Source: Gluconobacter kanchanaburiensis NBRC 103587 (lineage in GTDB: Bacteria > Pseudomonadota > Alphaproteobacteria > Acetobacterales > Acetobacteraceae). From it: a DNA stretch of 64,000 nt. How positions within the stretch are numbered: position 1 is the first letter of the stretch; every line of letters begins with the position of its first letter. Of the stretch, positions 1 through 64,000 are shown piece after piece. The notes under the pieces were generated by a model, which worked only from the letters and a program-made list of their open reading frames with translations, was not told the origin of the DNA and did no database searches. Where the stretch lies: assembly GCF_007988905.1 (NCBI RefSeq), contig NZ_BJVA01000001.1:62001-126000 (forward strand). Direction: 5' to 3'. Both the position numbers and the translations under genes were made by a program.

Positions 1-1128
1 GAACCTGCGACGGCCATGGCGCATATCGGGTTTCAGAAAGGCCGGATGGCGGTTCTGGACGGGTTGCAGGCGCATGGGGCGGATCTTTCCGTTGCGGGGC
101 GTGGTGTGACGCAGGGCGGGAAGCTGACCGGGATCGTGCTGGAAGGTTTCCGGATTGGCCGGACAGAGGGCGATGCGCGCATCGCGTTGCCGCAGGATAC
201 GGACCAGCCCATTGGCGTGACGGTCGATGCGGACCCTCTGGATCTGGCGCCGATGTTTGCGCCCCATCGACCGGTTTCTGACGTAGGAGCGCAGGGAAAC
301 ACAGGTGGAAAAAGCCCTTCCATGGGCGATAGCTGGTCCATCTCCCTGAATGCGCCGCATGTCTATTATGGCCCGAAAGCGCAGGTGGGCGGCGTTGTTT
401 CTCAGATCGAACTGAGAAATGGTCTCCTGACATCCGGGCGGTTCGCGCTTGATGCGCCGACGCGGGTGCGGGCAGTTCTGGCCGATACGGGGCGCGAACA
501 CCCGTTCGTGCTGGATATCGACAATCTGGGTACGCTGCTGAACGGACTGGGTTTGTATGATCGGATCCGTGGCGGTCAGACGCATCTGGATGGTGTTTTC
601 ACTCCGGATGAGACCGTGCGCAGGGTGCCGGAGGGGCGGAATGTGAAGTCGGCCGGCCTGTGGGGTGGGCTGCCGCCATTCCGGGGGCATGTGGAAATGG
701 GCCCATCGCAGTTCCTGCGGCCGCCGTTGACGCTGACGGCGGTGTCGGACTTGTCACCGCTGCACTGGCTGACCAATCATCTGGACCGTTTTGAAATCAC
801 TCATCTGTCCACACGGCTCAGTCTGGCAGGGAACATGCTGCTGCTGCATGATGGGGTGATCGGCAATCAGGCGCTTGGTGCCACGATGGAAGGGCCGATA
901 GACCTGAAAACGTCCGAGCTGAATCTTAACGGGACGATCGTGCCGCTGTTCGGGTTGAATGCGCTGCCCGGGAAGCTGCCTGTTCTGGGGCATCTGATGT
1001 CGCCCGAAAAGGGCGGTGGATTGCTCGCGGCGACGTTTGATCTGCATGGGACCGTGGAAAAACCGGATCTTACGGTCAATCCATTATCGATGCTGTTGCC
1101 GGGTGTCATGCGGCGCATCCTTCATTAA
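1..1128 (+). CDS. YhdP/AsmA-like protein, C-terminal part (cut by window edge)
   Basis: The reading frame is open from base 1, and the first ATG (base 16) has no ribosome binding site, so the gene starts outside the window; 375 codons are visible. The visible part is rich in short beta-strand-like stretches, as in the AsmA-like/DUF3971 C-terminal region of YhdP-type proteins. The last 65 or so residues carry the pattern typical of that family: a 'PLFGLNALPGKLPVLGHL' segment, a glycine-rich GGGL turn, then 'VNPLSMLLPG' just before the end. YhdP-family proteins are inner-membrane-anchored and span the periplasm, and are implicated in phospholipid transport to the outer membrane. The N-terminal membrane anchor cannot be seen here. 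Function beyond family membership is inferred. A second AsmA-like gene lies 2.5 kb downstream. Confidence 0.8.
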   Translation, partial: EPATAMAHIGFQKGRMAVLDGLQAHGADLSVAGRGVTQGGKLTGIVLEGFRIGRTEGDARIALPQDTDQPIGVTVDADPLDLAPMFAPHRPVSDVGAQGNTGGKSPSMGDSWSISLNAPHVYYGPKAQVGGVVSQIELRNGLLTSGRFALDAPTRVRAVLADTGREHPFVLDIDNLGTLLNGLGLYDRIRGGQTHLDGVFTPDETVRRVPEGRNVKSAGLWGGLPPFRGHVEMGPSQFLRPPLTLTAVSDLSPLHWLTNHLDRFEITHLSTRLSLAGNMLLLHDGVIGNQALGATMEGPIDLKTSELNLNGTIVPLFGLNALPGKLPVLGHLMSPEKGGGLLAATFDLHGTVEKPDLTVNPLSMLLPGVMRRILH

Positions 1129-1244
1129 GGCTGCGGGCGAGGTCATGCTCAGATAACGGACAGGTAGGGATTACTCAGAGCCGCCTGCTTCCCCATATTC
1201 ATGATAAAACTTTCTGAGAATGGGCCGGAGAACGGGAGACGCCA

Positions 1245-2678
1245 GTGAGCGACATGACAGATCTTTTTGGTGGCGCTCCTGTCGGCCGATCCCCGGGAAC
1301 GCAGCCGACATCCGGGCAGTCGCAAGTCCGCGGGTCATCCGGCCCCCCGGATACCCTGCGACAGAACCGTCCGATCGAAGCGCCCCAGGTGGCGCGCAGG
1401 CCGCCATCTCGGACGCAGCCTCTGGCAGACCGTTTGCGGCCGAAAAGACTGGAAGACGTGCGGGGTCAAGATCATCTGCTCGGGCCTGAGGGGACTCTGA
1501 CACGGATGCTGGCGCGGGGTACGCTATCCAGTCTGATCCTGTGGGGCGGTCCGGGATGTGGCAAGACGACGATTGCGCGGCTGCTCGCAGGACGGGCTGG
1601 GCTGTTTTATTCCCAGATTTCAGCCGTGTTTTCGGGTGTTGCGGATCTGCGTCGGGCGTTTGAGGAGGCCGATCAGAAACAGGCGGCGACGGGCAAGGGC
1701 ACGCTGCTGTTCGTGGACGAAATCCATCGCTTCAATCGCGCGCAGCAGGACGGGTTTCTGCCTTATGTGGAGCGCGGGACAGTGGTTCTGGTGGGGGCGA
1801 CCACCGAAAACCCGTCTTTTGCGCTGAATGCGGCGCTCCTCTCGCGGTGTCAGGTCCTGGTGCTGAATCGGCTGGATGATGCGAGCCTTGAGAGCCTGCT
1901 GGAACATGCGGAAGAGGAAGTTGGTCGTCCGTTGCCGCTTGATCCGGAGGCGCGGGCCAGTCTGCGCGCCATGGCGGATGGGGACGGGCGGTATCTGCTG
2001 AACATGGTCGAGCAGCTTGTGGCTCTTGATTCATCAAAAGTGCTGACGCCGCGCGATCTGGCGGCGATCCTGTCCCGCCGGGCCATCTTGTATGACCGGG
2101 ACCGGGAAGAGCACTACAATCTCATATCCGCTCTGCACAAATCGCTGCGGGGCAGTGATCCGGATGCGGCTCTGTACTGGTTCGCGCGGATGCTGGAGGG
2201 CGGGGAGGATCCGCGTTACATCGCCCGGCGTTTGACGCGGTTTGCGGCCGAGGATGTGGGGCAGGCCGATCCGTCCGCGCTGCCGATGGCCGTGGCGGGG
2301 TGGCAGACCTATGAGCGGCTGGGCTCGCCGGAAGGAGAACTGGCGCTGGCGCAGGTCGTGGTGCATCTGGCGACCGCCCCGAAATCCAATGCGGTCTATA
2401 CGGCCTATAAGGCGGCGCGTGCTCTGGCGCGCGATACCGGCAGTCTGATGCCGCCGTCCCATATCCTGAACGCGCCGACGGCGCTGATGAAAGACATTGG
2501 CTACGGCCAGGGCTACGAATACGACCACGATAGCGAGGACGCGTTTTCGGGCCAGAACTACTTTCCGGACGGGATGCCCAGAGCATCTCTTTATCATCCC
2601 ACGGACCGCGGACATGAGGGGCGTATCAGAAAACTTCTGGACATGCGGGCCGCCAAGAGGGCATCCCGCGAACCATGA
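1245..2678 (+). CDS. rarA: Replication-associated recombination protein A (RarA/MgsA), AAA+ ATPase
   Basis: 477 residues. RarA is a clamp-loader-like AAA+ ATPase that acts at stalled replication forks. Walker A GGPGCGKT is at residues 101-108 and Walker B FVDEIHRF at 156-163, followed by a sensor-1 region with 'GATTENPSF' and the C-terminal MgsA domain ('MLEGGEDPRYIARRLTRFA'). The N-terminal ~60 residues are low-complexity, Pro/Arg-rich and unlike the family core, so the true N-terminus may be shorter. The start is a GTG with GGGAG about 7 bases upstream. The stop codon overlaps the next start as ATGA, which suggests translational coupling to the pseudouridine synthase. RuvB, a related AAA+ protein, is encoded separately at 20.4 kb. 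Confidence 0.93.
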   Translation: MSDMTDLFGGAPVGRSPGTQPTSGQSQVRGSSGPPDTLRQNRPIEAPQVARRPPSRTQPLADRLRPKRLEDVRGQDHLLGPEGTLTRMLARGTLSSLILWGGPGCGKTTIARLLAGRAGLFYSQISAVFSGVADLRRAFEEADQKQAATGKGTLLFVDEIHRFNRAQQDGFLPYVERGTVVLVGATTENPSFALNAALLSRCQVLVLNRLDDASLESLLEHAEEEVGRPLPLDPEARASLRAMADGDGRYLLNMVEQLVALDSSKVLTPRDLAAILSRRAILYDRDREEHYNLISALHKSLRGSDPDAALYWFARMLEGGEDPRYIARRLTRFAAEDVGQADPSALPMAVAGWQTYERLGSPEGELALAQVVVHLATAPKSNAVYTAYKAARALARDTGSLMPPSHILNAPTALMKDIGYGQGYEYDHDSEDAFSGQNYFPDGMPRASLYHPTDRGHEGRIRKLLDMRAAKRASREP

Positions 2679-3679
2679 CAGTTACCAACCGCATCGTGAC
2701 CGAGGATGAGGCCGATATTCGCCTCGACCGCTGGTTCAGACGTCACTACCCCAATCTGACGCAGGGCGCGCTCCAGAAGCTGTGCCGTAAGGGACAGATC
2801 CGCGTGGAGGGAGGCCGTGTTCAGACCAATACGCGCCTGATCCCCGGACAGAGCGTTCGCATCCCGCCGCTACCGGATGTGGACAAGCCCGCGCCGCTGC
2901 CGCCACCGGACCCGATGCTGGAGCGTGAGATCCGCAAGATGGTAATTTACGAGGACGAGCATCTTCTGGTTCTCGACAAGCCGTCCGGTCTTGCGACGCA
3001 GGGCGGTCCGGGCATTACGAAGCACGTGGACATGATGCTTGACGGCCTCCGGCCTGAGGGCGGGGATCGGCCGCGTCTGGTGCATCGGATCGACCGGGAT
3101 ACGTCCGGCATTCTGCTGATTGCGCGAACGCCAGGTGTGGCGGCGAAACTCGCAGCCGCGTTTCGTGGGCGTGATGTGGAGAAGACGTACTGGGCCGTGG
3201 TCGTCGGACGTCCGTCGCCGGAATCCGGGATCATCGACCAGCCTCTGGCCAAAATTGGCGCTGGTGGCGCGGCGCTGGTGATTGCGGCATCGCGTGATGA
3301 AGAAGACGCGGCTTCGGCCAAGACGGATTATGCGACGCTTGATGCGGCCGGAAAAAAGCTGAGCTGGTTGAAGCTGTCTCCGCTGACGGGACGGACGCAT
3401 CAGCTGCGTGTGCATACCGAATCCATCGGCACGCCGATCCTTGGCGATCCGCGCTACGGCGGAAAGGCCGCGCATCCAGAAGGGTTTATCGACCGGTTGC
3501 ATCTTCATGCGCGCCAGCTGGATATTCCCCATCCCGCCGGTGGGCGTCTGATCGTGACGGCCCCTCTGCCGCCGCATATGCGCGAGACCTTCCGCACGCT
3601 GGGCTTCGTGCCGGGTGAGACGCCCGCGCCCAAGCGTATCCGGAGTGGAAACAGCAAAGGCCGGGGGCCTGCGAAATGA
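2675..3679 (+). CDS. RluC/RluD-family 23S rRNA pseudouridine synthase
   Basis: 334 residues, cytoplasmic. An S4 RNA-binding domain (about residues 14-66) precedes the RluA-family catalytic domain. The signature HRIDRDTSG is at 137-145, with D140 as the expected catalytic aspartate, and 'LTGRTHQLRVH' is the second conserved block. The S4 plus RluA-type architecture fits RluC or RluD, which modify 23S rRNA; which uridines are modified cannot be told from sequence alone. The C-terminus ends in a basic tail. The start overlaps the rarA stop (ATGA) and the stop overlaps the next start (ATGA), so the gene sits in the middle of a coupled operon. Confidence 0.9.
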   Translation: MTVTNRIVTEDEADIRLDRWFRRHYPNLTQGALQKLCRKGQIRVEGGRVQTNTRLIPGQSVRIPPLPDVDKPAPLPPPDPMLEREIRKMVIYEDEHLLVLDKPSGLATQGGPGITKHVDMMLDGLRPEGGDRPRLVHRIDRDTSGILLIARTPGVAAKLAAAFRGRDVEKTYWAVVVGRPSPESGIIDQPLAKIGAGGAALVIAASRDEEDAASAKTDYATLDAAGKKLSWLKLSPLTGRTHQLRVHTESIGTPILGDPRYGGKAAHPEGFIDRLHLHARQLDIPHPAGGRLIVTAPLPPHMRETFRTLGFVPGETPAPKRIRSGNSKGRGPAK

Positions 3680-6189
3680 AGAAGCTTGCCGGCGCTTTGA
3701 TCGCCATCATCGTTGTTCTTGTTGGAGCCAGCGTGGCGACGCATTTCCTGATCGATCAGGAGGCCCTGCGTGAGCGTGTGGCTCTGGCGCTGAAGCGCCA
3801 GACAGGACTGACGATGCAGGTGCGTCATTCGTCGGTACAGCTTCTGCCCTGGCCCGCCTTTGAAGCGTCCGACGTCGTATTGACCCGGGACGGCCAGACG
3901 CCGGTTCTGAAGGCTCATACGATCCATGCCGGGATCGCCGTTTTTGCGCTGTTGCACCGGGAGGTCCGGTTTCAGGATTTCGTGGTGGAGCGGGCGACGC
4001 TCAGTCTCGTCCGCGGGATGGATGGGCAGGCCAACTGGTCTGTCATCCCCGATCGCGGAAGCGAAGATGCCTCTCTGCCGGTACACGGGCGTAGCGGGCA
4101 GCGGATTCAGGCGCGCTGGGATCTGTCGCTGGATGGTCTGCATGTCGTGCAGTCGGCCATCGTCTGGAATGACCGCCTGACGCGGACAAGCGGTGCTTTC
4201 AATCTGGACACGCTGGATCTCGCAGGGTTGCGCAGTCCCAGCCCATGGATCAGCCTTCAGGGTCATCATGACGGAACGCCGTTCACGCTGAAGGGCCATA
4301 TCGGCAGCCTGGCGCAGACTGGGGGGACGAAGCCCTGGGCTTTCAGTGTTGCGGCAACACTGGGGGACGGCGCGCGGCGTGACTGGCTCAATCTGGACGG
4401 GCGCGTGGGTAATCCGTCACAGATGCAGAACGTCGCCCTCACAGCGCAGGGCGAATGGCCGAATCTGCGGGACATACATCGGCTGTTCCCCCATGCCGGG
4501 TTGCCGGACGTGCCCTCTCTGGGCGGCGATATCGCGCTTCAGGGCAGTCCTGGGGTCCTGATGGGCCTGACAGGGGATGCGCTTAAAAACCGGCTGCTGA
4601 ACAGCATGACGCCTATGCATGTGCATCTGCATGCGGGTCAGGTCACGCTCCGGCAGGGAATATTGCGGAACCTGCATGTTGATGCCGATTCCGTTGATGC
4701 ACCTCTGACATTGGCTGCTGATATGCAGTGGCATGATACGATGTGGCATCTTCAGGCTGGGGCGGGTACGATGCGGCAGGCTCTTGCCGGATGGCGTGAC
4801 GGACTGCACACGGCGGTTCCTCTGACAGCGGAACTGCGCAGCCAGACGACGCTTCTGTCGGGTGCGCCTGCCCTCAATGCGCAGGATGAAGCCCGTTTTG
4901 CGCTTTCTGGAACGGTCGGCCTTTCAGGGGCGCATCTTGTGGCCCAGGGAAGCGGCAGAACAGTGCATTTCCCGGGGGCGATTCTGCATGACGTTAGCCT
5001 AAAAGGGACGCTGGAAGGTCATGACGCGGGGACCATGACTCTGGACGGTCTTACCTTTGGCAGCCGGGAAGTGGCGCTTGATGGAGCCGTGACGCTGGTT
5101 CTGGATCATGATGCTCCGCCGATTGCGAGCGGGACGCTGCATGTTCCGTTCATGGATCTGGACGCGCTCAAGGGGCTATGGCTCCAGCCTTCGTCTACTG
5201 CCGCGCCCATTACCCCTGTGACGCCAGTTGCTCCTCATGTCGAGGCTTCGCAGTCCGGATCGTTGGCTGCGGAAAGAGCGCCGGAAAAAAATGTCGTGGG
5301 TGCCTCTGCGCCCGATGCGACGCCGCTCTGGGTCCGGCGGCTTCGCGGGCAGGATCTGAACCTGCATCTTTCGGCGGATCGTGTTGTTTACTCTGGCCGC
5401 GATTACACGGGGCTTGCGACGCATTTGACCCTTTCTGGGGGCCATCTACGTCTGGACCCGATTTCCGGACAGGCACAAGGTCTGCCGCTTTCGGGTATGG
5501 CGGAGCTGGATGCCAGTGTGCTTCCGGTGACCGGCACGGTGACTTTTCAGCCGCTGGTTCTGCCTGCCGGATTGCTGGAAAAACAGATTGGTATGCCAGT
5601 GCTGCTTCAGGGGCCGGTGCAGATTGTCGGGCAGCTCTCCGCCAAGGGAAACACATCCGCTGAACTGCGTCAGTCGCTGGATGGACATCTGGGCGTGTCC
5701 ATTGTGGATGGACAGGTTCAGAGCAAACTTCTCGGGCAGCTTGCAGGTTCCGCGGCCAGCGTCGTTCTGGGTAAGGGAGACCGTTCGCTCCGCTGTCTGG
5801 GCCTGCACATGACAATTGCGGATGATGTCGCCCATGTTGATACGCTCGGGCTTCAGTCAGGGCGTTTCTCGACCTCCGGTCGCGGAACGGTCGGACTCGG
5901 GACGCAGGCTCTGGACCTCCGGCTTCTGCCTGTTGTCGATTTCGAGGGGGCAGGGGCGTCCACACCCGTTGTGGTGACGGGAACGCTGGCCGCGCCGAGC
6001 GTGGCACAGGATCGCGATGCTGGTGGCCGGTTCCATCTTACGATCGTGGGAGATGGCAATGCCGGTGATCCATGTACCACGCCTCTGGCCGCGGCACGCG
6101 AAGGACAAGCCGGTCCTGCCCCCGAGACGATCAAGGTTCATCATTCAAAGGCCGGGGATATTCTGCGGGCTCTGGGAGTGCTGCATTGA
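3676..6189 (+). CDS. AsmA-family inner-membrane-anchored protein
   Basis: 837 residues. The first ~25 residues form one hydrophobic segment (from MKKLAGALIAIIVVLVG), expected to anchor a long periplasmic part. The AsmA-type N-terminus follows ('LKRQTGLTMQVRHSSVQLLP', residues about 39-58), and the AsmA C-terminal domain lies around 600-770 ('LDGHLGVSIVDGQ', then a 'RFSTSGRGTVGLGTQALDLR' block). A Pro/Thr/Ala-rich linker of about 40 residues separates the two halves. AsmA relatives influence outer-membrane assembly and lipid traffic; the precise role here is unknown. It is coupled to rluC-like upstream and to the ATP12-type gene downstream, both by 4-base overlaps. Confidence 0.82.
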   Translation: MKKLAGALIAIIVVLVGASVATHFLIDQEALRERVALALKRQTGLTMQVRHSSVQLLPWPAFEASDVVLTRDGQTPVLKAHTIHAGIAVFALLHREVRFQDFVVERATLSLVRGMDGQANWSVIPDRGSEDASLPVHGRSGQRIQARWDLSLDGLHVVQSAIVWNDRLTRTSGAFNLDTLDLAGLRSPSPWISLQGHHDGTPFTLKGHIGSLAQTGGTKPWAFSVAATLGDGARRDWLNLDGRVGNPSQMQNVALTAQGEWPNLRDIHRLFPHAGLPDVPSLGGDIALQGSPGVLMGLTGDALKNRLLNSMTPMHVHLHAGQVTLRQGILRNLHVDADSVDAPLTLAADMQWHDTMWHLQAGAGTMRQALAGWRDGLHTAVPLTAELRSQTTLLSGAPALNAQDEARFALSGTVGLSGAHLVAQGSGRTVHFPGAILHDVSLKGTLEGHDAGTMTLDGLTFGSREVALDGAVTLVLDHDAPPIASGTLHVPFMDLDALKGLWLQPSSTAAPITPVTPVAPHVEASQSGSLAAERAPEKNVVGASAPDATPLWVRRLRGQDLNLHLSADRVVYSGRDYTGLATHLTLSGGHLRLDPISGQAQGLPLSGMAELDASVLPVTGTVTFQPLVLPAGLLEKQIGMPVLLQGPVQIVGQLSAKGNTSAELRQSLDGHLGVSIVDGQVQSKLLGQLAGSAASVVLGKGDRSLRCLGLHMTIADDVAHVDTLGLQSGRFSTSGRGTVGLGTQALDLRLLPVVDFEGAGASTPVVVTGTLAAPSVAQDRDAGGRFHLTIVGDGNAGDPCTTPLAAAREGQAGPAPETIKVHHSKAGDILRALGVLH

Positions 6190-6881
6190 GCGGGCATAAG
6201 CGGTTCTGGAAAACGGTTGCTGTCGTTCGGGAAGGCGACCTGTTTGAACCACGTCTTGATAACCGGCCGATCCGTCTGCCGCAGGGGCGGGTACTCGCTG
6301 TCCAATCGCTTGCTCTGGCTGAAGCCATTGCGGGGGAGTGGGGCGGAATCGCAGAAAATGCCTCCTTCACACCGGATATGTTGCCATTGACCCGAATCGC
6401 CGGGACGATGATCGAACGGATCGCGCCTGATCCGCAAGCGGCGAGGGAGATGCTGCTCGGACTCGGGGTGGATGACGGTCTTTGTTATTGCGAAGACGGG
6501 ACCGGACCGGTTGCGGCACAGGTTTTTGGCTGGCTTTTGGGTTACGGGATACACCCGAGTGTAACAGACGGGCTCATGCCGGTGGCGCAGCCGGAGGGAT
6601 ATCTGGGTGCTCTGGCGCAGTTGCTGGTAACTCGGGATGATCTGGAACTTGCGGTTCTGGGGGTTCTGGCTCAGGCGACTGGCAGCCTGCTTTTGGCGCT
6701 TGCCGTCGTTGGAGGGGCCGTCAGCCTCGTAGATGCCGTGCTATGGGCTAATAATGATGAAAAATCCCAGCTTGCAACGTGGGGACAGGATGAAGAACTC
6801 GTCCGGTCCATTGAAAATCGTGAGAAGGATATTCTGGATGCGGGCTTGTTCCTGGCCTTGGGGCGCAGGGTTTCAGTCTGA
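6186..6881 (+). CDS. ATP12-family F1-ATP synthase assembly chaperone
   Basis: 231 residues from a TTG start that overlaps the asmA-like stop (TTGA). A longer frame upstream of this point lies inside the asmA-like gene and does not resemble the family. The N-terminus 'KRFWKTVAVVREGDLFEPRL' followed by 'DNRPIRLPQGR' matches the ATP12 pattern (K-R-F-W/Y-K ... LDGRP-(V/I)-(R/K)-TP). Later blocks are 'IAGEWGG' and 'MLPLTRIAGTMIERI', then 'CYCEDG'. ATP12 is known to chaperone the F1 alpha subunit in mitochondria and alphaproteobacteria. No ATP synthase genes are in this window. The C-terminal half is less recognisable to me. Confidence 0.85.
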   Translation: MSGHKRFWKTVAVVREGDLFEPRLDNRPIRLPQGRVLAVQSLALAEAIAGEWGGIAENASFTPDMLPLTRIAGTMIERIAPDPQAAREMLLGLGVDDGLCYCEDGTGPVAAQVFGWLLGYGIHPSVTDGLMPVAQPEGYLGALAQLLVTRDDLELAVLGVLAQATGSLLLALAVVGGAVSLVDAVLWANNDEKSQLATWGQDEELVRSIENREKDILDAGLFLALGRRVSV

Positions 6882-7034
6882 GAGGAAAATGCCCTGAATG
6901 GGGCATGATCTTGCCATATTCGGGGATCATTGAAGGCGCTGTCATGTGACAGAACGAGATTATTGGTGATTTGGTTCCGATAGGGATCAGACGCTATTTC
7001 ACGGATCTGTCGAACACCGTCAGAGGCGATAAAG

Positions 7035-7169
7035 ATGTCTGTATCCGTCGTTCGTAGACCCGTGCTGCGTCACATGGGTACCCGTATTGTAAAGACCTGC
7101 TCTATTGGGGCATGGCTCTTTCTCGCAGCCACGCCGCTGATTGTCGTGGTCTGCGCTATTCACGGCTGA
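7035..7169 (+). CDS. Possible 44-residue single-pass membrane peptide
   Basis: An ATG-to-TGA frame of 44 codons. A basic N-terminal part (Arg7, Arg8, Arg12, Arg17, Lys20) is followed by one hydrophobic stretch (from 'IGAWLFLAATPLIVVVCAI') running almost to the C-terminus. A GAGG-like ribosome site lies about 9 bases upstream, and a strong rho-independent terminator begins 23 bases after the stop. Together these give a self-contained small transcription unit in a 366-base gap between two larger genes. I do not recognise a family. It could be a small inner-membrane protein, or a chance frame in an sRNA or leader region. Confidence 0.5.
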   Translation: MSVSVVRRPVLRHMGTRIVKTCSIGAWLFLAATPLIVVVCAIHG

Positions 7170-7191
7170 TTTTTTCGGTAATTCAGGCAAT

Positions 7192-7230
7192 AAAAAAGCC
7201 CGGTCCCCGTGAAGGGAGCCGGGCTTTTTT
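7192..7230. terminator. Rho-independent terminator, bidirectional
   Basis: An A6-GCCCGG ... CCGGGC-T6 hairpin: the stem arms are at 7198-7203 and 7219-7224, extended by the A and T runs at 7192-7197 and 7225-7230. It has a T tract on either strand, so it can end both the small + strand unit and the minus-strand ispDF transcript that stops at 7248. Confidence 0.9.
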
Positions 7231-7247
7231 CGTATTGAAACTGTGAG

Positions 7248-8414
7248 TCAGGCTTCCCCGTTATCCGGAAGCATAATGCTGACGGTCGCGGTGGCGGCGA
7301 TGCCTTCTTCACGGCCCGTAAAGCCCAGACGCTCGGAGGTCGTGGCCTTGACCGAGATCCGGCTGACGCTGACCTTCAACAGATCGGCGAGGCGGTTGCG
7401 CATGGCTTCGGCGTGCGGGCCGATCTTCGGGCGTTCGCAGATCAGCGTGACGTCTGCGTTCACGAGGAAGCCGCCGCGCTCGCGGATGCGCTCGCCGGCA
7501 TGGATCAGGAAGCGGGCCGAATCCATGTCCTTCCATTCGTTGTCGGAAGGCGGGAAGTGGCGGCCGATATCGCCCTCGGCCAGTGCGCCATAAATGGCAT
7601 CGCACAGTGTGTGGATACCCACATCGGCGTCCGAATGTCCGGCGAGGCCCTTCGTATGGGGCACCTCGATGCCGCACAGGATCAGCTTGCGGCCTTCCTC
7701 GAAGGCATGGACGTCATAGCCCAGTCCGACGCGGGGCAGCAGGTTCCGGTCAATCACACCTTCAAGACGCATCAGGTCCTCCGCAACAGTCAGTTTGATA
7801 TTGTCTTCCGACCCTTGAACGATCGCCACCGGATGGCCAGCCTGTTCGAGCAGGGCGGCGTCGTCGGTGCGGGCATCGCGCAGGGTGCGGTGAAGTTCGA
7901 GCAGGGTGCCGAAGCGGAAACCCTGTGGGGTCTGGGCGCGCCACAGTCCGTCACGCGGGACGGTATCAATGATGATGCCGTTGGCGGCTTTCTTGATCGT
8001 GTCGATGACGGCGACGGCCGGGATCACGCCCTCATAGGTTTTCAGGGCGTCGATGACGTTCTGCACGACCTCTGCCGGGACGCAGGGACGTGCGCCGTCA
8101 TGGACCAGCACCAGATCGGGCGGCTCGGGGAGGGCAGCAAGGGCTTCGAGGCCGTTGCGTACGCTGTCATGGCGTTCTGCCCCGCCGCTTACGGGGGACA
8201 GGACGTTCAGTCCTGCGAGGCTATCGGCCAGCAGGGGATCGTCCCCGACCGGCAGGAGCACGTCCACATGCGGCAGGAGGGCTTCGGCGGCTCTACGGAT
8301 GACGGGTTTGCCCCGCAGTATCCGGAACTGCTTGGAAGAAGTGTCCCCGTTCTGTGAGGACGCATCGAAGCGCCGGCCACGACCGGCAGCGAGAAGAAGG
8401 GCAGCGATACGCAT
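7248..8414 (-). CDS. ispDF: Bifunctional IspD/IspF: MEP cytidylyltransferase and MECDP synthase
   Basis: 388 residues, two enzymes of the non-mevalonate isoprenoid pathway in one chain. Residues 1-~225 are IspD: the nucleotide-binding start '[11 protein letters not shown]' is at 6-16, with '[12 protein letters not shown]' and 'LVHDGARP' further on. Residues ~227-388 are IspF: 'GLGYDVHAF' carries metal ligands D234 and H236, and 'GHSDADV' carries H260. The IspD part makes CDP-ME from MEP and CTP; the IspF part cyclises CDP-ME-2-phosphate to MECDP. The IspE step in between is encoded elsewhere. IspDF fusions are common in alpha- and epsilonproteobacteria. The start is ATG close to the family N-terminus, and the gene shares a terminator with the small + strand unit. 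Confidence 0.96.
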
Positions 8415-8468
8415 GGGGGAGGAATGGTCCGGGATGGTCGCAACGTCAAGCGTGTGTGGGTGTTCCCG

Positions 8469-8942
8469 TCAGTGGACCAGTGTGCTGTCGTGGGGGCTGT
8501 CGAGGCTGAAGACCGGGATGCTGACGTCGAAACGATAGCCAGAGCGGGGTTCTAGCATGTGATAGGTGCCGCGCATGAAGCCGGTTGGCGTTGTGAGCAT
8601 GGCGCCAGACGTGTAGTCGAACTGTTCGTTAGGCGCGATCACAGGCTGTTCGCCAACGACACCATCGCCGTGAACATGTTCCTTGCGTCCAAGCCCGTCC
8701 ACGATTTCCCAGCTGCGCGAAAGAAGCTGGAAGGTGTCTTTCCGCTCATTCTCGATGCTGATGTGATAAGCCCAGGCGTATTGATGGTCTTCGGGGTGGG
8801 ACTGGTCGTCCAGCCAGAAGGTCCGGACCGTGACCGTCACGTCGTCCGTAGTTTCGCTGAAGCGGGGGGCGCTTTCCATGGCTTCGGCGAGTGCCGTCTC
8901 GGGATCGGCATGAAGATGGGGGTGGGATGACTTGTCAGGCAT
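8469..8942 (-). CDS. apaG: ApaG-family protein
   Basis: 157 residues, of which the last ~125 match ApaG, a fibronectin-III-like beta-sandwich domain. The family block 'YAWAYHISIENERKDTFQLL' is followed by 'RSWEIVDGLGR', then the Gly-rich 'GDGVVGEQPVI' and 'GFMRGTYHMLEP'. About 30 residues at the N-terminus are extra and weakly conserved, so a shorter start is possible. The biochemical role of ApaG is not settled; in enterobacteria it sits near apaH and ksgA, but here it lies between ispDF and metZ on the same strand. Confidence 0.9.
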   Translation of the reverse strand: MPDKSSHPHLHADPETALAEAMESAPRFSETTDDVTVTVRTFWLDDQSHPEDHQYAWAYHISIENERKDTFQLLSRSWEIVDGLGRKEHVHGDGVVGEQPVIAPNEQFDYTSGAMLTTPTGFMRGTYHMLEPRSGYRFDVSIPVFSLDSPHDSTLVH

Positions 8943-8983
8943 GACGCCATTGTAAAGCCATCCCGGGGATTTGTCAGGAAAAC

Positions 8984-10177
8984 TTATGCGAGGGCAGCGA
9001 CGGCTGCCGCACCACGCTTGAGGTCATCGATCAGGTCTGCCGGATCTTCCAGACCGACGGAGAGGCGAATGGCGCCATCGGTGATGCCGAGACGGGCACG
9101 CTCCTCTTCGCTGACGCGCATATGGGTCGTCGTGGCGGGGTGGGTCGCGAGACTCCGGGCATCGCCGAGATTGTTTGAAATCGCGATGATCTTGAAGGCG
9201 TTCATGAAGGCGAATGCGCCCTCACGGCCCTTGTCCACCACGAATGCCACCATGGAGCCGCCATTGCTCATCTGGGCTTTGGCGAGTTCATGTTGCGGGT
9301 GGTCGGCGCGACCTGGATAGCGGACCTGAACGACACCGGGAAGTTCGGCCAGTGCATCGGCGACGGCGGCGGCATTGCGCGCCATGGCGTCCGTGCGGAG
9401 CTGAAGCGTTTCCAGACCCTTGAGGAGAACCCAGGCGTTGAATGGTGAGAGCGCATTGCCCGTATTGCGGGTGTAGGGCTGAAGCGTCTCGTTGATCCAT
9501 GCGCTGGAACCGAGCACTACGCCGCCAAGGACGCGGCCCTGACCGTCGATATGTTTCGTACAGGAATAGACGATCACATCCGCGCCCAGCTTGAGCGGGG
9601 ACTGTCCGAGCGGGGTTGCGAACACGTTGTCCACGATCAGCAGACCGCCTGCCTTGTGCGTCAGCTCGGCAACGCGGGCGATGTCGAGGACATCGAGCAT
9701 CGGGTTGGACGGGCTTTCGATCAGTACGGCGGCGGTCGGCTTTGACAGTGCGCGCTCCCAGGCGTCGTAATCCGTTCCGTCCACCAATTCGGTCTCGATG
9801 CCATATCGGGGGAGGAGGTTGGTCACGATCCAGTAGCAGGAGCCGAAAATGGCACGGGAAGCCACGACGCGGTCTCCGGCCTTCACATGCGACAGGATGG
9901 CCGAGGAGACGGCGCCCATGCCGGTGGATGTGGCGACACAGGCTTCTGCACCCTCGAGGAGGGCCAGACGCTCCTGAAGCGTATCCACGGTTGGGTTGCC
10001 GAAGCGGGAATACTGGAAGTGCTGGACGTCGCCTGTGAAGGTTGCAGCGGCCTGTTCGGCGCTGTCATAGACGAAGCCGGAAGTCAGGAAGAGCGCTTCG
10101 GACGTTTCGCCGAACTCGGTGCGGTTCGGAGCTTCGTGTAGGAGACGGGTGGCTGTGCGCCAGTTTTTTGAAGACAT
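8984..10177 (-). CDS. metZ: O-succinylhomoserine sulfhydrylase
   Basis: 397 residues, a Cys/Met-metabolism PLP enzyme (fold type I). The PLP lysine is K208 in 'YSCTKHIDGQGR', with D183 in 'DNVFATP' expected to contact the pyridine nitrogen and 'ESPSNPML' at about 154-161. Compared with cystathionine synthases and lyases, the 'GQGRVLGG' context and overall sequence fit MetZ, which makes homocysteine directly from O-succinylhomoserine and sulfide. The substrate (succinyl versus acetyl) is inferred from similarity. A GGAGGG ribosome site is 6 bases from the ATG. The upstream SAM-II riboswitch independently supports a role in methionine synthesis. Confidence 0.92.
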   Translation of the reverse strand: MSSKNWRTATRLLHEAPNRTEFGETSEALFLTSGFVYDSAEQAAATFTGDVQHFQYSRFGNPTVDTLQERLALLEGAEACVATSTGMGAVSSAILSHVKAGDRVVASRAIFGSCYWIVTNLLPRYGIETELVDGTDYDAWERALSKPTAAVLIESPSNPMLDVLDIARVAELTHKAGGLLIVDNVFATPLGQSPLKLGADVIVYSCTKHIDGQGRVLGGVVLGSSAWINETLQPYTRNTGNALSPFNAWVLLKGLETLQLRTDAMARNAAAVADALAELPGVVQVRYPGRADHPQHELAKAQMSNGGSMVAFVVDKGREGAFAFMNAFKIIAISNNLGDARSLATHPATTTHMRVSEEERARLGITDGAIRLSVGLEDPADLIDDLKRGAAAVAALA

Positions 10178-10262
10178 GATATCCCTCCATAAGACGCCCT
10201 GTCGGTGTAGGGCGCATGTGGTGGGCCGTGGAAGTCCTGGAAATCGTTCGATAACGACGCAG

Positions 10263-10320
10263 GGCCTCTTTAGCGCAATTCTTTAACCTCGCCGCAAGCC
10301 GGCCGCTCAAATCACGAGGG
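10263..10320 (-). promoter_or_regulatory. SAM-II riboswitch (SAM-alpha) controlling metZ
   Basis: Reading the minus strand, this stretch contains GTGATTTGAG, then CGGCTTGCGGCGAGG, then TTAAAGAA and GCTAAAGAGG. These are the conserved blocks of the SAM-II aptamer in the right order. The P1 helix is formed by CCTCG (10318-10314) and CGAGG (10291-10287), which are perfectly complementary. SAM-II riboswitches are known in alphaproteobacteria in front of metA, metX and metZ, and repress when S-adenosylmethionine is abundant. Between the aptamer and the metZ ribosome site lies a second hairpin (CGCCCT/AGGGCG, 10195-10214), which may be part of the expression platform. That last point is inference. 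Confidence 0.88.
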
Positions 10321-10436
10321 TCAGTCACGCTGGAGCGTTTCTGACAACGGGACTATGGGCCGTATTTCGGTTTTGCGTCAACACCTTGAAGGCGGATTGC
10401 GGAGGGATCGCAGAGCGGTTATGATCGCAAGCGTAA

Positions 10437-10510
10437 GCGGGCGTAGTTCAATGGTAGAACGGCAGCTTCCCAAGCTGCATACGGGGGTTCGATTCCCCTC
10501 GCCCGCTCCA
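10437..10510 (+). tRNA. tRNA-Gly (anticodon CCC)
   Basis: A complete 74-base cloverleaf. The acceptor stem pairs GCGGGCG with CGCCCGC, the D arm is GTTC/GAAC, the anticodon stem GCAGC/GCTGC closes the loop TTCCCAA, the T arm has loop TTCGATT, and CCA is genomically encoded. The anticodon is the third to fifth loop bases, CCC, reading GGG codons. It lies alone between the riboswitch-metZ unit and a minus-strand hypothetical gene. Confidence 0.96.
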
Positions 10511-10530
10511 GACTTCCCGAAAAACAGTGG

Positions 10531-11070
10531 TTATTTAGGTGCCGGCGGTGCGCTGAGGGTGTCCTGATATTCCTTGCCGTTCCAGATCCAGCGGTCATTC
10601 GGACTGACCAGCAGATCATGCATGCCCTTGTGTCGGGTGGGGAGGACGGAAATATCGCCGTTGACGGAGTCCAGAACCGTATTCCAGGTATTATTGTGCT
10701 TTAGATAGACCGACGTCGTGCAGCCTGCGGAGCCGCACAGGCGGGCGGACTGAAGTTGAACGAACAGGGCTTCATCATTCTTCCCTGAAGACAGCGGGGC
10801 GGAGCCGACGAGTACGACCGGCTGATCGTGATGTTTGGCCGCGTCCTGAAGATCGTCTTCGTTCAGTTTGCGGGCGTCTTCATCCAGTTTTGTGCCCGGG
10901 TGGGCTGTAAGGATGACGGGGGCCGCACCGGTATTGGCTGACTGTGCGGCATGCCGCGTGTGATGACGCGTCTTGCCTGTGGCGGCATCGGCGTCAAAGA
11001 GCGCCGCCGGAAGCAGGATGGACAGGGCCAGAACCGCCACCGGGCGGGAGAGAAGCTGCTGGATCGACAT
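10531..11070 (-). CDS. Secreted protein of unknown function
   Basis: 179 residues from the ATG with an AGGT-like ribosome site; four more codons upstream are possible but lack one. The N-terminus is a likely Sec signal peptide (basic start, then 'VAVLALSILLPAALF', cleavage near 'ADAA'). A His/Arg/Ala-rich linker of about 30 residues follows. The mature part has two cysteines in 'LCGSAGCTTSVYL', likely a disulfide if periplasmic, and ends with 'RWIWNGKEYQ' and a Pro-rich tail. I do not recognise a named family. The gene overlaps nothing; its 3' end is 20 bases from the tRNA-Gly gene on the other strand. Confidence 0.72.
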   Translation of the reverse strand: MSIQQLLSRPVAVLALSILLPAALFDADAATGKTRHHTRHAAQSANTGAAPVILTAHPGTKLDEDARKLNEDDLQDAAKHHDQPVVLVGSAPLSSGKNDEALFVQLQSARLCGSAGCTTSVYLKHNNTWNTVLDSVNGDISVLPTRHKGMHDLLVSPNDRWIWNGKEYQDTLSAPPAPK

Positions 11071-11122
11071 AAGACCTGTCATAACACGAAATTGAAGAAG
11101 AATATCTGTGAAGCTTCGGGTG

Positions 11123-11896
11123 TCATTCGTGACGCAGGGTCACCACCAGCACGTCCCGGTAGGCAGGCTGTGTAGGATCGACGGGCTGGACAGCCGTGAC
11201 GCCGTGATAGACGCGATGGTCGTCCACGATTGCGGCATCCAGTGGATTGGTCAGGGTGAAAGAACCTAGAGGGTTTTTTCGCATATCATGAATCGTGGTG
11301 ACGCCCTGTTCCACGTTGTGGCGCGAGACCATCAGTACAAGCACCCAGTCCACACCATCCCGGTGCAGTCCTTCCGGCGTCGGGCGCCCTTCATTTCCGG
11401 TTCGGGCTTCAATGCGGAACTGGTGAACTTCCACGTGCCATGAGGGTGGCTTTTCCGTGGGCGGTGTCAGGGCATCTGCGATTGTGCTGATGGTGCGGAT
11501 TGCAGCCGTCATGGCCGGATGGGAGGCGACCGAATCTGTTACTGCAGGAAACCAGCGTTCAACCCCGCCATTCAGAAGGTTGTAGTCCCGGCTTTGATAG
11601 TGAGGCTGATGCTTTTTGCGGGTGATAACATCGCCTGAGATGGCGAAGGTTGCATAGCGGCGGCGGCGATAGCGACCACCATCAGCCATATAGCGGTCAA
11701 GACCGAGATGACTCCAGCTTTCGGCAAAACCCTGCCAGTCGGACAGGCCTGCATGCTCCAGAAGAGGGCGGCTGACTTCAGCCCGGAGGAAGGAAAATCC
11801 CTTTTCCAGCAAGGTATCTTCGATACCGGTCAGAATCGTGTCGAAGGGCGGGGAGAGATCGGAAGGGCTCATGAGTTCTCGGTCCATGGGACGCAT
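11123..11896 (-). CDS. 2-oxoglutarate/Fe(II)-dependent dioxygenase family protein
   Basis: 257 residues, cytoplasmic. The C-terminal half contains 'GLHRDGVDWVLVLMV', giving the H-x-D iron ligands, and 'DDHRVYHGVT', giving the distal histidine and an Arg/His context. This fits the 2OG-Fe dioxygenase family that includes bacterial free amino acid hydroxylases such as isoleucine dioxygenase. The substrate here is unknown. The start is uncertain: ATGs at 11896, 11887 and 11872 are all in frame, and the first has no clear ribosome site. A perfect 9-base inverted repeat encloses the first ATG (see the separate entry). It lies just downstream of the type II NADH dehydrogenase gene on the same strand. 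Confidence 0.78.
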   Translation of the reverse strand: MRPMDRELMSPSDLSPPFDTILTGIEDTLLEKGFSFLRAEVSRPLLEHAGLSDWQGFAESWSHLGLDRYMADGGRYRRRRYATFAISGDVITRKKHQPHYQSRDYNLLNGGVERWFPAVTDSVASHPAMTAAIRTISTIADALTPPTEKPPSWHVEVHQFRIEARTGNEGRPTPEGLHRDGVDWVLVLMVSRHNVEQGVTTIHDMRKNPLGSFTLTNPLDAAIVDDHRVYHGVTAVQPVDPTQPAYRDVLVVTLRHE

Positions 11897-11918
11897 GGTC
11901 TGATAATGCTGCGTCCCA
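11887..11918 (-). promoter_or_regulatory. Inverted repeat around the dioxygenase start codon
   Basis: TGGGACGCA (11887-11895) and TGCGTCCCA (11910-11918) are perfect 9-base arms separated by 14 bases. In the minus-strand transcript this would fold into a hairpin whose 3' arm includes the TG of the first ATG. It may hide the upstream start and favour the ATG at 11887 or 11872, or it may be a DNA operator. Function is inference. Confidence 0.45.
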
Positions 11919-11952
11919 CATTCCCCTTTTGAAAGACGTCTGAAAAGGTCTT

Positions 11953-13182
11953 TCAGACACCAAGATCAGGTTTGACCGGTGAAAGATGTTCACGGACCGT
12001 GCTGCATGCCGTCGGAGTGAAGCCGAGAATGCCCGCGAGGTGCTGGCGATAGAGGCCTTCGTGGATCAGGCGAGCCGCTAGACCGGAGAAAAGACCACCG
12101 CCGAAACTGCGCTTGGCGTCCAGCATGCCCCAACCATTGTAATCCCCCAGGGCCACGACAGCGCCGCGATCATTATAGGCGAAGGGGGCGGGGGTACGGC
12201 CTGCGATAATTTCGGGAAGAGCGCGGCCAATATACTGGCCCTGCTGGCGCGCAGCCTGAGCCGTCGGGGCGATCGGCGCCGCATCAATGCGGGAGCAGTC
12301 GCCGATTGCAAAGACGGACGGGTCCTGTGTGGTCTGGAGTGTGGTGGTCACGCCAAGTTGGCCCGAGCGTCCACGCTCTAGCCCTTCAAGGAGACTGGTG
12401 GCATCAGAAGCGCGGACGCCTGCCGCCCAGACGCGCAGGCTGGCGGGTATGTGCTCGCCAGATTTGAGGCTGAAGCCGGTATCGTCAGCGCCGACCACCA
12501 TCGCTTCGGTCCGCACGGAAATTCCAAGTTTCTGCAATTGCTGTGTCGCAGCCGTGGAGACCGCTTCGGGGAAAGCCGGGAGGATGCGCGGACCCGTCTC
12601 GATCAGCACAGCGTCGAGCAGCGATTTGCGAACGGCTGGGCCGAGGCCGCGTGCATCATCAATCGATTTGCAGAGCTCGGCGATCAGCTGAACGCCTGTC
12701 GCACCGCCACCGACGATGCCGACGGAAAGTTTCTGGCCGGCGGAACGCGCCTTGCAGACCGCCTTGCGGAAGGTCGCGAAAAGGGCATCGGCATCGTTCA
12801 GGCTGTCGATGAACATGCAGTGATCAACAATGCCAGGAATGCCGAAATCATTGGCGCGGGAACCTAGCGCGACGATCAGGTAATCGTATGGGAGTGTAGC
12901 ACCATTATCGATCGAGACAATTTTGCCTTCGCGATTGACGGCGACGGGACTGCCCTGAACGAAAGTGAAGCCGAATTTCGCAGCTGTATCGGTAAACGGA
13001 ATACAGTTACCCTCATGCTGCATCGTGCCGGCAGCAAATTCATGAAGCGCAGGCTTCCAGTAGTGCACCGGGCTACGGTCAACGAGGGTGACGGCAATGT
13101 TCTGGCGACGGCTGAGCGCGGCAGCCGCTTCAAGCCCTCCAACGCCTCCGCCAAGAACAAGCACGCGAGCTGCAGCAGACAT
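11953..13182 (-). CDS. ndh: Type II NADH dehydrogenase (NDH-2)
   Basis: 409 residues from the ATG preceded by GAGGAAG; the frame extends 22 codons further upstream but that part is not family-like. This is a two-dinucleotide-fold flavoprotein: the FAD-binding GGGVGG is at about residues 9-14, 'SRANDFGIPG' lies in the middle, the NADH-binding 'GIVGGGATGVQL' around 165, and 'VFAIGDCSRI' is the C-terminal FAD contact. NDH-2 is a membrane-bound, non-proton-pumping enzyme that passes electrons from NADH to ubiquinone. In acetic acid bacteria it is a main NADH oxidation route. The C-terminal part is the membrane-associating region in this family. Confidence 0.9.
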   Translation of the reverse strand: MSAAARVLVLGGGVGGLEAAAALSRRQNIAVTLVDRSPVHYWKPALHEFAAGTMQHEGNCIPFTDTAAKFGFTFVQGSPVAVNREGKIVSIDNGATLPYDYLIVALGSRANDFGIPGIVDHCMFIDSLNDADALFATFRKAVCKARSAGQKLSVGIVGGGATGVQLIAELCKSIDDARGLGPAVRKSLLDAVLIETGPRILPAFPEAVSTAATQQLQKLGISVRTEAMVVGADDTGFSLKSGEHIPASLRVWAAGVRASDATSLLEGLERGRSGQLGVTTTLQTTQDPSVFAIGDCSRIDAAPIAPTAQAARQQGQYIGRALPEIIAGRTPAPFAYNDRGAVVALGDYNGWGMLDAKRSFGGGLFSGLAARLIHEGLYRQHLAGILGFTPTACSTVREHLSPVKPDLGV

Positions 13183-13293
13183 GGACTTCTTCCTCATATC
13201 AAGTGCGAAACGGCACCATACTTCTGCTAGTCGCAGAGGTGGGGCCACACAAGTCCCGCTCTCGCTGACGTGTTTGCGGGCGTTTCGGGACGA

Positions 13294-14529
13294 TCAGCTC
13301 CGGTAGGAGCCGTTGATGTCGATGTAGCCATGGGTGAGATCGCAGGTCCAGACGCGGGCCTGTCCATCGCCCAGCGCCAGATCGACGGCAATCTCGATCT
13401 CCTGGCCTTTCATATGAGCAACGACCGGAGCTTCGTCATAATTCTCGACGACGCCGCCGTTTTTCGCGATCCATGTGCCGCCAATGGCGACGGAAAGGCG
13501 ATCACGGTCGGCGGGTTCACCGCTTTTTCCGACCGCCATGACCACACGTCCCCAGTTGGCGTCCTCGCCTGCGATAGCAGTTTTTACGAGTGGAGAATTG
13601 GCGATGCAAAGAGCGATGCGATGTGCGGACAGGTTGGAGTCCGCTCCGGTGACCGCGATGCGGACAAGCTTTGTCGCACCTTCACCATCGCGAACGACCA
13701 TTAGCGCGAGTTCCAGAAGAAGGTCATTCAGCGCCAGGGTAAATTCGGCGAGAGCGGGGTCGTTGACGTCGTCGATTTCGGGATTGTCGGCCTTTCCGGT
13801 CGCGAAAATCATCAGCATGTCCGAGGTGGACGTGTCCGAATCGACGGTAATCGCATTGAAGCTTTGGGCGCAGCCGGAAGTCAGCAGGGACTGCAGCACG
13901 TTCTGCGGCAGTTTGGCGTCGGTTGCGACATAGGCCAGCATCGTGGCCATGTCGGGGGCAACCATGCCCGATCCCTTGGCGATGCCCTGAATGCGGACGG
14001 AGGTGCTGCCGATCTTCACGTCGCGACGCGCGGCTTTGGGGAAGGTGTCTGTCGTCATGATGGCGCGGGCCGCATCGGCCCACCCATCTTCGTTCAGTCC
14101 GGCCTTTGCGGCGGGAAGAGCGGCAATGATACGGTCCTGCGGCAGTTTTTCGCCAATCACGCCTGTCGAGGCGAGAAAGACATCTTGCGGCGGACAGCCG
14201 AGAAGCTGTGCTGTGGCGTCGGCACAGTCGGCACAGGCCTGAATTCCGGCGCGGCCGGTAAAGACGTTCGCGTTCCCCGCATTGACGAGCAGGGCGCGGG
14301 CGTAGGGAGTGCTTAACGCTGATCGACACCATAGGACTGGTGCGCCGGGGCAGGCGTTTTTCGTATAGACGCCTGCCGCAACCGTACCGGGAATGAACTC
14401 CGCGAGCATCAGGTCCGTTCGGCCCTGATAGCGGATTCCCGCGGCGACGGCGGAAAGCCGCACTCCCGCAATCGTTGCAAGCTCAGGAAGCGGACGAGCG
14501 AGCGGAGAGACGGGGAGCGGCTTTGCCAT
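13294..14529 (-). CDS. argJ: Bifunctional glutamate N-acetyltransferase / amino-acid N-acetyltransferase
   Basis: 411 residues. ArgJ transfers the acetyl group from N-acetylornithine to glutamate and so recycles acetyl in arginine synthesis; many members also use acetyl-CoA. The self-cleavage site is in 'APDMATMLAY', with T196 as the expected new N-terminal nucleophile of the beta chain. 'NAGNANVFTG' and 'STGVIGEKLP' (oxyanion region) lie in the alpha chain, and the C-terminus 'THGYIDINGSYRS' is typical of the family. The gene begins 4 bases after the stop of the parvulin isomerase gene, so the two are probably cotranscribed. Confidence 0.95.
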   Translation of the reverse strand: MAKPLPVSPLARPLPELATIAGVRLSAVAAGIRYQGRTDLMLAEFIPGTVAAGVYTKNACPGAPVLWCRSALSTPYARALLVNAGNANVFTGRAGIQACADCADATAQLLGCPPQDVFLASTGVIGEKLPQDRIIAALPAAKAGLNEDGWADAARAIMTTDTFPKAARRDVKIGSTSVRIQGIAKGSGMVAPDMATMLAYVATDAKLPQNVLQSLLTSGCAQSFNAITVDSDTSTSDMLMIFATGKADNPEIDDVNDPALAEFTLALNDLLLELALMVVRDGEGATKLVRIAVTGADSNLSAHRIALCIANSPLVKTAIAGEDANWGRVVMAVGKSGEPADRDRLSVAIGGTWIAKNGGVVENYDEAPVVAHMKGQEIEIAVDLALGDGQARVWTCDLTHGYIDINGSYRS

Positions 14530-14533
14530 GGGC

Positions 14534-15469
14534 TTACTTCTTTGCAGGTGCAGCGGCGGCAGGGGCCGCGTTCGGGATAACCTTGCCTTGTGCGTCGTAG
14601 TGAACGACCTTCACCTGGGCCTCGGCGGCCTGAACGATGTCACGCACCTTGTCACGGATCAGTTCCTGACGGACCTGGTCATGGACCTGGTCGAAGGTGG
14701 GGATCGGCGCCGTACGGGTCGCGAGAACCTGAATTACATGCCAGCCATACTGCGTATGAACCGGAGTCTGGGAGATCGTGTTCGGCTTCATGGCGAAAGC
14801 GGCGGCAGAAAAGGCGGGCAACATGTCAGCCTTCTTGAACCAGCCCAGATCGCCACCGTTTGCGCCGGCGGAACCCTTGTCCTTGGACAGCTGGGCAGCA
14901 AGCTTGCCGAAATCTGCACCCTTGCCGAGCTGGGCGATGATGTCCTTGGCCTGCGCTTCGCTGTCCACGAGAATGTGACGAGCGTGGACTTCTTCTTCCG
15001 GCTTCTTGTTCGCGTAGTGCGACTGATAGAAGTCGTGCAGCGCGCTATCGGTGACCAGCGGGCTGACCTTCTCTTCGAGATAGGCGTTCTGCAGGGCGTT
15101 CGCTGCGGCGGCGTCCATGGCGGCCTTCACGTCCGGCTTGCGGCTCAGGCCTTCTTTGTCAGCGACGATCTGGACGGCTTTCTGGTCGACAAGCTGGTTG
15201 ACGATCAGTGGTACGAGCACGGATGGCTGGATCTGGCGGGCCTGCGGCGGCAGGTTTCCGGCGGCACGCTGCACGTCACCCAGCGTGATCTTCGAGCCGT
15301 TGACTGTGGCGATCAGCATGTCCGGGTTGGCTGCGGCCGGTGCAGGCGCTGTTGCAGCCGGAGCGGTAGCAGCAGGAGCCGCGGCCGGGGCGGCGAAAGC
15401 CGTGGAGGCGGCGACTGATGTGCCAGCCAGAAGGGCGGCAAGAGCGAAAGTGGAGCGGGAAAGCCGCAT
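14534..15469 (-). CDS. Periplasmic parvulin-type peptidyl-prolyl isomerase
   Basis: 311 residues from the ATG preceded by GAGG; the open frame runs 123 codons further back but through intergenic-looking sequence. A signal peptide ('FALAALLAGTSVAASTAFA') is followed by an Ala/Pro-rich linker of about 35 residues. Next come a helical region with 'TVNGSKITLGDVQRA', as in SurA/PrsA-type chaperones, and one PpiC domain: 'EVHARHILVDSE' then 'GANGGDLGWFKKADMLPAF' and 'TQYGWHVIQVL'. The C-terminus is Ala-rich, ending in KK. It probably helps outer-membrane proteins fold in the periplasm. A coding link to argJ is only positional. Confidence 0.9.
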   Translation of the reverse strand: MRLSRSTFALAALLAGTSVAASTAFAAPAAAPAATAPAATAPAPAAANPDMLIATVNGSKITLGDVQRAAGNLPPQARQIQPSVLVPLIVNQLVDQKAVQIVADKEGLSRKPDVKAAMDAAAANALQNAYLEEKVSPLVTDSALHDFYQSHYANKKPEEEVHARHILVDSEAQAKDIIAQLGKGADFGKLAAQLSKDKGSAGANGGDLGWFKKADMLPAFSAAAFAMKPNTISQTPVHTQYGWHVIQVLATRTAPIPTFDQVHDQVRQELIRDKVRDIVQAAEAQVKVVHYDAQGKVIPNAAPAAAAPAKK

Positions 15470-15782
15470 GGAGACTACCTCGGATGTAACCTGAAAATAA
15501 GGATCGTCTGCACCATGACAAAGGCTGGTCCGCCCTGCAAGGGTGCGGTCCGTTACCATTCTTTCACGCGTCTTCTGCTCGGAGCGCCTGGATGGCCTGT
15601 CATGTGACGTCGTGATGACAGTGGAGACATTTCCTGGGGCATCCGGGTGGCCTCTCCATTGACCCTTTGCGGCCCGGGTCCTATCTCCAGCAGACGTGAA
15701 AATCCTGACGGCACGGTGTGACGGCTCTTTTCGGTACTGGAAAGAGCTGGCGCTTCGGGTCTTCGGCATCTCAAGGTTCAGC
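15470..15782. other. Divergent intergenic region between the isomerase gene and secA
   Basis: 313 bases without a convincing gene. It must hold the promoters for the minus-strand isomerase-argJ unit and for secA. It contains CTGTCATGTGAC at 15597-15608, a 12-mer also found at 6939-6950, followed by GATGACAG at 15615-15622. No clear sigma-70 boxes stand out. Confidence 0.5.
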
Positions 15783-18548
<2,766 letters not shown>

Positions 18549-18582
18549 GCCTCTGACACGACGATAGAAGAAGGAGCGACCG

Positions 18583-19332
18583 ATGGCCGGTCATTCACAG
18601 TTTAAAAACATCATGCACCGCAAAGGTGCGCAGGATGCCAAGCGGGCCAAGCAGTTCGCCAAGGTGCTGCGTGAAATTACGGTTGCGGTGCGTTCGGGGC
18701 TGCCCGAAGCCGCGTCCAACCCCCGTCTGCGTGCGGCGCTGTCCATGGCGCGTGAAGTCAATATGCCTAAGGACAATGTCGAGCGGGCCATCAAGAAGGC
18801 GTCCGGCACTGCGGGTGGCGACGATTACGTCGAAGTCCGTTACGAGGGCTATGGCCCGGCGGGCGTTGCGATCATCGTTGAAGGGCTGACGGACAACCGC
18901 AACCGGACGGCGGGGGAAGTTCGCGCGGCGTTTTCCAAGCATGGCGGTTCGATGGGTGAGACGAATTCGGTCTCGTTCATGTTCCAGCGTTTGGGCGTCA
19001 TCAGCTATCCGTTGGATGTGGCCTCGGAAGACGACATGTTGGAAGCCGCGATCGAAGCCGGTGCGGATAATGCCGTGACCACGGAAGACAGGCATGAAGT
19101 CACCTGCGAGATGGAAAATTTCTTTGCTGTCCGCGATGCGCTCGAAAGTCGCTTTGGCGAACCACAGTCGTCCAAGCTCGATTGGCGTCCAGAAAACAGC
19201 GTGACGCTGGATGAGGACAAGGCGCGGTCGGTCATGAAGTTGATCGACGTTCTGGAAGATAATGACGACGTTCAGGCCGTCTACGCGAACTTCGACATCC
19301 CTGACGACGTGGCCGAGGCGCTGGCTGCTTGA
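18583..19332 (+). CDS. yebC: YebC/PmpR-family protein
   Basis: 249 residues, with AAGGAG ribosome site. The N-terminus '[20 protein letters not shown]' is characteristic of the family. YebC-type proteins have been described both as DNA-binding transcription regulators and as factors that help ribosomes through difficult stretches; I cannot tell which applies here. It sits directly in front of ruvC, and its stop overlaps the ruvC start (TTGA). This yebC-ruvCAB order is common in proteobacteria and suggests co-expression. Confidence 0.95.
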
Positions 19333-19835
19333 TCCGCCTGATGGGCATTGACCCCGGCCTGCGTTTCATGGGCTGGGGCATCATTGATGTGGACGGCAAT
19401 CACCTGAAGCATGTGGCGTCGGGTGTGATCGGAACGGATGGATCCGAATCCGTTCCGCTGCGCCTGTGCGAGCTGCATGGGGCGCTGAAGAAGCTGATCC
19501 GCGAATATGCGCCAGCCGAAGCCGCTGTTGAGGAGACTTACGTTAACCGCAATGGTTCCTCGACCCTCAAGCTCGGCTATGCGCGTGGTGTGGCGCTTTT
19601 AACGCCAGCCTATGAAGGGCTTCCGGTTGCGGAATACGGGGCGATGACGGTCAAGAAATCCGTGGTCGGGACCGGGTCTGCAACCAAGGAACAGGTGACG
19701 ATGATGGTGAAGCGGCTTCTGCCGGGGGCGGAGATCCGCAAGGCCGACGCGTCCGATGCGCTGGCCGTTGCAATCTGTCATGCGCACCACCGGGCCAGTG
19801 CGGCGCATGTCGTAGCCGGAAAGCGCATGGCATGA
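19329..19835 (+). CDS. ruvC: Crossover junction endodeoxyribonuclease RuvC
   Basis: 168 residues from a TTG start overlapping the yebC stop; an ATG four codons later is an alternative. RuvC resolves Holliday junctions as a dimer. The RNase-H-like fold shows the first acidic residue in '[12 protein letters not shown]', the second in '[11 protein letters not shown]', and the last pair in '[16 protein letters not shown]'. 'RGVALL' and '[15 protein letters not shown]' are further family blocks. The stop overlaps ruvA as ATGA. Confidence 0.95.
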
Positions 19836-20434
19836 TCGGGCAACTGACAGGGCTTGTCGGGCAAATCGAGGGCGAACGCTGCATCGTGGACGTCAATGGC
19901 GTGGGCTATGTGGTGTCGGCCTCGACCCGCACACTAGCGACGCTGCCGCAGCCGCCATCCGTGGCTCGCGTATTGATTGAGACGATCGTGCGCGAGGATG
20001 CGATCCAGTTGTTCGGTTTTGCGACGACGGATGAGCGGGACTGGTTCCGGCTGCTGACGACCGTGCAGGGTGTGGGCGCGAAAGTGGCGCTGGCGATCCT
20101 GTCAGCGAACAGCCCGGGAGAGCTTCTGTTGGCGATCAATGCCGGAGACAAAGGCTCGCTGACGCGGGCTGCGGGCGTGGGGCCGCGTTTGGCGGATCGG
20201 ATTTTGAGCGAGCTTCGTAACAAGGTCGCCAAAATGCCGGGTGGCGGCGGAATGATCGCTGCACCGGGGATCGTCTCCGGTCCGAGTGTCGAGAACGATG
20301 CGCTTCTGGCGCTTGCTGGACTTGGCTTTCGGCGGGCTGAGGCGTGGCCGGTTTTGAGTAAGGTGCTGGCCGAGAACGAGAATGCGACGCTTGATCTGGC
20401 GATTCGTCTGAGCCTGAAGGATCTTGCGCGGTGA
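19832..20434 (+). CDS. ruvA: Holliday junction branch migration protein RuvA
   Basis: 200 residues. RuvA binds the four-way junction as a tetramer and loads RuvB. The N-terminal OB domain begins '[20 protein letters not shown]' and has 'GVGYVV'. The two helix-hairpin-helix motifs follow, with '[13 protein letters not shown]' and '[16 protein letters not shown]'. The C-terminal RuvB-contact domain has '[15 protein letters not shown]'. It overlaps ruvC and ruvB by 4 bases each. Confidence 0.96.
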
Positions 20435-21480
20435 GTGATTCCTATCGCGAAACCGATCCGGCCCGTCAGCCCGAGGATACGGGCGAGGGCAGTTTGCGCC
20501 CTGAAACGCTTGCGGATTTTACGGGCCAGAAAGCAAGCCGGGAAAACCTCGCCATTTTCATCGAGGCCGCGCGAGCGCGGGGTGAGGCACTGGATCATGT
20601 CTTGCTGCACGGACCGCCGGGTCTGGGCAAGACGACGCTGGCACAGATCGTGGCGCGTGAACTGGGTGTAGGATTCCGGGCAACGTCTGGGCCGGTCATT
20701 CAGCGTGCGGGTGATCTGGCGGCGATCCTGACGAATCTCCAGCCGCGCGATGTGCTGTTCATTGACGAAATCCACCGTCTTCAGCCCGCGATCGAGGAAG
20801 TCCTCTATCCGGCGATGGAAGATTTTCAGCTCGATCTGATCATCGGCGAAGGTCCTGCCGCGCGCTCCGTGCGGATTGATCTGGCGCCGTTTACGCTCGT
20901 GGCCGCGACCACACGGGCCGGGTTGCTGGCCACGCCTCTGCGGGACCGGTTCGGGATTCCGCTGCGGCTGGTATTTTATACGCCGGAAGAACTGCGGGCG
21001 ATCGTCTCGCGCGGGGCTCTGAAGCTCGGGATGCGTTTGACGGAAGATGGTGCCGAAGAGATTGCCCGTCGTTCGCGTGGGACGCCCCGGATTGCCGGGC
21101 GTCTGCTGCGCCGGGTGCGGGATTTTGCGCTCGTCTCGAAACAGGCCGTTGTGGACCGGGCGCTGGCGGATGCGGCGCTGGGGCGGCTTGAGGTTGACGG
21201 GCGCGGGCTGGATGCGATGGATCGGCGCTATCTGAAGCGGATTGCCGAGCATCATCATGGCGGTCCCGTCGGCGTGGAAACACTGGCAGCGGGACTGGCC
21301 GAAGCGCGCGATACACTTGAAGATGTGATCGAGCCTTATCTCATTCAGGAAGGGCTCGTTCTGAGAACGGCGCGCGGGCGGATTCTGGGTGAGGCGGGAT
21401 GGCGTCATCTCGGCCTCACGCCGCCAGCGAGCCAGGTGGACCTGCTTTCCTCGTTGGAGCAGGACGATTCCGCGCCCTGA
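20431..21480 (+). CDS. ruvB: Holliday junction branch migration DNA helicase RuvB
   Basis: 349 residues from a GTG start overlapping the ruvA stop (GTGA). This AAA+ motor drives branch migration with RuvA. '[12 protein letters not shown]' opens the conserved part, Walker A is 'GPPGLGKTT', Walker B 'LFIDEIHRL', sensor 1 '[10 protein letters not shown]', and the arginine finger lies in '[12 protein letters not shown]'. The C-terminal winged helix has '[17 protein letters not shown]'. All motor residues appear present. Confidence 0.97.
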
Positions 21481-21532
21481 AAGATCCTGAACGGAGTTTG
21501 GGGGATGGGCGCACCATGACTGGAGAGACAGT

Positions 21533-21958
21533 ATGGCCACGCACAAGATCAGGTTCCGGGTTTACTACGAAGACACTGATGCGGGCGGCATCGTCTATCA
21601 TGCGCGCTATCTGGGTTTTGCCGAGCGCGCGCGAAGCGAGGCGATGCGCGATGCGGATGCGTCCGTGACGGAACTTCTGAACGATTTTGGACTGGTCTTC
21701 GTCGTGCGTCAGGCGGCGGTCCGGTATCGCTCTCCGCTCCGACTCGATGACGAAATGGAAATCGAGACGGCGCTGGAGGCCATGACTCCGACGCGGCTGA
21801 AACTTTGTCAGACTGTCCGGAATTATTCCGGGGGTGGCGAAACCGCTACGGTTATTGACGTGGAACTGGCCTGTCTGAGTGCCGTTGATATGAAACCTGC
21901 CAAAATTCCGCCTCGCTGGCGTGATGCAGTAAGAAAACTGGAGGCAGGAGAGCTCTGA
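21533..21958 (+). CDS. ybgC: Tol-Pal associated acyl-CoA thioesterase YbgC
   Basis: 141 residues with a single hot-dog (4HBT) domain. 'YYEDTDAGGIVYHARYLGF' carries the catalytic aspartate and the active-site His-containing turn. The family hydrolyses acyl-CoA thioesters and is nearly always first in the tol-pal cluster, as here. Its link to Tol-Pal function is not understood. A 77-base gap separates it from tolQ. Confidence 0.93.
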   Translation: MATHKIRFRVYYEDTDAGGIVYHARYLGFAERARSEAMRDADASVTELLNDFGLVFVVRQAAVRYRSPLRLDDEMEIETALEAMTPTRLKLCQTVRNYSGGGETATVIDVELACLSAVDMKPAKIPPRWRDAVRKLEAGEL

Positions 21959-22035
21959 CCCACTTTCCTGTTTCTCCGTGAAGTGCAATGGAGAGTCCTG
22001 ACCCGCAAGGGACAGGATCTGTACAGGAGAGAACA

Positions 22036-22779
22036 GTGGATCATGAGGTAAGTTCGAGTGCGCTTGGGGCGGTCGGTGCGACCGGTCTTTCGCCTCTGGA
22101 CCTGTTCCTGCACGCCTCCATCGTTGTAAAGCTGGTGATGCTGGGTCTGCTGCTGTGCAGCGCCGGCGTATGGGCGATCATTGCGGAAAAAATCATTCTC
22201 ATCCGTCGCGTCAACCGTGAGGCGACGGAATTCGAGGACCGTTTCTGGTCGGGCGGATCGCTCGACGATCTCTACGAATCCGACGGTGCGCGCCCGACCC
22301 ATCCGATGGCGGCTGTATTCGGCGCAGCCATGGGCGAATGGCGTCGTTCCGCCCGGATCGGCGGCATCGACCTGTCGCGGGGTGGCGTGCGCGAGCGCGT
22401 GGACCGCGCCATCGACATCACCGTTATGCGTGAGAACGACCGTCTGACGCGTCGCCTGATCTTCCTGGCGACGATCGGGCCGGTGGCACCGTTTGTCGGC
22501 CTCTTCGGAACGGTCTGGGGCATTATGCATTCCTTCGCGTCCATCGCGCAGATGCACAACACGAATCTTTCGGTCGTGGCGCCTGGTATTTCCGAAGCCC
22601 TGTTCGCCACGGCGATTGGTCTCGTGACGGCCATTCCGGCCTATATCGCCTATAACGGTCTGAGCAATTCTTTCGAAAAGTTCACGGACCGCATGGAAGC
22701 CTTTGGCACCGAGTTCGCGGCCATCCTGTCGCGTCAGTCCGAGGAACGCGCGGACGATACGACCGGCGGAAAGGCCTGA
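22036..22779 (+). CDS. tolQ: Tol-Pal system proton channel subunit TolQ
   Basis: 247 residues from a GTG start with CAGGAG 7 bases upstream; an ATG 16 codons earlier has no ribosome site. TolQ is the inner-membrane stator, related to ExbB and MotA. The first membrane helix is around '[20 protein letters not shown]'; the other two are near '[20 protein letters not shown]' and '[20 protein letters not shown]'. The conserved '[10 protein letters not shown]' and 'APGISEAL' blocks between and at the start of the last two helices are present. It forms the force-generating unit with TolR. Confidence 0.95.
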
Positions 22780-22782
22780 ACC

Positions 22783-23223
<441 letters not shown>

Positions 23224-23235
23224 GAGGCTTCTGCC

Positions 23236-24231
23236 GTGGTCCGTCCACGCCGCTCTGACAACAGGCGCTTTCGTCATGCGCTTTACGGATCAGCTGCCAT
23301 TCATCTGGGGCTGATCGCGTATCTTCTTGTGCAGATTCCCCCCGAAAAACCACCCGAGCCTGCTGAGCCCCCCACGGTTCAGATGGAGTTTGAGCAGGCA
23401 GGACCGCCGACCCATCCGGTCAAGGGCGATCATCCGGCGCCTGCGCCCGCTCCGGCCCCAGCACCTGTGAAGAACGAGGCGCCTCCCTCTCCGACGCCGC
23501 CTCTGAAGGCGCCGACGGAGGAGCCGCCACCGCCGCCACCGCCGCCCCAGCCTGTGCCGCCTCCACCGGAGACGCCGCCACAGAAGCTGCCGGACATGAA
23601 GCTTCCGCCCAAAATGACGGATGAGTCGCCCGAGCCTGTGCCGGCCTCGCCGCCGAAGCCGTCACCGCCGTCGAAATCGGCGATGGTCGCGCCGCCGAGT
23701 CCGCAGACGCAGAAAGCCGACAAGCTGCCGGATATGCCGAAGTTTTCGCATATGACGCAGCCAAATGCGGCCAAAAAGACGGAGGCAGACAGCCATTCGT
23801 TGCTGGCGACGCTGGATAATTTCCGCGCCGATCAGAAGCAGACCCATGCGCCCACTGCGAAAGCTAATCCGCCGCAGGGTGGTGCGCCGAACGGGGGCGG
23901 TGTGCCGAATGGCGACATCACGAAGTCGCTGTCCATGGCGGATCAGAAGGCTATCGGCGGTTCTGTGCGCCGTTGCTACACTGAAGATACCGAGGCACGA
24001 AACTATGCGAGCTTTGTCGCGCATATGGTCGTGACCGTCGATGCGACCGGTGAGGCACGTATTGTCAAATTTGCACCTGAAACGGCTGCGAAGATGGCCT
24101 CCGACCCGTCTTACCGTGTTCTGGCGGAGCGGGCGCGGGATGCGGTGCTGAGCCCCACCTGTGCCCATCTGCCCATTCCCTCCAAGATGCTTGGTCAGAC
24201 GCATGAGCTGCGTTTTGTCTTCAGGCCGTAA
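23236..24231 (+). CDS. tolA: Tol-Pal system protein TolA
   Basis: 331 residues from a GTG start 12 bases after tolR. One N-terminal membrane helix (around 'ALYGSAAIHLGLIAYLLVQI') is followed by about 150 residues dominated by Pro, Lys, Glu and Ala, the flexible periplasmic spacer. The C-terminal ~100 residues are a compact domain ('KAIGGSVRRCYTEDTEARNY' ... 'HELRFVFRP') corresponding to the TolB/Pal-contacting domain III. The spacer is Pro-rich rather than the long Ala/Lys helix of E. coli TolA, as in several alphaproteobacteria. Its composition produces long false frames on the other strand. Confidence 0.9.
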   Translation: MVRPRRSDNRRFRHALYGSAAIHLGLIAYLLVQIPPEKPPEPAEPPTVQMEFEQAGPPTHPVKGDHPAPAPAPAPAPVKNEAPPSPTPPLKAPTEEPPPPPPPPQPVPPPPETPPQKLPDMKLPPKMTDESPEPVPASPPKPSPPSKSAMVAPPSPQTQKADKLPDMPKFSHMTQPNAAKKTEADSHSLLATLDNFRADQKQTHAPTAKANPPQGGAPNGGGVPNGDITKSLSMADQKAIGGSVRRCYTEDTEARNYASFVAHMVVTVDATGEARIVKFAPETAAKMASDPSYRVLAERARDAVLSPTCAHLPIPSKMLGQTHELRFVFRP

Positions 24232-24247
24232 TCCACGAGGAAGTCTC

Positions 24248-25609
24248 ATGTCCTTCATTCCCGATACTGACGCCGAGGCCCTGAGCGCGCTGTTTTCGCG
24301 CCGTTCCGTTCTGGGAGCCACCGCTGCTGGTGGTCTCCTGGCGACGCCTCTGGCGGCTTTTGCGCAGTCTGCTGGGGCTTCGGGCCCTGGCGAAGCTGAA
24401 ATCACCGTCGATCAGGCCCGGCAGGAGCCAATCCCCATTGTCATCCCGAATTTCGGGGCAGGTCTGGGTGAGCAGATTTCCGGTGTCATCACGTCCGATC
24501 TGAATGGCACTGGCCTGTTTAAGGTCATGAGCGGCAACGTGCCGCCGGGCTCTACACCGGATTTCAGCGCGCTCAAGGCACAGGGTGCCCGTGCTGCCGT
24601 GGCCGGTCAGGCGATCGGTTCAGGCAGCGTGCGCGTCGAGATGCGTCTGTGGGATGTGCTTTCCGGCCAGCAGCTTCAGGGCACGGCCTATACGGCTTCG
24701 ACGTCCAACTGGCGCCGCATCGCGCACATCATTGCTGATGTGATCTATGAGCGGATGCTGGGCGAGAAGGGCTATTTCGATACCCGCATCGCCTATATCG
24801 CCCGCACCGGCCCGCGCCATCACCAGATCACGCGTCTGGCCCTGATGGATCAGGATGGCGCCAACGAACGGATGCTGACGAATGGTGAGTGGCTGACGCT
24901 GACGCCGCGCTTCAACCCCGTGCGCGATCAGATTGCGTTCATGTCTTACGCCAATAACCGTCCGCGCGTGTATCTGTTCGATCTGGCATCCGGTCGTCAG
25001 CAGATTTTGGGTGAGTTCGCGGGCATATCTTTTGCGCCCCGCTTCTCGCCGACGGGTGGATCAGTCGTATTGTCCGCCACGCGCGGCGGCGGGTCTGACA
25101 TTTTTGTGGTTGATCTGGCGTCCCGTGCGAAACGGCAGATCACCAATTCCAATGGCGCGATCGACACCAGCCCGTGCTTCAGCCCGGATGGCAGCCAGAT
25201 TGTGTTCAACTCCGATCGTGGTGGCAGCCCGCAGCTCTATATCATGAGTGCGTCCGGCGGAGCGGCGAAGCGGATTTCCTATGGTAATGGTCAGTATGGT
25301 TCGCCGGTCTGGTCTCCTCGTGGAGACTTGATCGCCTTTACCAGGATTGGCAGCGGCGGCTTCTCGCTTGGTGTTATGAACCCTGATGGTACGGGTGAAC
25401 GTATCCTAACGCAGGGCTTTACGGTGGATGGGGCCACGTTCTGCCCGAATGGTCGTGTTCTTGCGTTCTGTCGCCAGAGCGCGTCCGGGGCAGGCGGTGC
25501 GGGCTTCGCGTCCGGTATTGGTACGATCGATATTACGGGCTTTAACGAGCGTCCGATCCGGATCTCGACGGGTGCGTCCGACCCGGCCTGGTCGCCGCGC
25601 AACGGCTGA
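24248..25609 (+). CDS. tolB: Tol-Pal system beta-propeller protein TolB
   Basis: 453 residues from an ATG preceded by GAGGAAG; a frame extends upstream inside tolA. TolB is a periplasmic protein with an N-terminal alpha/beta domain ('IPIVIPNFGAGLGEQISGVI') and a six-bladed propeller made of repeats such as 'LTPRFNPVRDQIAFMSY', 'SFAPRFSPTGGSVVLSA', 'TSPCFSPDGSQIVFNSD' and 'GSPVWSPRGDLIAFTR'. The signal peptide contains 'FSRRSVLGA' ahead of a hydrophobic stretch, a twin-arginine pattern, so export by Tat rather than Sec is possible. A strong terminator follows the stop by 9 bases. Confidence 0.94.
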   Translation: MSFIPDTDAEALSALFSRRSVLGATAAGGLLATPLAAFAQSAGASGPGEAEITVDQARQEPIPIVIPNFGAGLGEQISGVITSDLNGTGLFKVMSGNVPPGSTPDFSALKAQGARAAVAGQAIGSGSVRVEMRLWDVLSGQQLQGTAYTASTSNWRRIAHIIADVIYERMLGEKGYFDTRIAYIARTGPRHHQITRLALMDQDGANERMLTNGEWLTLTPRFNPVRDQIAFMSYANNRPRVYLFDLASGRQQILGEFAGISFAPRFSPTGGSVVLSATRGGGSDIFVVDLASRAKRQITNSNGAIDTSPCFSPDGSQIVFNSDRGGSPQLYIMSASGGAAKRISYGNGQYGSPVWSPRGDLIAFTRIGSGGFSLGVMNPDGTGERILTQGFTVDGATFCPNGRVLAFCRQSASGAGGAGFASGIGTIDITGFNERPIRISTGASDPAWSPRNG

Positions 25610-25617
25610 GGCCAGGC

Positions 25618-25648
25618 TCCGCGCTTTCGGTTTGAAAGCGCGGATTTT
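25618..25648 (+). terminator. Rho-independent terminator after tolB
   Basis: TCCGCGCTTTC (25618-25628) and GAAAGCGCGGA (25634-25644) form a perfect 11-base stem with a 5-base loop, followed by TTTT. A second small hairpin, GGGGTGAAAAACCCC, follows at 25651-25665. It separates tolB transcription from pal. Confidence 0.88.
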
Positions 25649-26096
25649 CAGGGGTGAAAAACCCCGTTTCATAGAGTCCCATTGCTGTGTTGATTCGGTC
25701 TGTAGCCGTCAGGGCGATGTAGATCGGTTCTCGATGCTACGCCTGTAGCGCTTGGCTGCCACGCGGGCAGTGCATGTATTCAAACTGTAAAACTTCAATT
25801 GTGAGACAAATATGGCGAAATTCTGCCATATTTGTCAGATCTGGTGTGACATTTCTGCCGAGTTTTCTGGTTCCGAAACTGAATCGAACTTTCCGGCCCT
25901 GGCCAACGTTAACACGACACTTGACCCATGATTTGAGTCATGAGTATGGGCGCTTATGGCCACTGGTTTTCAGGCTAGGCAGACAGGAATCGAAACTGGA
26001 TCCTGCATGTTTGGCTCCGGAAGAAAGTGGTCCGCAATAACGCGGCATTTTCCGCATTCGGTTCCCGCTGTGGGGCCGTTCTCAGGATTGAGACAC
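25649..26096 (+). other. Long leader or intergenic region before pal
   Basis: About 450 bases with no gene I can support, less G+C-rich than its surroundings in the middle. It contains a perfect 12-base inverted repeat at 25805-25836 (separate entry). TTGACC at 25921-25926 could be a -35 box for pal, overlapping a short CATGA/TCATG inverted repeat at 25927-25942. Short open frames here lack ribosome sites and family resemblance. Confidence 0.5.
25805..25836. repeat. Perfect 12-base inverted repeat upstream of pal
   Basis: GACAAATATGGC (25805-25816) and GCCATATTTGTC (25825-25836) are exact reverse complements separated by GAAATTCT. There is no T tract after it, so it is not an obvious terminator. 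It could be an operator for a dimeric regulator, a leader RNA hairpin, or the trace of a small mobile element. Confidence 0.7.
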
Positions 26097-26576
26097 ATGA
26101 AGTTCAAGGTATTTGGCGCGCTTGGTCTGGCGCTTGTTCTCGCAGCCTGTTCCAACGGCAACACCAATAAGGGTGACAGCAACGGCGCAGGCGCCGTCGC
26201 TCAGGAAGCTGGCCCGACGCCCGGCAGCGAAGCCGATCTGGTCGCCAATGTCGGCGATCGCATTTTCTATGAGCTGAACCAGTCCCAGCTCTCCGAAGAA
26301 GCCCGCGCAACGCTGGACAAGCAGGTTGCATGGCTTGCCAAGTACCCGCAGGTCAGCATTCAGGTTGCTGGTAACTGTGACGACCGTGGCACGGAAGAGT
26401 ACAACATCGCTCTTGGCCAGCGCCGTGCAAACGCTGCCCGCGATTATCTGGTCGCCAAGGGCGTGAGCGCTTCGCGCATCACCACGATTTCCTACGGTAA
26501 GGACCGTCCGACTGCCGATGGCGATGACGAGCAGTCCTGGGCCCAGAACCGTAACGCCATTACGTCTGTTCGCTGA
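26097..26576 (+). CDS. pal: Peptidoglycan-associated lipoprotein Pal
   Basis: 159 residues from the ATG before the signal peptide; the frame is open upstream without a ribosome site. The lipobox 'LVLAAC' marks the lipidated cysteine at about residue 18. An Asn/Gly/Ala-rich linker of about 25 residues follows, then an OmpA-like domain. 'GNCDDRGTEEYN' corresponds to the usual G-H-C/A-D-E-R-G-T motif, with Asn in place of His; the peptidoglycan-contacting Asp and the later Arg in 'AQNRNAI' are kept. Pal ties the outer membrane to the cell wall and is moved by the Tol machine. It has its own transcription unit here. Confidence 0.95.
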   Translation: MKFKVFGALGLALVLAACSNGNTNKGDSNGAGAVAQEAGPTPGSEADLVANVGDRIFYELNQSQLSEEARATLDKQVAWLAKYPQVSIQVAGNCDDRGTEEYNIALGQRRANAARDYLVAKGVSASRITTISYGKDRPTADGDDEQSWAQNRNAITSVR

Positions 26577-26612
26577 ACCGACGTTTCAGGCCTGACGGAC
26601 TGGGATGAAGAG

Positions 26613-26647
26613 CGGCCGGGGGATTATCCCCCGGCCGTTTCTGTTTT
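26613..26647 (+). terminator. Rho-independent terminator after pal
   Basis: CGGCCGGGGG (26613-26622) pairs with CCCCCGGCCG (26628-26637), followed by a T-rich stretch, TTTCTGTTTT. It ends the pal transcript, leaving cpoB to its own promoter in the following 70 bases or to read-through. Confidence 0.88.
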
Positions 26648-26719
26648 ATGACTGGGCTATGTCGCACGCGAGACCTGCCTGCGTGCCCGTGACCGTGAGT
26701 TTGTCTCAGGAGATCCGTT

Positions 26720-27601
26720 ATGGTGCTGTCCCGTTCCCTACGTGCCGTCTTTCTGGGCACGGCTCTTTCCGTCCTGTCGCCCGTCGTTGCGGCGCTGGCT
26801 CAGGATGCTCCGGACAGCGGGGAAATTTCGTCTCGTGAGGCTATTGCCCTTCAGGATCAGATCGCGTCCCTTCGTCAGCAGCTTTCACAAGTTCAGAATG
26901 GAAGCGGGCTGAGCGCGCCGAGTGCGACAGCAACGCCGCAGGTGTCGGCCGGAGACGGGAATCTGACAGCCCAGCTTCTGGAGCGTGTTTCGGCTCTGGA
27001 AGAGCAGAATCGTCAGATGCGTGGCGAACTCGACCAGCTCAGCAACTCCGTGCGCGACAGTCAGGCCAATATCTCCAAACAGATTTCGGACATGCAGTTT
27101 GCATCCCAGAATGGGGGCGGTGGCTCTGCCGCAGCTCCAAGTGCCGCTCAGTCCCCAGCGCATCCTGACAAGGTGGCTGCCCCTGCTTCTGCCGGGGAGG
27201 GGCCGGAACAGCCCAAGACGGCTCTGGATGCTCTCAAGACAGGAAATGCGTCCCTGAAATCCGGAAATTATGTTGATGCGGAAAGTAATGCGCGTTTTGC
27301 CATCAAGACCGCCCATAGCATCTCGGGAAAGATGGACGCCCAGTTTCTGCTGGCGCAGTCTCTGGCAGGTCAGAAGCAGTACCGTCAGTCCGCAGTGGCC
27401 TATTATGACGCTTATACGAAGGCGCCAAAGTCCCTGAAAGCTCAGGATTCCCTTCTGGGTGTCGCGGCGTCCATGCTGGCGTTGGGGGAGAAGGGATCGG
27501 CCTGTCAGGCTCTGGACAAACTGAAATCTGAATTTCCGACTCCTGCACCTCGGGTGAAAACAGCCGAGACAACTTTTCGGGGCCGCGCAACCTGTCATTG
27601 A
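26720..27601 (+). CDS. cpoB: Cell division coordinator CpoB (YbgF)
   Basis: 293 residues. A signal peptide (to about 'VVAALAQDA') is followed by a coiled-coil region (about residues 33-120, with heptad-like Leu and Gln spacing), a Ser/Ala/Pro-rich linker, and a C-terminal TPR domain that starts near '[20 protein letters not shown]' and ends with a paired-cysteine region. CpoB links Tol-Pal activity to peptidoglycan synthesis at the division site. It is in the expected position after pal. The last codons overlap the TTG start of tilS. Confidence 0.9.
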
Positions 27602-28839
27602 CGTCAGAAAGCCTCGATAGCGCCCGGATTATTGGAGCGGGGGAATTTGCCGCGCTGATGATGCCTCTGGGATCCTGGCCACCGGATATGGAAGCGGCTC
27701 CCGTAGGGTTGGCGGTCTCGGGGGGGGCGGACTCCATGGCACTCGCGTTTCTGGCGCGCCGCTGGCGGCGTAACGTTGTGGCGTTTGTGGTCGATCATGG
27801 ATTGCGGCCTGCTTCAGCGTCTGAAGCCTGTCTGACAGTCGGACGACTTAAGCAGATGGGGATAAAGGCCCATTTGCTTAAGCTGCCTCCTTTTGCCCGG
27901 GGGAGGATCCAGGAACGGGCGCGCGAGGCGCGTTTTGCCGCGTTGGAAGACGCCTGTGTCACTGAGGGCTGTCTGGATCTGCTGATCGCGCACCATGCAG
28001 CCGATCAGGAGGAGACGGTCTGGATGCGCAGTCTGCGTGCGAGCGGTCCAGCAGGGTTGAGCGGGATAAAGGCTGTCTCCATTCGGGGGCGCATCAGGAT
28101 CGTCCGGCCTCTTCTGTCCCTGTCGCCACAACGTTTGCGCACCACATTGCGCGCTGGGGGGCTTCCATGGCTCGAAGATCCGTCGAACACTAACCGACGC
28201 TTTGAGCGGGTGCGCTGGCGGCAGGATCTCACACCTCCGCAACGTCAGCAGGCAGCATTTTTGCAGGCGGGAGCGGTGAAGGAGCGGCTTTGTCTGGAAG
28301 CTCGTCTCGCAGCGGACCTTGCCTGTTACGTCACCTGGTATCCTGAAGGCTGGGTTTCCCTTGAACGGGATGGTGTCTGTGAAGAAAGTCTGTCCGCACT
28401 CCTGCGTCTGGTGTCTGGTGGTTCGTATCGTCCGTCACGTGAAGCCGTACACCAGTTGATAAAACAGGGGCATGGGACATTGTTGGGTGTGCGGATGCGA
28501 CCCGCAGGACGTTTTGGAAATGGCGTGATTCTGTTTCGCGAGGAACGCGCCGTGTCGGGGCCCGTAAGAGTCAGGGCTGGAGCCGTTTGGGACGGACGCT
28601 GGCGGTTGCTGGGTGCCGACTATCCTCAAGGTAGCGAGATTGCAGCCCTCGGCGATGCGGCATCCCGCTCCGATCGTCAGAGAAGGGATATTCCTGCGGC
28701 AGTGCTGCGTACGTTACCCGGAATTTGGCATGACGGCAGGCTGATTTCATGTCCGCATTTCGGAAATGGCCCTGAAGTCGCGGGGTTTGTCTGGGCTGTA
28801 GGTGTCCCCGTGACTGGGGAAAACCCGCAGATTGTGTAA
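27598..28839 (+). CDS. tilS: tRNA(Ile)-lysidine synthetase TilS
   Basis: 413 residues from a TTG start overlapping the cpoB stop. TilS converts the wobble C of tRNA-Ile(CAU) to lysidine, using ATP and lysine, so the tRNA reads AUA as isoleucine. The PP-loop motif '[11 protein letters not shown]' lies around residues 39-49, followed by 'VDHGLRPAS' and '[10 protein letters not shown]' and '[10 protein letters not shown]'. The C-terminal half is diverged, as is usual. A weak hairpin, AAAACGCA/TGCGTTTT (28852-28872), follows the gene. Confidence 0.92.
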
Positions 28840-29011
28840 AAATACGCCTTAAAAACGCAAGAAATGCGTTTTCCTGTGCTGGATGGGGTAGGATCGCGGG
28901 CGCAGAGGCTTATGTTATGAGGTCAATGCAGAATGTGACCGGTCGGCCAGTTGTGACGGATCTCTCCGTAACACATCTGACGGAACAGTCTGAAGGACGA
29001 CAGAGAGCGAG

Positions 29012-30916
29012 ATGAACAATTTAGGCCGTAACGTCTTGATCTGGGTGGTCATCATCGTGGTCGGAATGGCAGTGCTGACAGCCTTCCAGCCCGGTGGCGG
29101 CCAGCATGCAGCCCAGCAGATCGCCTATTCCGATTTCATTCATGACGTGGACCAGCACCAGGTCCGTTCGGTTGTGATCCAGGAGCAGAACATCTCCGGG
29201 ACGCTGACGAACGGCACGTCTTTCGAGACTTATTCACCGCTTGATCCGGGCCTTCCTGCACGGCTGACGGCAGCAAATGTTGAGGTGACCGCGAAGCCTC
29301 TGGATAGCGGCGAGAGTCCGATCCTGCGTTATGTCGGTGCTTATCTGCCTGTTTTGCTGCTGGTCGGTCTGTGCTTCATGGTGTTTCGCCAGATGCAGGG
29401 CGGGGGTGGCCGGGCCATGGGGTTCGGCAAGTCCCGCGCCAAACTGCTGACAGAAAAGACCGGTCGCGTGACGTTTGAAGATGTCGCCGGAATTGATGAA
29501 GCGAAATCCGAACTTCAGGAAATCGTTGAATTCCTGCGTGACCCGCAGAAATTTACCCGTCTGGGTGGCAAGATCCCCAAGGGGGCGCTGCTGGTCGGCC
29601 CTCCGGGTACGGGTAAGACGCTGCTGGCCCGTGCCATCGCTGGTGAAGCAAACGTGCCGTTTTTTACGATTTCCGGTTCGGATTTCGTGGAAATGTTTGT
29701 GGGCGTTGGCGCATCCCGTGTGCGCGACATGTTCGAACAGGGCAAGAAATCGGCCCCCTGCATCATCTTCATCGATGAAATCGACGCCGTGGGCCGTCAT
29801 CGTGGCGCTGGTCTTGGTGGTGGGAACGACGAGCGTGAGCAGACGCTGAACCAGATGCTGGTCGAAATGGATGGTTTCGAGAGCAACGAGGGCGTTATCC
29901 TTATTGCCGCGACCAACCGTCCGGATGTTCTTGATCCCGCACTTCTGCGTCCTGGCCGCTTTGACCGTCAGGTCGTTGTTCCGAACCCTGACGTAGCCGG
30001 GCGTGAGAAGATCCTGCGCGTCCACATGAAAAAGGTGCCACTGTCTTCGGATGTGGATCCGAAGGTCATTGCGCGTGGGACTCCGGGTTTCTCTGGTGCC
30101 GATCTGTCCAATCTGGTGAATGAGGCGGCTCTGATGGCCGCGCGTCAGGGACGCCGCACGGTCAATATGGCGCAGTTCGAGGAAGCGAAAGACAAGGTCA
30201 TGATGGGAGCGGAACGTCGCTCGATGGTCATGACCGAAGACGAGAAGCGCTCGACGGCCTACCATGAATCCGGGCATGCAATCTGTGCGATCTTCACGCC
30301 GGGCAGCGATCCGATCCACAAGGCGACGATCGTCCCGCGTGGGCGCGCACTGGGTCTGGTTATGACGCTGCCCGAAAAGGACAACATTTCCTACAGCAGG
30401 AAGTGGTGTCTGGCGCGGCTGGTCATTGCCATGGGCGGTCGTGTGGCTGAAGAAATTATTTTCGGTCGTGAAGAGGTCAGTGCAGGAGCTTCGGGCGATA
30501 TCAAGAGTGCGACTGATCTTGCGCGCCGGATGGTGACCGAATGGGGCATGAGCGACAAGCTGGGCATGATCGCTTATGGTGATAACGGACAGGAAGTTTT
30601 TCTTGGTCACTCCGTAACGCAGAACAAGAATATCTCGGAAGAGACGGCGCGGGAGATCGACAAGGAGGTTAAGGCTCTAATCGATATGGCCTATAAGCAG
30701 GCGCATGATCTGCTGACCGAGCATCTCGACGGCCTGCATCGCCTGACGGCGGCATTGCTAGAGTATGAAACGCTAACGGGTGATGATGTCGGTCGTATCA
30801 TGCGCGGCGAGGCGATCGAGCGTACCACGGATGAAGAGCAGGTTCCTGAGAACCGGCGTGCGTCGGTTCCGACAACCCGTCCGGGAGCGTTTGATCCGGC
30901 ACCGCAGGCAGGCTAA
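29012..30916 (+). CDS. ftsH: ATP-dependent zinc metalloprotease FtsH
   Basis: 634 residues, inner-membrane quality-control protease. Membrane helices lie at about 8-25 and 108-124 with a periplasmic domain between them. The AAA domain has Walker A GPPGTGKT at 196-203, '[12 protein letters not shown]' and the 'RPGRFDRQ' arginine-finger block. The zinc site is HESGH at 418-422, with the third ligand further on near '[17 protein letters not shown]'. The C-terminal tail is short and Pro-rich. The 172 bases before it contain its promoter but no gene. In many proteobacteria ftsH follows tilS, as here. Confidence 0.97.
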
Positions 30917-31024
30917 TCAGTCAGCCAATCGCACCGATAGGCGCGTCATTAAGGAGTATATCCTTGGTGTCGCGCCTTTTTTTTGTTTTGTGCCTTTTCA
31001 ATTTTTTCAGGCAGGATTTTTATT

Positions 31025-32383
31025 ATGGCCAACAAGCGGTCTCTGTTCGGTACTGACGGCATTCGGGGAACGGCCAACACCGCCCCCATGACGGTTGAGA
31101 TTGCGCAGAGACTGGGGCAGGCTGCCGGGCTGTATTTCATGCGGAGTCAGAACCGGCGGCACAGCGTCGTTCTAGGCAAGGATACACGTCTTTCCGGCTA
31201 TATGCTGGAATGTGCCTTGGTTGCAGGATTTCTGTCGGCAGGCATGGATGTTATTCTGGTCGGACCGCTCCCCACGCCTGCAATCGCCATGCTGACCCGC
31301 TCACTGCGAGCTGATCTCGGTGTGATGGTCTCGGCATCGCATAATCCGTTTACCGACAACGGGATTAAGCTGTTTGGCCCTGACGGCTTTAAGTTGTCGG
31401 ATGAGGTTGAGGCGGAAATCGAGCACTTGATGGGACAGGATTTGTCAGAACGACTGGCCTCTCCTGCGCAGATCGGCAGAGCGTCGCGTCTTAACGATGC
31501 TGCTGGTCGATATATTGAAAATGCGAAAGCGTCATTTCCGCGGGGGCTGCGGCTGGACGGACTGAAAATCGTCATCGATTGTGCCAACGGCTCTGCATAT
31601 CGCGTCGCCCCTAAGGCGTTGTGGGAGCTTGGTGCGGAAGTTATTCAGATCGGCTGCGCGCCGGATGGTCTGAATATCAATGATGGTGTGGGCTCAACGC
31701 ATCCGGAAACGCTTTGTGCGGCTGTCCGGGAACACAAAGCTGATTTCGGAATTGCGCTGGATGGTGATGCCGATCGCGTGCTGATCGCTGACGAAAATGG
31801 TCAGCTTGTCGATGGGGACCAGATCATCGGACTGATTGCTGCCTTCTGGAAACAGCATGACAGACTGAAAACCAACACCGTCGTTACGACTGTCATGTCC
31901 AATATGGGTCTGGAAAAGGCACTTGCGGACAATGGGCTGGAGCTTCAGCGGACAGCGGTCGGCGATCGTTATGTCGTTGAGCGCATGCGCGAGCTGGGAG
32001 CCAATCTTGGGGGAGAGCAGTCCGGCCATATGGTCCTGTCAGACTATGCGACGACAGGCGACGGACTTGTAGCAGCTTTGCAGGTTCTGGCCGTTTCGGT
32101 AGAGACTAAGCGCCCTGCAAGTGAAATCTGCCGTTTCTTCAAGCCCTATCCGCAGCTTCTTAAAAACGTGCGCTATTCAGGTATCAGCCCGATTGGAAGC
32201 CCCGATCTCGCTGCTGCCAAGGCGTGGGCTGAGGAAAGGCTGGCAGGAAGCGGGCGCCTCGTGCTTCGCGCCAGCGGAACGGAGCCGTTGATCCGCGTGA
32301 TGGCGGAGGCGGAAGATGAGGCTTTGGTGACCGAAGTCGTGGATCATGTCTGTGACGTTATTCGCGCAATTGCTCACGTCTGA
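31025..32383 (+). CDS. glmM: Phosphoglucosamine mutase
   Basis: 452 residues from the ATG before '[13 protein letters not shown]'; a frame 14 codons longer is open but its start is not family-like. GlmM converts glucosamine-6-phosphate to glucosamine-1-phosphate for UDP-GlcNAc and the cell wall. The phosphoserine is S105 in 'VSASHNPF', the metal loop is 'LDGDADRV', the sugar loop 'GGEQSGHM', and the phosphate loop '[12 protein letters not shown]'. All catalytic loops are intact. The ribosome site is weak. Confidence 0.96.
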
Positions 32384-32450
32384 ATTTCGCTGTCATACGA
32401 AAGGCGGCGAAGGCGTTGCGCGGGCGACCGGATCGTCTGACCGAAATTCC

Positions 32451-33194
32451 TCAGACAGGCGCTGCAATAGCCGGTGAGGTATTTTCTAGGGTGACGTCAG
32501 GTGCGAGGAGTGGTTCACTACCCTCGTTTTCGCGCAGGATGTAGCCCCGACCCCAGACCGTTGCAATCAGGTTCCCCGCACCGACGTTCTGAAGTTTGCG
32601 ACGAAGTTTGCAGATGAAGACGTCAATAATTTTCATTTCCGGTTCGTCAATGCCGCCGTAGAGGTGGTTTAGAAATGCATCTTTGGTCAGAACTGACCCT
32701 TTGCGGATGACCAGAAGTTCCAGAATGGCATATTCCTTGCCGGTGAGGTGCAGTGGTGCGCCATCTACCGTTACATTTTTGCCATTCAGGTCCAGCTCCA
32801 GATTTCCAACACGCAGTTTTGGTTCTGCGAAACCGCGGGAGCGGCGCATGACGGCCTGAAGGCGCGCTACCAGTTCCCCGGCATCATAGGGCTTGGTCAT
32901 GTAATCATCAGCCCCCATAGAAAAGGCCCGGATCTTGGCCTGCGGTCGCAACAGGGCAGAAAGCACAAGAATGGGGGTTGTGATGCGGGCTGTCCGGACG
33001 CGCCGAATGACTTCGTATCCTTCAAGATCGTTCAGCATCAGTTCCAGAACGACGACGTCATAGTCGTAATGGCGAAGCATTTCGATCGCCTCTTCGCCGG
33101 ATGGCGTGTGATCGACGGTAAAGGAGGCGGTCCGCAGGGTCTGCGACAGGGTAGCGGCAGCGGTCTGATCACTGTCAACGAGAAGGATACGCAT
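32451..33194 (-). CDS. ctrA: CtrA-type cell-cycle response regulator with glutamate at the phospho-acceptor site
   Basis: 247 residues from an ATG with CAGGAG upstream; a frame 14 codons longer begins without one. The receiver domain (1-~120) and OmpR-type winged helix (~130-232) align along their length with Caulobacter CtrA, including 'LTGKEYAILELL', 'FLNHLYGGIDEPEMKIIDVF' and 'ICKLRRKLQ'. Compared with the Caulobacter protein (as remembered), position 51 is E in 'VVVLELMLNDLEG' where CtrA has the phosphorylated D, and position 8 is S where CtrA has D. D9, S79 and K101 of the receiver are kept. The C-terminus ends 'AIAAPV', not the Ala-Ala degradation tag. CtrA binds DNA to control cell-cycle and motility genes. 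It is divergent from fliI. Confidence 0.9.
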   Translation of the reverse strand: MRILLVDSDQTAAATLSQTLRTASFTVDHTPSGEEAIEMLRHYDYDVVVLELMLNDLEGYEVIRRVRTARITTPILVLSALLRPQAKIRAFSMGADDYMTKPYDAGELVARLQAVMRRSRGFAEPKLRVGNLELDLNGKNVTVDGAPLHLTGKEYAILELLVIRKGSVLTKDAFLNHLYGGIDEPEMKIIDVFICKLRRKLQNVGAGNLIATVWGRGYILRENEGSEPLLAPDVTLENTSPAIAAPV

Positions 33195-33384
33195 TTCATC
33201 AACTCCTGGATTGGTAAAATAATGGTTACTACCCATAGTTGTGTATGTCGATGGGTGGAGATGAAAAATCGTAAATTTGTCATTATTTCTCTCGTGAGAG
33301 GGGAGTGTTAGGGATCCCTTAATGAGTGGGTTGTAGAATGTAAAAATCTTACAAACCTTTAAAAACTGGCTGGAAACTGCCTTT
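33195..33384. promoter_or_regulatory. Divergent ctrA / fliI promoter region
   Basis: 190 bases between two divergent genes. It contains the palindrome AGGGATCCCT (33310-33319) and the inverted repeat TGTAA-N5-TTACA (33339-33353), both closer to fliI. I looked for the full CtrA box TTAA-N7-TTAA and found none; CTTAATGAGTGGGTTG (33318-33333) is at best half a site. Either repeat may be an operator; this is inference. Confidence 0.45.
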
Positions 33385-34743
33385 ATGAGCGATTATGACA
33401 GCCTGATTGAGCGCATTCTAAACACGAGCTTTGTATGGGTTTCAGGAAGTGTGAAAGATGTCGTCGGCCTGTGCATGACCGTTATCGGACTCGACGGATT
33501 CGTTGCGATCGGTGATCGCGTGGAGATAAAGGCGCGGAGTGGTCGCTCAGTACAATCAGAGGTTGTTGGTTTTCAGGGCGAGGTTGCGCGCGTCATGTCT
33601 TTCGGGTCGCTGGAGGGTATTGGCCCGGGATGCGAGGCGAAAGTCGCACTTGATCGCCGTGAAAATGGACTGCGGGTCAATGACGGGTGGCTTGGACGCG
33701 TAGTGGACCCTCTCGGGCAGCCGATCGATGGACGTGGGCCGTTGCCGAGCTCATTCCGCTGCCAGCCGAGCCAGTGTCCTCCGCCCGGGGCGGCAAGCCG
33801 TGCACGGCTGGGAGATCGCATTGATCTTGGTGTTCGTGCGCTCGATACATTCACGACATGTCGGCGCGGGCAGAGGCTGGGTCTGTTCGCCGGGTCTGGT
33901 GTCGGAAAATCAACTCTGCTCTCAATGCTTGCCCGCGGAGCGGACTGTGATGTTGCCGTCATTTCTCTGGTTGGGGAACGTGGTCGCGAAGTCCGTGAAT
34001 TTATCGAGGATGATCTGGGACCAGATGGTCTGGCCCGGAGTGTCCTGGTTATCGCCACGTCGGACTCGCCGCCCCTGATGCGTCGTGAAGCGGCTCTTTC
34101 AGCCATGGCGATTGCTGAATACTTTCGGGATCAGGGCAAGTCCGTTCTGCTGTTGATGGATAGTGTCACGCGGTTCTGCATGGCATTGCGTGAGATCGGT
34201 CTGTCGGCGGGAGAGCCGCCGGCGACGCGTGGTTATCCCCCCTCTGTTTTTGCGGAACTTCCTCGTCTTCTGGAGCGCGCAGGCCCCGGATATCCCGATC
34301 AGGGGATGATCACCGCGCTTTTCACGGTTCTGGTGGAAGGTGATGACCAGAACGAGCCTGTGGCGGACGCCGTGCGCGGTATTCTGGATGGGCACATTAT
34401 TCTTGACCGGAAGATTGGCGAACAGGGACGCTATCCCGCCATTGATGTTCTGAGGTCGTTGTCCCGTGCGGTTCCGCGATGCAATTCCGACGAAGAAAAC
34501 GCTCTCACATGTCAGGCCCGCGCGGCCATGGCCACCTATCAGCGGATGGCCGACATGATCCGGCTGGGTGCTTACAAGACGGGAACTGACAGGGAAGTTG
34601 ATGAAGCGATTACCCTGATGCCCAAACTGAACCAGTTTCTTTCCCAGGGACGTGAGGAGCATTCTACCCGTGCGGAAGCTTTCGAACAGCTCGGCGCGAT
34701 CATGCATGCGCTTCCGCAGATAACTCCTCAGAATGCAGCTTAA
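33385..34743 (+). CDS. fliI: Flagellar export ATPase FliI
   Basis: 452 residues, F1-beta-like ATPase of the flagellar type III export apparatus. Walker A 'AGSGVGKST' is at 169-177 and 'VISLVGERGREVREF' follows. The signature 'DQNEPVADAVRGILDGHIIL' is typical of FliI and its type III relatives. Its neighbour is fliJ, so I call it flagellar rather than virulence-type. The next gene starts 14 bases after the stop. The rest of the flagellar genes are not in the window. Confidence 0.93.
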   Translation: MSDYDSLIERILNTSFVWVSGSVKDVVGLCMTVIGLDGFVAIGDRVEIKARSGRSVQSEVVGFQGEVARVMSFGSLEGIGPGCEAKVALDRRENGLRVNDGWLGRVVDPLGQPIDGRGPLPSSFRCQPSQCPPPGAASRARLGDRIDLGVRALDTFTTCRRGQRLGLFAGSGVGKSTLLSMLARGADCDVAVISLVGERGREVREFIEDDLGPDGLARSVLVIATSDSPPLMRREAALSAMAIAEYFRDQGKSVLLLMDSVTRFCMALREIGLSAGEPPATRGYPPSVFAELPRLLERAGPGYPDQGMITALFTVLVEGDDQNEPVADAVRGILDGHIILDRKIGEQGRYPAIDVLRSLSRAVPRCNSDEENALTCQARAAMATYQRMADMIRLGAYKTGTDREVDEAITLMPKLNQFLSQGREEHSTRAEAFEQLGAIMHALPQITPQNAA

Positions 34744-34756
34744 AGGAAATCCTGAG

Positions 34757-35182
34757 ATGGAAAAATCTCCTCTGGACGCACTGATTGCTCTGCGGGAGCA
34801 GGAACTTGATCTTGTGGAACGCAGTTTCGCAGAGGCTGTGGCGCGGGAGGCTGCAGCTGAGGGGCAGCTGGATGCCGCTCAGGAGGAAATCCTGAGTGAG
34901 CAGCGGATTGCGTCCAGCCCGACGGCAGGAGACGGGGCCGTTGAAGCTTTCAGCAGATGGTTGCCTTTGGGGCGTAAAGCAGTGGCCGATGCTCAGGATA
35001 GGTGTCGCGAGGCGGCCGTTGACCGGGAGACTGTTCGTTCCGCCCTGATTGCCGCCAGAGCGGCCATGGAGGCCGTAAAAACCGTCCGTCAAGAAAGACA
35101 GGAAGAGGAACGGCAAGCGGATCTCAGAAAGGAACAGAATGTTCTTGATGAACTCTCGATCCGTCAGTTCGGCAAAGGATGA
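34757..35182 (+). CDS. fliJ: FliJ-like flagellar export chaperone/stalk
   Basis: 141 residues from the ATG with AAGGAAA upstream; a frame 8 codons longer begins inside fliI. Almost the whole sequence is a predicted alpha-helical coiled coil rich in Glu, Ala, Arg and Gln ('LIALREQELDLVERSFAEAV', 'RQERQEEERQADL'). FliJ is the central stalk of the FliI ring and is poorly conserved, so the call rests on size, coiled-coil nature and position after fliI. Its last 19 bases overlap the 3' end of a gene on the other strand. Confidence 0.75.
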   Translation: MEKSPLDALIALREQELDLVERSFAEAVAREAAAEGQLDAAQEEILSEQRIASSPTAGDGAVEAFSRWLPLGRKAVADAQDRCREAAVDRETVRSALIAARAAMEAVKTVRQERQEEERQADLRKEQNVLDELSIRQFGKG

Positions 35183-35595
35183 ACGGGTGTGTGGGCGCGG
35201 AGTGTTGTTTCAATCTGGGCGGCTGTACCAATCAGGGCGCAGGCGACAGGATGTGTGATGTCGCGTACAAACGCCAGAACGAGATCCGGGTCACTGAGGA
35301 AAAGGTCGCTTTGTATGGTGATAGTCGGGGCCATGACACCATCGCGTGAAGCGGCCTCGGCTGCATGGGAGAGCAGTCGTGTTACGGCTTTCTCCATGGC
35401 TGGAAGAAGAACAGTATGAGGCGCCGTATGATCACTTGCATGCGTGGCAACGAGTTCGTCCCAGCCTGAGCGCGTTACAAAAGCCGGAATCCCGTCTGAC
35501 GGCGTTTCACGTTCGGCACGTAGAACTGCACCGGATTGCGCCATTCCCAGAATATCGAGCGCGGGCAACATCATGGGATCGAGTTTGATGGACAT
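35164..35595 (-). CDS. Protein of unknown function, tail-to-tail with fliJ
   Basis: 143 residues with CAGGAAA upstream of ATG. No signal peptide or membrane segment; mixed alpha/beta composition with a Thr/Ile/Val-rich middle ('APTITIQSDLFLSDPDLVLA'). I do not recognise a family. The convergent 19-base overlap with fliJ is in coding sequence of both genes. A strong hairpin lies just upstream, so it is probably transcribed with the secreted-protein gene before it on the same strand. A flagellar role is possible from position but not shown. Confidence 0.6.
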   Translation of the reverse strand: MSIKLDPMMLPALDILGMAQSGAVLRAERETPSDGIPAFVTRSGWDELVATHASDHTAPHTVLLPAMEKAVTRLLSHAAEAASRDGVMAPTITIQSDLFLSDPDLVLAFVRDITHPVACALIGTAAQIETTLRAHTPVHPLPN

Positions 35596-35615
35596 TTGTT
35601 TCCTGATTTGACGAG

Positions 35616-35652
35616 ACGGCTGATCTGTCCCTTTGATGAACAGATCAGCCGT
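35616..35652 (-). terminator. Perfect 13-base inverted repeat between two minus-strand genes
   Basis: ACGGCTGATCTGT (35616-35628) and ACAGATCAGCCGT (35640-35652) are exact reverse complements with an 11-base loop. It lies 6 bases past the upstream gene's stop, where a terminator would be, but no T tract follows on the minus strand. It may be a processing or attenuating hairpin rather than a full terminator. Confidence 0.6.
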
Positions 35653-35658
35653 AACGGT

Positions 35659-36216
35659 TCAGTGTGGTGGGTTGCCCATGGCCTGCATCAGGGCGCTAAC
35701 CTGCTGGGGCTGGGCTTTGAAGAGGGCGACATTGGCAGGATTGGGTGATGGCATTCCTGTTGGAAGCTGGCCATTGCTGGCGGCAAGTGTCATGCCAAAG
35801 GTCGTCATGCCCATCACGAAAGTCTCCGGCGTGAAACCGTGGCTCTGGAGGATTGGAGCAAGTCCGGGGACTTGCCCAATCTGGCGGATGGTATCCGACA
35901 GGCTTGCACCATGTGAGCTCGGTGGCTGGATGTTCCGGGCCTGGAGCTCGGCGACCGTCGCTGTTGCGCGCGTCATGAAATCAGGCGGAAGGGGATAACC
36001 CATCGCGCGCTGTGTATCAGCACGAACCTGCGGAGAAACCTGTGGCGTCGTGGCGCCCTGAACGGGCGCACTTCCGTCAATCTGGGTCTGGCTCTGGCCT
36101 GACGTCCCTCCATTATAGGCAGAAGGTGGGTAGGACTGGGCGTTCGCGGCCGCGGCAGGCAGCATTGCAACAGAAACCATAAGGGCGGAAAGCCCTGTCA
36201 TGCGGAAAAATGTCAT
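35659..36216 (-). CDS. Secreted protein of unknown function
   Basis: 185 residues from the ATG that overlaps the M29 peptidase stop (ATGA). The N-terminus is a signal peptide ('TGLSALMVSVAMLPAAAANA', cleavage near 'AQS'). A Gln/Ser/Gly-rich linker of about 40 residues follows, then a helical region including 'LPPDFMTRATATVAELQARN' and 'VPGLAPILQSHGFTPETFVM'. The C-terminus is Pro/Met-rich. I do not recognise a family. The 4-base overlap suggests coupling to the peptidase gene, though the two proteins act in different compartments. Confidence 0.65.
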   Translation of the reverse strand: MTFFRMTGLSALMVSVAMLPAAAANAQSYPPSAYNGGTSGQSQTQIDGSAPVQGATTPQVSPQVRADTQRAMGYPLPPDFMTRATATVAELQARNIQPPSSHGASLSDTIRQIGQVPGLAPILQSHGFTPETFVMGMTTFGMTLAASNGQLPTGMPSPNPANVALFKAQPQQVSALMQAMGNPPH

Positions 36217-37496
36217 GCCTGCACCCATTCGCCAGCGCGCATCAGCGGCACGCGGTTACCATTCTTGAGACCATCAAGATCGATCTTGTCTGACCCGATC
36301 ATCCAGTCAATGTGAATAAGGGAATCATTAACGCCCCTCTCCAGAAGCTCTTCGGGTGTCAGGCCTTCGATATCCACCATGCATTTCGTGTAGGCCTGCC
36401 CGAGGGCGATATGACTGGACGCGTTTTCGTCGAACAGCGTGTTCCGGTACAGGATTTTGCTGGCCGAGATTGGAGAGGAATGCGGAACGAGCGCCACTTC
36501 ACCGATGCGGGCTGCGCCTTCGTCTGTGCTGAGGATGCGCTTGAGCACATCTTCGCCATGACTTGCGGAGGCTTCGACGATCCGGCCCTGTTCAAAACGG
36601 ACCGAAATATTGTCGATCAACGTACCCTGATGGAAAAGGGGCTTTGTGCTGCTGACCCGGCCGTCGACTTTGCTGCGATGAGGCGTTGTGAAGATTTCTT
36701 CTGTCGGGATGTTCGGATTGCAGACAACACCGTTTCCTGATTTCTCCGACCCTCCGGCCCAGAGATGGCCATCCGCGAGGCCAACCGTCAGGTCGGTTCC
36801 GGGACCTGTGAAGTGAAGGGCGTCGAAACGGCTGTCATTCATGAACTTTGCCCGGGCATGCAGGCGGGCATTATGGGCTTTCCATTCGGCGACAGGATCG
36901 GCGACGTCCACCCGTGATGCCTTGAAAATTCCGTCCCAGAGCGCGGCAAGGGCGTCCTCGGGAGAAAGGTCCGGGAAGACCTGTGCTGCCCAGGCCGGCG
37001 TGGCGCAGGCAATGATGTTCCAGTTCACTGCGAACTGGGTAATGATTTCCATCGCCGGGCGATTGGCTTTGGAATTGGCGCGGTTGGCACGGGAGATACG
37101 GTCGGGATCCTGCCCTTTGAGAAGGGTGGGATTGGCCCCCGTGATGGCCATGCGGGCTGCACCTTCGCGGAAAGCGCGCGCCATGCCTTCGGCGAGCCAG
37201 GTCGGAGCGACGTCAAAAGCCTCGTCCGGAGCATGGATGAAGCGGGCAAGGGTGGTTTCGTCATCTGCGTAAAGCGTCGTAACCAGCGAGGCTCCAGCCT
37301 TGTAGGCATGTTCCGTAACGCGCCGGACGAGAGGGACCGCGTCCAGGGGAGCAGTAATGAGAAGTTGCTGGCCCGGGGCGATGTTCAGGCCAACGCGCAC
37401 GGCAACTTCGCCCAGACGGTCAAGTAACTGTTCATGCGAAAAGGTGGGAGAAGTGGACACGGGAGACTCTTTCGCAGTGGTCATTGTGCCTGTCAT
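36213..37496 (-). CDS. M29-family (thermophilic type) aminopeptidase
   Basis: 427 residues from the ATG preceded by CAGGG; the frame extends 9 codons further back without a ribosome site. The family has a dinuclear metal site: visible candidate ligands are Glu in 'IPTEEIFTTPH', His in 'ENASSHIALGQAY' and His/Asp in 'HIDWMIGS'. The N-terminal domain has 'VRVGLNIAPGQQLLITAPLD'. M29 enzymes are cytoplasmic and remove N-terminal residues from peptides. No signal peptide is present. Physiological substrate is not known. Confidence 0.9.
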   Translation of the reverse strand: MTGTMTTAKESPVSTSPTFSHEQLLDRLGEVAVRVGLNIAPGQQLLITAPLDAVPLVRRVTEHAYKAGASLVTTLYADDETTLARFIHAPDEAFDVAPTWLAEGMARAFREGAARMAITGANPTLLKGQDPDRISRANRANSKANRPAMEIITQFAVNWNIIACATPAWAAQVFPDLSPEDALAALWDGIFKASRVDVADPVAEWKAHNARLHARAKFMNDSRFDALHFTGPGTDLTVGLADGHLWAGGSEKSGNGVVCNPNIPTEEIFTTPHRSKVDGRVSSTKPLFHQGTLIDNISVRFEQGRIVEASASHGEDVLKRILSTDEGAARIGEVALVPHSSPISASKILYRNTLFDENASSHIALGQAYTKCMVDIEGLTPEELLERGVNDSLIHIDWMIGSDKIDLDGLKNGNRVPLMRAGEWVQA

Positions 37497-37597
37497 GGTG
37501 TGCCCTGTAGCGGTGAAGTGCAAGAGAGCGGTGTGTGGTCGGCTGTGAGGTGAGCTGTGAGGTGACAGGGGGAGGGGGGCGCAGTATCGTCCCTGCC

Positions 37598-38410
37598 ATG
37601 GAACCCGGACTTCATATTTTCGCTGATCCCCCCGCTCCCGATCAGCAGCCGTTCGACGTCGCGGTCGTGATGCCCAGTCTTCTCCGCCCGAGTATCGTCA
37701 GGGCGCTTCATTCGGTTTTCAGGCAGCAGGGTGGTCTGCGGGTTCAGATCATGATCGGGCTGGACCGGCCTCCGGGTGAGGGGGCGGATGATCTGGTACG
37801 GCAGGCTGTGGAAGGACGGCCATCGGGATGGTCGGTTGAAATCCTGTGGCCGGGTTACTCGACGTCCCAGAGACATGGCGGTTTTGGAAAGGCCAGAGAC
37901 GGGGGCGTATTGCGTAGTGTGCTCAGCCAGCTTTCGAATGCTCCACGCATTGCCTATCTCGACGATGACAACTGGTGGGCTCCCGATCATCTTTCCTCAC
38001 TGCTGAAGGCGATCGACGGACAGGACTGGGCCTGGGCCGGTCGCTGGTTCGTGCATCCGCGAAGCCTCGCGCCGATCTGTGAGGACCAGTGGGAGTCGGT
38101 TGGTATCGGCGGAGGGATTTTCCGGGAGAGTTACGGCGGTTTCGTGGATCCGAACTGCCTGATGATTGATCGGACACGTGTGCCGGAGGTGCTGGATTTC
38201 TGGAATCGTCCCCTCGCGGAGGATATGACCCAGATGACCGCCGACCGGAGTGTCTTCCGGTTTCTGAAAGAGCGGCCCGGCAGGCCGACAGGTCAATATA
38301 CGGCGTATTATGTCCTGACCGAGACCGATGGTCTGCATCCGGCCCGGCTTCGCCTGATGGGATCTGCCTGGGCGCAGGCGGCGCAGGATATGGCGCCTCA
38401 TAGCCCCTGA
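37598..38410 (+). CDS. Family 2-like glycosyltransferase
   Basis: 270 residues from the second in-frame start; an ATG 21 codons earlier is also possible, and neither has a well-placed ribosome site. The GT-A fold start 'DVAVVMPSLLRPSIVRALHS' and 'VQIMIGLDRPPG' is followed by the acidic metal-binding motif in 'IAYLDDDNWWAPDHLSSL', typical of GT2 enzymes. Trp-rich segments ('DWAWAGRWFVHP') are unusual. The acceptor and sugar are unknown. It lies alone on the + strand between minus-strand genes, with a hairpin terminator after it. Confidence 0.8.
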   Translation: MEPGLHIFADPPAPDQQPFDVAVVMPSLLRPSIVRALHSVFRQQGGLRVQIMIGLDRPPGEGADDLVRQAVEGRPSGWSVEILWPGYSTSQRHGGFGKARDGGVLRSVLSQLSNAPRIAYLDDDNWWAPDHLSSLLKAIDGQDWAWAGRWFVHPRSLAPICEDQWESVGIGGGIFRESYGGFVDPNCLMIDRTRVPEVLDFWNRPLAEDMTQMTADRSVFRFLKERPGRPTGQYTAYYVLTETDGLHPARLRLMGSAWAQAAQDMAPHSP

Positions 38411-38414
38411 TAGA

Positions 38415-38450
38415 AATGGCCGGTGCGGAGGGATCTCTGCGCCGGCCATT
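38415..38450. terminator. Hairpin terminator between glycosyltransferase and coiled-coil genes
   Basis: AATGGCCGG (38415-38423) pairs with CCGGCCATT (38442-38450), with further pairing inward (TGCG/CGC). There is only a weak T tract. It lies between two convergent genes and can serve both. Confidence 0.6.
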
Positions 38451-38455
38451 CTGCA

Positions 38456-38710
38456 TTACATGGATCGGATTGTGTTGCGTCGCGGCGGACGCCGCTGTCG
38501 ATCGGACTGTGTTTCCGGATTTGCGGCCCTGGCGGCCTTTTCGCGCGCGATGGTTTTCAGTTCGGTCTCCAGCTCGCGGATACGGCGCTGGATGCTCTCC
38601 TTCAGCGTAGGAGAGGTATGGGATTTCATCGTCGCAATCGTTTCCTTGAGGTCCCGAAGCTGTTTTTCCTTTTCGGCCTGATTGCGGCGAATAGGCTGGT
38701 TGTCGGACAT
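38456..38710 (-). CDS. Small coiled-coil protein of unknown function
   Basis: 84 residues from the ATG before 'SDNQPIRRNQAEKEKQL'; the frame extends 34 codons further back through non-conserved-looking sequence. One helix of about 50 residues, rich in Glu, Lys, Arg and Leu with heptad-like spacing ('LRDLKETIATMKSHTSPTLK', 'RIRELETELKTIAREKAARA'), is followed by a basic tail (with RQRRPPRRN). I do not recognise a family. The basic tail suggests nucleic acid or membrane contact, which is inference. Confidence 0.6.
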   Translation of the reverse strand: MSDNQPIRRNQAEKEKQLRDLKETIATMKSHTSPTLKESIQRRIRELETELKTIAREKAARAANPETQSDRQRRPPRRNTIRSM

Positions 38711-38871
38711 CTGTCCCTGGAATGCACGCATATGTTCAGTCTTTCCGCATGAAGCATCTACAGGCCTCCTGCCCATTCCGGAGAAAGGACAGGACAAGGC
38801 ATGACGAAGCATGCCTGATTGGCCCTGTTCGGTTCATGACTATGGGGACGGAGTATTACCGTCCGGTTAAT

Positions 38872-39939
38872 TCAGGATCGGGGAGTAAGGATGTCCCGCA
38901 AAGCGTCTGTCAGGCGTATGCAGGCCTCATCCGTTCCGATCGAGATGCGCAGCCAGTCCTGGATGCGCGGGGTTGAGAGATGCCGGACAAGGATCGCACG
39001 CTCGCGCAGGGCTGCGGCGATGGCTCCGGCTTCGTGCTCCGGATGGTGCACAAGAATGAAATTGGCACAGGACGGCAGGACTTGGAAGCCAAGATTTTGC
39101 AGCTCCGGAACCAGCCGGTCACGGCTGGCGATGACGCGCGCCGTAATGTCCGCCAGCCAGTTCGTGTCCTGGATTGCGGCGATGGCCCCAGCTTGTGCCG
39201 GACGGGAGAGAGGGTAGGAATTGAAGCTGTCCTTGACCCGGTTGAGACCTTCGATCAGCTCTGGTGAGCCAATCGCAAAACCCACACGCAGCCCTGCCAG
39301 AGCGTAGGACTTTGACAGCGTCTGGATCACGATAAGGTTGTCATGACGATGTGTCAGTTCAATGGCGGACTGTCCCCCGAAATCGACATAGGCCTCATCG
39401 ATGATGACGGTTCGGTCGGGATGGCGTTTCAGGAGTGTTTCGATCTGTTCCAGCGGCAGGGCTATGCCTGTATTTGCGTTGGGATTGGCGACGATGATGC
39501 CGCCGCATTCGCCGGTATAGGCATTGATGTCGATCGTGAAGTCGTCTTTGAGCGGAATATGGCGGAATGGCTGATCGAATAGGTCGCAATAAACCGGATA
39601 GAAGCCATAGGTCACATCCGAAAACAGGACCGGTGAGTCGTCGTGAAACAGGGCGCGGAAGGCATGGGCCAGGACTTCATCGGAGCCGTTGCCTACGAAG
39701 ACGCGGTCAGCGGTGGTTTCGAACCGGGCGGCGATGGTGTCGCGCAAGCTCGTGGCTGTCGGATCCGGGTACAGGCGCAGGTCGTCGCAGGCGGCCTCAC
39801 GAATGGCCTCAAGTGCTTTCGGACTCGGACCGTAAGGAGATTCGTTCGTGTTGAGTTTCAGCAGATCGGCGACCTTGGGCTGCTCCCCGGGAATATAGGG
39901 GTGTAGGTCGCGTACGCGGCGGTTCCAGAGACGGCTCAT
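38872..39939 (-). CDS. hisC: Histidinol-phosphate aminotransferase
   Basis: 355 residues, PLP fold type I. 'LNTNESPYGPSP' opens the conserved region, 'NGSDEVL' binds the cofactor phosphate, 'ANPNANTG' and D181 in 'DEAYVDF' contact PLP, and K210 in 'QTLSKSYALAGLRVG' is the Schiff-base lysine. HisC interconverts imidazole-acetol phosphate and histidinol phosphate in histidine synthesis; some relatives also use aromatic amino acids. The start overlaps the ankyrin gene stop (ATGA). No other his genes are nearby. Confidence 0.93.
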   Translation of the reverse strand: MSRLWNRRVRDLHPYIPGEQPKVADLLKLNTNESPYGPSPKALEAIREAACDDLRLYPDPTATSLRDTIAARFETTADRVFVGNGSDEVLAHAFRALFHDDSPVLFSDVTYGFYPVYCDLFDQPFRHIPLKDDFTIDINAYTGECGGIIVANPNANTGIALPLEQIETLLKRHPDRTVIIDEAYVDFGGQSAIELTHRHDNLIVIQTLSKSYALAGLRVGFAIGSPELIEGLNRVKDSFNSYPLSRPAQAGAIAAIQDTNWLADITARVIASRDRLVPELQNLGFQVLPSCANFILVHHPEHEAGAIAAALRERAILVRHLSTPRIQDWLRISIGTDEACIRLTDALRDILTPRS

Positions 39940-40436
39940 GCGGATGCGCCAGCAAACAGATCGATCATGAGCTGGCGCTCCGAAAGATCGCGTGCGGAGA
40001 CGCCGTCAGCGTCCGTCAGATCAGGGTTGGCGCCTGCTGCCAGCAGCTTTCGCGCCATGTCTTCGCGGTTGAACATGATGGAAAACATGAGTGGGGTGCG
40101 GCCTGCATGATTGGTATGATCCACTTGTGCGCCGTGATCGAGCAGAAGTGTTGCGATGTCGGTCAGGCCTTTGAAAGCCACGCCAGACAGGGCGCTTGCC
40201 CCTTTCAGATCGGTTGCCTCGGTGTCGGCGCCACGGTCGAGTAGCAGTCGTGTGGCGTCGGTATGGCCGTTATAGGTGGCGACGATCAGCGCCGTATAGC
40301 CACGGCTGTCCGGTGTATCGATGGCCATGCCCGCGTCGAGAAACTGGGTCAGGAGGTCGGTGTCGCCTTCACGGGCTGCGTCGATGAACAGGGCAGTGAT
40401 CTGGTCTGACGTAAAAGTGACGTTCTGGGCGTTCAT
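39936..40436 (-). CDS. Ankyrin-repeat protein
   Basis: 166 residues from the second in-frame ATG (GGAAA upstream); the first, 4 codons earlier, is also possible. Four ankyrin repeats of about 33 residues are visible, with consensus parts 'TALIVATYNGHTDATRLLLD', 'SALSGVAFKGLTDIATLLLD' and 'TPLMFSIMFNREDMARKLLA'. There is no signal peptide, so it is probably cytoplasmic. Ankyrin repeats mediate protein binding; the partner is unknown. It is coupled to hisC by a 4-base overlap. Confidence 0.85.
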   Translation of the reverse strand: MNAQNVTFTSDQITALFIDAAREGDTDLLTQFLDAGMAIDTPDSRGYTALIVATYNGHTDATRLLLDRGADTEATDLKGASALSGVAFKGLTDIATLLLDHGAQVDHTNHAGRTPLMFSIMFNREDMARKLLAAGANPDLTDADGVSARDLSERQLMIDLFAGASA

Positions 40437-40510
40437 GACGGTTTCCACATGGCGGTGTTCGCCGGGCGGCGGGGCTCGGCAGGGGAAGAGGAAGTAAATC
40501 TCGTGCGAGG

Positions 40511-41545
40511 TTAGCTTTTTGTGAGGGCGGGCGGAAGAGTAAGGCTGTCGCCGTTTTCCAGCGCCATGAACGGGCGATGCTCCGGCCGACAGGCGAATTC
40601 CAGACGGGTGGGAGGTTCCAGGATGGCTTCATCCGTGAGCTGGAACGTTCCGAAATGGATCGGCAGTCCCCGCCTGGCCTTGAGTGTGTCGAATGCCATC
40701 AGGGCTTCTTCCGGCGACATATGCACGCGGCGCATGAGATCGCGCGGTTCGTAGGCGCCGATGGGAAGAATGGCGAGATCGATCTCCGGCCAGCGACGGT
40801 GAATGGCCTCGAAGTGCTTCCCCCAGGCGGTATCGCCTGCGAAAAAGATCGAGTGGCCGTCTGCTTCGATCATAAATCCGCCCCAGAGGGCGCGGTTGGA
40901 ATCGAATGGAGTGCGGGCGCTTCCATGGAGGGCAGGGGTGGCCGTGAAGTGGGCGCCCTCATCGGTTGTGCCCTCCCACCAGTCCAGTTCGACGATGCGG
41001 GGCAGGCGGGCTTTTTCCAGATGGCGGCGGTTGCCCGGCAGTGACAGGCAGAGCGGGTCGTCACGTTCCGCCAGAGCGCGCAGGCTGGGTAGGTCCATAT
41101 GGTCGTAATGGCAGTGCGAGACGAGAATAATATCGATCCGCGGTAGGTCAGTGAGCGCGATGCCGGGTGGGCGAACGCGTCGGGGGCCGAAACTGCGGAA
41201 GGGGGAACAGCGTTCGGAGAAGACCGGATCGGTAATGATCCGTAGAGGCGCGCGTCCTGTGCGGCCGAACTGGAGCAGAACGGTCGCATGACCGATAAAC
41301 GTGACGCAGCATTCTCCTGGGGCCGGTGTGGCCTGAGGGTAGGATTTCTGGGGCGGAAGGGCGTTCGGCCAGCGTGGTCTGAGGCCCATCTGCCAGCGGA
41401 AGATATTTCTGATCCTCTGGGAGGGACGGCGGGCCATTCTTGCCCCATCAGGACGCCAGGCTTCGGGATTCAGGTAACGATGCCCGTCGAAGTGCGGCAG
41501 GTTGTCATTAAGCACAAGAGCGTGTTTCACAATATGGTTTACCAA
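40511..41545 (-). CDS. Metallo-beta-lactamase-fold hydrolase, NAPE-PLD/UlaG-like
   Basis: 344 residues as drawn, from a TTG; GTG codons at residues 6 and 11 are alternatives and the start is uncertain. 'TFIGHATVLLQF' opens the fold, the metal motif HCHYDH is at 144-149, later ligands lie in 'IFFAGDTAWG' and 'GLPIHFGTF'. 'PRIDIILVSHCHYDHMD' is very like the N-acyl-phosphatidylethanolamine phospholipase D family. The true substrate is not known for most bacterial members. No signal peptide is seen. Confidence 0.83.
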   Translation of the reverse strand: MVNHIVKHALVLNDNLPHFDGHRYLNPEAWRPDGARMARRPSQRIRNIFRWQMGLRPRWPNALPPQKSYPQATPAPGECCVTFIGHATVLLQFGRTGRAPLRIITDPVFSERCSPFRSFGPRRVRPPGIALTDLPRIDIILVSHCHYDHMDLPSLRALAERDDPLCLSLPGNRRHLEKARLPRIVELDWWEGTTDEGAHFTATPALHGSARTPFDSNRALWGGFMIEADGHSIFFAGDTAWGKHFEAIHRRWPEIDLAILPIGAYEPRDLMRRVHMSPEEALMAFDTLKARRGLPIHFGTFQLTDEAILEPPTRLEFACRPEHRPFMALENGDSLTLPPALTKS

Positions 41546-41652
41546 TCAGCCATTGCGTCCGGCGCGACTTCGCGTCATGCCGTGGCAACAGAATGTACGG
41601 GAAATATCGTCGCGTTTCTTCCCGTCAGTCACAAGCCGGAGATCCCATTCCG

Positions 41653-43710
41653 ATGAGTACGCTTCCCCAACTCGCCATCAATACGATCCGTACCCTTTCG
41701 ATGGAAGGTGTCGAACGCGCCAATTCCGGCCATCCCGGCACGGCCATGGCTCTCGCACCCGCGATGTATGCGGTCTGGCAGCACGATCTGAAATACGATC
41801 CGGCCGATCCGTGCTGGCCGGCGCGTGACCGTTTCGTCCTTTCGGTCGGCCATGCATCGATGCTGCTGTACTCCACCCTGTTCCTGACGGGCGTGAAGGA
41901 TATCCGGGACGGTAAGGTCGTTGATGCACCGTCGCTTACTGTCGAGGATCTCTCGCAGTTCCGTCAGTTGAACTCTAAGACGCCGGGCCATCCAGAATAT
42001 CACTTTACCGCTGGTGTAGAAACCACGACCGGCCCGCTCGGGCAGGGGTGCGGCAATTCCGTCGGTATGGCGATTGCGCAGAAATGGATGTCCGCGCGCT
42101 ATGACCGTCCGGGCTTCAAGCTGTTCGACTATCACGTCACGGTGTTCTGTGGTGATGGTGACATGATGGAAGGTGTGGCTTCCGAAGCTGCCTCCACGGC
42201 AGGTCATCTCGCACTTGGAAATCTGACCTGGATTTATGACTCGAACCAGATTTCGATCGAAGGTTCGACGGACCTTGCTTTCACGGAAAACGTGGGTAAG
42301 CGCTTCGAGGCGTATGGCTGGCATGTTCAGACGCTCACGGACGGCAATGACGTCGATGCCATTCTCGCAGCACTGAAGGCGGCCCGCGCGGTGACGGATC
42401 GTCCGAGCCTGATCGTGCTCAAGACGGTCATCGGCTATGGTGCTCCCAAGAAGGCCGGTACGGCTTCGGCGCATGGTGAGCCGCTGGGTGCGGAAGAGAT
42501 CAAAGGCGCAAAGGCCGCTTATGGTTGGCCTGAGGACGCTCCGGACTTCTATGTCCCGGACGGGGTGAAGGAGCATTTCGCCGAAGGTCTCGGCAAGCGC
42601 GGCGCGAAGGCCAGTGCGGAATGGCGTGAGCTGTTCTCGGCCTATCGTGAGGCACATCCGGAACTCGCGGCTGAAATCGACTGCATCATCGAGCACCGGC
42701 TGCCGGAAGGCTGGGACAAGGATATCCCGACCTTCGAAGCTGATGCCAAGGGCATTGCCTCGCGTGCAAGCTCTGGTCAGGTTCTGAATGCGGTTGCGAA
42801 GAACCTTCCCTGGATGATTGGCGGTTCCGCCGACCTGACGCCGTCCACCAAGACGGACATCAAGGGCGGTGGCTCTTTCCAGCCGGAAAAATGGAATGGC
42901 ACCTATGGCGGCCGGAACCTGCATTTCGGTGTGCGCGAACATGCGATGGGTTCCATCTGCAACGGCATCGCGCTGTCGGGAATCCGGGCTTACGGGTCGG
43001 GCTTCCTGATTTTCTCCGATTACATGAAGGCGCCGATCCGTCTGTCGTCCATCATGGAGCTGCCGGTTCTTTACATCTTCACGCATGACTCCATTGGCGT
43101 GGGTGAAGACGGACCGACGCATCAGCCGATCGAGCAGCTTGCACAGCTTCGCGCTACGCCGGGCATCATGACGATCCGTCCGTCCGACGCCAACGAAGTG
43201 GCGGAAGCCTGGCGGACGCTGATTCCGATGACGCACAAGCCTTCTGTCCTCGCTCTGAGCCGTCAGAATCTGCCCACGATTGACCGTACGAAGTACGCTT
43301 CCGCTGCCGGTCTGGCGAAGGGCGCCTATGTTCTGGCGAGCTGTGAGGGCAAGCCTGATGTGATCCTGATTGCGTCGGGTTCGGAAGTCAGCCTTGTGGT
43401 CGCGGCTTACGAGAAGCTGACGGCAGAAGGCATCAAGGCCCGCGTCGTCTCCATGCCGAGCTTTGATCTTTTCGAAGAGCAGAGCCAGGAATACCGCGAT
43501 TCCGTCCTGCCGCCGGATGTCATTGGCCGCGTCGCGGTCGAGCAGGCTGCGGCCTTCGGCTGGGATCGTTATGTCGGTCTGGGTGGCGCGATCATCGCGA
43601 TGAACACGTTCGGTGCGTCGGCTCCGGCTTCCGCACTGCTCACGAAATTCGGTTTCACGCCCGAGGCGGTCTATGACGCGGCAAAGCGTCAGGCCCTTCG
43701 CGGCAAGTAA
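41653..43710 (+). CDS. tkt: Transketolase
   Basis: 685 residues from the ATG with GGAG upstream. The frame extends 20 codons further back without a good start. Transketolase moves two-carbon units between sugar phosphates in the pentose phosphate pathway. 'SGHPG' (H27) and 'HDL' near the N-terminus are family features; the ThDP motif GDGDMMEG is at 167-174 and the pyrimidine-domain 'REHAMGSICNGIA' and 'DSIGVGEDGPTHQP' follow. It is the first gene of the sugar-phosphate operon, 12 bases before tal-pgi. Confidence 0.96.
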   Translation: MSTLPQLAINTIRTLSMEGVERANSGHPGTAMALAPAMYAVWQHDLKYDPADPCWPARDRFVLSVGHASMLLYSTLFLTGVKDIRDGKVVDAPSLTVEDLSQFRQLNSKTPGHPEYHFTAGVETTTGPLGQGCGNSVGMAIAQKWMSARYDRPGFKLFDYHVTVFCGDGDMMEGVASEAASTAGHLALGNLTWIYDSNQISIEGSTDLAFTENVGKRFEAYGWHVQTLTDGNDVDAILAALKAARAVTDRPSLIVLKTVIGYGAPKKAGTASAHGEPLGAEEIKGAKAAYGWPEDAPDFYVPDGVKEHFAEGLGKRGAKASAEWRELFSAYREAHPELAAEIDCIIEHRLPEGWDKDIPTFEADAKGIASRASSGQVLNAVAKNLPWMIGGSADLTPSTKTDIKGGGSFQPEKWNGTYGGRNLHFGVREHAMGSICNGIALSGIRAYGSGFLIFSDYMKAPIRLSSIMELPVLYIFTHDSIGVGEDGPTHQPIEQLAQLRATPGIMTIRPSDANEVAEAWRTLIPMTHKPSVLALSRQNLPTIDRTKYASAAGLAKGAYVLASCEGKPDVILIASGSEVSLVVAAYEKLTAEGIKARVVSMPSFDLFEEQSQEYRDSVLPPDVIGRVAVEQAAAFGWDRYVGLGGAIIAMNTFGASAPASALLTKFGFTPEAVYDAAKRQALRGK

Positions 43711-43722
43711 GGGAGAGATCCT

Positions 43723-46596
43723 GTGGCAGACACAATCTCCAATACCGGTCTGAATACCGTTAGCAACGCTTTGTGCGACCTCGAGAAATACGGCCAGTCT
43801 CCCTGGCTGGATTTCATCCAGCGTAGCTTCACGGAGGATGGAAGCCTCCGCAAGCTGGTGGACGAGGATGGCCTGCGTGGCGTGACGTCCAACCCGGCCA
43901 TCTTCGAGAAGGCTATTGGACACGGCACGGAATACGATCCGCAGATTCGCAAGCTGCTCGAAGGCGAGGGGTTGTCCCCTGGCGATCTGTACGAGCATCT
44001 CGCCATTGACGACATCCGGTCCGCCTGTGCGGTGCTTGACCCGGTGTTTGAAAAGACCAAGGGGCTGGATGGCTATGTCAGCCTCGAGGTTTCGCCCTAT
44101 CTGGCGTTTGACGCGCATGGAACGATCACTGAGGCCCGCAGGCTCTGGAAAACGGTCGCGCGCAAGAACCTGATGATCAAGATTCCTGGAACTGCCGAAG
44201 GAACCGGCGCGATCCGGGAGGCGATTGCGGATGGCATCAATGTCAATGTGACGCTGCTGTTCTCACTGGACGCTTATAAGGCTGTTCTTGAAGCCTATAT
44301 TTCGGGTCTGGAAGCCCGCGTGGCGCGTGGCGAGGAAGTCTCCCGCATTTCCAGCGTTGCCTCGTTCTTCGTCAGCCGCATCGACGCCAAAATTGATGGC
44401 GAAATCGACCGCCGTGTGGCTGCAGGTGATGCGGAAGCCGAGGCACTGAAGGCCATTCGTGGCAAGGTTGCGATCGCCAACGCCAAGATGGCGTATCAGT
44501 ACTACCTTGAAGTTCGTGACAGCCAGCGCTGGAAGGCGCTTGCCGAGAAGGGCGCCAACCCGCAGCGCCTGCTCTGGGCCAGCACCGGCACCAAGGACAA
44601 AGCCTATTCCGACGTTCTCTATGTCGAGGAACTGATCGGACCCGAGACGGTCAACACCATTCCGCCCGCAACGTTCGATGCGTTCCGCGATCACGGCAAA
44701 GCGCGTGCCAGCCTGACCGAAAATATCGATCAGGCCCGGCATGTGATGGCAGAGGCCGAGCGTCTTGGCCTTGATCTTGATGGCGTGACGACGAAGCTGG
44801 TCAAGGAAGGCTGTGCGGCCTTCAGTGTGTCGTTTGATACACTCCTGACCGCTGTTGCCACCAAACGCGAAGCTGTTCTCGGTGACCGCCTGCTCCGTGT
44901 GAGTGCGGACCTGCCGTCGGATATTCGGGACGATGTGGCAGGCGCCGAGAAGGACTGGAGCCAGAGTGGCGGTCTGCGTCGCATCTGGAAGAAGGACCCG
45001 TCCGTCTGGACCAACGGTCCCGAAGCCGATTGGCTGAACTGGCTGACGGTCGTGCAGGATCGGCTGTGGCATATCGAGGAGCTGGAAGTTCTGGCCCGCG
45101 ATGTTCGCAGTCGCGGTTTCACGGACATCCTGCTTCTGGGCATGGGCGGTTCGAGTCTTGGACCAGAGGTTCTGGCCGAGACATTCGGTCAGCAGGAGGG
45201 TTGGCCGAAGCTGCATGTTCTTGACAGCACGGACCCGCAGCAGGTTACGGCGTTCGAAAAAGCCATCGACCCCAAGAACACGCTGTTCATCGTGGCCAGC
45301 AAGTCTGGCGGCACGCTGGAGCCGAACATCCTGTTCGCGCATTTCTGGCAGGTCGCGGGTCAGGCGCTTGGCAAGAAGCCCGGTGACAGCTTCATTGCCA
45401 TCACCGATCCGGGTTCGCACATGCAGAAAGTAGCCGAAGAAAACGGCTTCTGGCGTGTGTTCTACGGCGATCCGAAGATTGGCGGCCGTTATTCGGTGCT
45501 GTCCAATTTCGGGCTGGTGCCGGCAGCCGCGAGTGGTATCGATGTTCGCAAGCTGCTGACGATTACCAGGCTGATGGTGGAATCCTGTGATGGCAGTGCG
45601 CCACCTGCCGCCAATCCCGGTGCTGTTCTGGGGCTGATCCTCGGTCACGCAGCACATTGCTTCGGGCGCGACAAGGTGACGATTCTCGCTTCTGATGGGA
45701 TTGCCTCGCTGGGTGCATGGCTGGAGCAGCTTATTGCTGAAAGCACCGGCAAGAAGGGCCTCGGCCTTATTCCGATTGACGAAGAAGAGCTGGGCACCCC
45801 GGACGTTTACGGAACGGATCGTATTTTCGTCGATCTGCTTCTTGGCGACGATGCTCCGGACAGCCGTCTTGGCGCACTGCGCGCCGCAGGGGCTCCTGTC
45901 GTCACGATCCGTTTGGCCGACGCTGCGCAGATCGGACAGGCATTCTTCCTGTTCGAATTCGCGACTGCCGTCGCCGGTGCCGTTCTGGGGATCGATCCGT
46001 TCGATCAGCCGGACGTGGAATTCAGCAAGCTCGAGACACGCAAGCTGACGTCCGCCTATGCCGAGACGGGTTCGCTTCCGCCGGAAACGCCTTTCGCCAA
46101 GGATGGTCCGCTGTCCTTTTATGCCGATGCGAAGAACACTGAAGCTTCTGGCAGCAAGGGGGATGCGGCCTCCATTCTCAAGGCGCTGTTCGATCGGGTG
46201 AAGCCCGGCGATTACGTTGGTCTGCTGGCTTATATCCGGCGTGATCAGCAGACGCGGGACTGGGCACAGTCGGTTCGCATGGAGCTTCGGGACGCGCTGA
46301 AGGTGGCGACAGCCGCCGAGTTTGGCCCCCGGTTCCTGCATTCGACGGGCCAGGCCTACAAGGGTGGACCTGACAGCGGCGTGTTCCTGCAGGTTACGAC
46401 CACGGATGCGGCGGATGTGCCGGTTCCGGGCCATGGCTTCAGCTTCAGTGTCGTCAAGGCGGCACAGGCACGAGGCGATTTCGAGGTGCTCGCGGCTCGT
46501 GGCCGTCGTGCCCTTCGTGTTCATATCGATGGACCGCTGGAGGAAGGGCTCAAGGCTCTGGAAACGGCGATTCACAAAGCACTGGCAGGAGCATAA
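43723..46596 (+). CDS. tal-pgi: Bifunctional transaldolase / glucose-6-phosphate isomerase
   Basis: 957 residues from a GTG start with a GAG-type ribosome site. Residues 1-~370 are transaldolase: 'LRGVTSNPAIFEKAI' and the Schiff-base lysine K153 in 'NLMIKIPGTAEG', and 'RLLWASTGTKDKAYSDVLY'. Residues ~395-957 are glucose-6-phosphate isomerase: 'LLLGMGGSSLGPEVL', 'LDSTDPQQV', 'IVASKSGGTLEPN'. The fusion is continuous with no stop or frameshift and is known in acetic acid bacteria. It joins the non-oxidative pentose phosphate reactions to fructose-6-phosphate/glucose-6-phosphate exchange, allowing carbon to cycle. The gene is 12 bases from tkt and 3 from gnd. Confidence 0.96.
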   Translation: MADTISNTGLNTVSNALCDLEKYGQSPWLDFIQRSFTEDGSLRKLVDEDGLRGVTSNPAIFEKAIGHGTEYDPQIRKLLEGEGLSPGDLYEHLAIDDIRSACAVLDPVFEKTKGLDGYVSLEVSPYLAFDAHGTITEARRLWKTVARKNLMIKIPGTAEGTGAIREAIADGINVNVTLLFSLDAYKAVLEAYISGLEARVARGEEVSRISSVASFFVSRIDAKIDGEIDRRVAAGDAEAEALKAIRGKVAIANAKMAYQYYLEVRDSQRWKALAEKGANPQRLLWASTGTKDKAYSDVLYVEELIGPETVNTIPPATFDAFRDHGKARASLTENIDQARHVMAEAERLGLDLDGVTTKLVKEGCAAFSVSFDTLLTAVATKREAVLGDRLLRVSADLPSDIRDDVAGAEKDWSQSGGLRRIWKKDPSVWTNGPEADWLNWLTVVQDRLWHIEELEVLARDVRSRGFTDILLLGMGGSSLGPEVLAETFGQQEGWPKLHVLDSTDPQQVTAFEKAIDPKNTLFIVASKSGGTLEPNILFAHFWQVAGQALGKKPGDSFIAITDPGSHMQKVAEENGFWRVFYGDPKIGGRYSVLSNFGLVPAAASGIDVRKLLTITRLMVESCDGSAPPAANPGAVLGLILGHAAHCFGRDKVTILASDGIASLGAWLEQLIAESTGKKGLGLIPIDEEELGTPDVYGTDRIFVDLLLGDDAPDSRLGALRAAGAPVVTIRLADAAQIGQAFFLFEFATAVAGAVLGIDPFDQPDVEFSKLETRKLTSAYAETGSLPPETPFAKDGPLSFYADAKNTEASGSKGDAASILKALFDRVKPGDYVGLLAYIRRDQQTRDWAQSVRMELRDALKVATAAEFGPRFLHSTGQAYKGGPDSGVFLQVTTTDAADVPVPGHGFSFSVVKAAQARGDFEVLAARGRRALRVHIDGPLEEGLKALETAIHKALAGA

Positions 46597-46599
46597 GTC

Positions 46600-47598
46600 A
46601 TGCGGATCGGAATCATCGGACTGGGACGGATGGGCGGCAATATTGCCGTTCGTCTGACGCGCCACGGACATGATGTCGTCGTGCACGACCGCACGCCGGA
46701 AGTTACGGCTTCGGTCGCTGGACGCTGTGAAGCGGGGCGCGCGACCCCCGCCAGTTCTGTGGCCGAGATGGCGAAGCTGCTCGAAGGTGACGAACACCGC
46801 GTGGTGTGGGTCATGCTTCCGGCTGGTGCCATCACCGAAGCCTGTGTTCAGGAGCTCGGTGGTCTTCTGGGGCGCGGGGATGTCGTCATCGACGGTGGTA
46901 ACACGTATTACAAGGACGACGTCCGCCGGTCGGCCGAGCTGGCTGAAAAGGGCATCTCTTACGTGGATGTCGGGACTTCAGGCGGCGTCTGGGGTCTGGA
47001 GCGCGGTTACTGCATGATGTTTGGCGGCACGAAAGAGACCGCCGAATACATCGATCCGATCCTCAGCGCGCTCGCGCCGGGCATCGGGGACGTGCCGCGC
47101 ACGCCTGGCCGTGGCGAAGCGGGTCATGATCCGCGCGCCGAGCAGGGCTATCTGCACTGTGGTCCCGCTGGTTCGGGGCACTTCGTGAAGATGGTCCATA
47201 ACGGCATCGAATACGGTATGATGCAGGCCTTCGCCGAAGGTTTCGACATCATGAAGAGCAAGAACTCTCCCGTTCTTGCAGAAAAAGACCGCTTCGAGCT
47301 CAATATGGGTGACATTGCCGAAGTGTGGCGCCGTGGCAGTGTCGTGTCGTCCTGGCTGCTCGATCTGACAGCCGAGGCGCTGACCCGTTCCGAGACACTC
47401 AACGAGTTCTCGGGTGAAGTCGCGGACTCCGGCGAAGGCCGGTGGACGATCGAGGCCGCTATCGAGGAAGACGTACCGGCTCCGGTCATGACGGCCGCGC
47501 TGTTTACGCGCTTCCGTTCGCGGTCGGGCAACAACTTTGCCGAGAAAGTGCTCTCGGCACAGCGTTTCGGCTTCGGCGGACACGTCGAAAAGAAATAA
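46600..47598 (+). CDS. gnd: 6-phosphogluconate dehydrogenase, decarboxylating, short NAD-type
   Basis: 332 residues, shorter than the ~470-residue E. coli type, so it belongs to the short class. The Rossmann motif GLGRMG is at 7-12. The end of the second strand reads 'VVVHDRTPE' with D30, where NADP-preferring enzymes usually have N before RT; an acidic residue there favours NAD. '[13 protein letters not shown]' is the substrate region, and '[19 protein letters not shown]' the catalytic lysine/Asn block. It oxidises 6-phosphogluconate to ribulose-5-phosphate and CO2. Cofactor preference is inferred. It is translationally linked to tal-pgi (3 bases apart). Confidence 0.95.
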
Positions 47599-47622
47599 GA
47601 CTGCGCCCGTCATGGGCAATGA

Positions 47623-47691
47623 CTGGCTGGCAGGGTATGGTTCTCCATTGCTGACCAGCCAGCCCCCGCAAAGACTCTGACGGGGGTTTTT
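47623..47691 (+). terminator. Two stacked hairpins after gnd, the second terminator-like
   Basis: The first is a perfect 8-base stem, CTGGCTGG (47623-47630) with CCAGCCAG (47655-47662). Directly after it comes CCCCCG (47663-47668) with CGGGGG (47681-47686), followed by TTTTT. The second is a rho-independent terminator that would separate tkt-tal-pgi-gnd from the downstream genes. The first may stabilise the mRNA 3' end; this is inference. Confidence 0.75.
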
Positions 47692-47703
47692 ACAGGGGCT
47701 TTT

Positions 47704-48564
47704 ATGTCCGTTGACCTAGACGCCATTCATGCGGATCTACCGCCGCTGCCACAGACCATTCGCATGGTCGTGTCAGATATGGATGGAACCCTTCTTACAC
47801 CCGACAAAGTGATTGCACCGTCGACGCTTGCGATGGCCAAAGTGCTGCAGGACCGGGGTATTCCGCTCTGCCTGGCCAGCGCCCGTCCTCCTGCTGCCAT
47901 GGTCTCCTATATCCGGCAGCTTGGTCTGACGGGGAACAATGCCGGGTTCAATGGCGGCATCATTTTCTCGCCTGACGGTGCGGTATCCGTCAGCCGCGTT
48001 CTCTCTCCGGATGTGCTGTCCATTGTCCATGACATGCTTCATCTGCACGGGATTGAGACCTGGTTTCTGCGGCAGTCCTACTGGCTGGTAAAGGACGCCC
48101 ATACACCCTTTGTCCAGCACGAACACGGCATTACCGGTCTAACCCCGCATCAGGTTCCGGATCTGCGCCAGGAGTTCGAGGGGGTTGGCAAGGTCATGGG
48201 TGTTAGCAGCAATACCAGCCTGCTTCAGGATATCGAGACGGAACTTGCTGCTATGCTTCAGGGTGATGCGAGTGTGAGGCGCTCTTCCGATATCCTGCTC
48301 GACGTAACACCGGCCCTTGCCAATAAAGGGGAGGCGGTGCGCGAACTGGCCCGTGCCCACGGGATTGCGCCGCATGAAGTGGCCTGTCTGGGTGATGCCC
48401 ATAATGATCTGCCGATGTTTTCGGTCGCAGGTCTGGGGATCGCGATGGGACAGGCCGAAGACGATGTGAAGGCCGCCGCGCAGGTCCTCACGGATACCAA
48501 CGAGCGAGACGGCTGGGCCAAGGCCGTGGAGCGTTACATTCTGCCGAGAGTGCCCCAGTCATGA
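47704..48564 (+). CDS. Cof-type HAD-superfamily sugar-phosphate phosphatase
   Basis: 286 residues. The HAD motif I is 'VVSDMDGTLL' (nucleophile Asp at about 23-25), motif II is in 'IPLCLASARPPAAM', and motif III/IV 'CLGDAHNDLPMF' carries the two metal-binding Asp residues. The large cap between them is the Cof type (C2). Such enzymes dephosphorylate sugar phosphates or pyridoxal phosphate. Its place between gnd and pgl suggests a sugar-phosphate substrate, as an inference. The stop overlaps the pgl start as ATGA. Confidence 0.88.
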   Translation: MSVDLDAIHADLPPLPQTIRMVVSDMDGTLLTPDKVIAPSTLAMAKVLQDRGIPLCLASARPPAAMVSYIRQLGLTGNNAGFNGGIIFSPDGAVSVSRVLSPDVLSIVHDMLHLHGIETWFLRQSYWLVKDAHTPFVQHEHGITGLTPHQVPDLRQEFEGVGKVMGVSSNTSLLQDIETELAAMLQGDASVRRSSDILLDVTPALANKGEAVRELARAHGIAPHEVACLGDAHNDLPMFSVAGLGIAMGQAEDDVKAAAQVLTDTNERDGWAKAVERYILPRVPQS

Positions 48565-49301
48565 CAACAGATATTCGTGCTGCTACGCTGGAGACCCTTC
48601 CGGACGCGGAGGCTGTTGCCCTTCGGATGGCGGATCTCCTGATCGAGGGCGTTCTTGCCAAAGCTGACGGTCCGTTCCGGGTAGCCCTTTCGGGCGGCTC
48701 CACTCCTAAAAGACTGTTTGAAATTCTCGCGACGCCATCGCGTGCGAAGCTGATTCCCTGGGATCGGGTCGAGGTCTTTTACGGAGACGAGCGGCATGTT
48801 CCTGAAGGACATGCCGACAGTAATCATACGGTCGGCCAGTCCGTCTTGCTGTCGCGCGTGCCGGTGCCGGCGCAGAACGTCCACGCCATTCCGACGGTCG
48901 GCACGGTTGAAGAGGACGCGAGAGCCTACGAAAAGACCCTTCAGACGGCTTATGGTGCAACGGTTCTCGATCCGGAGAAGCCGTTGTTTGATCTTGTCAT
49001 GCTGGGCCTGGGCACGGACGGACACACGGCATCACTGTTTCCAGGTCAGGACGTTCTGAAAGAGCGGACCGCCTGGGTCGGGACGGCCGCTCCCTCTACC
49101 GCGCCGTATGAGCGTATCACGCTGACCTATCCGGCCATACGCTCCAGTGCGCTTGTTGTGTTTCTCGTGACCGGTTCTTCCAAAGTCGAAATGCTGGAGC
49201 GCCTGATCGAGGGTGACAGTTCCATTCCGTCCGCGCGGGTGACAAGCGAAGGACGGATTGTCATTCTTGCGGATCGTGCAGCAGTGGGAGAAGGCGCTTG
49301 A
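48561..49301 (+). CDS. pgl: 6-phosphogluconolactonase
   Basis: 246 residues, NagB/SOL-type 6-phosphogluconolactonase. 'VALSGGSTPKRLFEIL' binds the phosphate, 'VEVFYGDERHVPEGHADSN' and 'VMLGLGTDGHTASLFPG' hold active-site residues (including His in 'DGHTASL'). It hydrolyses 6-phosphogluconolactone between zwf and gnd. It starts inside the HAD gene end and its own stop overlaps the rpiA start (TTGA). Confidence 0.94.
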   Translation: MTTDIRAATLETLPDAEAVALRMADLLIEGVLAKADGPFRVALSGGSTPKRLFEILATPSRAKLIPWDRVEVFYGDERHVPEGHADSNHTVGQSVLLSRVPVPAQNVHAIPTVGTVEEDARAYEKTLQTAYGATVLDPEKPLFDLVMLGLGTDGHTASLFPGQDVLKERTAWVGTAAPSTAPYERITLTYPAIRSSALVVFLVTGSSKVEMLERLIEGDSSIPSARVTSEGRIVILADRAAVGEGA

Positions 49302-49993
49302 GCGATACCGACATGAATATTCACAAGCGCACTGCCGCGCGTGAAGCCGCTGATATGGTCAAGAGCGGCATGGTGGTCGGGCTCGGAACGGGAAGTACGG
49401 CCGCTTACATGATTGAGCGTCTGGGTGAGCGTGTTGCCGAGGGGCTGGAAATTTTCGGAATCCCGACATCTGATGATAGTGAGGACAAGGCGCTCAGGGC
49501 TGGTATTCCGCTGACAGATTTCAGTGTGCATCGCCGGATCGATATTGCCATCGATGGTGCGGACGAGGTTCAGAGGGGGCCGCTCAATCTGATCAAGGGA
49601 CTGGGGGGCGCGTTACTGCGTGAAAAGATCGTCGCGCAGGCTGCGAAGCGTTTCGTGGTCATCGTGGACGGGACCAAGCCTGTCGATCTGCTGGGTGAGC
49701 GCGCACCTGTGCCCGTGGAGGTGGTTTCCTTTGGTTGGGAATGCACGGCGGAACGTCTTGCGGCCTGCGGGGCGAGAGGCGTGAAGCCGAGGGCCGATAG
49801 AGCGGGATCTCTGTTCGTAACCGACACGGGCAACATGATTCTGGATTGTCATTTTGGTCCGATTGAAGATCCGGAGGCGTTGGTGTCGAAGATTGCCCGC
49901 ATCGCGGGCGTTGTGGAGCATGGCATGTTCCTCAACATGGCCTCTGAAGTGCTGGTCGCCACCTCCGAAGGCGTTGAACGGTGGGAGCTATGA
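49298..49993 (+). CDS. rpiA: Ribose-5-phosphate isomerase A
   Basis: 231 residues from a TTG start overlapping the pgl stop; an ATG 5 codons later is an alternative. 'VGLGTGSTAAYMIERL' is the phosphate-binding loop, 'IDIAIDGADEVQ' and 'LIKGLGGALLREKIVA' contain the catalytic Asp/Lys region. It interconverts ribulose-5-phosphate and ribose-5-phosphate. The stop overlaps gntK. Confidence 0.95.
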   Translation: MSDTDMNIHKRTAAREAADMVKSGMVVGLGTGSTAAYMIERLGERVAEGLEIFGIPTSDDSEDKALRAGIPLTDFSVHRRIDIAIDGADEVQRGPLNLIKGLGGALLREKIVAQAAKRFVVIVDGTKPVDLLGERAPVPVEVVSFGWECTAERLAACGARGVKPRADRAGSLFVTDTGNMILDCHFGPIEDPEALVSKIARIAGVVEHGMFLNMASEVLVATSEGVERWEL

Positions 49994-50532
49994 CAATGGA
50001 TGCACAGACAGCTCATATCGGCGTCAGGCCCCGTTATCTTGTGATCATGGGTGTCTCTGGGACGGGGAAGACGACGATCGCGAGCGGGTTGGCCACGCGT
50101 CTTGGGTGGCGCTTTCAGGAAGGCGATGCCCTTCACCCGCCCGCGAATGTGGAGAAAATGAGCGCGGGACAGCCTCTTACCGATACGGATCGCGCGCCCT
50201 GGCTTGCGTTGTGCCATGAGTGGCTGCGGGCGCAGGTCGAAGCGGAGCAAGGGGCGGTCCTAACGTGTTCGGCTCTCAAGCGGGCCTATCGCGAGCAGCT
50301 TGCAGGTGAAGGACTGCCGATCGAATTTGTCCATATCGACACGTCTGCTGACGCTCTGGCTGAACGTCTGAAGCGGAGGGAAGGGCATTTCATGCCCGCA
50401 AGCCTGCTGCCGAGCCAGCTTGCGACTCTTGAAGTCCCTGGAGATGATGAGCCGGTAATCCGGGTTTCGGGCGAGAAGCATCCCGACCTGGTTCTTGAAG
50501 AACTGATCCGGCATTTTCAGGCGGAAGACTGA
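49990..50532 (+). CDS. gntK: Gluconokinase
   Basis: 180 residues from an ATG that overlaps the rpiA stop (ATGA); a GTG three codons upstream and an ATG two codons downstream are alternatives. P-loop 'GVSGTGKTT' is followed by 'FQEGDALHPPANVEKMSAGQ' and 'DTDRAPWL', the GntK gluconate-binding region, then 'CSALKRAYREQL'. It phosphorylates gluconate to 6-phosphogluconate, feeding the cluster from the periplasmically made gluconate of this organism type. Confidence 0.94.
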   Translation: MTMDAQTAHIGVRPRYLVIMGVSGTGKTTIASGLATRLGWRFQEGDALHPPANVEKMSAGQPLTDTDRAPWLALCHEWLRAQVEAEQGAVLTCSALKRAYREQLAGEGLPIEFVHIDTSADALAERLKRREGHFMPASLLPSQLATLEVPGDDEPVIRVSGEKHPDLVLEELIRHFQAED

Positions 50533-50535
50533 TCC

Positions 50536-51063
50536 ATGACGAAGGCCACCCGGATTCTGGTGGATGCCGATGCGTGCCCTGTTAAGGATGAGATCTATCG
50601 GGTCGGGGCACGCTATGGTTTGCAGGCAGTCGTTGTCGCCAATAGCTGGATGAACATTCCCCAGTCTCCGCTTATCGAACGTGTTATTGTTCCTGAAGGG
50701 CCAGACGTGGCGGATGACTGGATCGCGGAACAGGCGACTCCTCTTGATATCATTGTAACGAACGACATTCCGCTAGCGGTACGCTGTCTGGCGAAGCAGG
50801 CTTCTGTCCTGCGCCCCAATGGCGAGGAAATTGACGAACGCTCCGTCGGAATGGTCTCGGCCATGCGCGATCTGATGCAGGGTCTGCGCGAGACGGGGGC
50901 GGTCACGACCTATAATCCGTCTTTCGGAAAAGCCGACCGGAGCCGGTTTTTATCCGCACTGGATACACTCATCGTGCGACTCCGCAGGAAAGCTGGCATG
51001 GGGAAAACGTTCCCCAGTTCTTCCCAAACAATCCACAGGCCCTTCCCCGGAGATGTTCCCTGA
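50536..51063 (+). CDS. YaiI/YqxD-family protein (DUF188)
   Basis: 175 residues. 'LVDADACPVKDEIYRV' near the start carries two conserved aspartates and one cysteine, as in the UPF0178 family, with 'VANSWMNIP' and 'DIIVTNDIPLAVRCL' further on. The family resembles PIN-type nucleases; its role is not known. It starts 3 bases after gntK. The C-terminal ~20 residues are family-unlike. Confidence 0.88.
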   Translation: MTKATRILVDADACPVKDEIYRVGARYGLQAVVVANSWMNIPQSPLIERVIVPEGPDVADDWIAEQATPLDIIVTNDIPLAVRCLAKQASVLRPNGEEIDERSVGMVSAMRDLMQGLRETGAVTTYNPSFGKADRSRFLSALDTLIVRLRRKAGMGKTFPSSSQTIHRPFPGDVP

Positions 51064-51112
51064 ATCTGGGGATATGTTTTTCCGGGACCGTGTCCTTTCC
51101 TGAGAACGTCGT

Positions 51113-51997
51113 ATGAACCCGCTCCGCCTTGCTCAGATAGAAATGTTCTGTGCTGTCGTGGAGGAAGGGACCGTCATTGCGGCATCTCGCCGGCTGAACT
51201 GCGTGGCGTCCAATGTGACGGCGCGGATCCGGGAACTGGAGCTTCTGCTGGGGCAGGATCTCTTTTTCCGCGAAAAAGGGCGATTGATCCTCACTCCCGA
51301 AGGACGACTATTCTATCAGAAAGCTGGTCCGATCGTTTCCGGCGCACGGGATCTGACTGATCTGTTTGAAGAGGGAAGACCGCGCGGCATCCTGACGATT
51401 GGTGCTCTGGATGTGGCTCTTGAGGGATATCTGCCGGGGATCGTTCCACACTTCCTTGCAGACTGTCCGGAGGTGGAACTCAGGGTGCTCCTGCGTCCAA
51501 CATATACTCTGGAGCGGATGCTCGCGGAGGGTGAAATTGATCTGGCGGTGACGGATGGCCCGATCGTCCATCCGCTCATGGCAAGCCGTCTTACTTTCCA
51601 TGAAAAACTGGCTCTCGCGATGCCGGGCGGTCAGACAAGGCTCCGGGCAGGCCCCAAGGACAGGCAGCATGTCTTCCTGTTCAATACGGACTGTCTTTAC
51701 CGGCGTTTTTTTGAAACCTGGCTCGAATCACACGGGGTGACGAACGCCGTCATCCATACTGTCGAATCTTACGATGTTATCCTCGCCTGCGTGCAGTCCG
51801 GTCTCGGGATTTCCTGCATTCCCCGCAGTATTCTCCTGCAGGTCCGGCAAGACCGCCGCGATGGGATCGATTTCACATATCCTGAAGATCTACAGGGGAG
51901 CGATGTGTATTTTATCTGGCGCGAGCCGGGGTTGAATGATTTGGGGCGTAGGTTCCTGGACCATATTCCGGCGGTTCTGAATATTCATGAAAAGTGA
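51113..51997 (+). CDS. LysR-family transcription regulator
   Basis: 294 residues. The N-terminal winged helix-turn-helix lies about 5-62, with 'VIAASRRLNCVASNVTARIR' as the recognition region and 'GRLILTPEGRLF' after it. The inducer-binding domain begins around residue 92 ('GILTIGALDVALEGYLPGIV') and contains 'VQSGLGISCIPRSILL'. The inducer and targets are unknown; the next gene on the same strand is an aldehyde dehydrogenase, 139 bases away, which is a candidate target. Confidence 0.92.
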   Translation: MNPLRLAQIEMFCAVVEEGTVIAASRRLNCVASNVTARIRELELLLGQDLFFREKGRLILTPEGRLFYQKAGPIVSGARDLTDLFEEGRPRGILTIGALDVALEGYLPGIVPHFLADCPEVELRVLLRPTYTLERMLAEGEIDLAVTDGPIVHPLMASRLTFHEKLALAMPGGQTRLRAGPKDRQHVFLFNTDCLYRRFFETWLESHGVTNAVIHTVESYDVILACVQSGLGISCIPRSILLQVRQDRRDGIDFTYPEDLQGSDVYFIWREPGLNDLGRRFLDHIPAVLNIHEK

Positions 51998-52136
51998 ACA
52001 TATAGAACACAAATCGTCACTTTTTATTATCGGAGAAGGGCTTCACCCTACGGTCATCAAATGAACTGCTGGCTGCTTGATGCGTCTGTTGCAAATCAGA
52101 GCGTCTTGCCGCCGCACTGAAAAAGCAGGAAATTTC

Positions 52137-53579
52137 ATGATCGAAAAGAAAAATCTCTTTATCAACGGAGCCTGGGTCGCGCCGAAGGGCGGCGAGTGGC
52201 TGAGTGTTGAAAATCCGGCCACGAAAGAGGTCGTGGGTGAAGTGGCCAAAGGAGGGCAGGCGGATGTGGACGCTGCCGTTGCCGCTGCGAAATCCGCCTT
52301 TACTGGCTGGAGCCGTCGTACAGCCACCGAGCGTGCAGACTATGTGCATGCGCTCAAGGATCTGGTGAAGCGGGACAAGGAGAAGCTGGCCGCCATCATC
52401 ACGTCCGAAATGGGCAAACCGCTGAAGGAAGCCCGGGTCGAAGTGGATTTCGCCATTGGTCTGCTGCGTTTCGCTGCTGAGAACGTATTGCGGCTCCAGG
52501 GCGAAATCATTCCGGGCAATTCTCCTGACGAAAAGATCTTGATCGACCGCGTGCCGCTCGGCGTTATTGGCGCGATCACGGCCTGGAACTTCCCGCTCGC
52601 GCTTTGTGCCCGCAAGATCGGCCCGGCTGTGGCGGCGGGTAATACGATCGTCGTCAAACCCCATGAACTGACGCCTCTGGCGTGTCTGCATTTTGCGAAG
52701 CTGGTTGAGGAAGCCAGAATTCCTCATGGCGTCATCAATGTCGTGACGGGGGACGGCAAGGATGTCGGTGTGCCGCTCGTAGCACATAAGGATATCAAGC
52801 TCATCACGATGACCGGCTCGACACCGGCGGGCAAAAAGATCATGGCTGCCGCGTCTGAGACGTTGAAGGAAGTCCGGCTGGAACTTGGGGGCAAGGCGCC
52901 GTTCATGGTCATGGAAGACGCCGATCTGGACAGGGCCGCCGAGGCTGCGGTTGCGTCGCGTTTTGGTAATGCAGGGCAGGTTTGTACCTGCAACGAGCGG
53001 ACCTATGTTCACGAGGCTGTCTATGACAGGTTTGTCCAGAAAGTTCGCGCGAAGATCGAGGCTTTGAAGGTAGGATTGCCGACCGATCCTGCCACGGATA
53101 TGGGCCCTAAAGTGAGCGAAAATGAGCTCAACAAAGTTCATGAAATGGTGGAACATGCCGTCCGTCAGGGCGCACGCCTCGCCATTGGGGGCAAGCGTCT
53201 GACGGGTGGTGTGTATGACAACGGGTATTTCTATGCCCCGACGCTGCTGACGGATGTGGCGCAGGACATGGACATCGTGCACAACGAGGTCTTCGGTCCG
53301 GTCATGTCTCTGATCAGCGTGAAGGATTTCGATGAGGCCATCGCATGGGCCAATGATTGTCGCTACGGCCTGTCGGCCTATCTCTTCACCCACGATCTGG
53401 GGCGTATCCTGCGCATGACACGCGAGCTGGAATTCGGCGAGGTCTACGTGAACCGGCCGGGTGGCGAGGCGCCGCAGGGCTTCCATCATGGCTACAAGGA
53501 GAGTGGCCTTGGGGGTGAAGACGGGCAGCATGGCATGGAAGCATACGTCCAGACCAAGACCATTTACCTCAACGCGTAA
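52137..53579 (+). CDS. aldA: NAD(P)-dependent aldehyde dehydrogenase, AldA-like
   Basis: 480 residues from the ATG with CAGGAAA upstream; a frame 20 codons longer is open. The catalytic cysteine is in 'GNAGQVCTCNERTYVH' and the general-base Glu in 'LELGGKAPF'; 'AWNFPLALCARK' and 'TGSTPAGKKIM' bind the cofactor. The Cys-x-Cys context and the C-terminal 'GGEDGQHGMEAYVQTKTIYL' closely match E. coli AldA, a lactaldehyde/glycolaldehyde dehydrogenase. In Gluconobacter other aldehydes such as sorbosone are also oxidised by relatives, so the substrate is not certain. Confidence 0.9.
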   Translation: MIEKKNLFINGAWVAPKGGEWLSVENPATKEVVGEVAKGGQADVDAAVAAAKSAFTGWSRRTATERADYVHALKDLVKRDKEKLAAIITSEMGKPLKEARVEVDFAIGLLRFAAENVLRLQGEIIPGNSPDEKILIDRVPLGVIGAITAWNFPLALCARKIGPAVAAGNTIVVKPHELTPLACLHFAKLVEEARIPHGVINVVTGDGKDVGVPLVAHKDIKLITMTGSTPAGKKIMAAASETLKEVRLELGGKAPFMVMEDADLDRAAEAAVASRFGNAGQVCTCNERTYVHEAVYDRFVQKVRAKIEALKVGLPTDPATDMGPKVSENELNKVHEMVEHAVRQGARLAIGGKRLTGGVYDNGYFYAPTLLTDVAQDMDIVHNEVFGPVMSLISVKDFDEAIAWANDCRYGLSAYLFTHDLGRILRMTRELEFGEVYVNRPGGEAPQGFHHGYKESGLGGEDGQHGMEAYVQTKTIYLNA

Positions 53580-53683
53580 CTGTCTGACGGGCGGCGATAC
53601 TTTCGCCGCCCGGATAATATTCCGGCCTTCAACAGAGCTGTCATCAAGGACTTCAAGCTCGACTGAGAATCCTGCTCGGCCAT

Positions 53684-53725
53684 AAAAAAAGGAGGCTCTC
53701 CTATGCGGGGGAGACCTCCTTTATT
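53684..53725. terminator. Bidirectional rho-independent terminator
   Basis: AAAGGAGG (53687-53694) with CTCTCC pairs with the GGGGGAGACCTCCTTT arm (53707-53722). A-run on one side and T-run on the other let it work in both directions, ending both aldA (+) and glpQ (-). Confidence 0.88.
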
Positions 53726-53742
53726 TGTACGAGAATGATGGG

Positions 53743-54849
53743 TCAGATGGTCCCATCCACGGCTATGCGCCCAAGTGCGGGGTCGTCCGTGAAGAAGCCG
53801 TCGATCCCCATGTCCAGATAGCGGCGGAGTTCCGCGATCATGCCTTGAGGATTGCGGACGGCGTCGCCAGCATTACTGCGAAGCTGCGTCGGGAGGAAAT
53901 AGTTTTCCGGCCGCGCCGTGTAGGAGTGGACCAGAAGTCCGGCTTTATGGGCGTCCGTTACGAGGGTGGAGGGTTCCAACCACGCTCCCTTGCTGTCGCG
54001 CGGGATCAGGTCCGTGTTGGACGGACCGATCACGTCGGCATAGCGGCGGATGTCCTTCAGGCCGTCAGGCGTCATGAGATCGCCGAAGGTGGTGGTTTTG
54101 CCCGCTGCCAGCAGATCGGGCGGGACGTCCTTGCGTTCACCCATCAACAACATCAGACGCGCCTGCGGGTTGATGGACAGGACGTCCGACCGGATGCGAC
54201 CCAGATTTCCGGTCTCGAAGGACTGGACCTCCAACGGGGCCTGCCGCGTGTAGTTGTGGGCCGAAATCGTGCGCAGGAACGCGGCTTCGGGGTTCAAGCC
54301 GAGGCTGTTGAAGTGCGTGGAGTGTTTGATTTCCGGTACAAGGCCGAAAACCTTACCCGTCGCGGCTGACTGTGCGGCGACCTGCTCGATGACTTCTTCG
54401 AAGGTCGGGATTTCGAAATGATCATCATAGCGGGTGTTGTGGACCCGGATCGTGGAAAGACGTTCACGGGCGCGCAGGGTCTTGAGTTCGGCGAGCGTGA
54501 AGTCGGTTGTGAACCAGCCGGTTTCGACGCGCCCGTCAATCTTGAGAGACCGGTGACGGGAGGCGAATTCTGGATGGTCCGCGACGTCTGTCGTCCCGGC
54601 GATGTTGCTTTCATGGCGGACGACCAGATGGCCGTCCTTTGTCATGACGAGATCGGGCTCAATGAAATCCGCACCGTCCATCATGGCGCGGGCGTAGGAG
54701 GCCAGTGTGTGTTCCGGACGCAGGGCCGAGGCCCCGCGATGGGCGAATACGAGGGGCTTCGGCGCCAGTGAGGGCGCGGCCTTCGCCCGCAGATGCAGGG
54801 CCGGAAGTCCTGCTGCGAGCAGGCCGAGGCTCTGGCGACGTGTCAGCAT
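53743..54849 (-). CDS. glpQ: Glycerophosphodiester phosphodiesterase, periplasmic type
   Basis: 368 residues. The N-terminus 'MLTRRQSLGLLAAGLPAL' is a twin-arginine-like signal, pointing to the periplasm. 'LVFAHRGASALRPEHTLASY' carries the catalytic His and Arg, 'IEPDLVMTKDG' the metal-binding Glu and Asp, and 'LVVRHE' the second His. It splits glycerophosphodiesters to glycerol-3-phosphate and an alcohol. It starts 13 bases after the TonB receptor gene on the same strand and shares its PHO-box-like promoter region. Confidence 0.92.
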   Translation of the reverse strand: MLTRRQSLGLLAAGLPALHLRAKAAPSLAPKPLVFAHRGASALRPEHTLASYARAMMDGADFIEPDLVMTKDGHLVVRHESNIAGTTDVADHPEFASRHRSLKIDGRVETGWFTTDFTLAELKTLRARERLSTIRVHNTRYDDHFEIPTFEEVIEQVAAQSAATGKVFGLVPEIKHSTHFNSLGLNPEAAFLRTISAHNYTRQAPLEVQSFETGNLGRIRSDVLSINPQARLMLLMGERKDVPPDLLAAGKTTTFGDLMTPDGLKDIRRYADVIGPSNTDLIPRDSKGAWLEPSTLVTDAHKAGLLVHSYTARPENYFLPTQLRSNAGDAVRNPQGMIAELRRYLDMGIDGFFTDDPALGRIAVDGTI

Positions 54850-54862
54850 GAGGCGGTATTCC

Positions 54863-57244
54863 TTAAAGGGTCGCGCTGAGGCTCAGGAAGAACATGCGAG
54901 GCGCGATGGGATAGGCCGAAAACTGACCCGAGGTCTGGGTTGCGTTGATCGTGGACCATCCCTTTGTATTTGTCAGGTTGGTGATGTTGCCCTGAACCTT
55001 CAGCGACGCGAGATGCGGGATATTGTGGAATGTGTAGCCCGCATTCAGGTTGAACTGAGCGTATGGCGCGGCCCACATGTCGTTGGTGTAGGTCGCATAA
55101 CGTTTGCCGATCACGTCGCCGGTGAACTGGCCGTAAGCATTGCCCCAGTTGGTGGTGAAGACGAACTTCTCCGACCAGTCCGGCATGCCAACGACGTTCT
55201 TGCCTGCGGTGTGAATGATGCTCGAGCCGGTGCTGTAGTTATCGTTGTAAACGGACTTGTTGTAGGACAGTGCGTTGTACAGCGAGAAATGCGGACCGAA
55301 ATGGGTGGTGAAGGAGAAGTCCATGCCATCCGTTGTGACCGAACCCACGTTCGCAAGCGTGGTGGCCGAACCGATGATGGACGACAGGGTCTGCGTCGTT
55401 GCCACGGCCAGAAGGCGGTTCGAGAAGTGGACGTGATAATATTCGACCTGACCTTCGATCGCCGTCAGAGGGCCGAGATGGACTTGGCGATGTTCACGCA
55501 GACCGGTTTCGTAGGTCCATGATGTTTCGGGCTTGCCGTTCTTCTTGAACTCTTCGAAGGCGGCCTGGCTGGTTGCGCCCCAGGGGGTGGCATTGCCATA
55601 GCCTGCGTCCTGATAGGAGCGCATGTTCTCCTGGATATTGGCGAACCACTGCTCGTGCTTTGTGATATCCCAGACTGCACCGAAAGCGGGCAGGAACGGC
55701 TTGGCGGCATCGATCTCGCCACCCGGAGCAGTCACAGCATAGGATGGCGAGAGCGAACCAGCCTTTGCCGCGACCGGTAGGGTGCCGTTCGTATAGACCA
55801 GCTCGGACTTGAAGCCCGCCATCAGCGAGAAGTTCTTCGAAATCTGCCAGTTGTCCTGCAGATGCGTGACGAATGTGTTGGTATAGAAATTGTTGGTATA
55901 CTGGTCGATCAGAGCATTCTGCTGGCGCTCATACGGCGTCGTCGGATTGGTGGCGCTCAGCGGATACCAGCGACGGGCCTGCGTGTTGTTGTTGCGCTCA
56001 TACCAGCCGCCGAGTTCGATCGAATGCTTGCCCAGATGGTAGCGCAGCGTGGACATCAGGCCGCCGCGATTGTCCCAGTATTCGGTCGTCCGCGTTGCAT
56101 AGCCTGAACCGCCGAAGACGCTGTTCAGGTCCTGCCCCGGATAATAGGCGGCGAACAGCGTCGGCAGACCGGCTGCGGAGATCGGACCGGCAACAACACC
56201 TTCACCCAGATCGTGGTGATAATAGATGCTGTTGTCCCAGTGCAGGTTTTCGCTGAAATCATGCGTCCACTTGGAATAGGCAAGGAAGTCTTCGCGCTGG
56301 GCCGCAGAGTAGTAATTGCGATAGTTCAGGCCGACCGCATTTGCGTTGGCCTTGGCGTAATTGAAATTGGGATAGGTGAACGGGCGAACATAAATACCGT
56401 AACCCTGCGGTAGCGTGATGCTGTCCTCGTTCGGCTCGACCTTCTGGGACCAGTCGAAGAAGGTCGAGAAATGATCATGTTCGCTGTTGTGAACGAACTT
56501 CGCGTTGACCTGATAGCCGCCCTGATGACCGGCAAAGTCCCACGCGCGCGCATCCTGCCGTGCGAAGGAGACATAGGCCGAGTTGCCGTGGCCGAACTCG
56601 CCAGTATCAAGCCGCGCATAGGTCCGGAATGTGGACCAGCTTCCGAAAACCTGCTGAATCTGTGCGCCACGCTTCCTCAGTGGGTCCTGAGTCGTGAACT
56701 GGAGCGTACCGCCAAGATTGGATGTGGACGCCGTACCGAGTGCGCCTGCACCGGACGAAACCGAGGCCGATCCGACATTTTCGCTGATGACCGCACGCTG
56801 CGGGGACAGGCCGTTGTAGTTGCCATAGGCCTGATCGCCGAGCGGAATTCCGTCGAGCGTGTAGCCAAGCTGGTTCTGGTTAAAGCCGTGAACGTAGAGC
56901 GAGGAATTCTGCTCGTTGTTGCCCCAGGGGTCGGCATTGTTGAACACTACGCCCGGCAGGATTTCGAGTGCCTTGACCGGGTTCACGCCCGGAAGGATGC
57001 GCTGAATCTGGACGCGGCCCAGAGCCTGCTCCGAACGCGTGCGGCGCGCTGTGATGACGAGCTGCTCGGTACCGCCTGCTATGGCCTCTGCTTTGGCTTT
57101 GTGTCTGGCGTTATGGCCGGTGGAAACTGGCTTTTTGGGGGCCGTCGCTGCTGCATCGGCCGTGTGAGGAAGGGCGGTGACGAGCGCGAAAGGCGAGCAG
57201 AAAACCGTCAGAAGCAGACGGGAGCGTAGCAGGTTACGCGGCAT
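54863..57244 (-). CDS. TonB-dependent outer-membrane receptor
   Basis: 793 residues from the ATG before a signal peptide ('LLLTVFCSPFALVTALPHTA', cleavage near 'ADAA'); the frame extends 7 codons further back. The plug domain has 'EQLVITARRTRSEQ' (TonB-box region), 'VKALEILPGVVFNNADPWG' and 'LDGIPLGDQAYG'. The rest is the 22-stranded barrel, with 'TNLTNTKGWSTINA' near the end and final strand 'FFLSLSATL'. Substrate is not given by sequence; the downstream glpQ and upstream PHO-box-like array suggest a phosphorus-containing ligand. Confidence 0.93.
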   Translation of the reverse strand: MPRNLLRSRLLLTVFCSPFALVTALPHTADAAATAPKKPVSTGHNARHKAKAEAIAGGTEQLVITARRTRSEQALGRVQIQRILPGVNPVKALEILPGVVFNNADPWGNNEQNSSLYVHGFNQNQLGYTLDGIPLGDQAYGNYNGLSPQRAVISENVGSASVSSGAGALGTASTSNLGGTLQFTTQDPLRKRGAQIQQVFGSWSTFRTYARLDTGEFGHGNSAYVSFARQDARAWDFAGHQGGYQVNAKFVHNSEHDHFSTFFDWSQKVEPNEDSITLPQGYGIYVRPFTYPNFNYAKANANAVGLNYRNYYSAAQREDFLAYSKWTHDFSENLHWDNSIYYHHDLGEGVVAGPISAAGLPTLFAAYYPGQDLNSVFGGSGYATRTTEYWDNRGGLMSTLRYHLGKHSIELGGWYERNNNTQARRWYPLSATNPTTPYERQQNALIDQYTNNFYTNTFVTHLQDNWQISKNFSLMAGFKSELVYTNGTLPVAAKAGSLSPSYAVTAPGGEIDAAKPFLPAFGAVWDITKHEQWFANIQENMRSYQDAGYGNATPWGATSQAAFEEFKKNGKPETSWTYETGLREHRQVHLGPLTAIEGQVEYYHVHFSNRLLAVATTQTLSSIIGSATTLANVGSVTTDGMDFSFTTHFGPHFSLYNALSYNKSVYNDNYSTGSSIIHTAGKNVVGMPDWSEKFVFTTNWGNAYGQFTGDVIGKRYATYTNDMWAAPYAQFNLNAGYTFHNIPHLASLKVQGNITNLTNTKGWSTINATQTSGQFSAYPIAPRMFFLSLSATL

Positions 57245-57312
57245 TGAATGTCTTTCCGGAAGCATAAGGGGTCGAATGCGGCGGACCCTAATCTTTCCTT
57301 AAAGATCTGCGT

Positions 57313-57352
57313 GTGAAGCTCCTGTGAACGTGCGGTGACAGAATTATGACAG
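57313..57352 (-). promoter_or_regulatory. PHO-box array (PhoB binding site) before the TonB receptor-glpQ operon
   Basis: Reading the minus strand, CTGTCAT (57352-57346), CTGTCAC (57341-57335), CGTTCAC (57330-57324) and GCTTCAC (57319-57313) are spaced exactly 11 bases apart. The first two, CTGTCAT-AATT-CTGTCAC, match the alphaproteobacterial PHO-box consensus of two 7-mers 4 bases apart. The next two are weaker but keep the TCAC core. It lies 69-108 bases before the receptor ATG. PhoB~P activates such promoters when phosphate is low. The array abuts the stop of the upstream HerA-like gene. Confidence 0.8.
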
Positions 57353-58792
57353 TCAGGTCGTCTGCCAGCCCAGTCCGACGATCGCCACCCGCCGTCCCAG
57401 AGGTGTATCCTGAAGAACGATAACCTCCCGTTCCTCAAGATAGTTGAGCTGGCGGCGGGCACGGCCAAGGGAATGTGTTCCGTAGGCACGGGCCAGCGCA
57501 TCATCGTCCGGGCAGGTTTCCGCATCCAGCGCCGTACGGGCCAGCAGCAGGAAAACGCCCTGCACGTCTTCCGGCAGGGTCGCGGCGACTGTCTGGGCCT
57601 GCTTCCACTCCTCGCCTTCGGAGCGCTCCCGGTCCATCCCGGCGCGGATCGTGGCCAGCATCCGGCTAAATGACCCCAGTTCCAGCACATTGCGCGACAG
57701 GCCCTGAATGCGCGCCCTGAGTTGGAAGTCCTGATACAGGGTCGCCAACGGTTTATAGTCCGAACCTTCCCCAGCCACGACTTCGGCGACCAGCGACCAG
57801 AGCTGATCTGGATCGGCCTCGATGCTCACGGCTGCGGGGGCGGGTTCCTCAGACTCACGTTCTGCACCATAGGCATCGAGCTGGGCGAGGAGATCCGGCG
57901 GAGGGGGGCGGGACTCGCGACGCGCCCGGGGGGTGAACTCATGGACGGGTTCGAGAATGATGTCCCGCAGGTCTTCAGCGGAAACAGGCTCAAGCGGCAC
58001 GAGAACCGGACCAGTGGCATGGCTTGCGGTTGTGACAGGGCCGATGGCTACGAGTTTCGGACGTCGGCTCAGGGCCGGCCCGAGCGCCATGAACTGACCA
58101 CGGGCCAGGTCACGGAAGGATTCCGCTGCCCGGCGTTCCATGCCCAGAAGATCGGCCGCGCGTGCCATGTCGATATCGAGGAAGGTCCGGCCCATCAGAA
58201 AGTTGGATGCTTCTGCCGCAACGTTCTTCGCCAGCTTCGCCAGACGCTGGGTTGCGATCACGCCTGCCAGACCGCGCTTTCGGCCACGGCACATGAGGTT
58301 CGTCATGGCGCCGAGCGACAGGCGGCGTGCTTCGTCCGATGTGTCGCCGCTGGCCACGGGGGCGAAGAGCTGGGCTTCGTCCACCACCACGAGGGCCGGA
58401 TACCAGTGCGCACGCGGGGCTTCGAACATGCCGTTAAGGAACGCGCCGGCTGCGCGAAGCTGCATTTCGGCTTCGACCTGTTCGAGGTTCAGCACCACGG
58501 AAGCCCGATGCGCCCGTACGCGCTCGCCAGCGGCGCGGAGGCTGGCTTCGGACTGGTCTTCGACGTCGATCACCAGATGGCCGTAATGGTCGGCGAGTGT
58601 GACGAAATCGCCTTCCGGATCAATCATCACCTGCTGGACGAGGGTTGCCGTCTGCTCAAGCAGGCGCCGCAGGAGATGCGATTTCCCCGAGCCGGAATTG
58701 CCCTGGACCAGCAGGCGCGTGGCCAGGAGCTCCGGCAGATCAATGCAGGTGTCGGAGCCGTCGCGGCCCTGTCCGAGAACGATGGATGTCAT
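57353..58792 (-). CDS. HerA-like P-loop ATPase (DUF87-type)
   Basis: 479 residues. Walker A 'GNSGSGKS' is at 31-38 and Walker B 'VVVDEAQ' at 135-141. 'RGRKRGLAGVIATQRLAKL' is the pattern of HerA/FtsK-like motors in which a conserved R and Q lie near sensor positions. The C-terminal ~200 residues include an Arg-rich linker and a helical part with 'RQLNYLEEREVIVL', like a winged helix. HerA relatives resect DNA ends or act in phage defence with nuclease partners; no nuclease is adjacent here. It is 4 bases from the flavoprotein gene and likely cotranscribed. Confidence 0.75.
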   Translation of the reverse strand: MTSIVLGQGRDGSDTCIDLPELLATRLLVQGNSGSGKSHLLRRLLEQTATLVQQVMIDPEGDFVTLADHYGHLVIDVEDQSEASLRAAGERVRAHRASVVLNLEQVEAEMQLRAAGAFLNGMFEAPRAHWYPALVVVDEAQLFAPVASGDTSDEARRLSLGAMTNLMCRGRKRGLAGVIATQRLAKLAKNVAAEASNFLMGRTFLDIDMARAADLLGMERRAAESFRDLARGQFMALGPALSRRPKLVAIGPVTTASHATGPVLVPLEPVSAEDLRDIILEPVHEFTPRARRESRPPPPDLLAQLDAYGAERESEEPAPAAVSIEADPDQLWSLVAEVVAGEGSDYKPLATLYQDFQLRARIQGLSRNVLELGSFSRMLATIRAGMDRERSEGEEWKQAQTVAATLPEDVQGVFLLLARTALDAETCPDDDALARAYGTHSLGRARRQLNYLEEREVIVLQDTPLGRRVAIVGLGWQTT

Positions 58793-58796
58793 GGCG

Positions 58797-60035
58797 TCAG
58801 GCGATAGCGGAATTGGACGATTCTAGCCACCCAAGGACGCCATTTGCCGCCGCATGAGCTGTGGAAAAACACCCCTGAAGCAGATAGCCGCCCGTCGGCG
58901 CTTCCCAGTCCAGCATTTCTCCGGCCACGAAAACGCCAGGGCGGGACGTCAACATGAAGCGTGTATCTACGACCTCCCTTTGTACGCCCCCTGCGGTCGA
59001 GATGGCGCGATCGAGCGCGTCCATGCCGACCAGCGGCAACGGGAGGGCCTTGAGGGTCTGGGCAAGCTGCAGTGGGGTGGCGTTTTTGGGTGTCGCGAGC
59101 CTGAGAAGCTCCTGGGACGGTGCATCCAGTGCCAGTGCTTTGCGCAAACGGTTGGACTGGCTTTCGCGTTCGCGCTGGGCCAGCAGGCGCTTCAGAACTT
59201 CTTCGTTCGAAAGTGTCGGACGAAGATCGAGAGTGAGAACGGCTTGTCCGTCGCGCCGGATCGCGTCCCGTAACGCAGCCGAGAGCGCATAAAGCGCCGA
59301 TCCTTCAAACCCGCGGGCGGTGATGGTCAGGTCGCCCCGGCTCTGATGTTCGTCAAATGATAGGCCGCCAAAAGAGAGACCGACTGAATGCAGGACGCTA
59401 CCGTCGTGCCTTGCTGCGAAATCGGCTGGCCAGTCGGGCAGGAAGCCGCAGTTTGCAGGTGCGAAAGGCGCGGTGTCATCCGGCAGGAGGTCTGCCCAGA
59501 GACCGTCCGACCCCAGACGGGACCAGCTTGCGCCCCCCATTGTCAGGAGGGTCGCATCGGCCTGAACGGAAATCCGGCCGTCAGGAGTATCGAAAACAGG
59601 GTCCGAACCCTCCCAGCTGACGAAACGATGCCGGGTTTGGATCGTCACGCCCTGCTGCGCCAGACGCTCCAGCCACGCTCGTAGAAGCGGAGAGGCTTTC
59701 ATGGCTTTTGGGAATACCCGCCCTGAAGAGCCGGTAAAACATGGCTGCCCGAGGCCTTCCGCCCATTGCCTCAGTGCCTCTGGCGGAAAGGCGCGGATGG
59801 CAGGTTCGAGCCAGTCTTGCGCATTACCATAACGCTTCAGAAATCTGCCCAGCGGTTCCGAATGTGTCAGGTTCAGCCCGCTACGCCCGGCCATGAGCAG
59901 CTTGCGCCCCACGGTTGGCATCCTATCAAACACCTGTACCCTGCATCCTCGCGCAGACAGGATTTCGGCGGCGAACAGCCCTGCTGGACCGGCTCCGATA
60001 ATAGTGATGGACGGGGAAGGGGACGCAGTAGTCAT
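58797..60035 (-). CDS. HI0933-like NAD(P)/FAD-dependent oxidoreductase
   Basis: 412 residues from the second in-frame ATG; the first, 38 codons earlier, lies in sequence that does not match the family. FAD binding 'IIGAGPAGLFAAEIL' is at the start, 'GRKLLMAGRSGLNLTHSE' follows, and the late 'GVFVAGEMLDWEAPTGGYLL' is the second FAD contact. This is the family also called BaiN-like or flavo_PP4765. Reaction is unknown. It is divergent from panC with about 75 bases between them. Confidence 0.87.
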   Translation of the reverse strand: MTTASPSPSITIIGAGPAGLFAAEILSARGCRVQVFDRMPTVGRKLLMAGRSGLNLTHSEPLGRFLKRYGNAQDWLEPAIRAFPPEALRQWAEGLGQPCFTGSSGRVFPKAMKASPLLRAWLERLAQQGVTIQTRHRFVSWEGSDPVFDTPDGRISVQADATLLTMGGASWSRLGSDGLWADLLPDDTAPFAPANCGFLPDWPADFAARHDGSVLHSVGLSFGGLSFDEHQSRGDLTITARGFEGSALYALSAALRDAIRRDGQAVLTLDLRPTLSNEEVLKRLLAQRERESQSNRLRKALALDAPSQELLRLATPKNATPLQLAQTLKALPLPLVGMDALDRAISTAGGVQREVVDTRFMLTSRPGVFVAGEMLDWEAPTGGYLLQGCFSTAHAAANGVLGWLESSNSAIA

Positions 60036-60109
60036 AGGCGTCTGATTGCCATGTGCGGCAGGGTTTGTCAGGTTCCGCACGACTGGTTCTGGCCGGAAAG
60101 GAAACACAG

Positions 60110-60937
60110 ATGCAGGTTTTTGAAACAATCGCGGCGTTTCGGACCGCACGGAAAGGCTATGCGGCGCTCGGCTTCGTTCCGACGATGGGGTTCCTGCACG
60201 AAGGTCATCTGGGCCTTGTCCGCAGGGCCAAGGCCGAAAATGGTGCGGTGGCCGTCAGTATTTTTGTCAATCCGACGCAGTTCGGGCCGAACGAAGACTA
60301 CGCCTCCTATCCGCGCGATCCGGACCGTGATCTGGCGCTTCTGAAAGACGCCGGAGCCGATCTGGTCTTCCTGCCAACGCCGGACGTGCTTTATCCGCCG
60401 GGTTTCGCGACCCGCATTGAAGCCGGCGGCGTTGCGGACGAACTCGAAGGCCAGTCCCGCCCCGGACATTTCTCCGGTGTGGCAACGGTTGTGACGAAGC
60501 TGTTCAACATCGTCCAGCCGCAGCGGGCCTATTTCGGACAGAAGGATGCCCAGCAATGCGCGGTCGTCCGCCGTTTTGTGGCGGATCTGGATATCCCTGT
60601 CGAAATCGTGGTCTGTGATATCGCCCGGGAAACAGACGGCCTTGCGCGGTCCAGCCGCAATGTGCGCCTGACGCCAGAAAACCGTCAGAAAGCCCCGGCG
60701 CTGTATGAGGCATTGCAGGAAGCCGCGCGACTGTTTCGCAGCGGTGAACGTAACACGGACGTTCTGGAGGGGGCGCTGCGCGTCAGCCTGATAAAGGCCG
60801 GCCTGCCGGACATCGACTATGCCACGGTCGTGAATGCAGACACATTTCGCCGCGAAGGCTCCTGTTCCGAAAACGCGCTGGCGCTTCTGGCCGTGAAAGC
60901 AGGGGCGGTCCGGCTGATCGACAATATGCCACTTTGA
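60110..60937 (+). CDS. panC: Pantothenate synthetase
   Basis: 275 residues from the ATG with AAAGGA upstream; the frame extends 19 codons further. 'VPTMGFLHEGHLGLV' is the HIGH-type ATP motif, 'VFVNPTQFGPNEDYASYP' (as 'IFVNPTQF') binds substrate, and 'GQKDAQQCAVVRRF' is the KMSKS-equivalent region. It joins pantoate and beta-alanine, using ATP, to make pantothenate. panB and panD are not in the window. Confidence 0.95.
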   Translation: MQVFETIAAFRTARKGYAALGFVPTMGFLHEGHLGLVRRAKAENGAVAVSIFVNPTQFGPNEDYASYPRDPDRDLALLKDAGADLVFLPTPDVLYPPGFATRIEAGGVADELEGQSRPGHFSGVATVVTKLFNIVQPQRAYFGQKDAQQCAVVRRFVADLDIPVEIVVCDIARETDGLARSSRNVRLTPENRQKAPALYEALQEAARLFRSGERNTDVLEGALRVSLIKAGLPDIDYATVVNADTFRREGSCSENALALLAVKAGAVRLIDNMPL

Positions 60938-60995
60938 GATCTGCCTCCTTCGTGCGGTATAAGCATGAATTGCTGACGGACGGAGGATTTCAGAC

Positions 60996-62693
60996 ATGCA
61001 GAAAACCATCATGCGCCGGGTGGCTCAGGGGCAGGGACGCGAACCCGCCGATCTGGTCATTCGCAATGTCCGGCTGTTCGATCTGGTCACGGGTGAGCTT
61101 GTGCCCACCGATATTGCCATCTGTGGCGACCGGATCGTCGGTACTTATGGCGCGTATGAGGGGGTACGGACGATCGACGGCGCGGGCCGGATTGCTGTGC
61201 CCGGTTTCATCGACACGCATCTCCATGTTGAATCCTCGCTCGTCACGCCTTTCGAGTTTGATCGCTGCGTTCTCCCGCATGGTGTGACGACAGCAATCTG
61301 CGATCCGCACGAAATGGCCAATGTGCTGGGCCGTGCGGCATTCGATTATTTTCTGGCCGCTGCCGAGCGGACGATCATGGATCTGCGCGTTAACCTGTCG
61401 AGCTGTGTTCCGGCCACGTCCATGGAGACATCTGGTGCGGTTCTGAATGTGAATGATCTGGTGGCCTATCGGGATCATCCGAAAGTGATCGGTCTGGCCG
61501 AGTTCATGAACATTCCGGGCGTTCTGAATGGCGATCCCGGCTGCATGGACAAGCTGGCGGCTTTTGCAGACGGTCATATCGACGGTCATGCACCGCTCAT
61601 GCGGGGCAAGCCCCTGAATGGCTATCTGGCAGCCGGTATTTCAACCGACCACGAAGCCACGGCTGCTGACGAAGCATTGGAAAAAGTCCGCAAGGGCATG
61701 ACGGTCCTGATTCGGGAAGGATCGGTCTGCAAGGATCTTGAAGCGTTGGTGCCGCTTCTGAACGTCGCGACTTCGCCGTTCTTTGCGTTCTGCACTGATG
61801 ACCGCAATCCGCTCGAAATCGCCCATGAAGGCCATCTGGATTTCCTGATCCGCCGTGCCATTGAATTGGGTGTGGAGCCGCTGGCCGCATACCGGGCGGC
61901 CTCACTGTCTGCTGCCACAGCTTTTGGCCTGAAGGATCGTGGACAGATCGCGCCGGGCAAGCGTGCGGACATCGTCCTGCTTGATGATCTGGAGCGCTGT
62001 CAGGTTTCCGACGTGATTTCTGCCGGGCGTCTGGTGGATGACGCTGTGTTTTCAGAGCGGGAAATCATATCTCCCGTTGGGCTGGAAAGCGTGAAGCTGC
62101 CCCGTCCGGTCACGGCGCAGGATATGCGTATCGAGGGGAATGGCCGAGATCGTCCGGTCATGGGCCTGATTCCCGGACAGATCATTACGGATTTCCTGCG
62201 TCTGGATCTGCCAGAGAGAGAGGGGGATGTCCTCGCTGATCCTGCGCAAGATGTGTGCAAGGTCTGCGTCGTAGCGCGGCATGGCCACAACGATAATATC
62301 GGTCGCGGCTTCGTGCGGGGGTTCGGGCTAAAGGCAGGAGCACTTGCGTCGTCGGTCGGGCATGACAGCCATAATATCTGTGTCGTGGGGTCTAACGATG
62401 CTGATATGGCCTGTGCTGTGAACCACCTGGAAAAAACAGGCGGAGGATTTGTCGCCGTTCGCGGTGGTAAAGTGCTTGCGGAACTACGTTTGCCTGTTGC
62501 TGGCCTGATGAGTGATGCCTCTTATGAGGAAGTGCAGGATGACCTCATTCTCCTTCGAAAAGCGGCAAAGGAAATGGGTGTGATCCCTGAAGAACCGTTC
62601 CTGCAACTCGCTTTCCTGCCTCTGCCTGTTATCCCGCACCTCAAAATTACGGATTACGGAATGGTGGATGTCAGGACGATGTGTCTCGTCTGA
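60996..62693 (+). CDS. ade: Adenine deaminase
   Basis: 565 residues with GGAGG upstream. An amidohydrolase with a dinuclear metal site: '[14 protein letters not shown]' holds two histidine ligands, '[12 protein letters not shown]' follows, '[13 protein letters not shown]' and '[15 protein letters not shown]' carry further ligands and the catalytic Asp. The C-terminal domain ('[20 protein letters not shown]', '[16 protein letters not shown]') is typical of Ade. It converts adenine to hypoxanthine and ammonia. Confidence 0.94.
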
Positions 62694-62841
62694 GAAAGAC
62701 GGCTGCTTATAAAAACAATCGTTTATATGGCTCGTCAGGAGTAAGTTTGTGAATACGATATTGTCACTAAATACATTCATGGTAATCATGACAAATATTG
62801 TATAAATTCAATCTTATACTTAATTTTGTTGGGCTCAGGAC
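62694..62841. other. AT-rich spacer after ade
   Basis: 148 bases noticeably richer in A and T than the rest of the window, with no gene I can support and no clear terminator. It ends at the decayed transposase and may mark one edge of the inserted element. Confidence 0.4.
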
Positions 62842-63295
62842 TTATAGCCAGAACATGACGGTTGCAGCGAGACAGATGGCTGAGAAGAAAACATTCGGGC
62901 ATCTGTCGTAGCGTGTTGCGACACACCACCAGTCCTTGAGGCGGCCGAACATGATTTCGATGCGGTCGCGTATTTTATATTTCCGCTTGTCGTAGTTGAG
63001 TGGTTTTTCGCAGGATTTCCGCCCCGGAATGCAGGGCCTGATCCCTTTTGTCCGTCCGATCAGGCGGCCTGGATCGCCTTTTTAAACCGCAGACTTGAAG
63101 CCGTGCAGTGCGCTTTAAGATAGGTCGCATCAATTATGATCGTCTGAGGCTCGCTTTTAGCGCAGACAGGCCATTACGCTTCGCAAAAATGATGCTGCTC
63201 AGCACGCGCTGGTCATCAACCCGAGGTTTACTGTGGCTTTGGGGAAAGAGCGGTCGCAAACGCTCCATCTGGCCATCCGCCAGCCGAGGTGTCGT
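62842..63295 (-). pseudogene. Decayed IS5-family transposase
   Basis: Reading the minus strand, separate blocks match an IS5-family (IS1031-like) transposase in the correct order. 'MERLRPLFPQSHSKPRVDDQ' is the N-terminus, 'TIIIDATYLKAHCTASSL' contains the first catalytic Asp, 'GRLIGRTKG' follows, and 'PLNYDKRKYKIRDRIEIMFG' plus 'RLKDWWCVATRYDRCPNVFF' is the C-terminus with the catalytic Glu, ending 'FWL' and stop. Joins between blocks show a frameshift and missing segments: the region between 'KRNGL' and 'IDATY' is shortened, and the part with the second Asp between 'RTKG' and 'IRPCIPG' is gone. It cannot be active. Exact ends and inverted repeats could not be fixed. Confidence 0.85.
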
Positions 63296-63357
63296 ATCTT
63301 TCCGAAAGCCTCGACCGACTGTGTCGGCCTCATGTGTGGCGGGAAACTTTCTGATCT

Positions 63358-64000
63358 TCAGAACTCAGAAACCACAGAGAAGAATGTTCCCCTACGCTGG
63401 CCATATTGGGCCTGATAGATGCCGACGCCACTGCCGTTGCGGAGCTGATAGCGTTTGTCGAAAAGGTTGACGACATCGGCACGGACCTTGATGTCATGTC
63501 CGAACGGCACCCTTGTGAAAGTATGCTGATAACCGATGTTGAAGACATCGTATTCTGGTTCTTTCTCCAGATTGGCAAATCCGCTGCGCAGTCCATAACC
63601 ATAGACGAAATCGACATAGGCCATATCGTGTTTTGTCGTCCATGAGGCTCCGGCCGTAGCCGTGAATTCCCCCTGATGATCGAGCTGTATCGCGTGATTG
63701 CGGATATAGGCCAGTTCAGCCAGATCGAACTGGTATTGTGCGGAGTTGATGTCGCGGGCGGATGTCTTGACGTAGGAGAAATTGCCGAAGAGCGACCAGG
63801 AACCATGCCGCCATGAGCTACCGAATTCGGCGCCGTAGACTCGCCCGCGCTTGTAGCTGAAAGGAGCGAGGATGACGGCGCGGCCGAACTGGCCGAGATC
63901 AGTCAGGTCATGGGCCCATTTGGCGTAGGCATCGAGCGTGATCTGAAATTCGGGTGTGATGCGCTGGAGAATGCCGCCATCTACATAGTGTGATTTTTCC
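63358..64000 (-). CDS. TonB-dependent receptor, C-terminal part (cut by window edge)
   Basis: The frame is open from the stop at 63358 to the window end with no interruption (214 codons), so the gene continues outside. The visible part is the last third of a TonB receptor barrel: alternating strands such as 'GRVYGAEFGSSWRHGSWSLF', 'GEFTATAGASWTTKHDMAYV' and 'DIKVRADVVNLFDKRYQLRN'. It ends with 'GTFFSVVSEF', the terminal aromatic residue expected for an outer-membrane barrel. 'VVNLFDKRYQ' is the usual TonB-receptor C-terminal block. Substrate is unknown. The decayed transposase lies 62 bases past its stop. Confidence 0.88.
   Translation of the reverse strand, partial: EKSHYVDGGILQRITPEFQITLDAYAKWAHDLTDLGQFGRAVILAPFSYKRGRVYGAEFGSSWRHGSWSLFGNFSYVKTSARDINSAQYQFDLAELAYIRNHAIQLDHQGEFTATAGASWTTKHDMAYVDFVYGYGLRSGFANLEKEPEYDVFNIGYQHTFTRVPFGHDIKVRADVVNLFDKRYQLRNGSGVGIYQAQYGQRRGTFFSVVSEF

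Follow-up and report, generated by a model that had tools for sequence, protein, structure and literature searches.

CtrA is the textbook example of a cell-cycle regulator that is timed by phosphorylation. Among receivers that lack the phospho-accepting aspartate, glutamate is the commonest residue at the Asp position (26%), the first acidic residue is kept in 65%, a basic residue occupies the Lys position in 70%, and the second position is acidic in 29% (PMC4395418; papers are cited throughout from the available parts of their texts). Glutamate is therefore the least surprising substitute at residue 51 of CtrA. The activity of such pseudo-receivers has been attributed to phosphomimicry, conformational bias or dimerisation, with control through synthesis, degradation or partners (PMC12632262). 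In Rhodospirillales genomes, ctrA, gcrA, and ccrM were found in 72-82%, and chpT, cckA, and divL in 27-36% (PMC8116508); the available text of that paper makes no mention of a changed phosphorylation site in CtrA.

The window studied here, which is the whole stretch of 64,000 nucleotides that was analysed, comes from Gluconobacter kanchanaburiensis and contains a ctrA gene flanked by glmM on one side and by the divergent fliI gene on the other (Table 1). We consider it likely that the product, the only CtrA detected in this Gluconobacter, is a pseudo-receiver regulator that acts without phosphorylation and whose output would be set mainly by its amount. The first-pass annotation had reported Glu (GAA) at residue 51, where Caulobacter has D51, along with Ser8, Ser79, Lys101, and a chain ending in IAAPV, and all of these were confirmed by reading the sequence, which also places Asp7 in the receiver and SPAIAAPV at the end of the protein. 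Residue numbers follow a start that was chosen to align with other CtrA proteins; an alternative in-frame start at 33236 would give a protein of 261 aa.

Table 1. Coordinates of the ctrA gene, of selected codons and elements, and of other genes in the window
Feature	Position	Strand	Basis or remark
ctrA, 247 aa, ATG start	32451..33194	(-)	open reading frame; Pfam PF00072 and PF00486 above cut-off
CtrA domains: receiver (about 1-118) and OmpR-type DNA-binding domain (about 126-222)	32451..33194	(-)	Pfam
Codon 51 of CtrA, GAA (Glu), phospho-acceptor position	33042..33044	(-)	sequence reading
Codon 8 of CtrA, AGT (Ser); Asp there in most D51 relatives with the relay	33171..33173	(-)	
Codon 101 of CtrA, AAG (Lys), conserved pocket lysine	32892..32894	(-)	
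C-terminal tail of CtrA, residues 224-247, ending IAAPV	32454..32525	(-)	predicted disordered, pLDDT < 50 for 224-245
Conserved element ACAACTATGGGTAGTAAC upstream of ctrA	33225..33242	(-)	probable core promoter with overlapping imperfect inverted repeat
CtrA-like box TTAA-N7-TTAA, one mismatch, in the ctrA-fliI gap	33308..33322	(.)	putative; presumed binding site
fliI, divergent neighbour of ctrA	33385..34743	(+)	TIGR03498, 637 bits, cut-off 587.45
Fused transaldolase / glucose-6-phosphate isomerase gene	43723-46596	(+)	NF007080, 1482.8 bits

The top NCBIfam family for the protein was NF045991 (CtrA), which covered residues 1-222 of 247 with a score of 327.5 bits, below the NCBI equivalog cut-off of 350. 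Nine relatives were scored with the same model: all 3 D51 proteins of the Acetobacteraceae type were above the cut-off (371-380), 1 of 4 E51 proteins was barely so (351.0), and 2 D51 proteins from other families fell on either side of it (350.4 and 285.6). Since the results were mixed among both D51 and E51 relatives, the score below the cut-off is not specific to E51. In a tree of 135 proteins, the CtrA of the window grouped among the Acetobacteraceae CtrA, and it was 85-92% identical to the proteins in ten Gluconobacter records (L060-L069). By its top, near-full-length model match and its place in the tree, the gene product is classified as a CtrA orthologue. The predicted model has a receiver fold with a pLDDT of about 94 and a disordered tail, and the modelled receiver lies 1.0 A from the solved CtrA receiver in a phosphotransferase complex, 4qpj_C. 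With PF00072 above its cut-off, a receiver fold in the model and E51, the protein is placed among the aspartate-less receivers.

It was considered whether E51 could be due to a sequencing error or could belong to a paralogue residing beside an intact CtrA, both of which had been raised in the first-pass annotation, and the probability of either is vanishingly small. A sequencing error was ruled out by the presence of E51 in independent assemblies, namely in all 7 genomes from the genus group to which the window belongs (its own genome among them) and in 10 of 10 Gluconobacter records of a second collection (L060-L069). A paralogue was ruled out because no second CtrA was present among the 29 receiver matches in the genome of the window (G000; 2.92 Mb, 99.97% complete), where the next best match was 35% identical, and because fliI adjoins the gene.

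To study residue 51 across the family, CtrA was searched for in 299 genomes of the same family, evenly drawn from a larger group, of which 297 matched at E <= 1e-30; a repeated search in 80 of these genomes gave 67 matches at E <= 1e-40. The protein was read from 140 genomes, comprising the best 30 of the 299-genome search, 30 from the 80-genome search, and 80 chosen stretches, so that ChpT-bearing genomes are merely sampled among them. After 5 broken or partial rows were dropped, the usable set contained 135 rows from 64 genera, most of which are presumably acetic acid bacteria. Residue 51 was D in 61 rows, E in 53, R in 11, A in 4, H in 3, and G, N, and S in 1 row each. E51 was present in 6 of 6 genomes of group g85 and in all Gluconobacter and Asaia copies read across the site. 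By name, it was found in Gluconobacter, Neokomagataea, Tanticharoenia, Brytella, Acetobacter musti, Acidomonas, Asaia, and part of Bombella, while the other Bombella copies and those of Parasaccharibacter had A51. The comparison of Acetobacteraceae CtrA proteins proposed in the first-pass annotation thus identified E51 as a clade trait, and no peculiarity of the window's genome, with R, H, A, S, N, or G in other lineages.

Both acidic residues were kept in 4 E51 copies (L039, L040, L172, L240). In the remaining E51 copies, residue 8 was S, P, E, N, G, T, H, or Y, and the copies with E8 had Gly7. This pattern fits an order of events in which the D51E change would have come first and the decay of the acid pocket afterwards.

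We noted that the rows L188, L202, L209, L210, L213, and L214 of group g41 had strongly diverged CtrA receivers with Ile or Ala at residue 101; these rows come from genomes without detected flagellar rod genes and have a largely intact DNA-binding helix. It was also noted that at least 9 genomes lacked a clear CtrA orthologue, giving either no match at all or one at an E value of only about 1e-32 to 1e-37, namely G029 and G116 (g30), G100, G157, and G200 (g100), G077 and G144 (g77), and G117 and G210. Eight of these 9 were also without detected flagellar rod genes, the exception being G117.

The proteins of the phosphorelay were searched for in the same genomes. PF10090 gave no match to ChpT in G000, with a positive Caulobacter control, and detected ChpT in 185 of the 299 family genomes, 174 of them above the cut-off; the model might overlook a very divergent ChpT, and 5 rows with weak matches (E 1e-4 to 1e-3) were scored as ChpT-less. 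Among the 35 rows counted as ChpT-bearing (E <= 1e-4), 34 had D51, the exception being G133 (E51). The curated CckA model NF046026 gave no match above its cut-off in 80 family genomes, ChpT-bearing ones included. Since this model and the CpdR model NF046022 fail even in ChpT-bearing genomes, absence by these models means little, and the curated CckA model was replaced by a profile built from 5 of 7 fetched CckA-like kinases. The 7 kinases, which were top-scoring and all from ChpT-bearing genomes, represent one orthologue with a mutual identity of 43-60%, as compared with about 30-38% to the 4 hybrid kinases of G000. Over the 299 genomes, the profile gave strong matches to E 1e-286 followed by a long background, and no CckA-like orthologue was identified by it in G000, which fell within the background (2.1e-83). 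Among the 135 rows, no E value lay between 1e-110 and 1e-118. A relay was scored as present if a genome contained ChpT (E <= 1e-4) or a CckA-like kinase (E <= 1e-112); the kinase threshold was set post hoc, and it missed the kinase in 9 of 35 ChpT-bearing rows.

In at least 10 ChpT-bearing relatives, the gene for the CckA-like kinase shares a contig with flagellar rod genes, at a distance of about 13-17 kb, as in G166:C30, G231:C25, G262:C3, G095:C13, and G267:C45.

An intact pocket, defined as D51, acidic residues at 7 and 8, and K101, was found in 37 of 39 rows with a relay versus 7 of 96 rows without (Fisher p 1e-23; kinship ignored), and by genus in 27 of 28 versus 5 of 36 (p 1e-11; kinship ignored). 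Just 4 of the 7 relay-less rows with an intact pocket came from assemblies that were at most 90% complete. A tree pair test of relay versus pocket had 4 supported independent pairs (8 in total), with means of 1.6 agreeing, 0.1 opposing, and 2.3 showing no difference; it was underpowered and not significant (p >= 0.5). With so few independent pairs, relay and pocket are strongly coupled as a pattern but weakly as a recurring event. In our reading, an ancestor of the acetic acid bacteria lost the CckA-ChpT relay, and the change in CtrA probably followed or accompanied this loss.

It is quite improbable that a relay is present in a form too divergent to be detected, or that another kinase acts on another residue of CtrA. 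In its favour, absence by the curated CckA and CpdR models means little, as these fail in all 80 family genomes, and Brilli et al. thought that ChpT may be replaced by other phosphotransferases in organisms with CtrA and CckA (PMC2877005); however, PF10090 does detect ChpT in the majority of the family genomes, and the pocket is broken in most of the ChpT-less ones. The suggestion in the first-pass annotation that this CtrA has been freed from the phosphorelay is well supported by the broken pocket and by the failure to detect ChpT, a CckA-like orthologue or a second CtrA in the genome.

The same annotation had combined this with a release from proteolytic control, and for that part we found no support. 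The final Ala-Ala that ClpXP proteolysis of CtrA requires was present in 37 of 61 D51 rows, 6 of 53 E51 rows, and 2 of 21 others, and is thus absent from 24 of the 61 D51 relatives. RcdA was found in none of the 299 family genomes, with a positive Caulobacter control, and the CpdR model NF046022, with 0 of 80 family genomes above its cut-off, is uninformative here. Since Ala-Ala is often absent and RcdA was nowhere found, the degradation pathway of Caulobacter is no safe yardstick in this family, and an escape of CtrA from proteolysis is not supported.

If phosphorylation has been lost, residue 51 could be functionless and free to drift; D to E takes a single step, and the DNA-binding domain would be all that matters. 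The many replacements at this site agree with drift, as residue 51 has changed at least 17 times on the tree of 135 proteins (pocket columns removed), and so does the faster divergence of the receiver than of the DNA-binding domain in relay-less lineages: the between-genus mean identity was 0.487 for the receiver versus 0.679 for the DNA-binding domain in E51 rows, as compared with 0.742 versus 0.794 in rows with a relay. We nevertheless consider neutral drift unlikely, because the sequence comparisons indicate that the receiver is under purifying selection. Its mean dN/dS was 0.043 (42 of 45 pairs with finite dS, from nine Gluconobacter and one Neokomagataea), where dS is near saturation (means 1.3-1.4), and 0.055-0.117 in 7 other groups, some of them from few pairs. 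For the DNA-binding domain, the mean dN/dS was 0.030 (38 of 45 pairs from the same sequences, with dS likewise near saturation), and with PF00486 above its cut-off and the recognition helix kept, its conservation is as the first-pass annotation had described. Group g41 was an exception, with a dN/dS of 0.149 in the DNA-binding domain versus 0.074 in the receiver (3 usable pairs).

The residues that face the dimer partner also argue against drift, being almost invariant. D96, R117, and R118 did not vary in the set of 135 rows, D97 and E107 were each kept in 134, and R111 was kept in 128 and replaced by Lys in 7; these 6 residues belong to the OmpR-family dimer face that is formed by alpha4-beta5-alpha5. 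Furthermore, opposite charges at residues 51 and 101 are mostly retained. The two residues were an acid and a base in 108 of 135 rows and a base and an acid in 8 others, comprising 6 rows with R51-D101 (g68) and 2 rows with H51-D101 (g31), and D101 was found with no residue 51 other than R or H. The other states were base-neutral (6 rows), acid-neutral (6 rows), and a neutral residue at 51 (7 rows), and the charge pair is therefore not obligatory. The apparent charge swap in a dead CtrA pocket is seen in L192-L194, L197, L199, and L201 (g68) and in L177 and L181 (g31).

A stronger claim than the one we favour is that E51 is a natural phosphomimetic, which pushes the receiver into an active and dimeric state and leaves CtrA permanently ON. 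The D51E allele has been used in this way in Caulobacter and Rhodobacter (PMC12186491, PMC6363796), Glu is the commonest residue 51 in relay-less rows (52 of 96), and an acid at 51 stands opposite a base at 101 in most rows. On the other hand, the site is occupied in sister lineages by R, H, A, S, N, or G, or by D51 in a broken pocket, an Asp-to-Glu change by itself often does not activate a receiver (PMC4395418), and the idea of mimicry has been refuted for some pseudo-receivers (PMC12632262). In Rhodobacter, gene transfer was slightly down upon overexpression of D51E and twofold up with D51A (PMC6363796). We regard a phosphomimetic role of E51 as possible although doubtful, and the question is raised whether a natural E51 is equivalent to the engineered D51E.

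Returning to a CtrA that acts without phosphorylation, the loss of the phosphorylation site, the lack of detected switch proteins and the retained selection suggest that a master switch has been rebuilt to work phosphorylation-free. Because Asp51 is replaced by Glu and the second acidic residue by Ser, ordinary aspartate phosphorylation of this CtrA would be impossible. The receiver may instead serve as a constitutive dimerisation module, with the acidic residue 51 opposite Lys101, and CtrA would bind to TTAA-type boxes, one of which is located between ctrA and fliI. The output would be set mainly by the amount of CtrA that is made, and perhaps also by the speed of degradation or by binding.

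Flagellar rod genes (PF00460) were undetected in 48 of the 299 family genomes, and such genomes contributed 32 rows to the usable set of 135. The recognition helix was discernible in 31 of these 32 rows (14-19 of 19 residues) and disrupted in the remaining one. Since CtrA is kept in genomes without rod genes, its role is probably not confined to flagella, at least in some of these bacteria. A more far-reaching proposal is that the relay was discarded and CtrA rebuilt as a constitutive pseudo-receiver with a charge-pair pocket, that its amount alone sets the output, and that it has an essential role other than motility in lineages without flagella, as the persistence of the gene there would imply. 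We put this forward tentatively, as a proposal that falls a little short of an even chance.

In the region between ctrA and fliI, a putative CtrA-like box was identified (Table 1). The best such box among 17 upstream regions was located at -127 to -129 in 9 of 9 Gluconobacter (L060 and L064 left out), at -112 in 3 of 3 Asaia, and at -117 in Brytella, and no such single site was seen in Neokomagataea, Tanticharoenia, Acetobacter musti, and Acidomonas. The p-values for single sequences ranged from 0.003 to 0.83 and are so weak that position is the sole argument for the box, an argument that is itself weakened by shared descent. The window contained 3 boxes within one mismatch versus 2.9 expected, which is no enrichment. 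Genome-wide, exact TTAA-N4..10-TTAA occurred at 56 sites in G000 versus 140 for a control pattern read backward, and 8 of 50 TTAA sites listed had a spacer of 7 bases, close to the one-in-seven share that any single spacer would have; there is thus no genome-wide enrichment of CtrA boxes in G000.

Closer to the gene, the conserved element ACAACTATGGGTAGTAAC was identified, variants of which precede ctrA in many members of the family. When the pattern was relaxed, it had 3 matches in G000, of which only the one at ctrA had the GGTAGTA end. We infer that the element is the promoter of ctrA, perhaps with an operator. An Rfam search gave a chance match only. By eye, the upstream element reads ACAACC-N3-GGTAGTAA in many E51 genomes, is ACACGCATAGGTGGTA-like in many D51 genomes, and has GGTTGTA after TTGAC in R51 genomes; a second similar copy sometimes follows some 20-30 bases further downstream, close to the ribosome site. 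Elsewhere in the window, it was noted that the gene for a fused transaldolase and glucose-6-phosphate isomerase adjoins those for transketolase and phosphogluconate dehydrogenase.

The open-access matches listed in our literature search contained no report on the function of CtrA in acetic acid bacteria, a search that left the subscription literature mostly outside, and no report of a pseudo-receiver CtrA was found in the open-access literature, although pseudo-receivers as such are known. In their available parts, a Komagataeibacter paper cites CtrA for Caulobacter (PMC12733265), and Gluconobacter is used just in a heat-shock protein tree in PMC2529317. CtrA is not mentioned in the main texts of PMC4395418 and PMC12632262. 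In our best reading, what is new is a phosphorelay-independent pseudo-receiver CtrA that is common to many acetic acid bacteria, CtrA and pseudo-receivers each being known. A CtrA without a relay would fit the scarcity of chpT, cckA, and divL in the Rhodospirillales, and give it a consequence (PMC8116508, available part). A lineage that keeps CtrA without the relay would be a natural experiment on what CtrA can time by amount alone.

The protein belongs to the same gene family as the CtrA of Caulobacter and other alphaproteobacteria, its gene is likewise preceded by a CtrA-like box, and its DNA-binding helix DEPEMKIIDVFICKLRRKL is common to the D51 relatives in the family. It differs from them in that the phospho-acceptor Asp is missing, the pocket is broken, and ChpT and the CckA-like kinase were undetected in its genome, and it scores below the NCBI cut-off for CtrA, as do some others. 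HP1043/HsrA of Helicobacter, CosR of Campylobacter, ChxR of Chlamydia, and RitR of the pneumococcus are OmpR-type regulators that have been described as phosphorylation-independent. The fold matches of our model include HP1043 (2hqr), CosR, and RitR, but these are no orthologues of the CtrA of the window, with an identity of 23-29% in the fold alignments. Another atypical regulator, Rem of Agrobacterium, is linked to motility. Rem is alphaproteobacterial and under phosphorylation-independent control through inhibition by MirA, but it is a different protein (PMC12632262). The CtrA of the window shows, position by position, the state most often described for aspartate-less receivers, with Glu at the Asp position, the first acidic residue and the Lys kept, and the second acidic residue lost (PMC4395418, PMC12632262); unlike them, CtrA is the output of a well-studied phosphorelay, altered here in numerous lineages of a single family.
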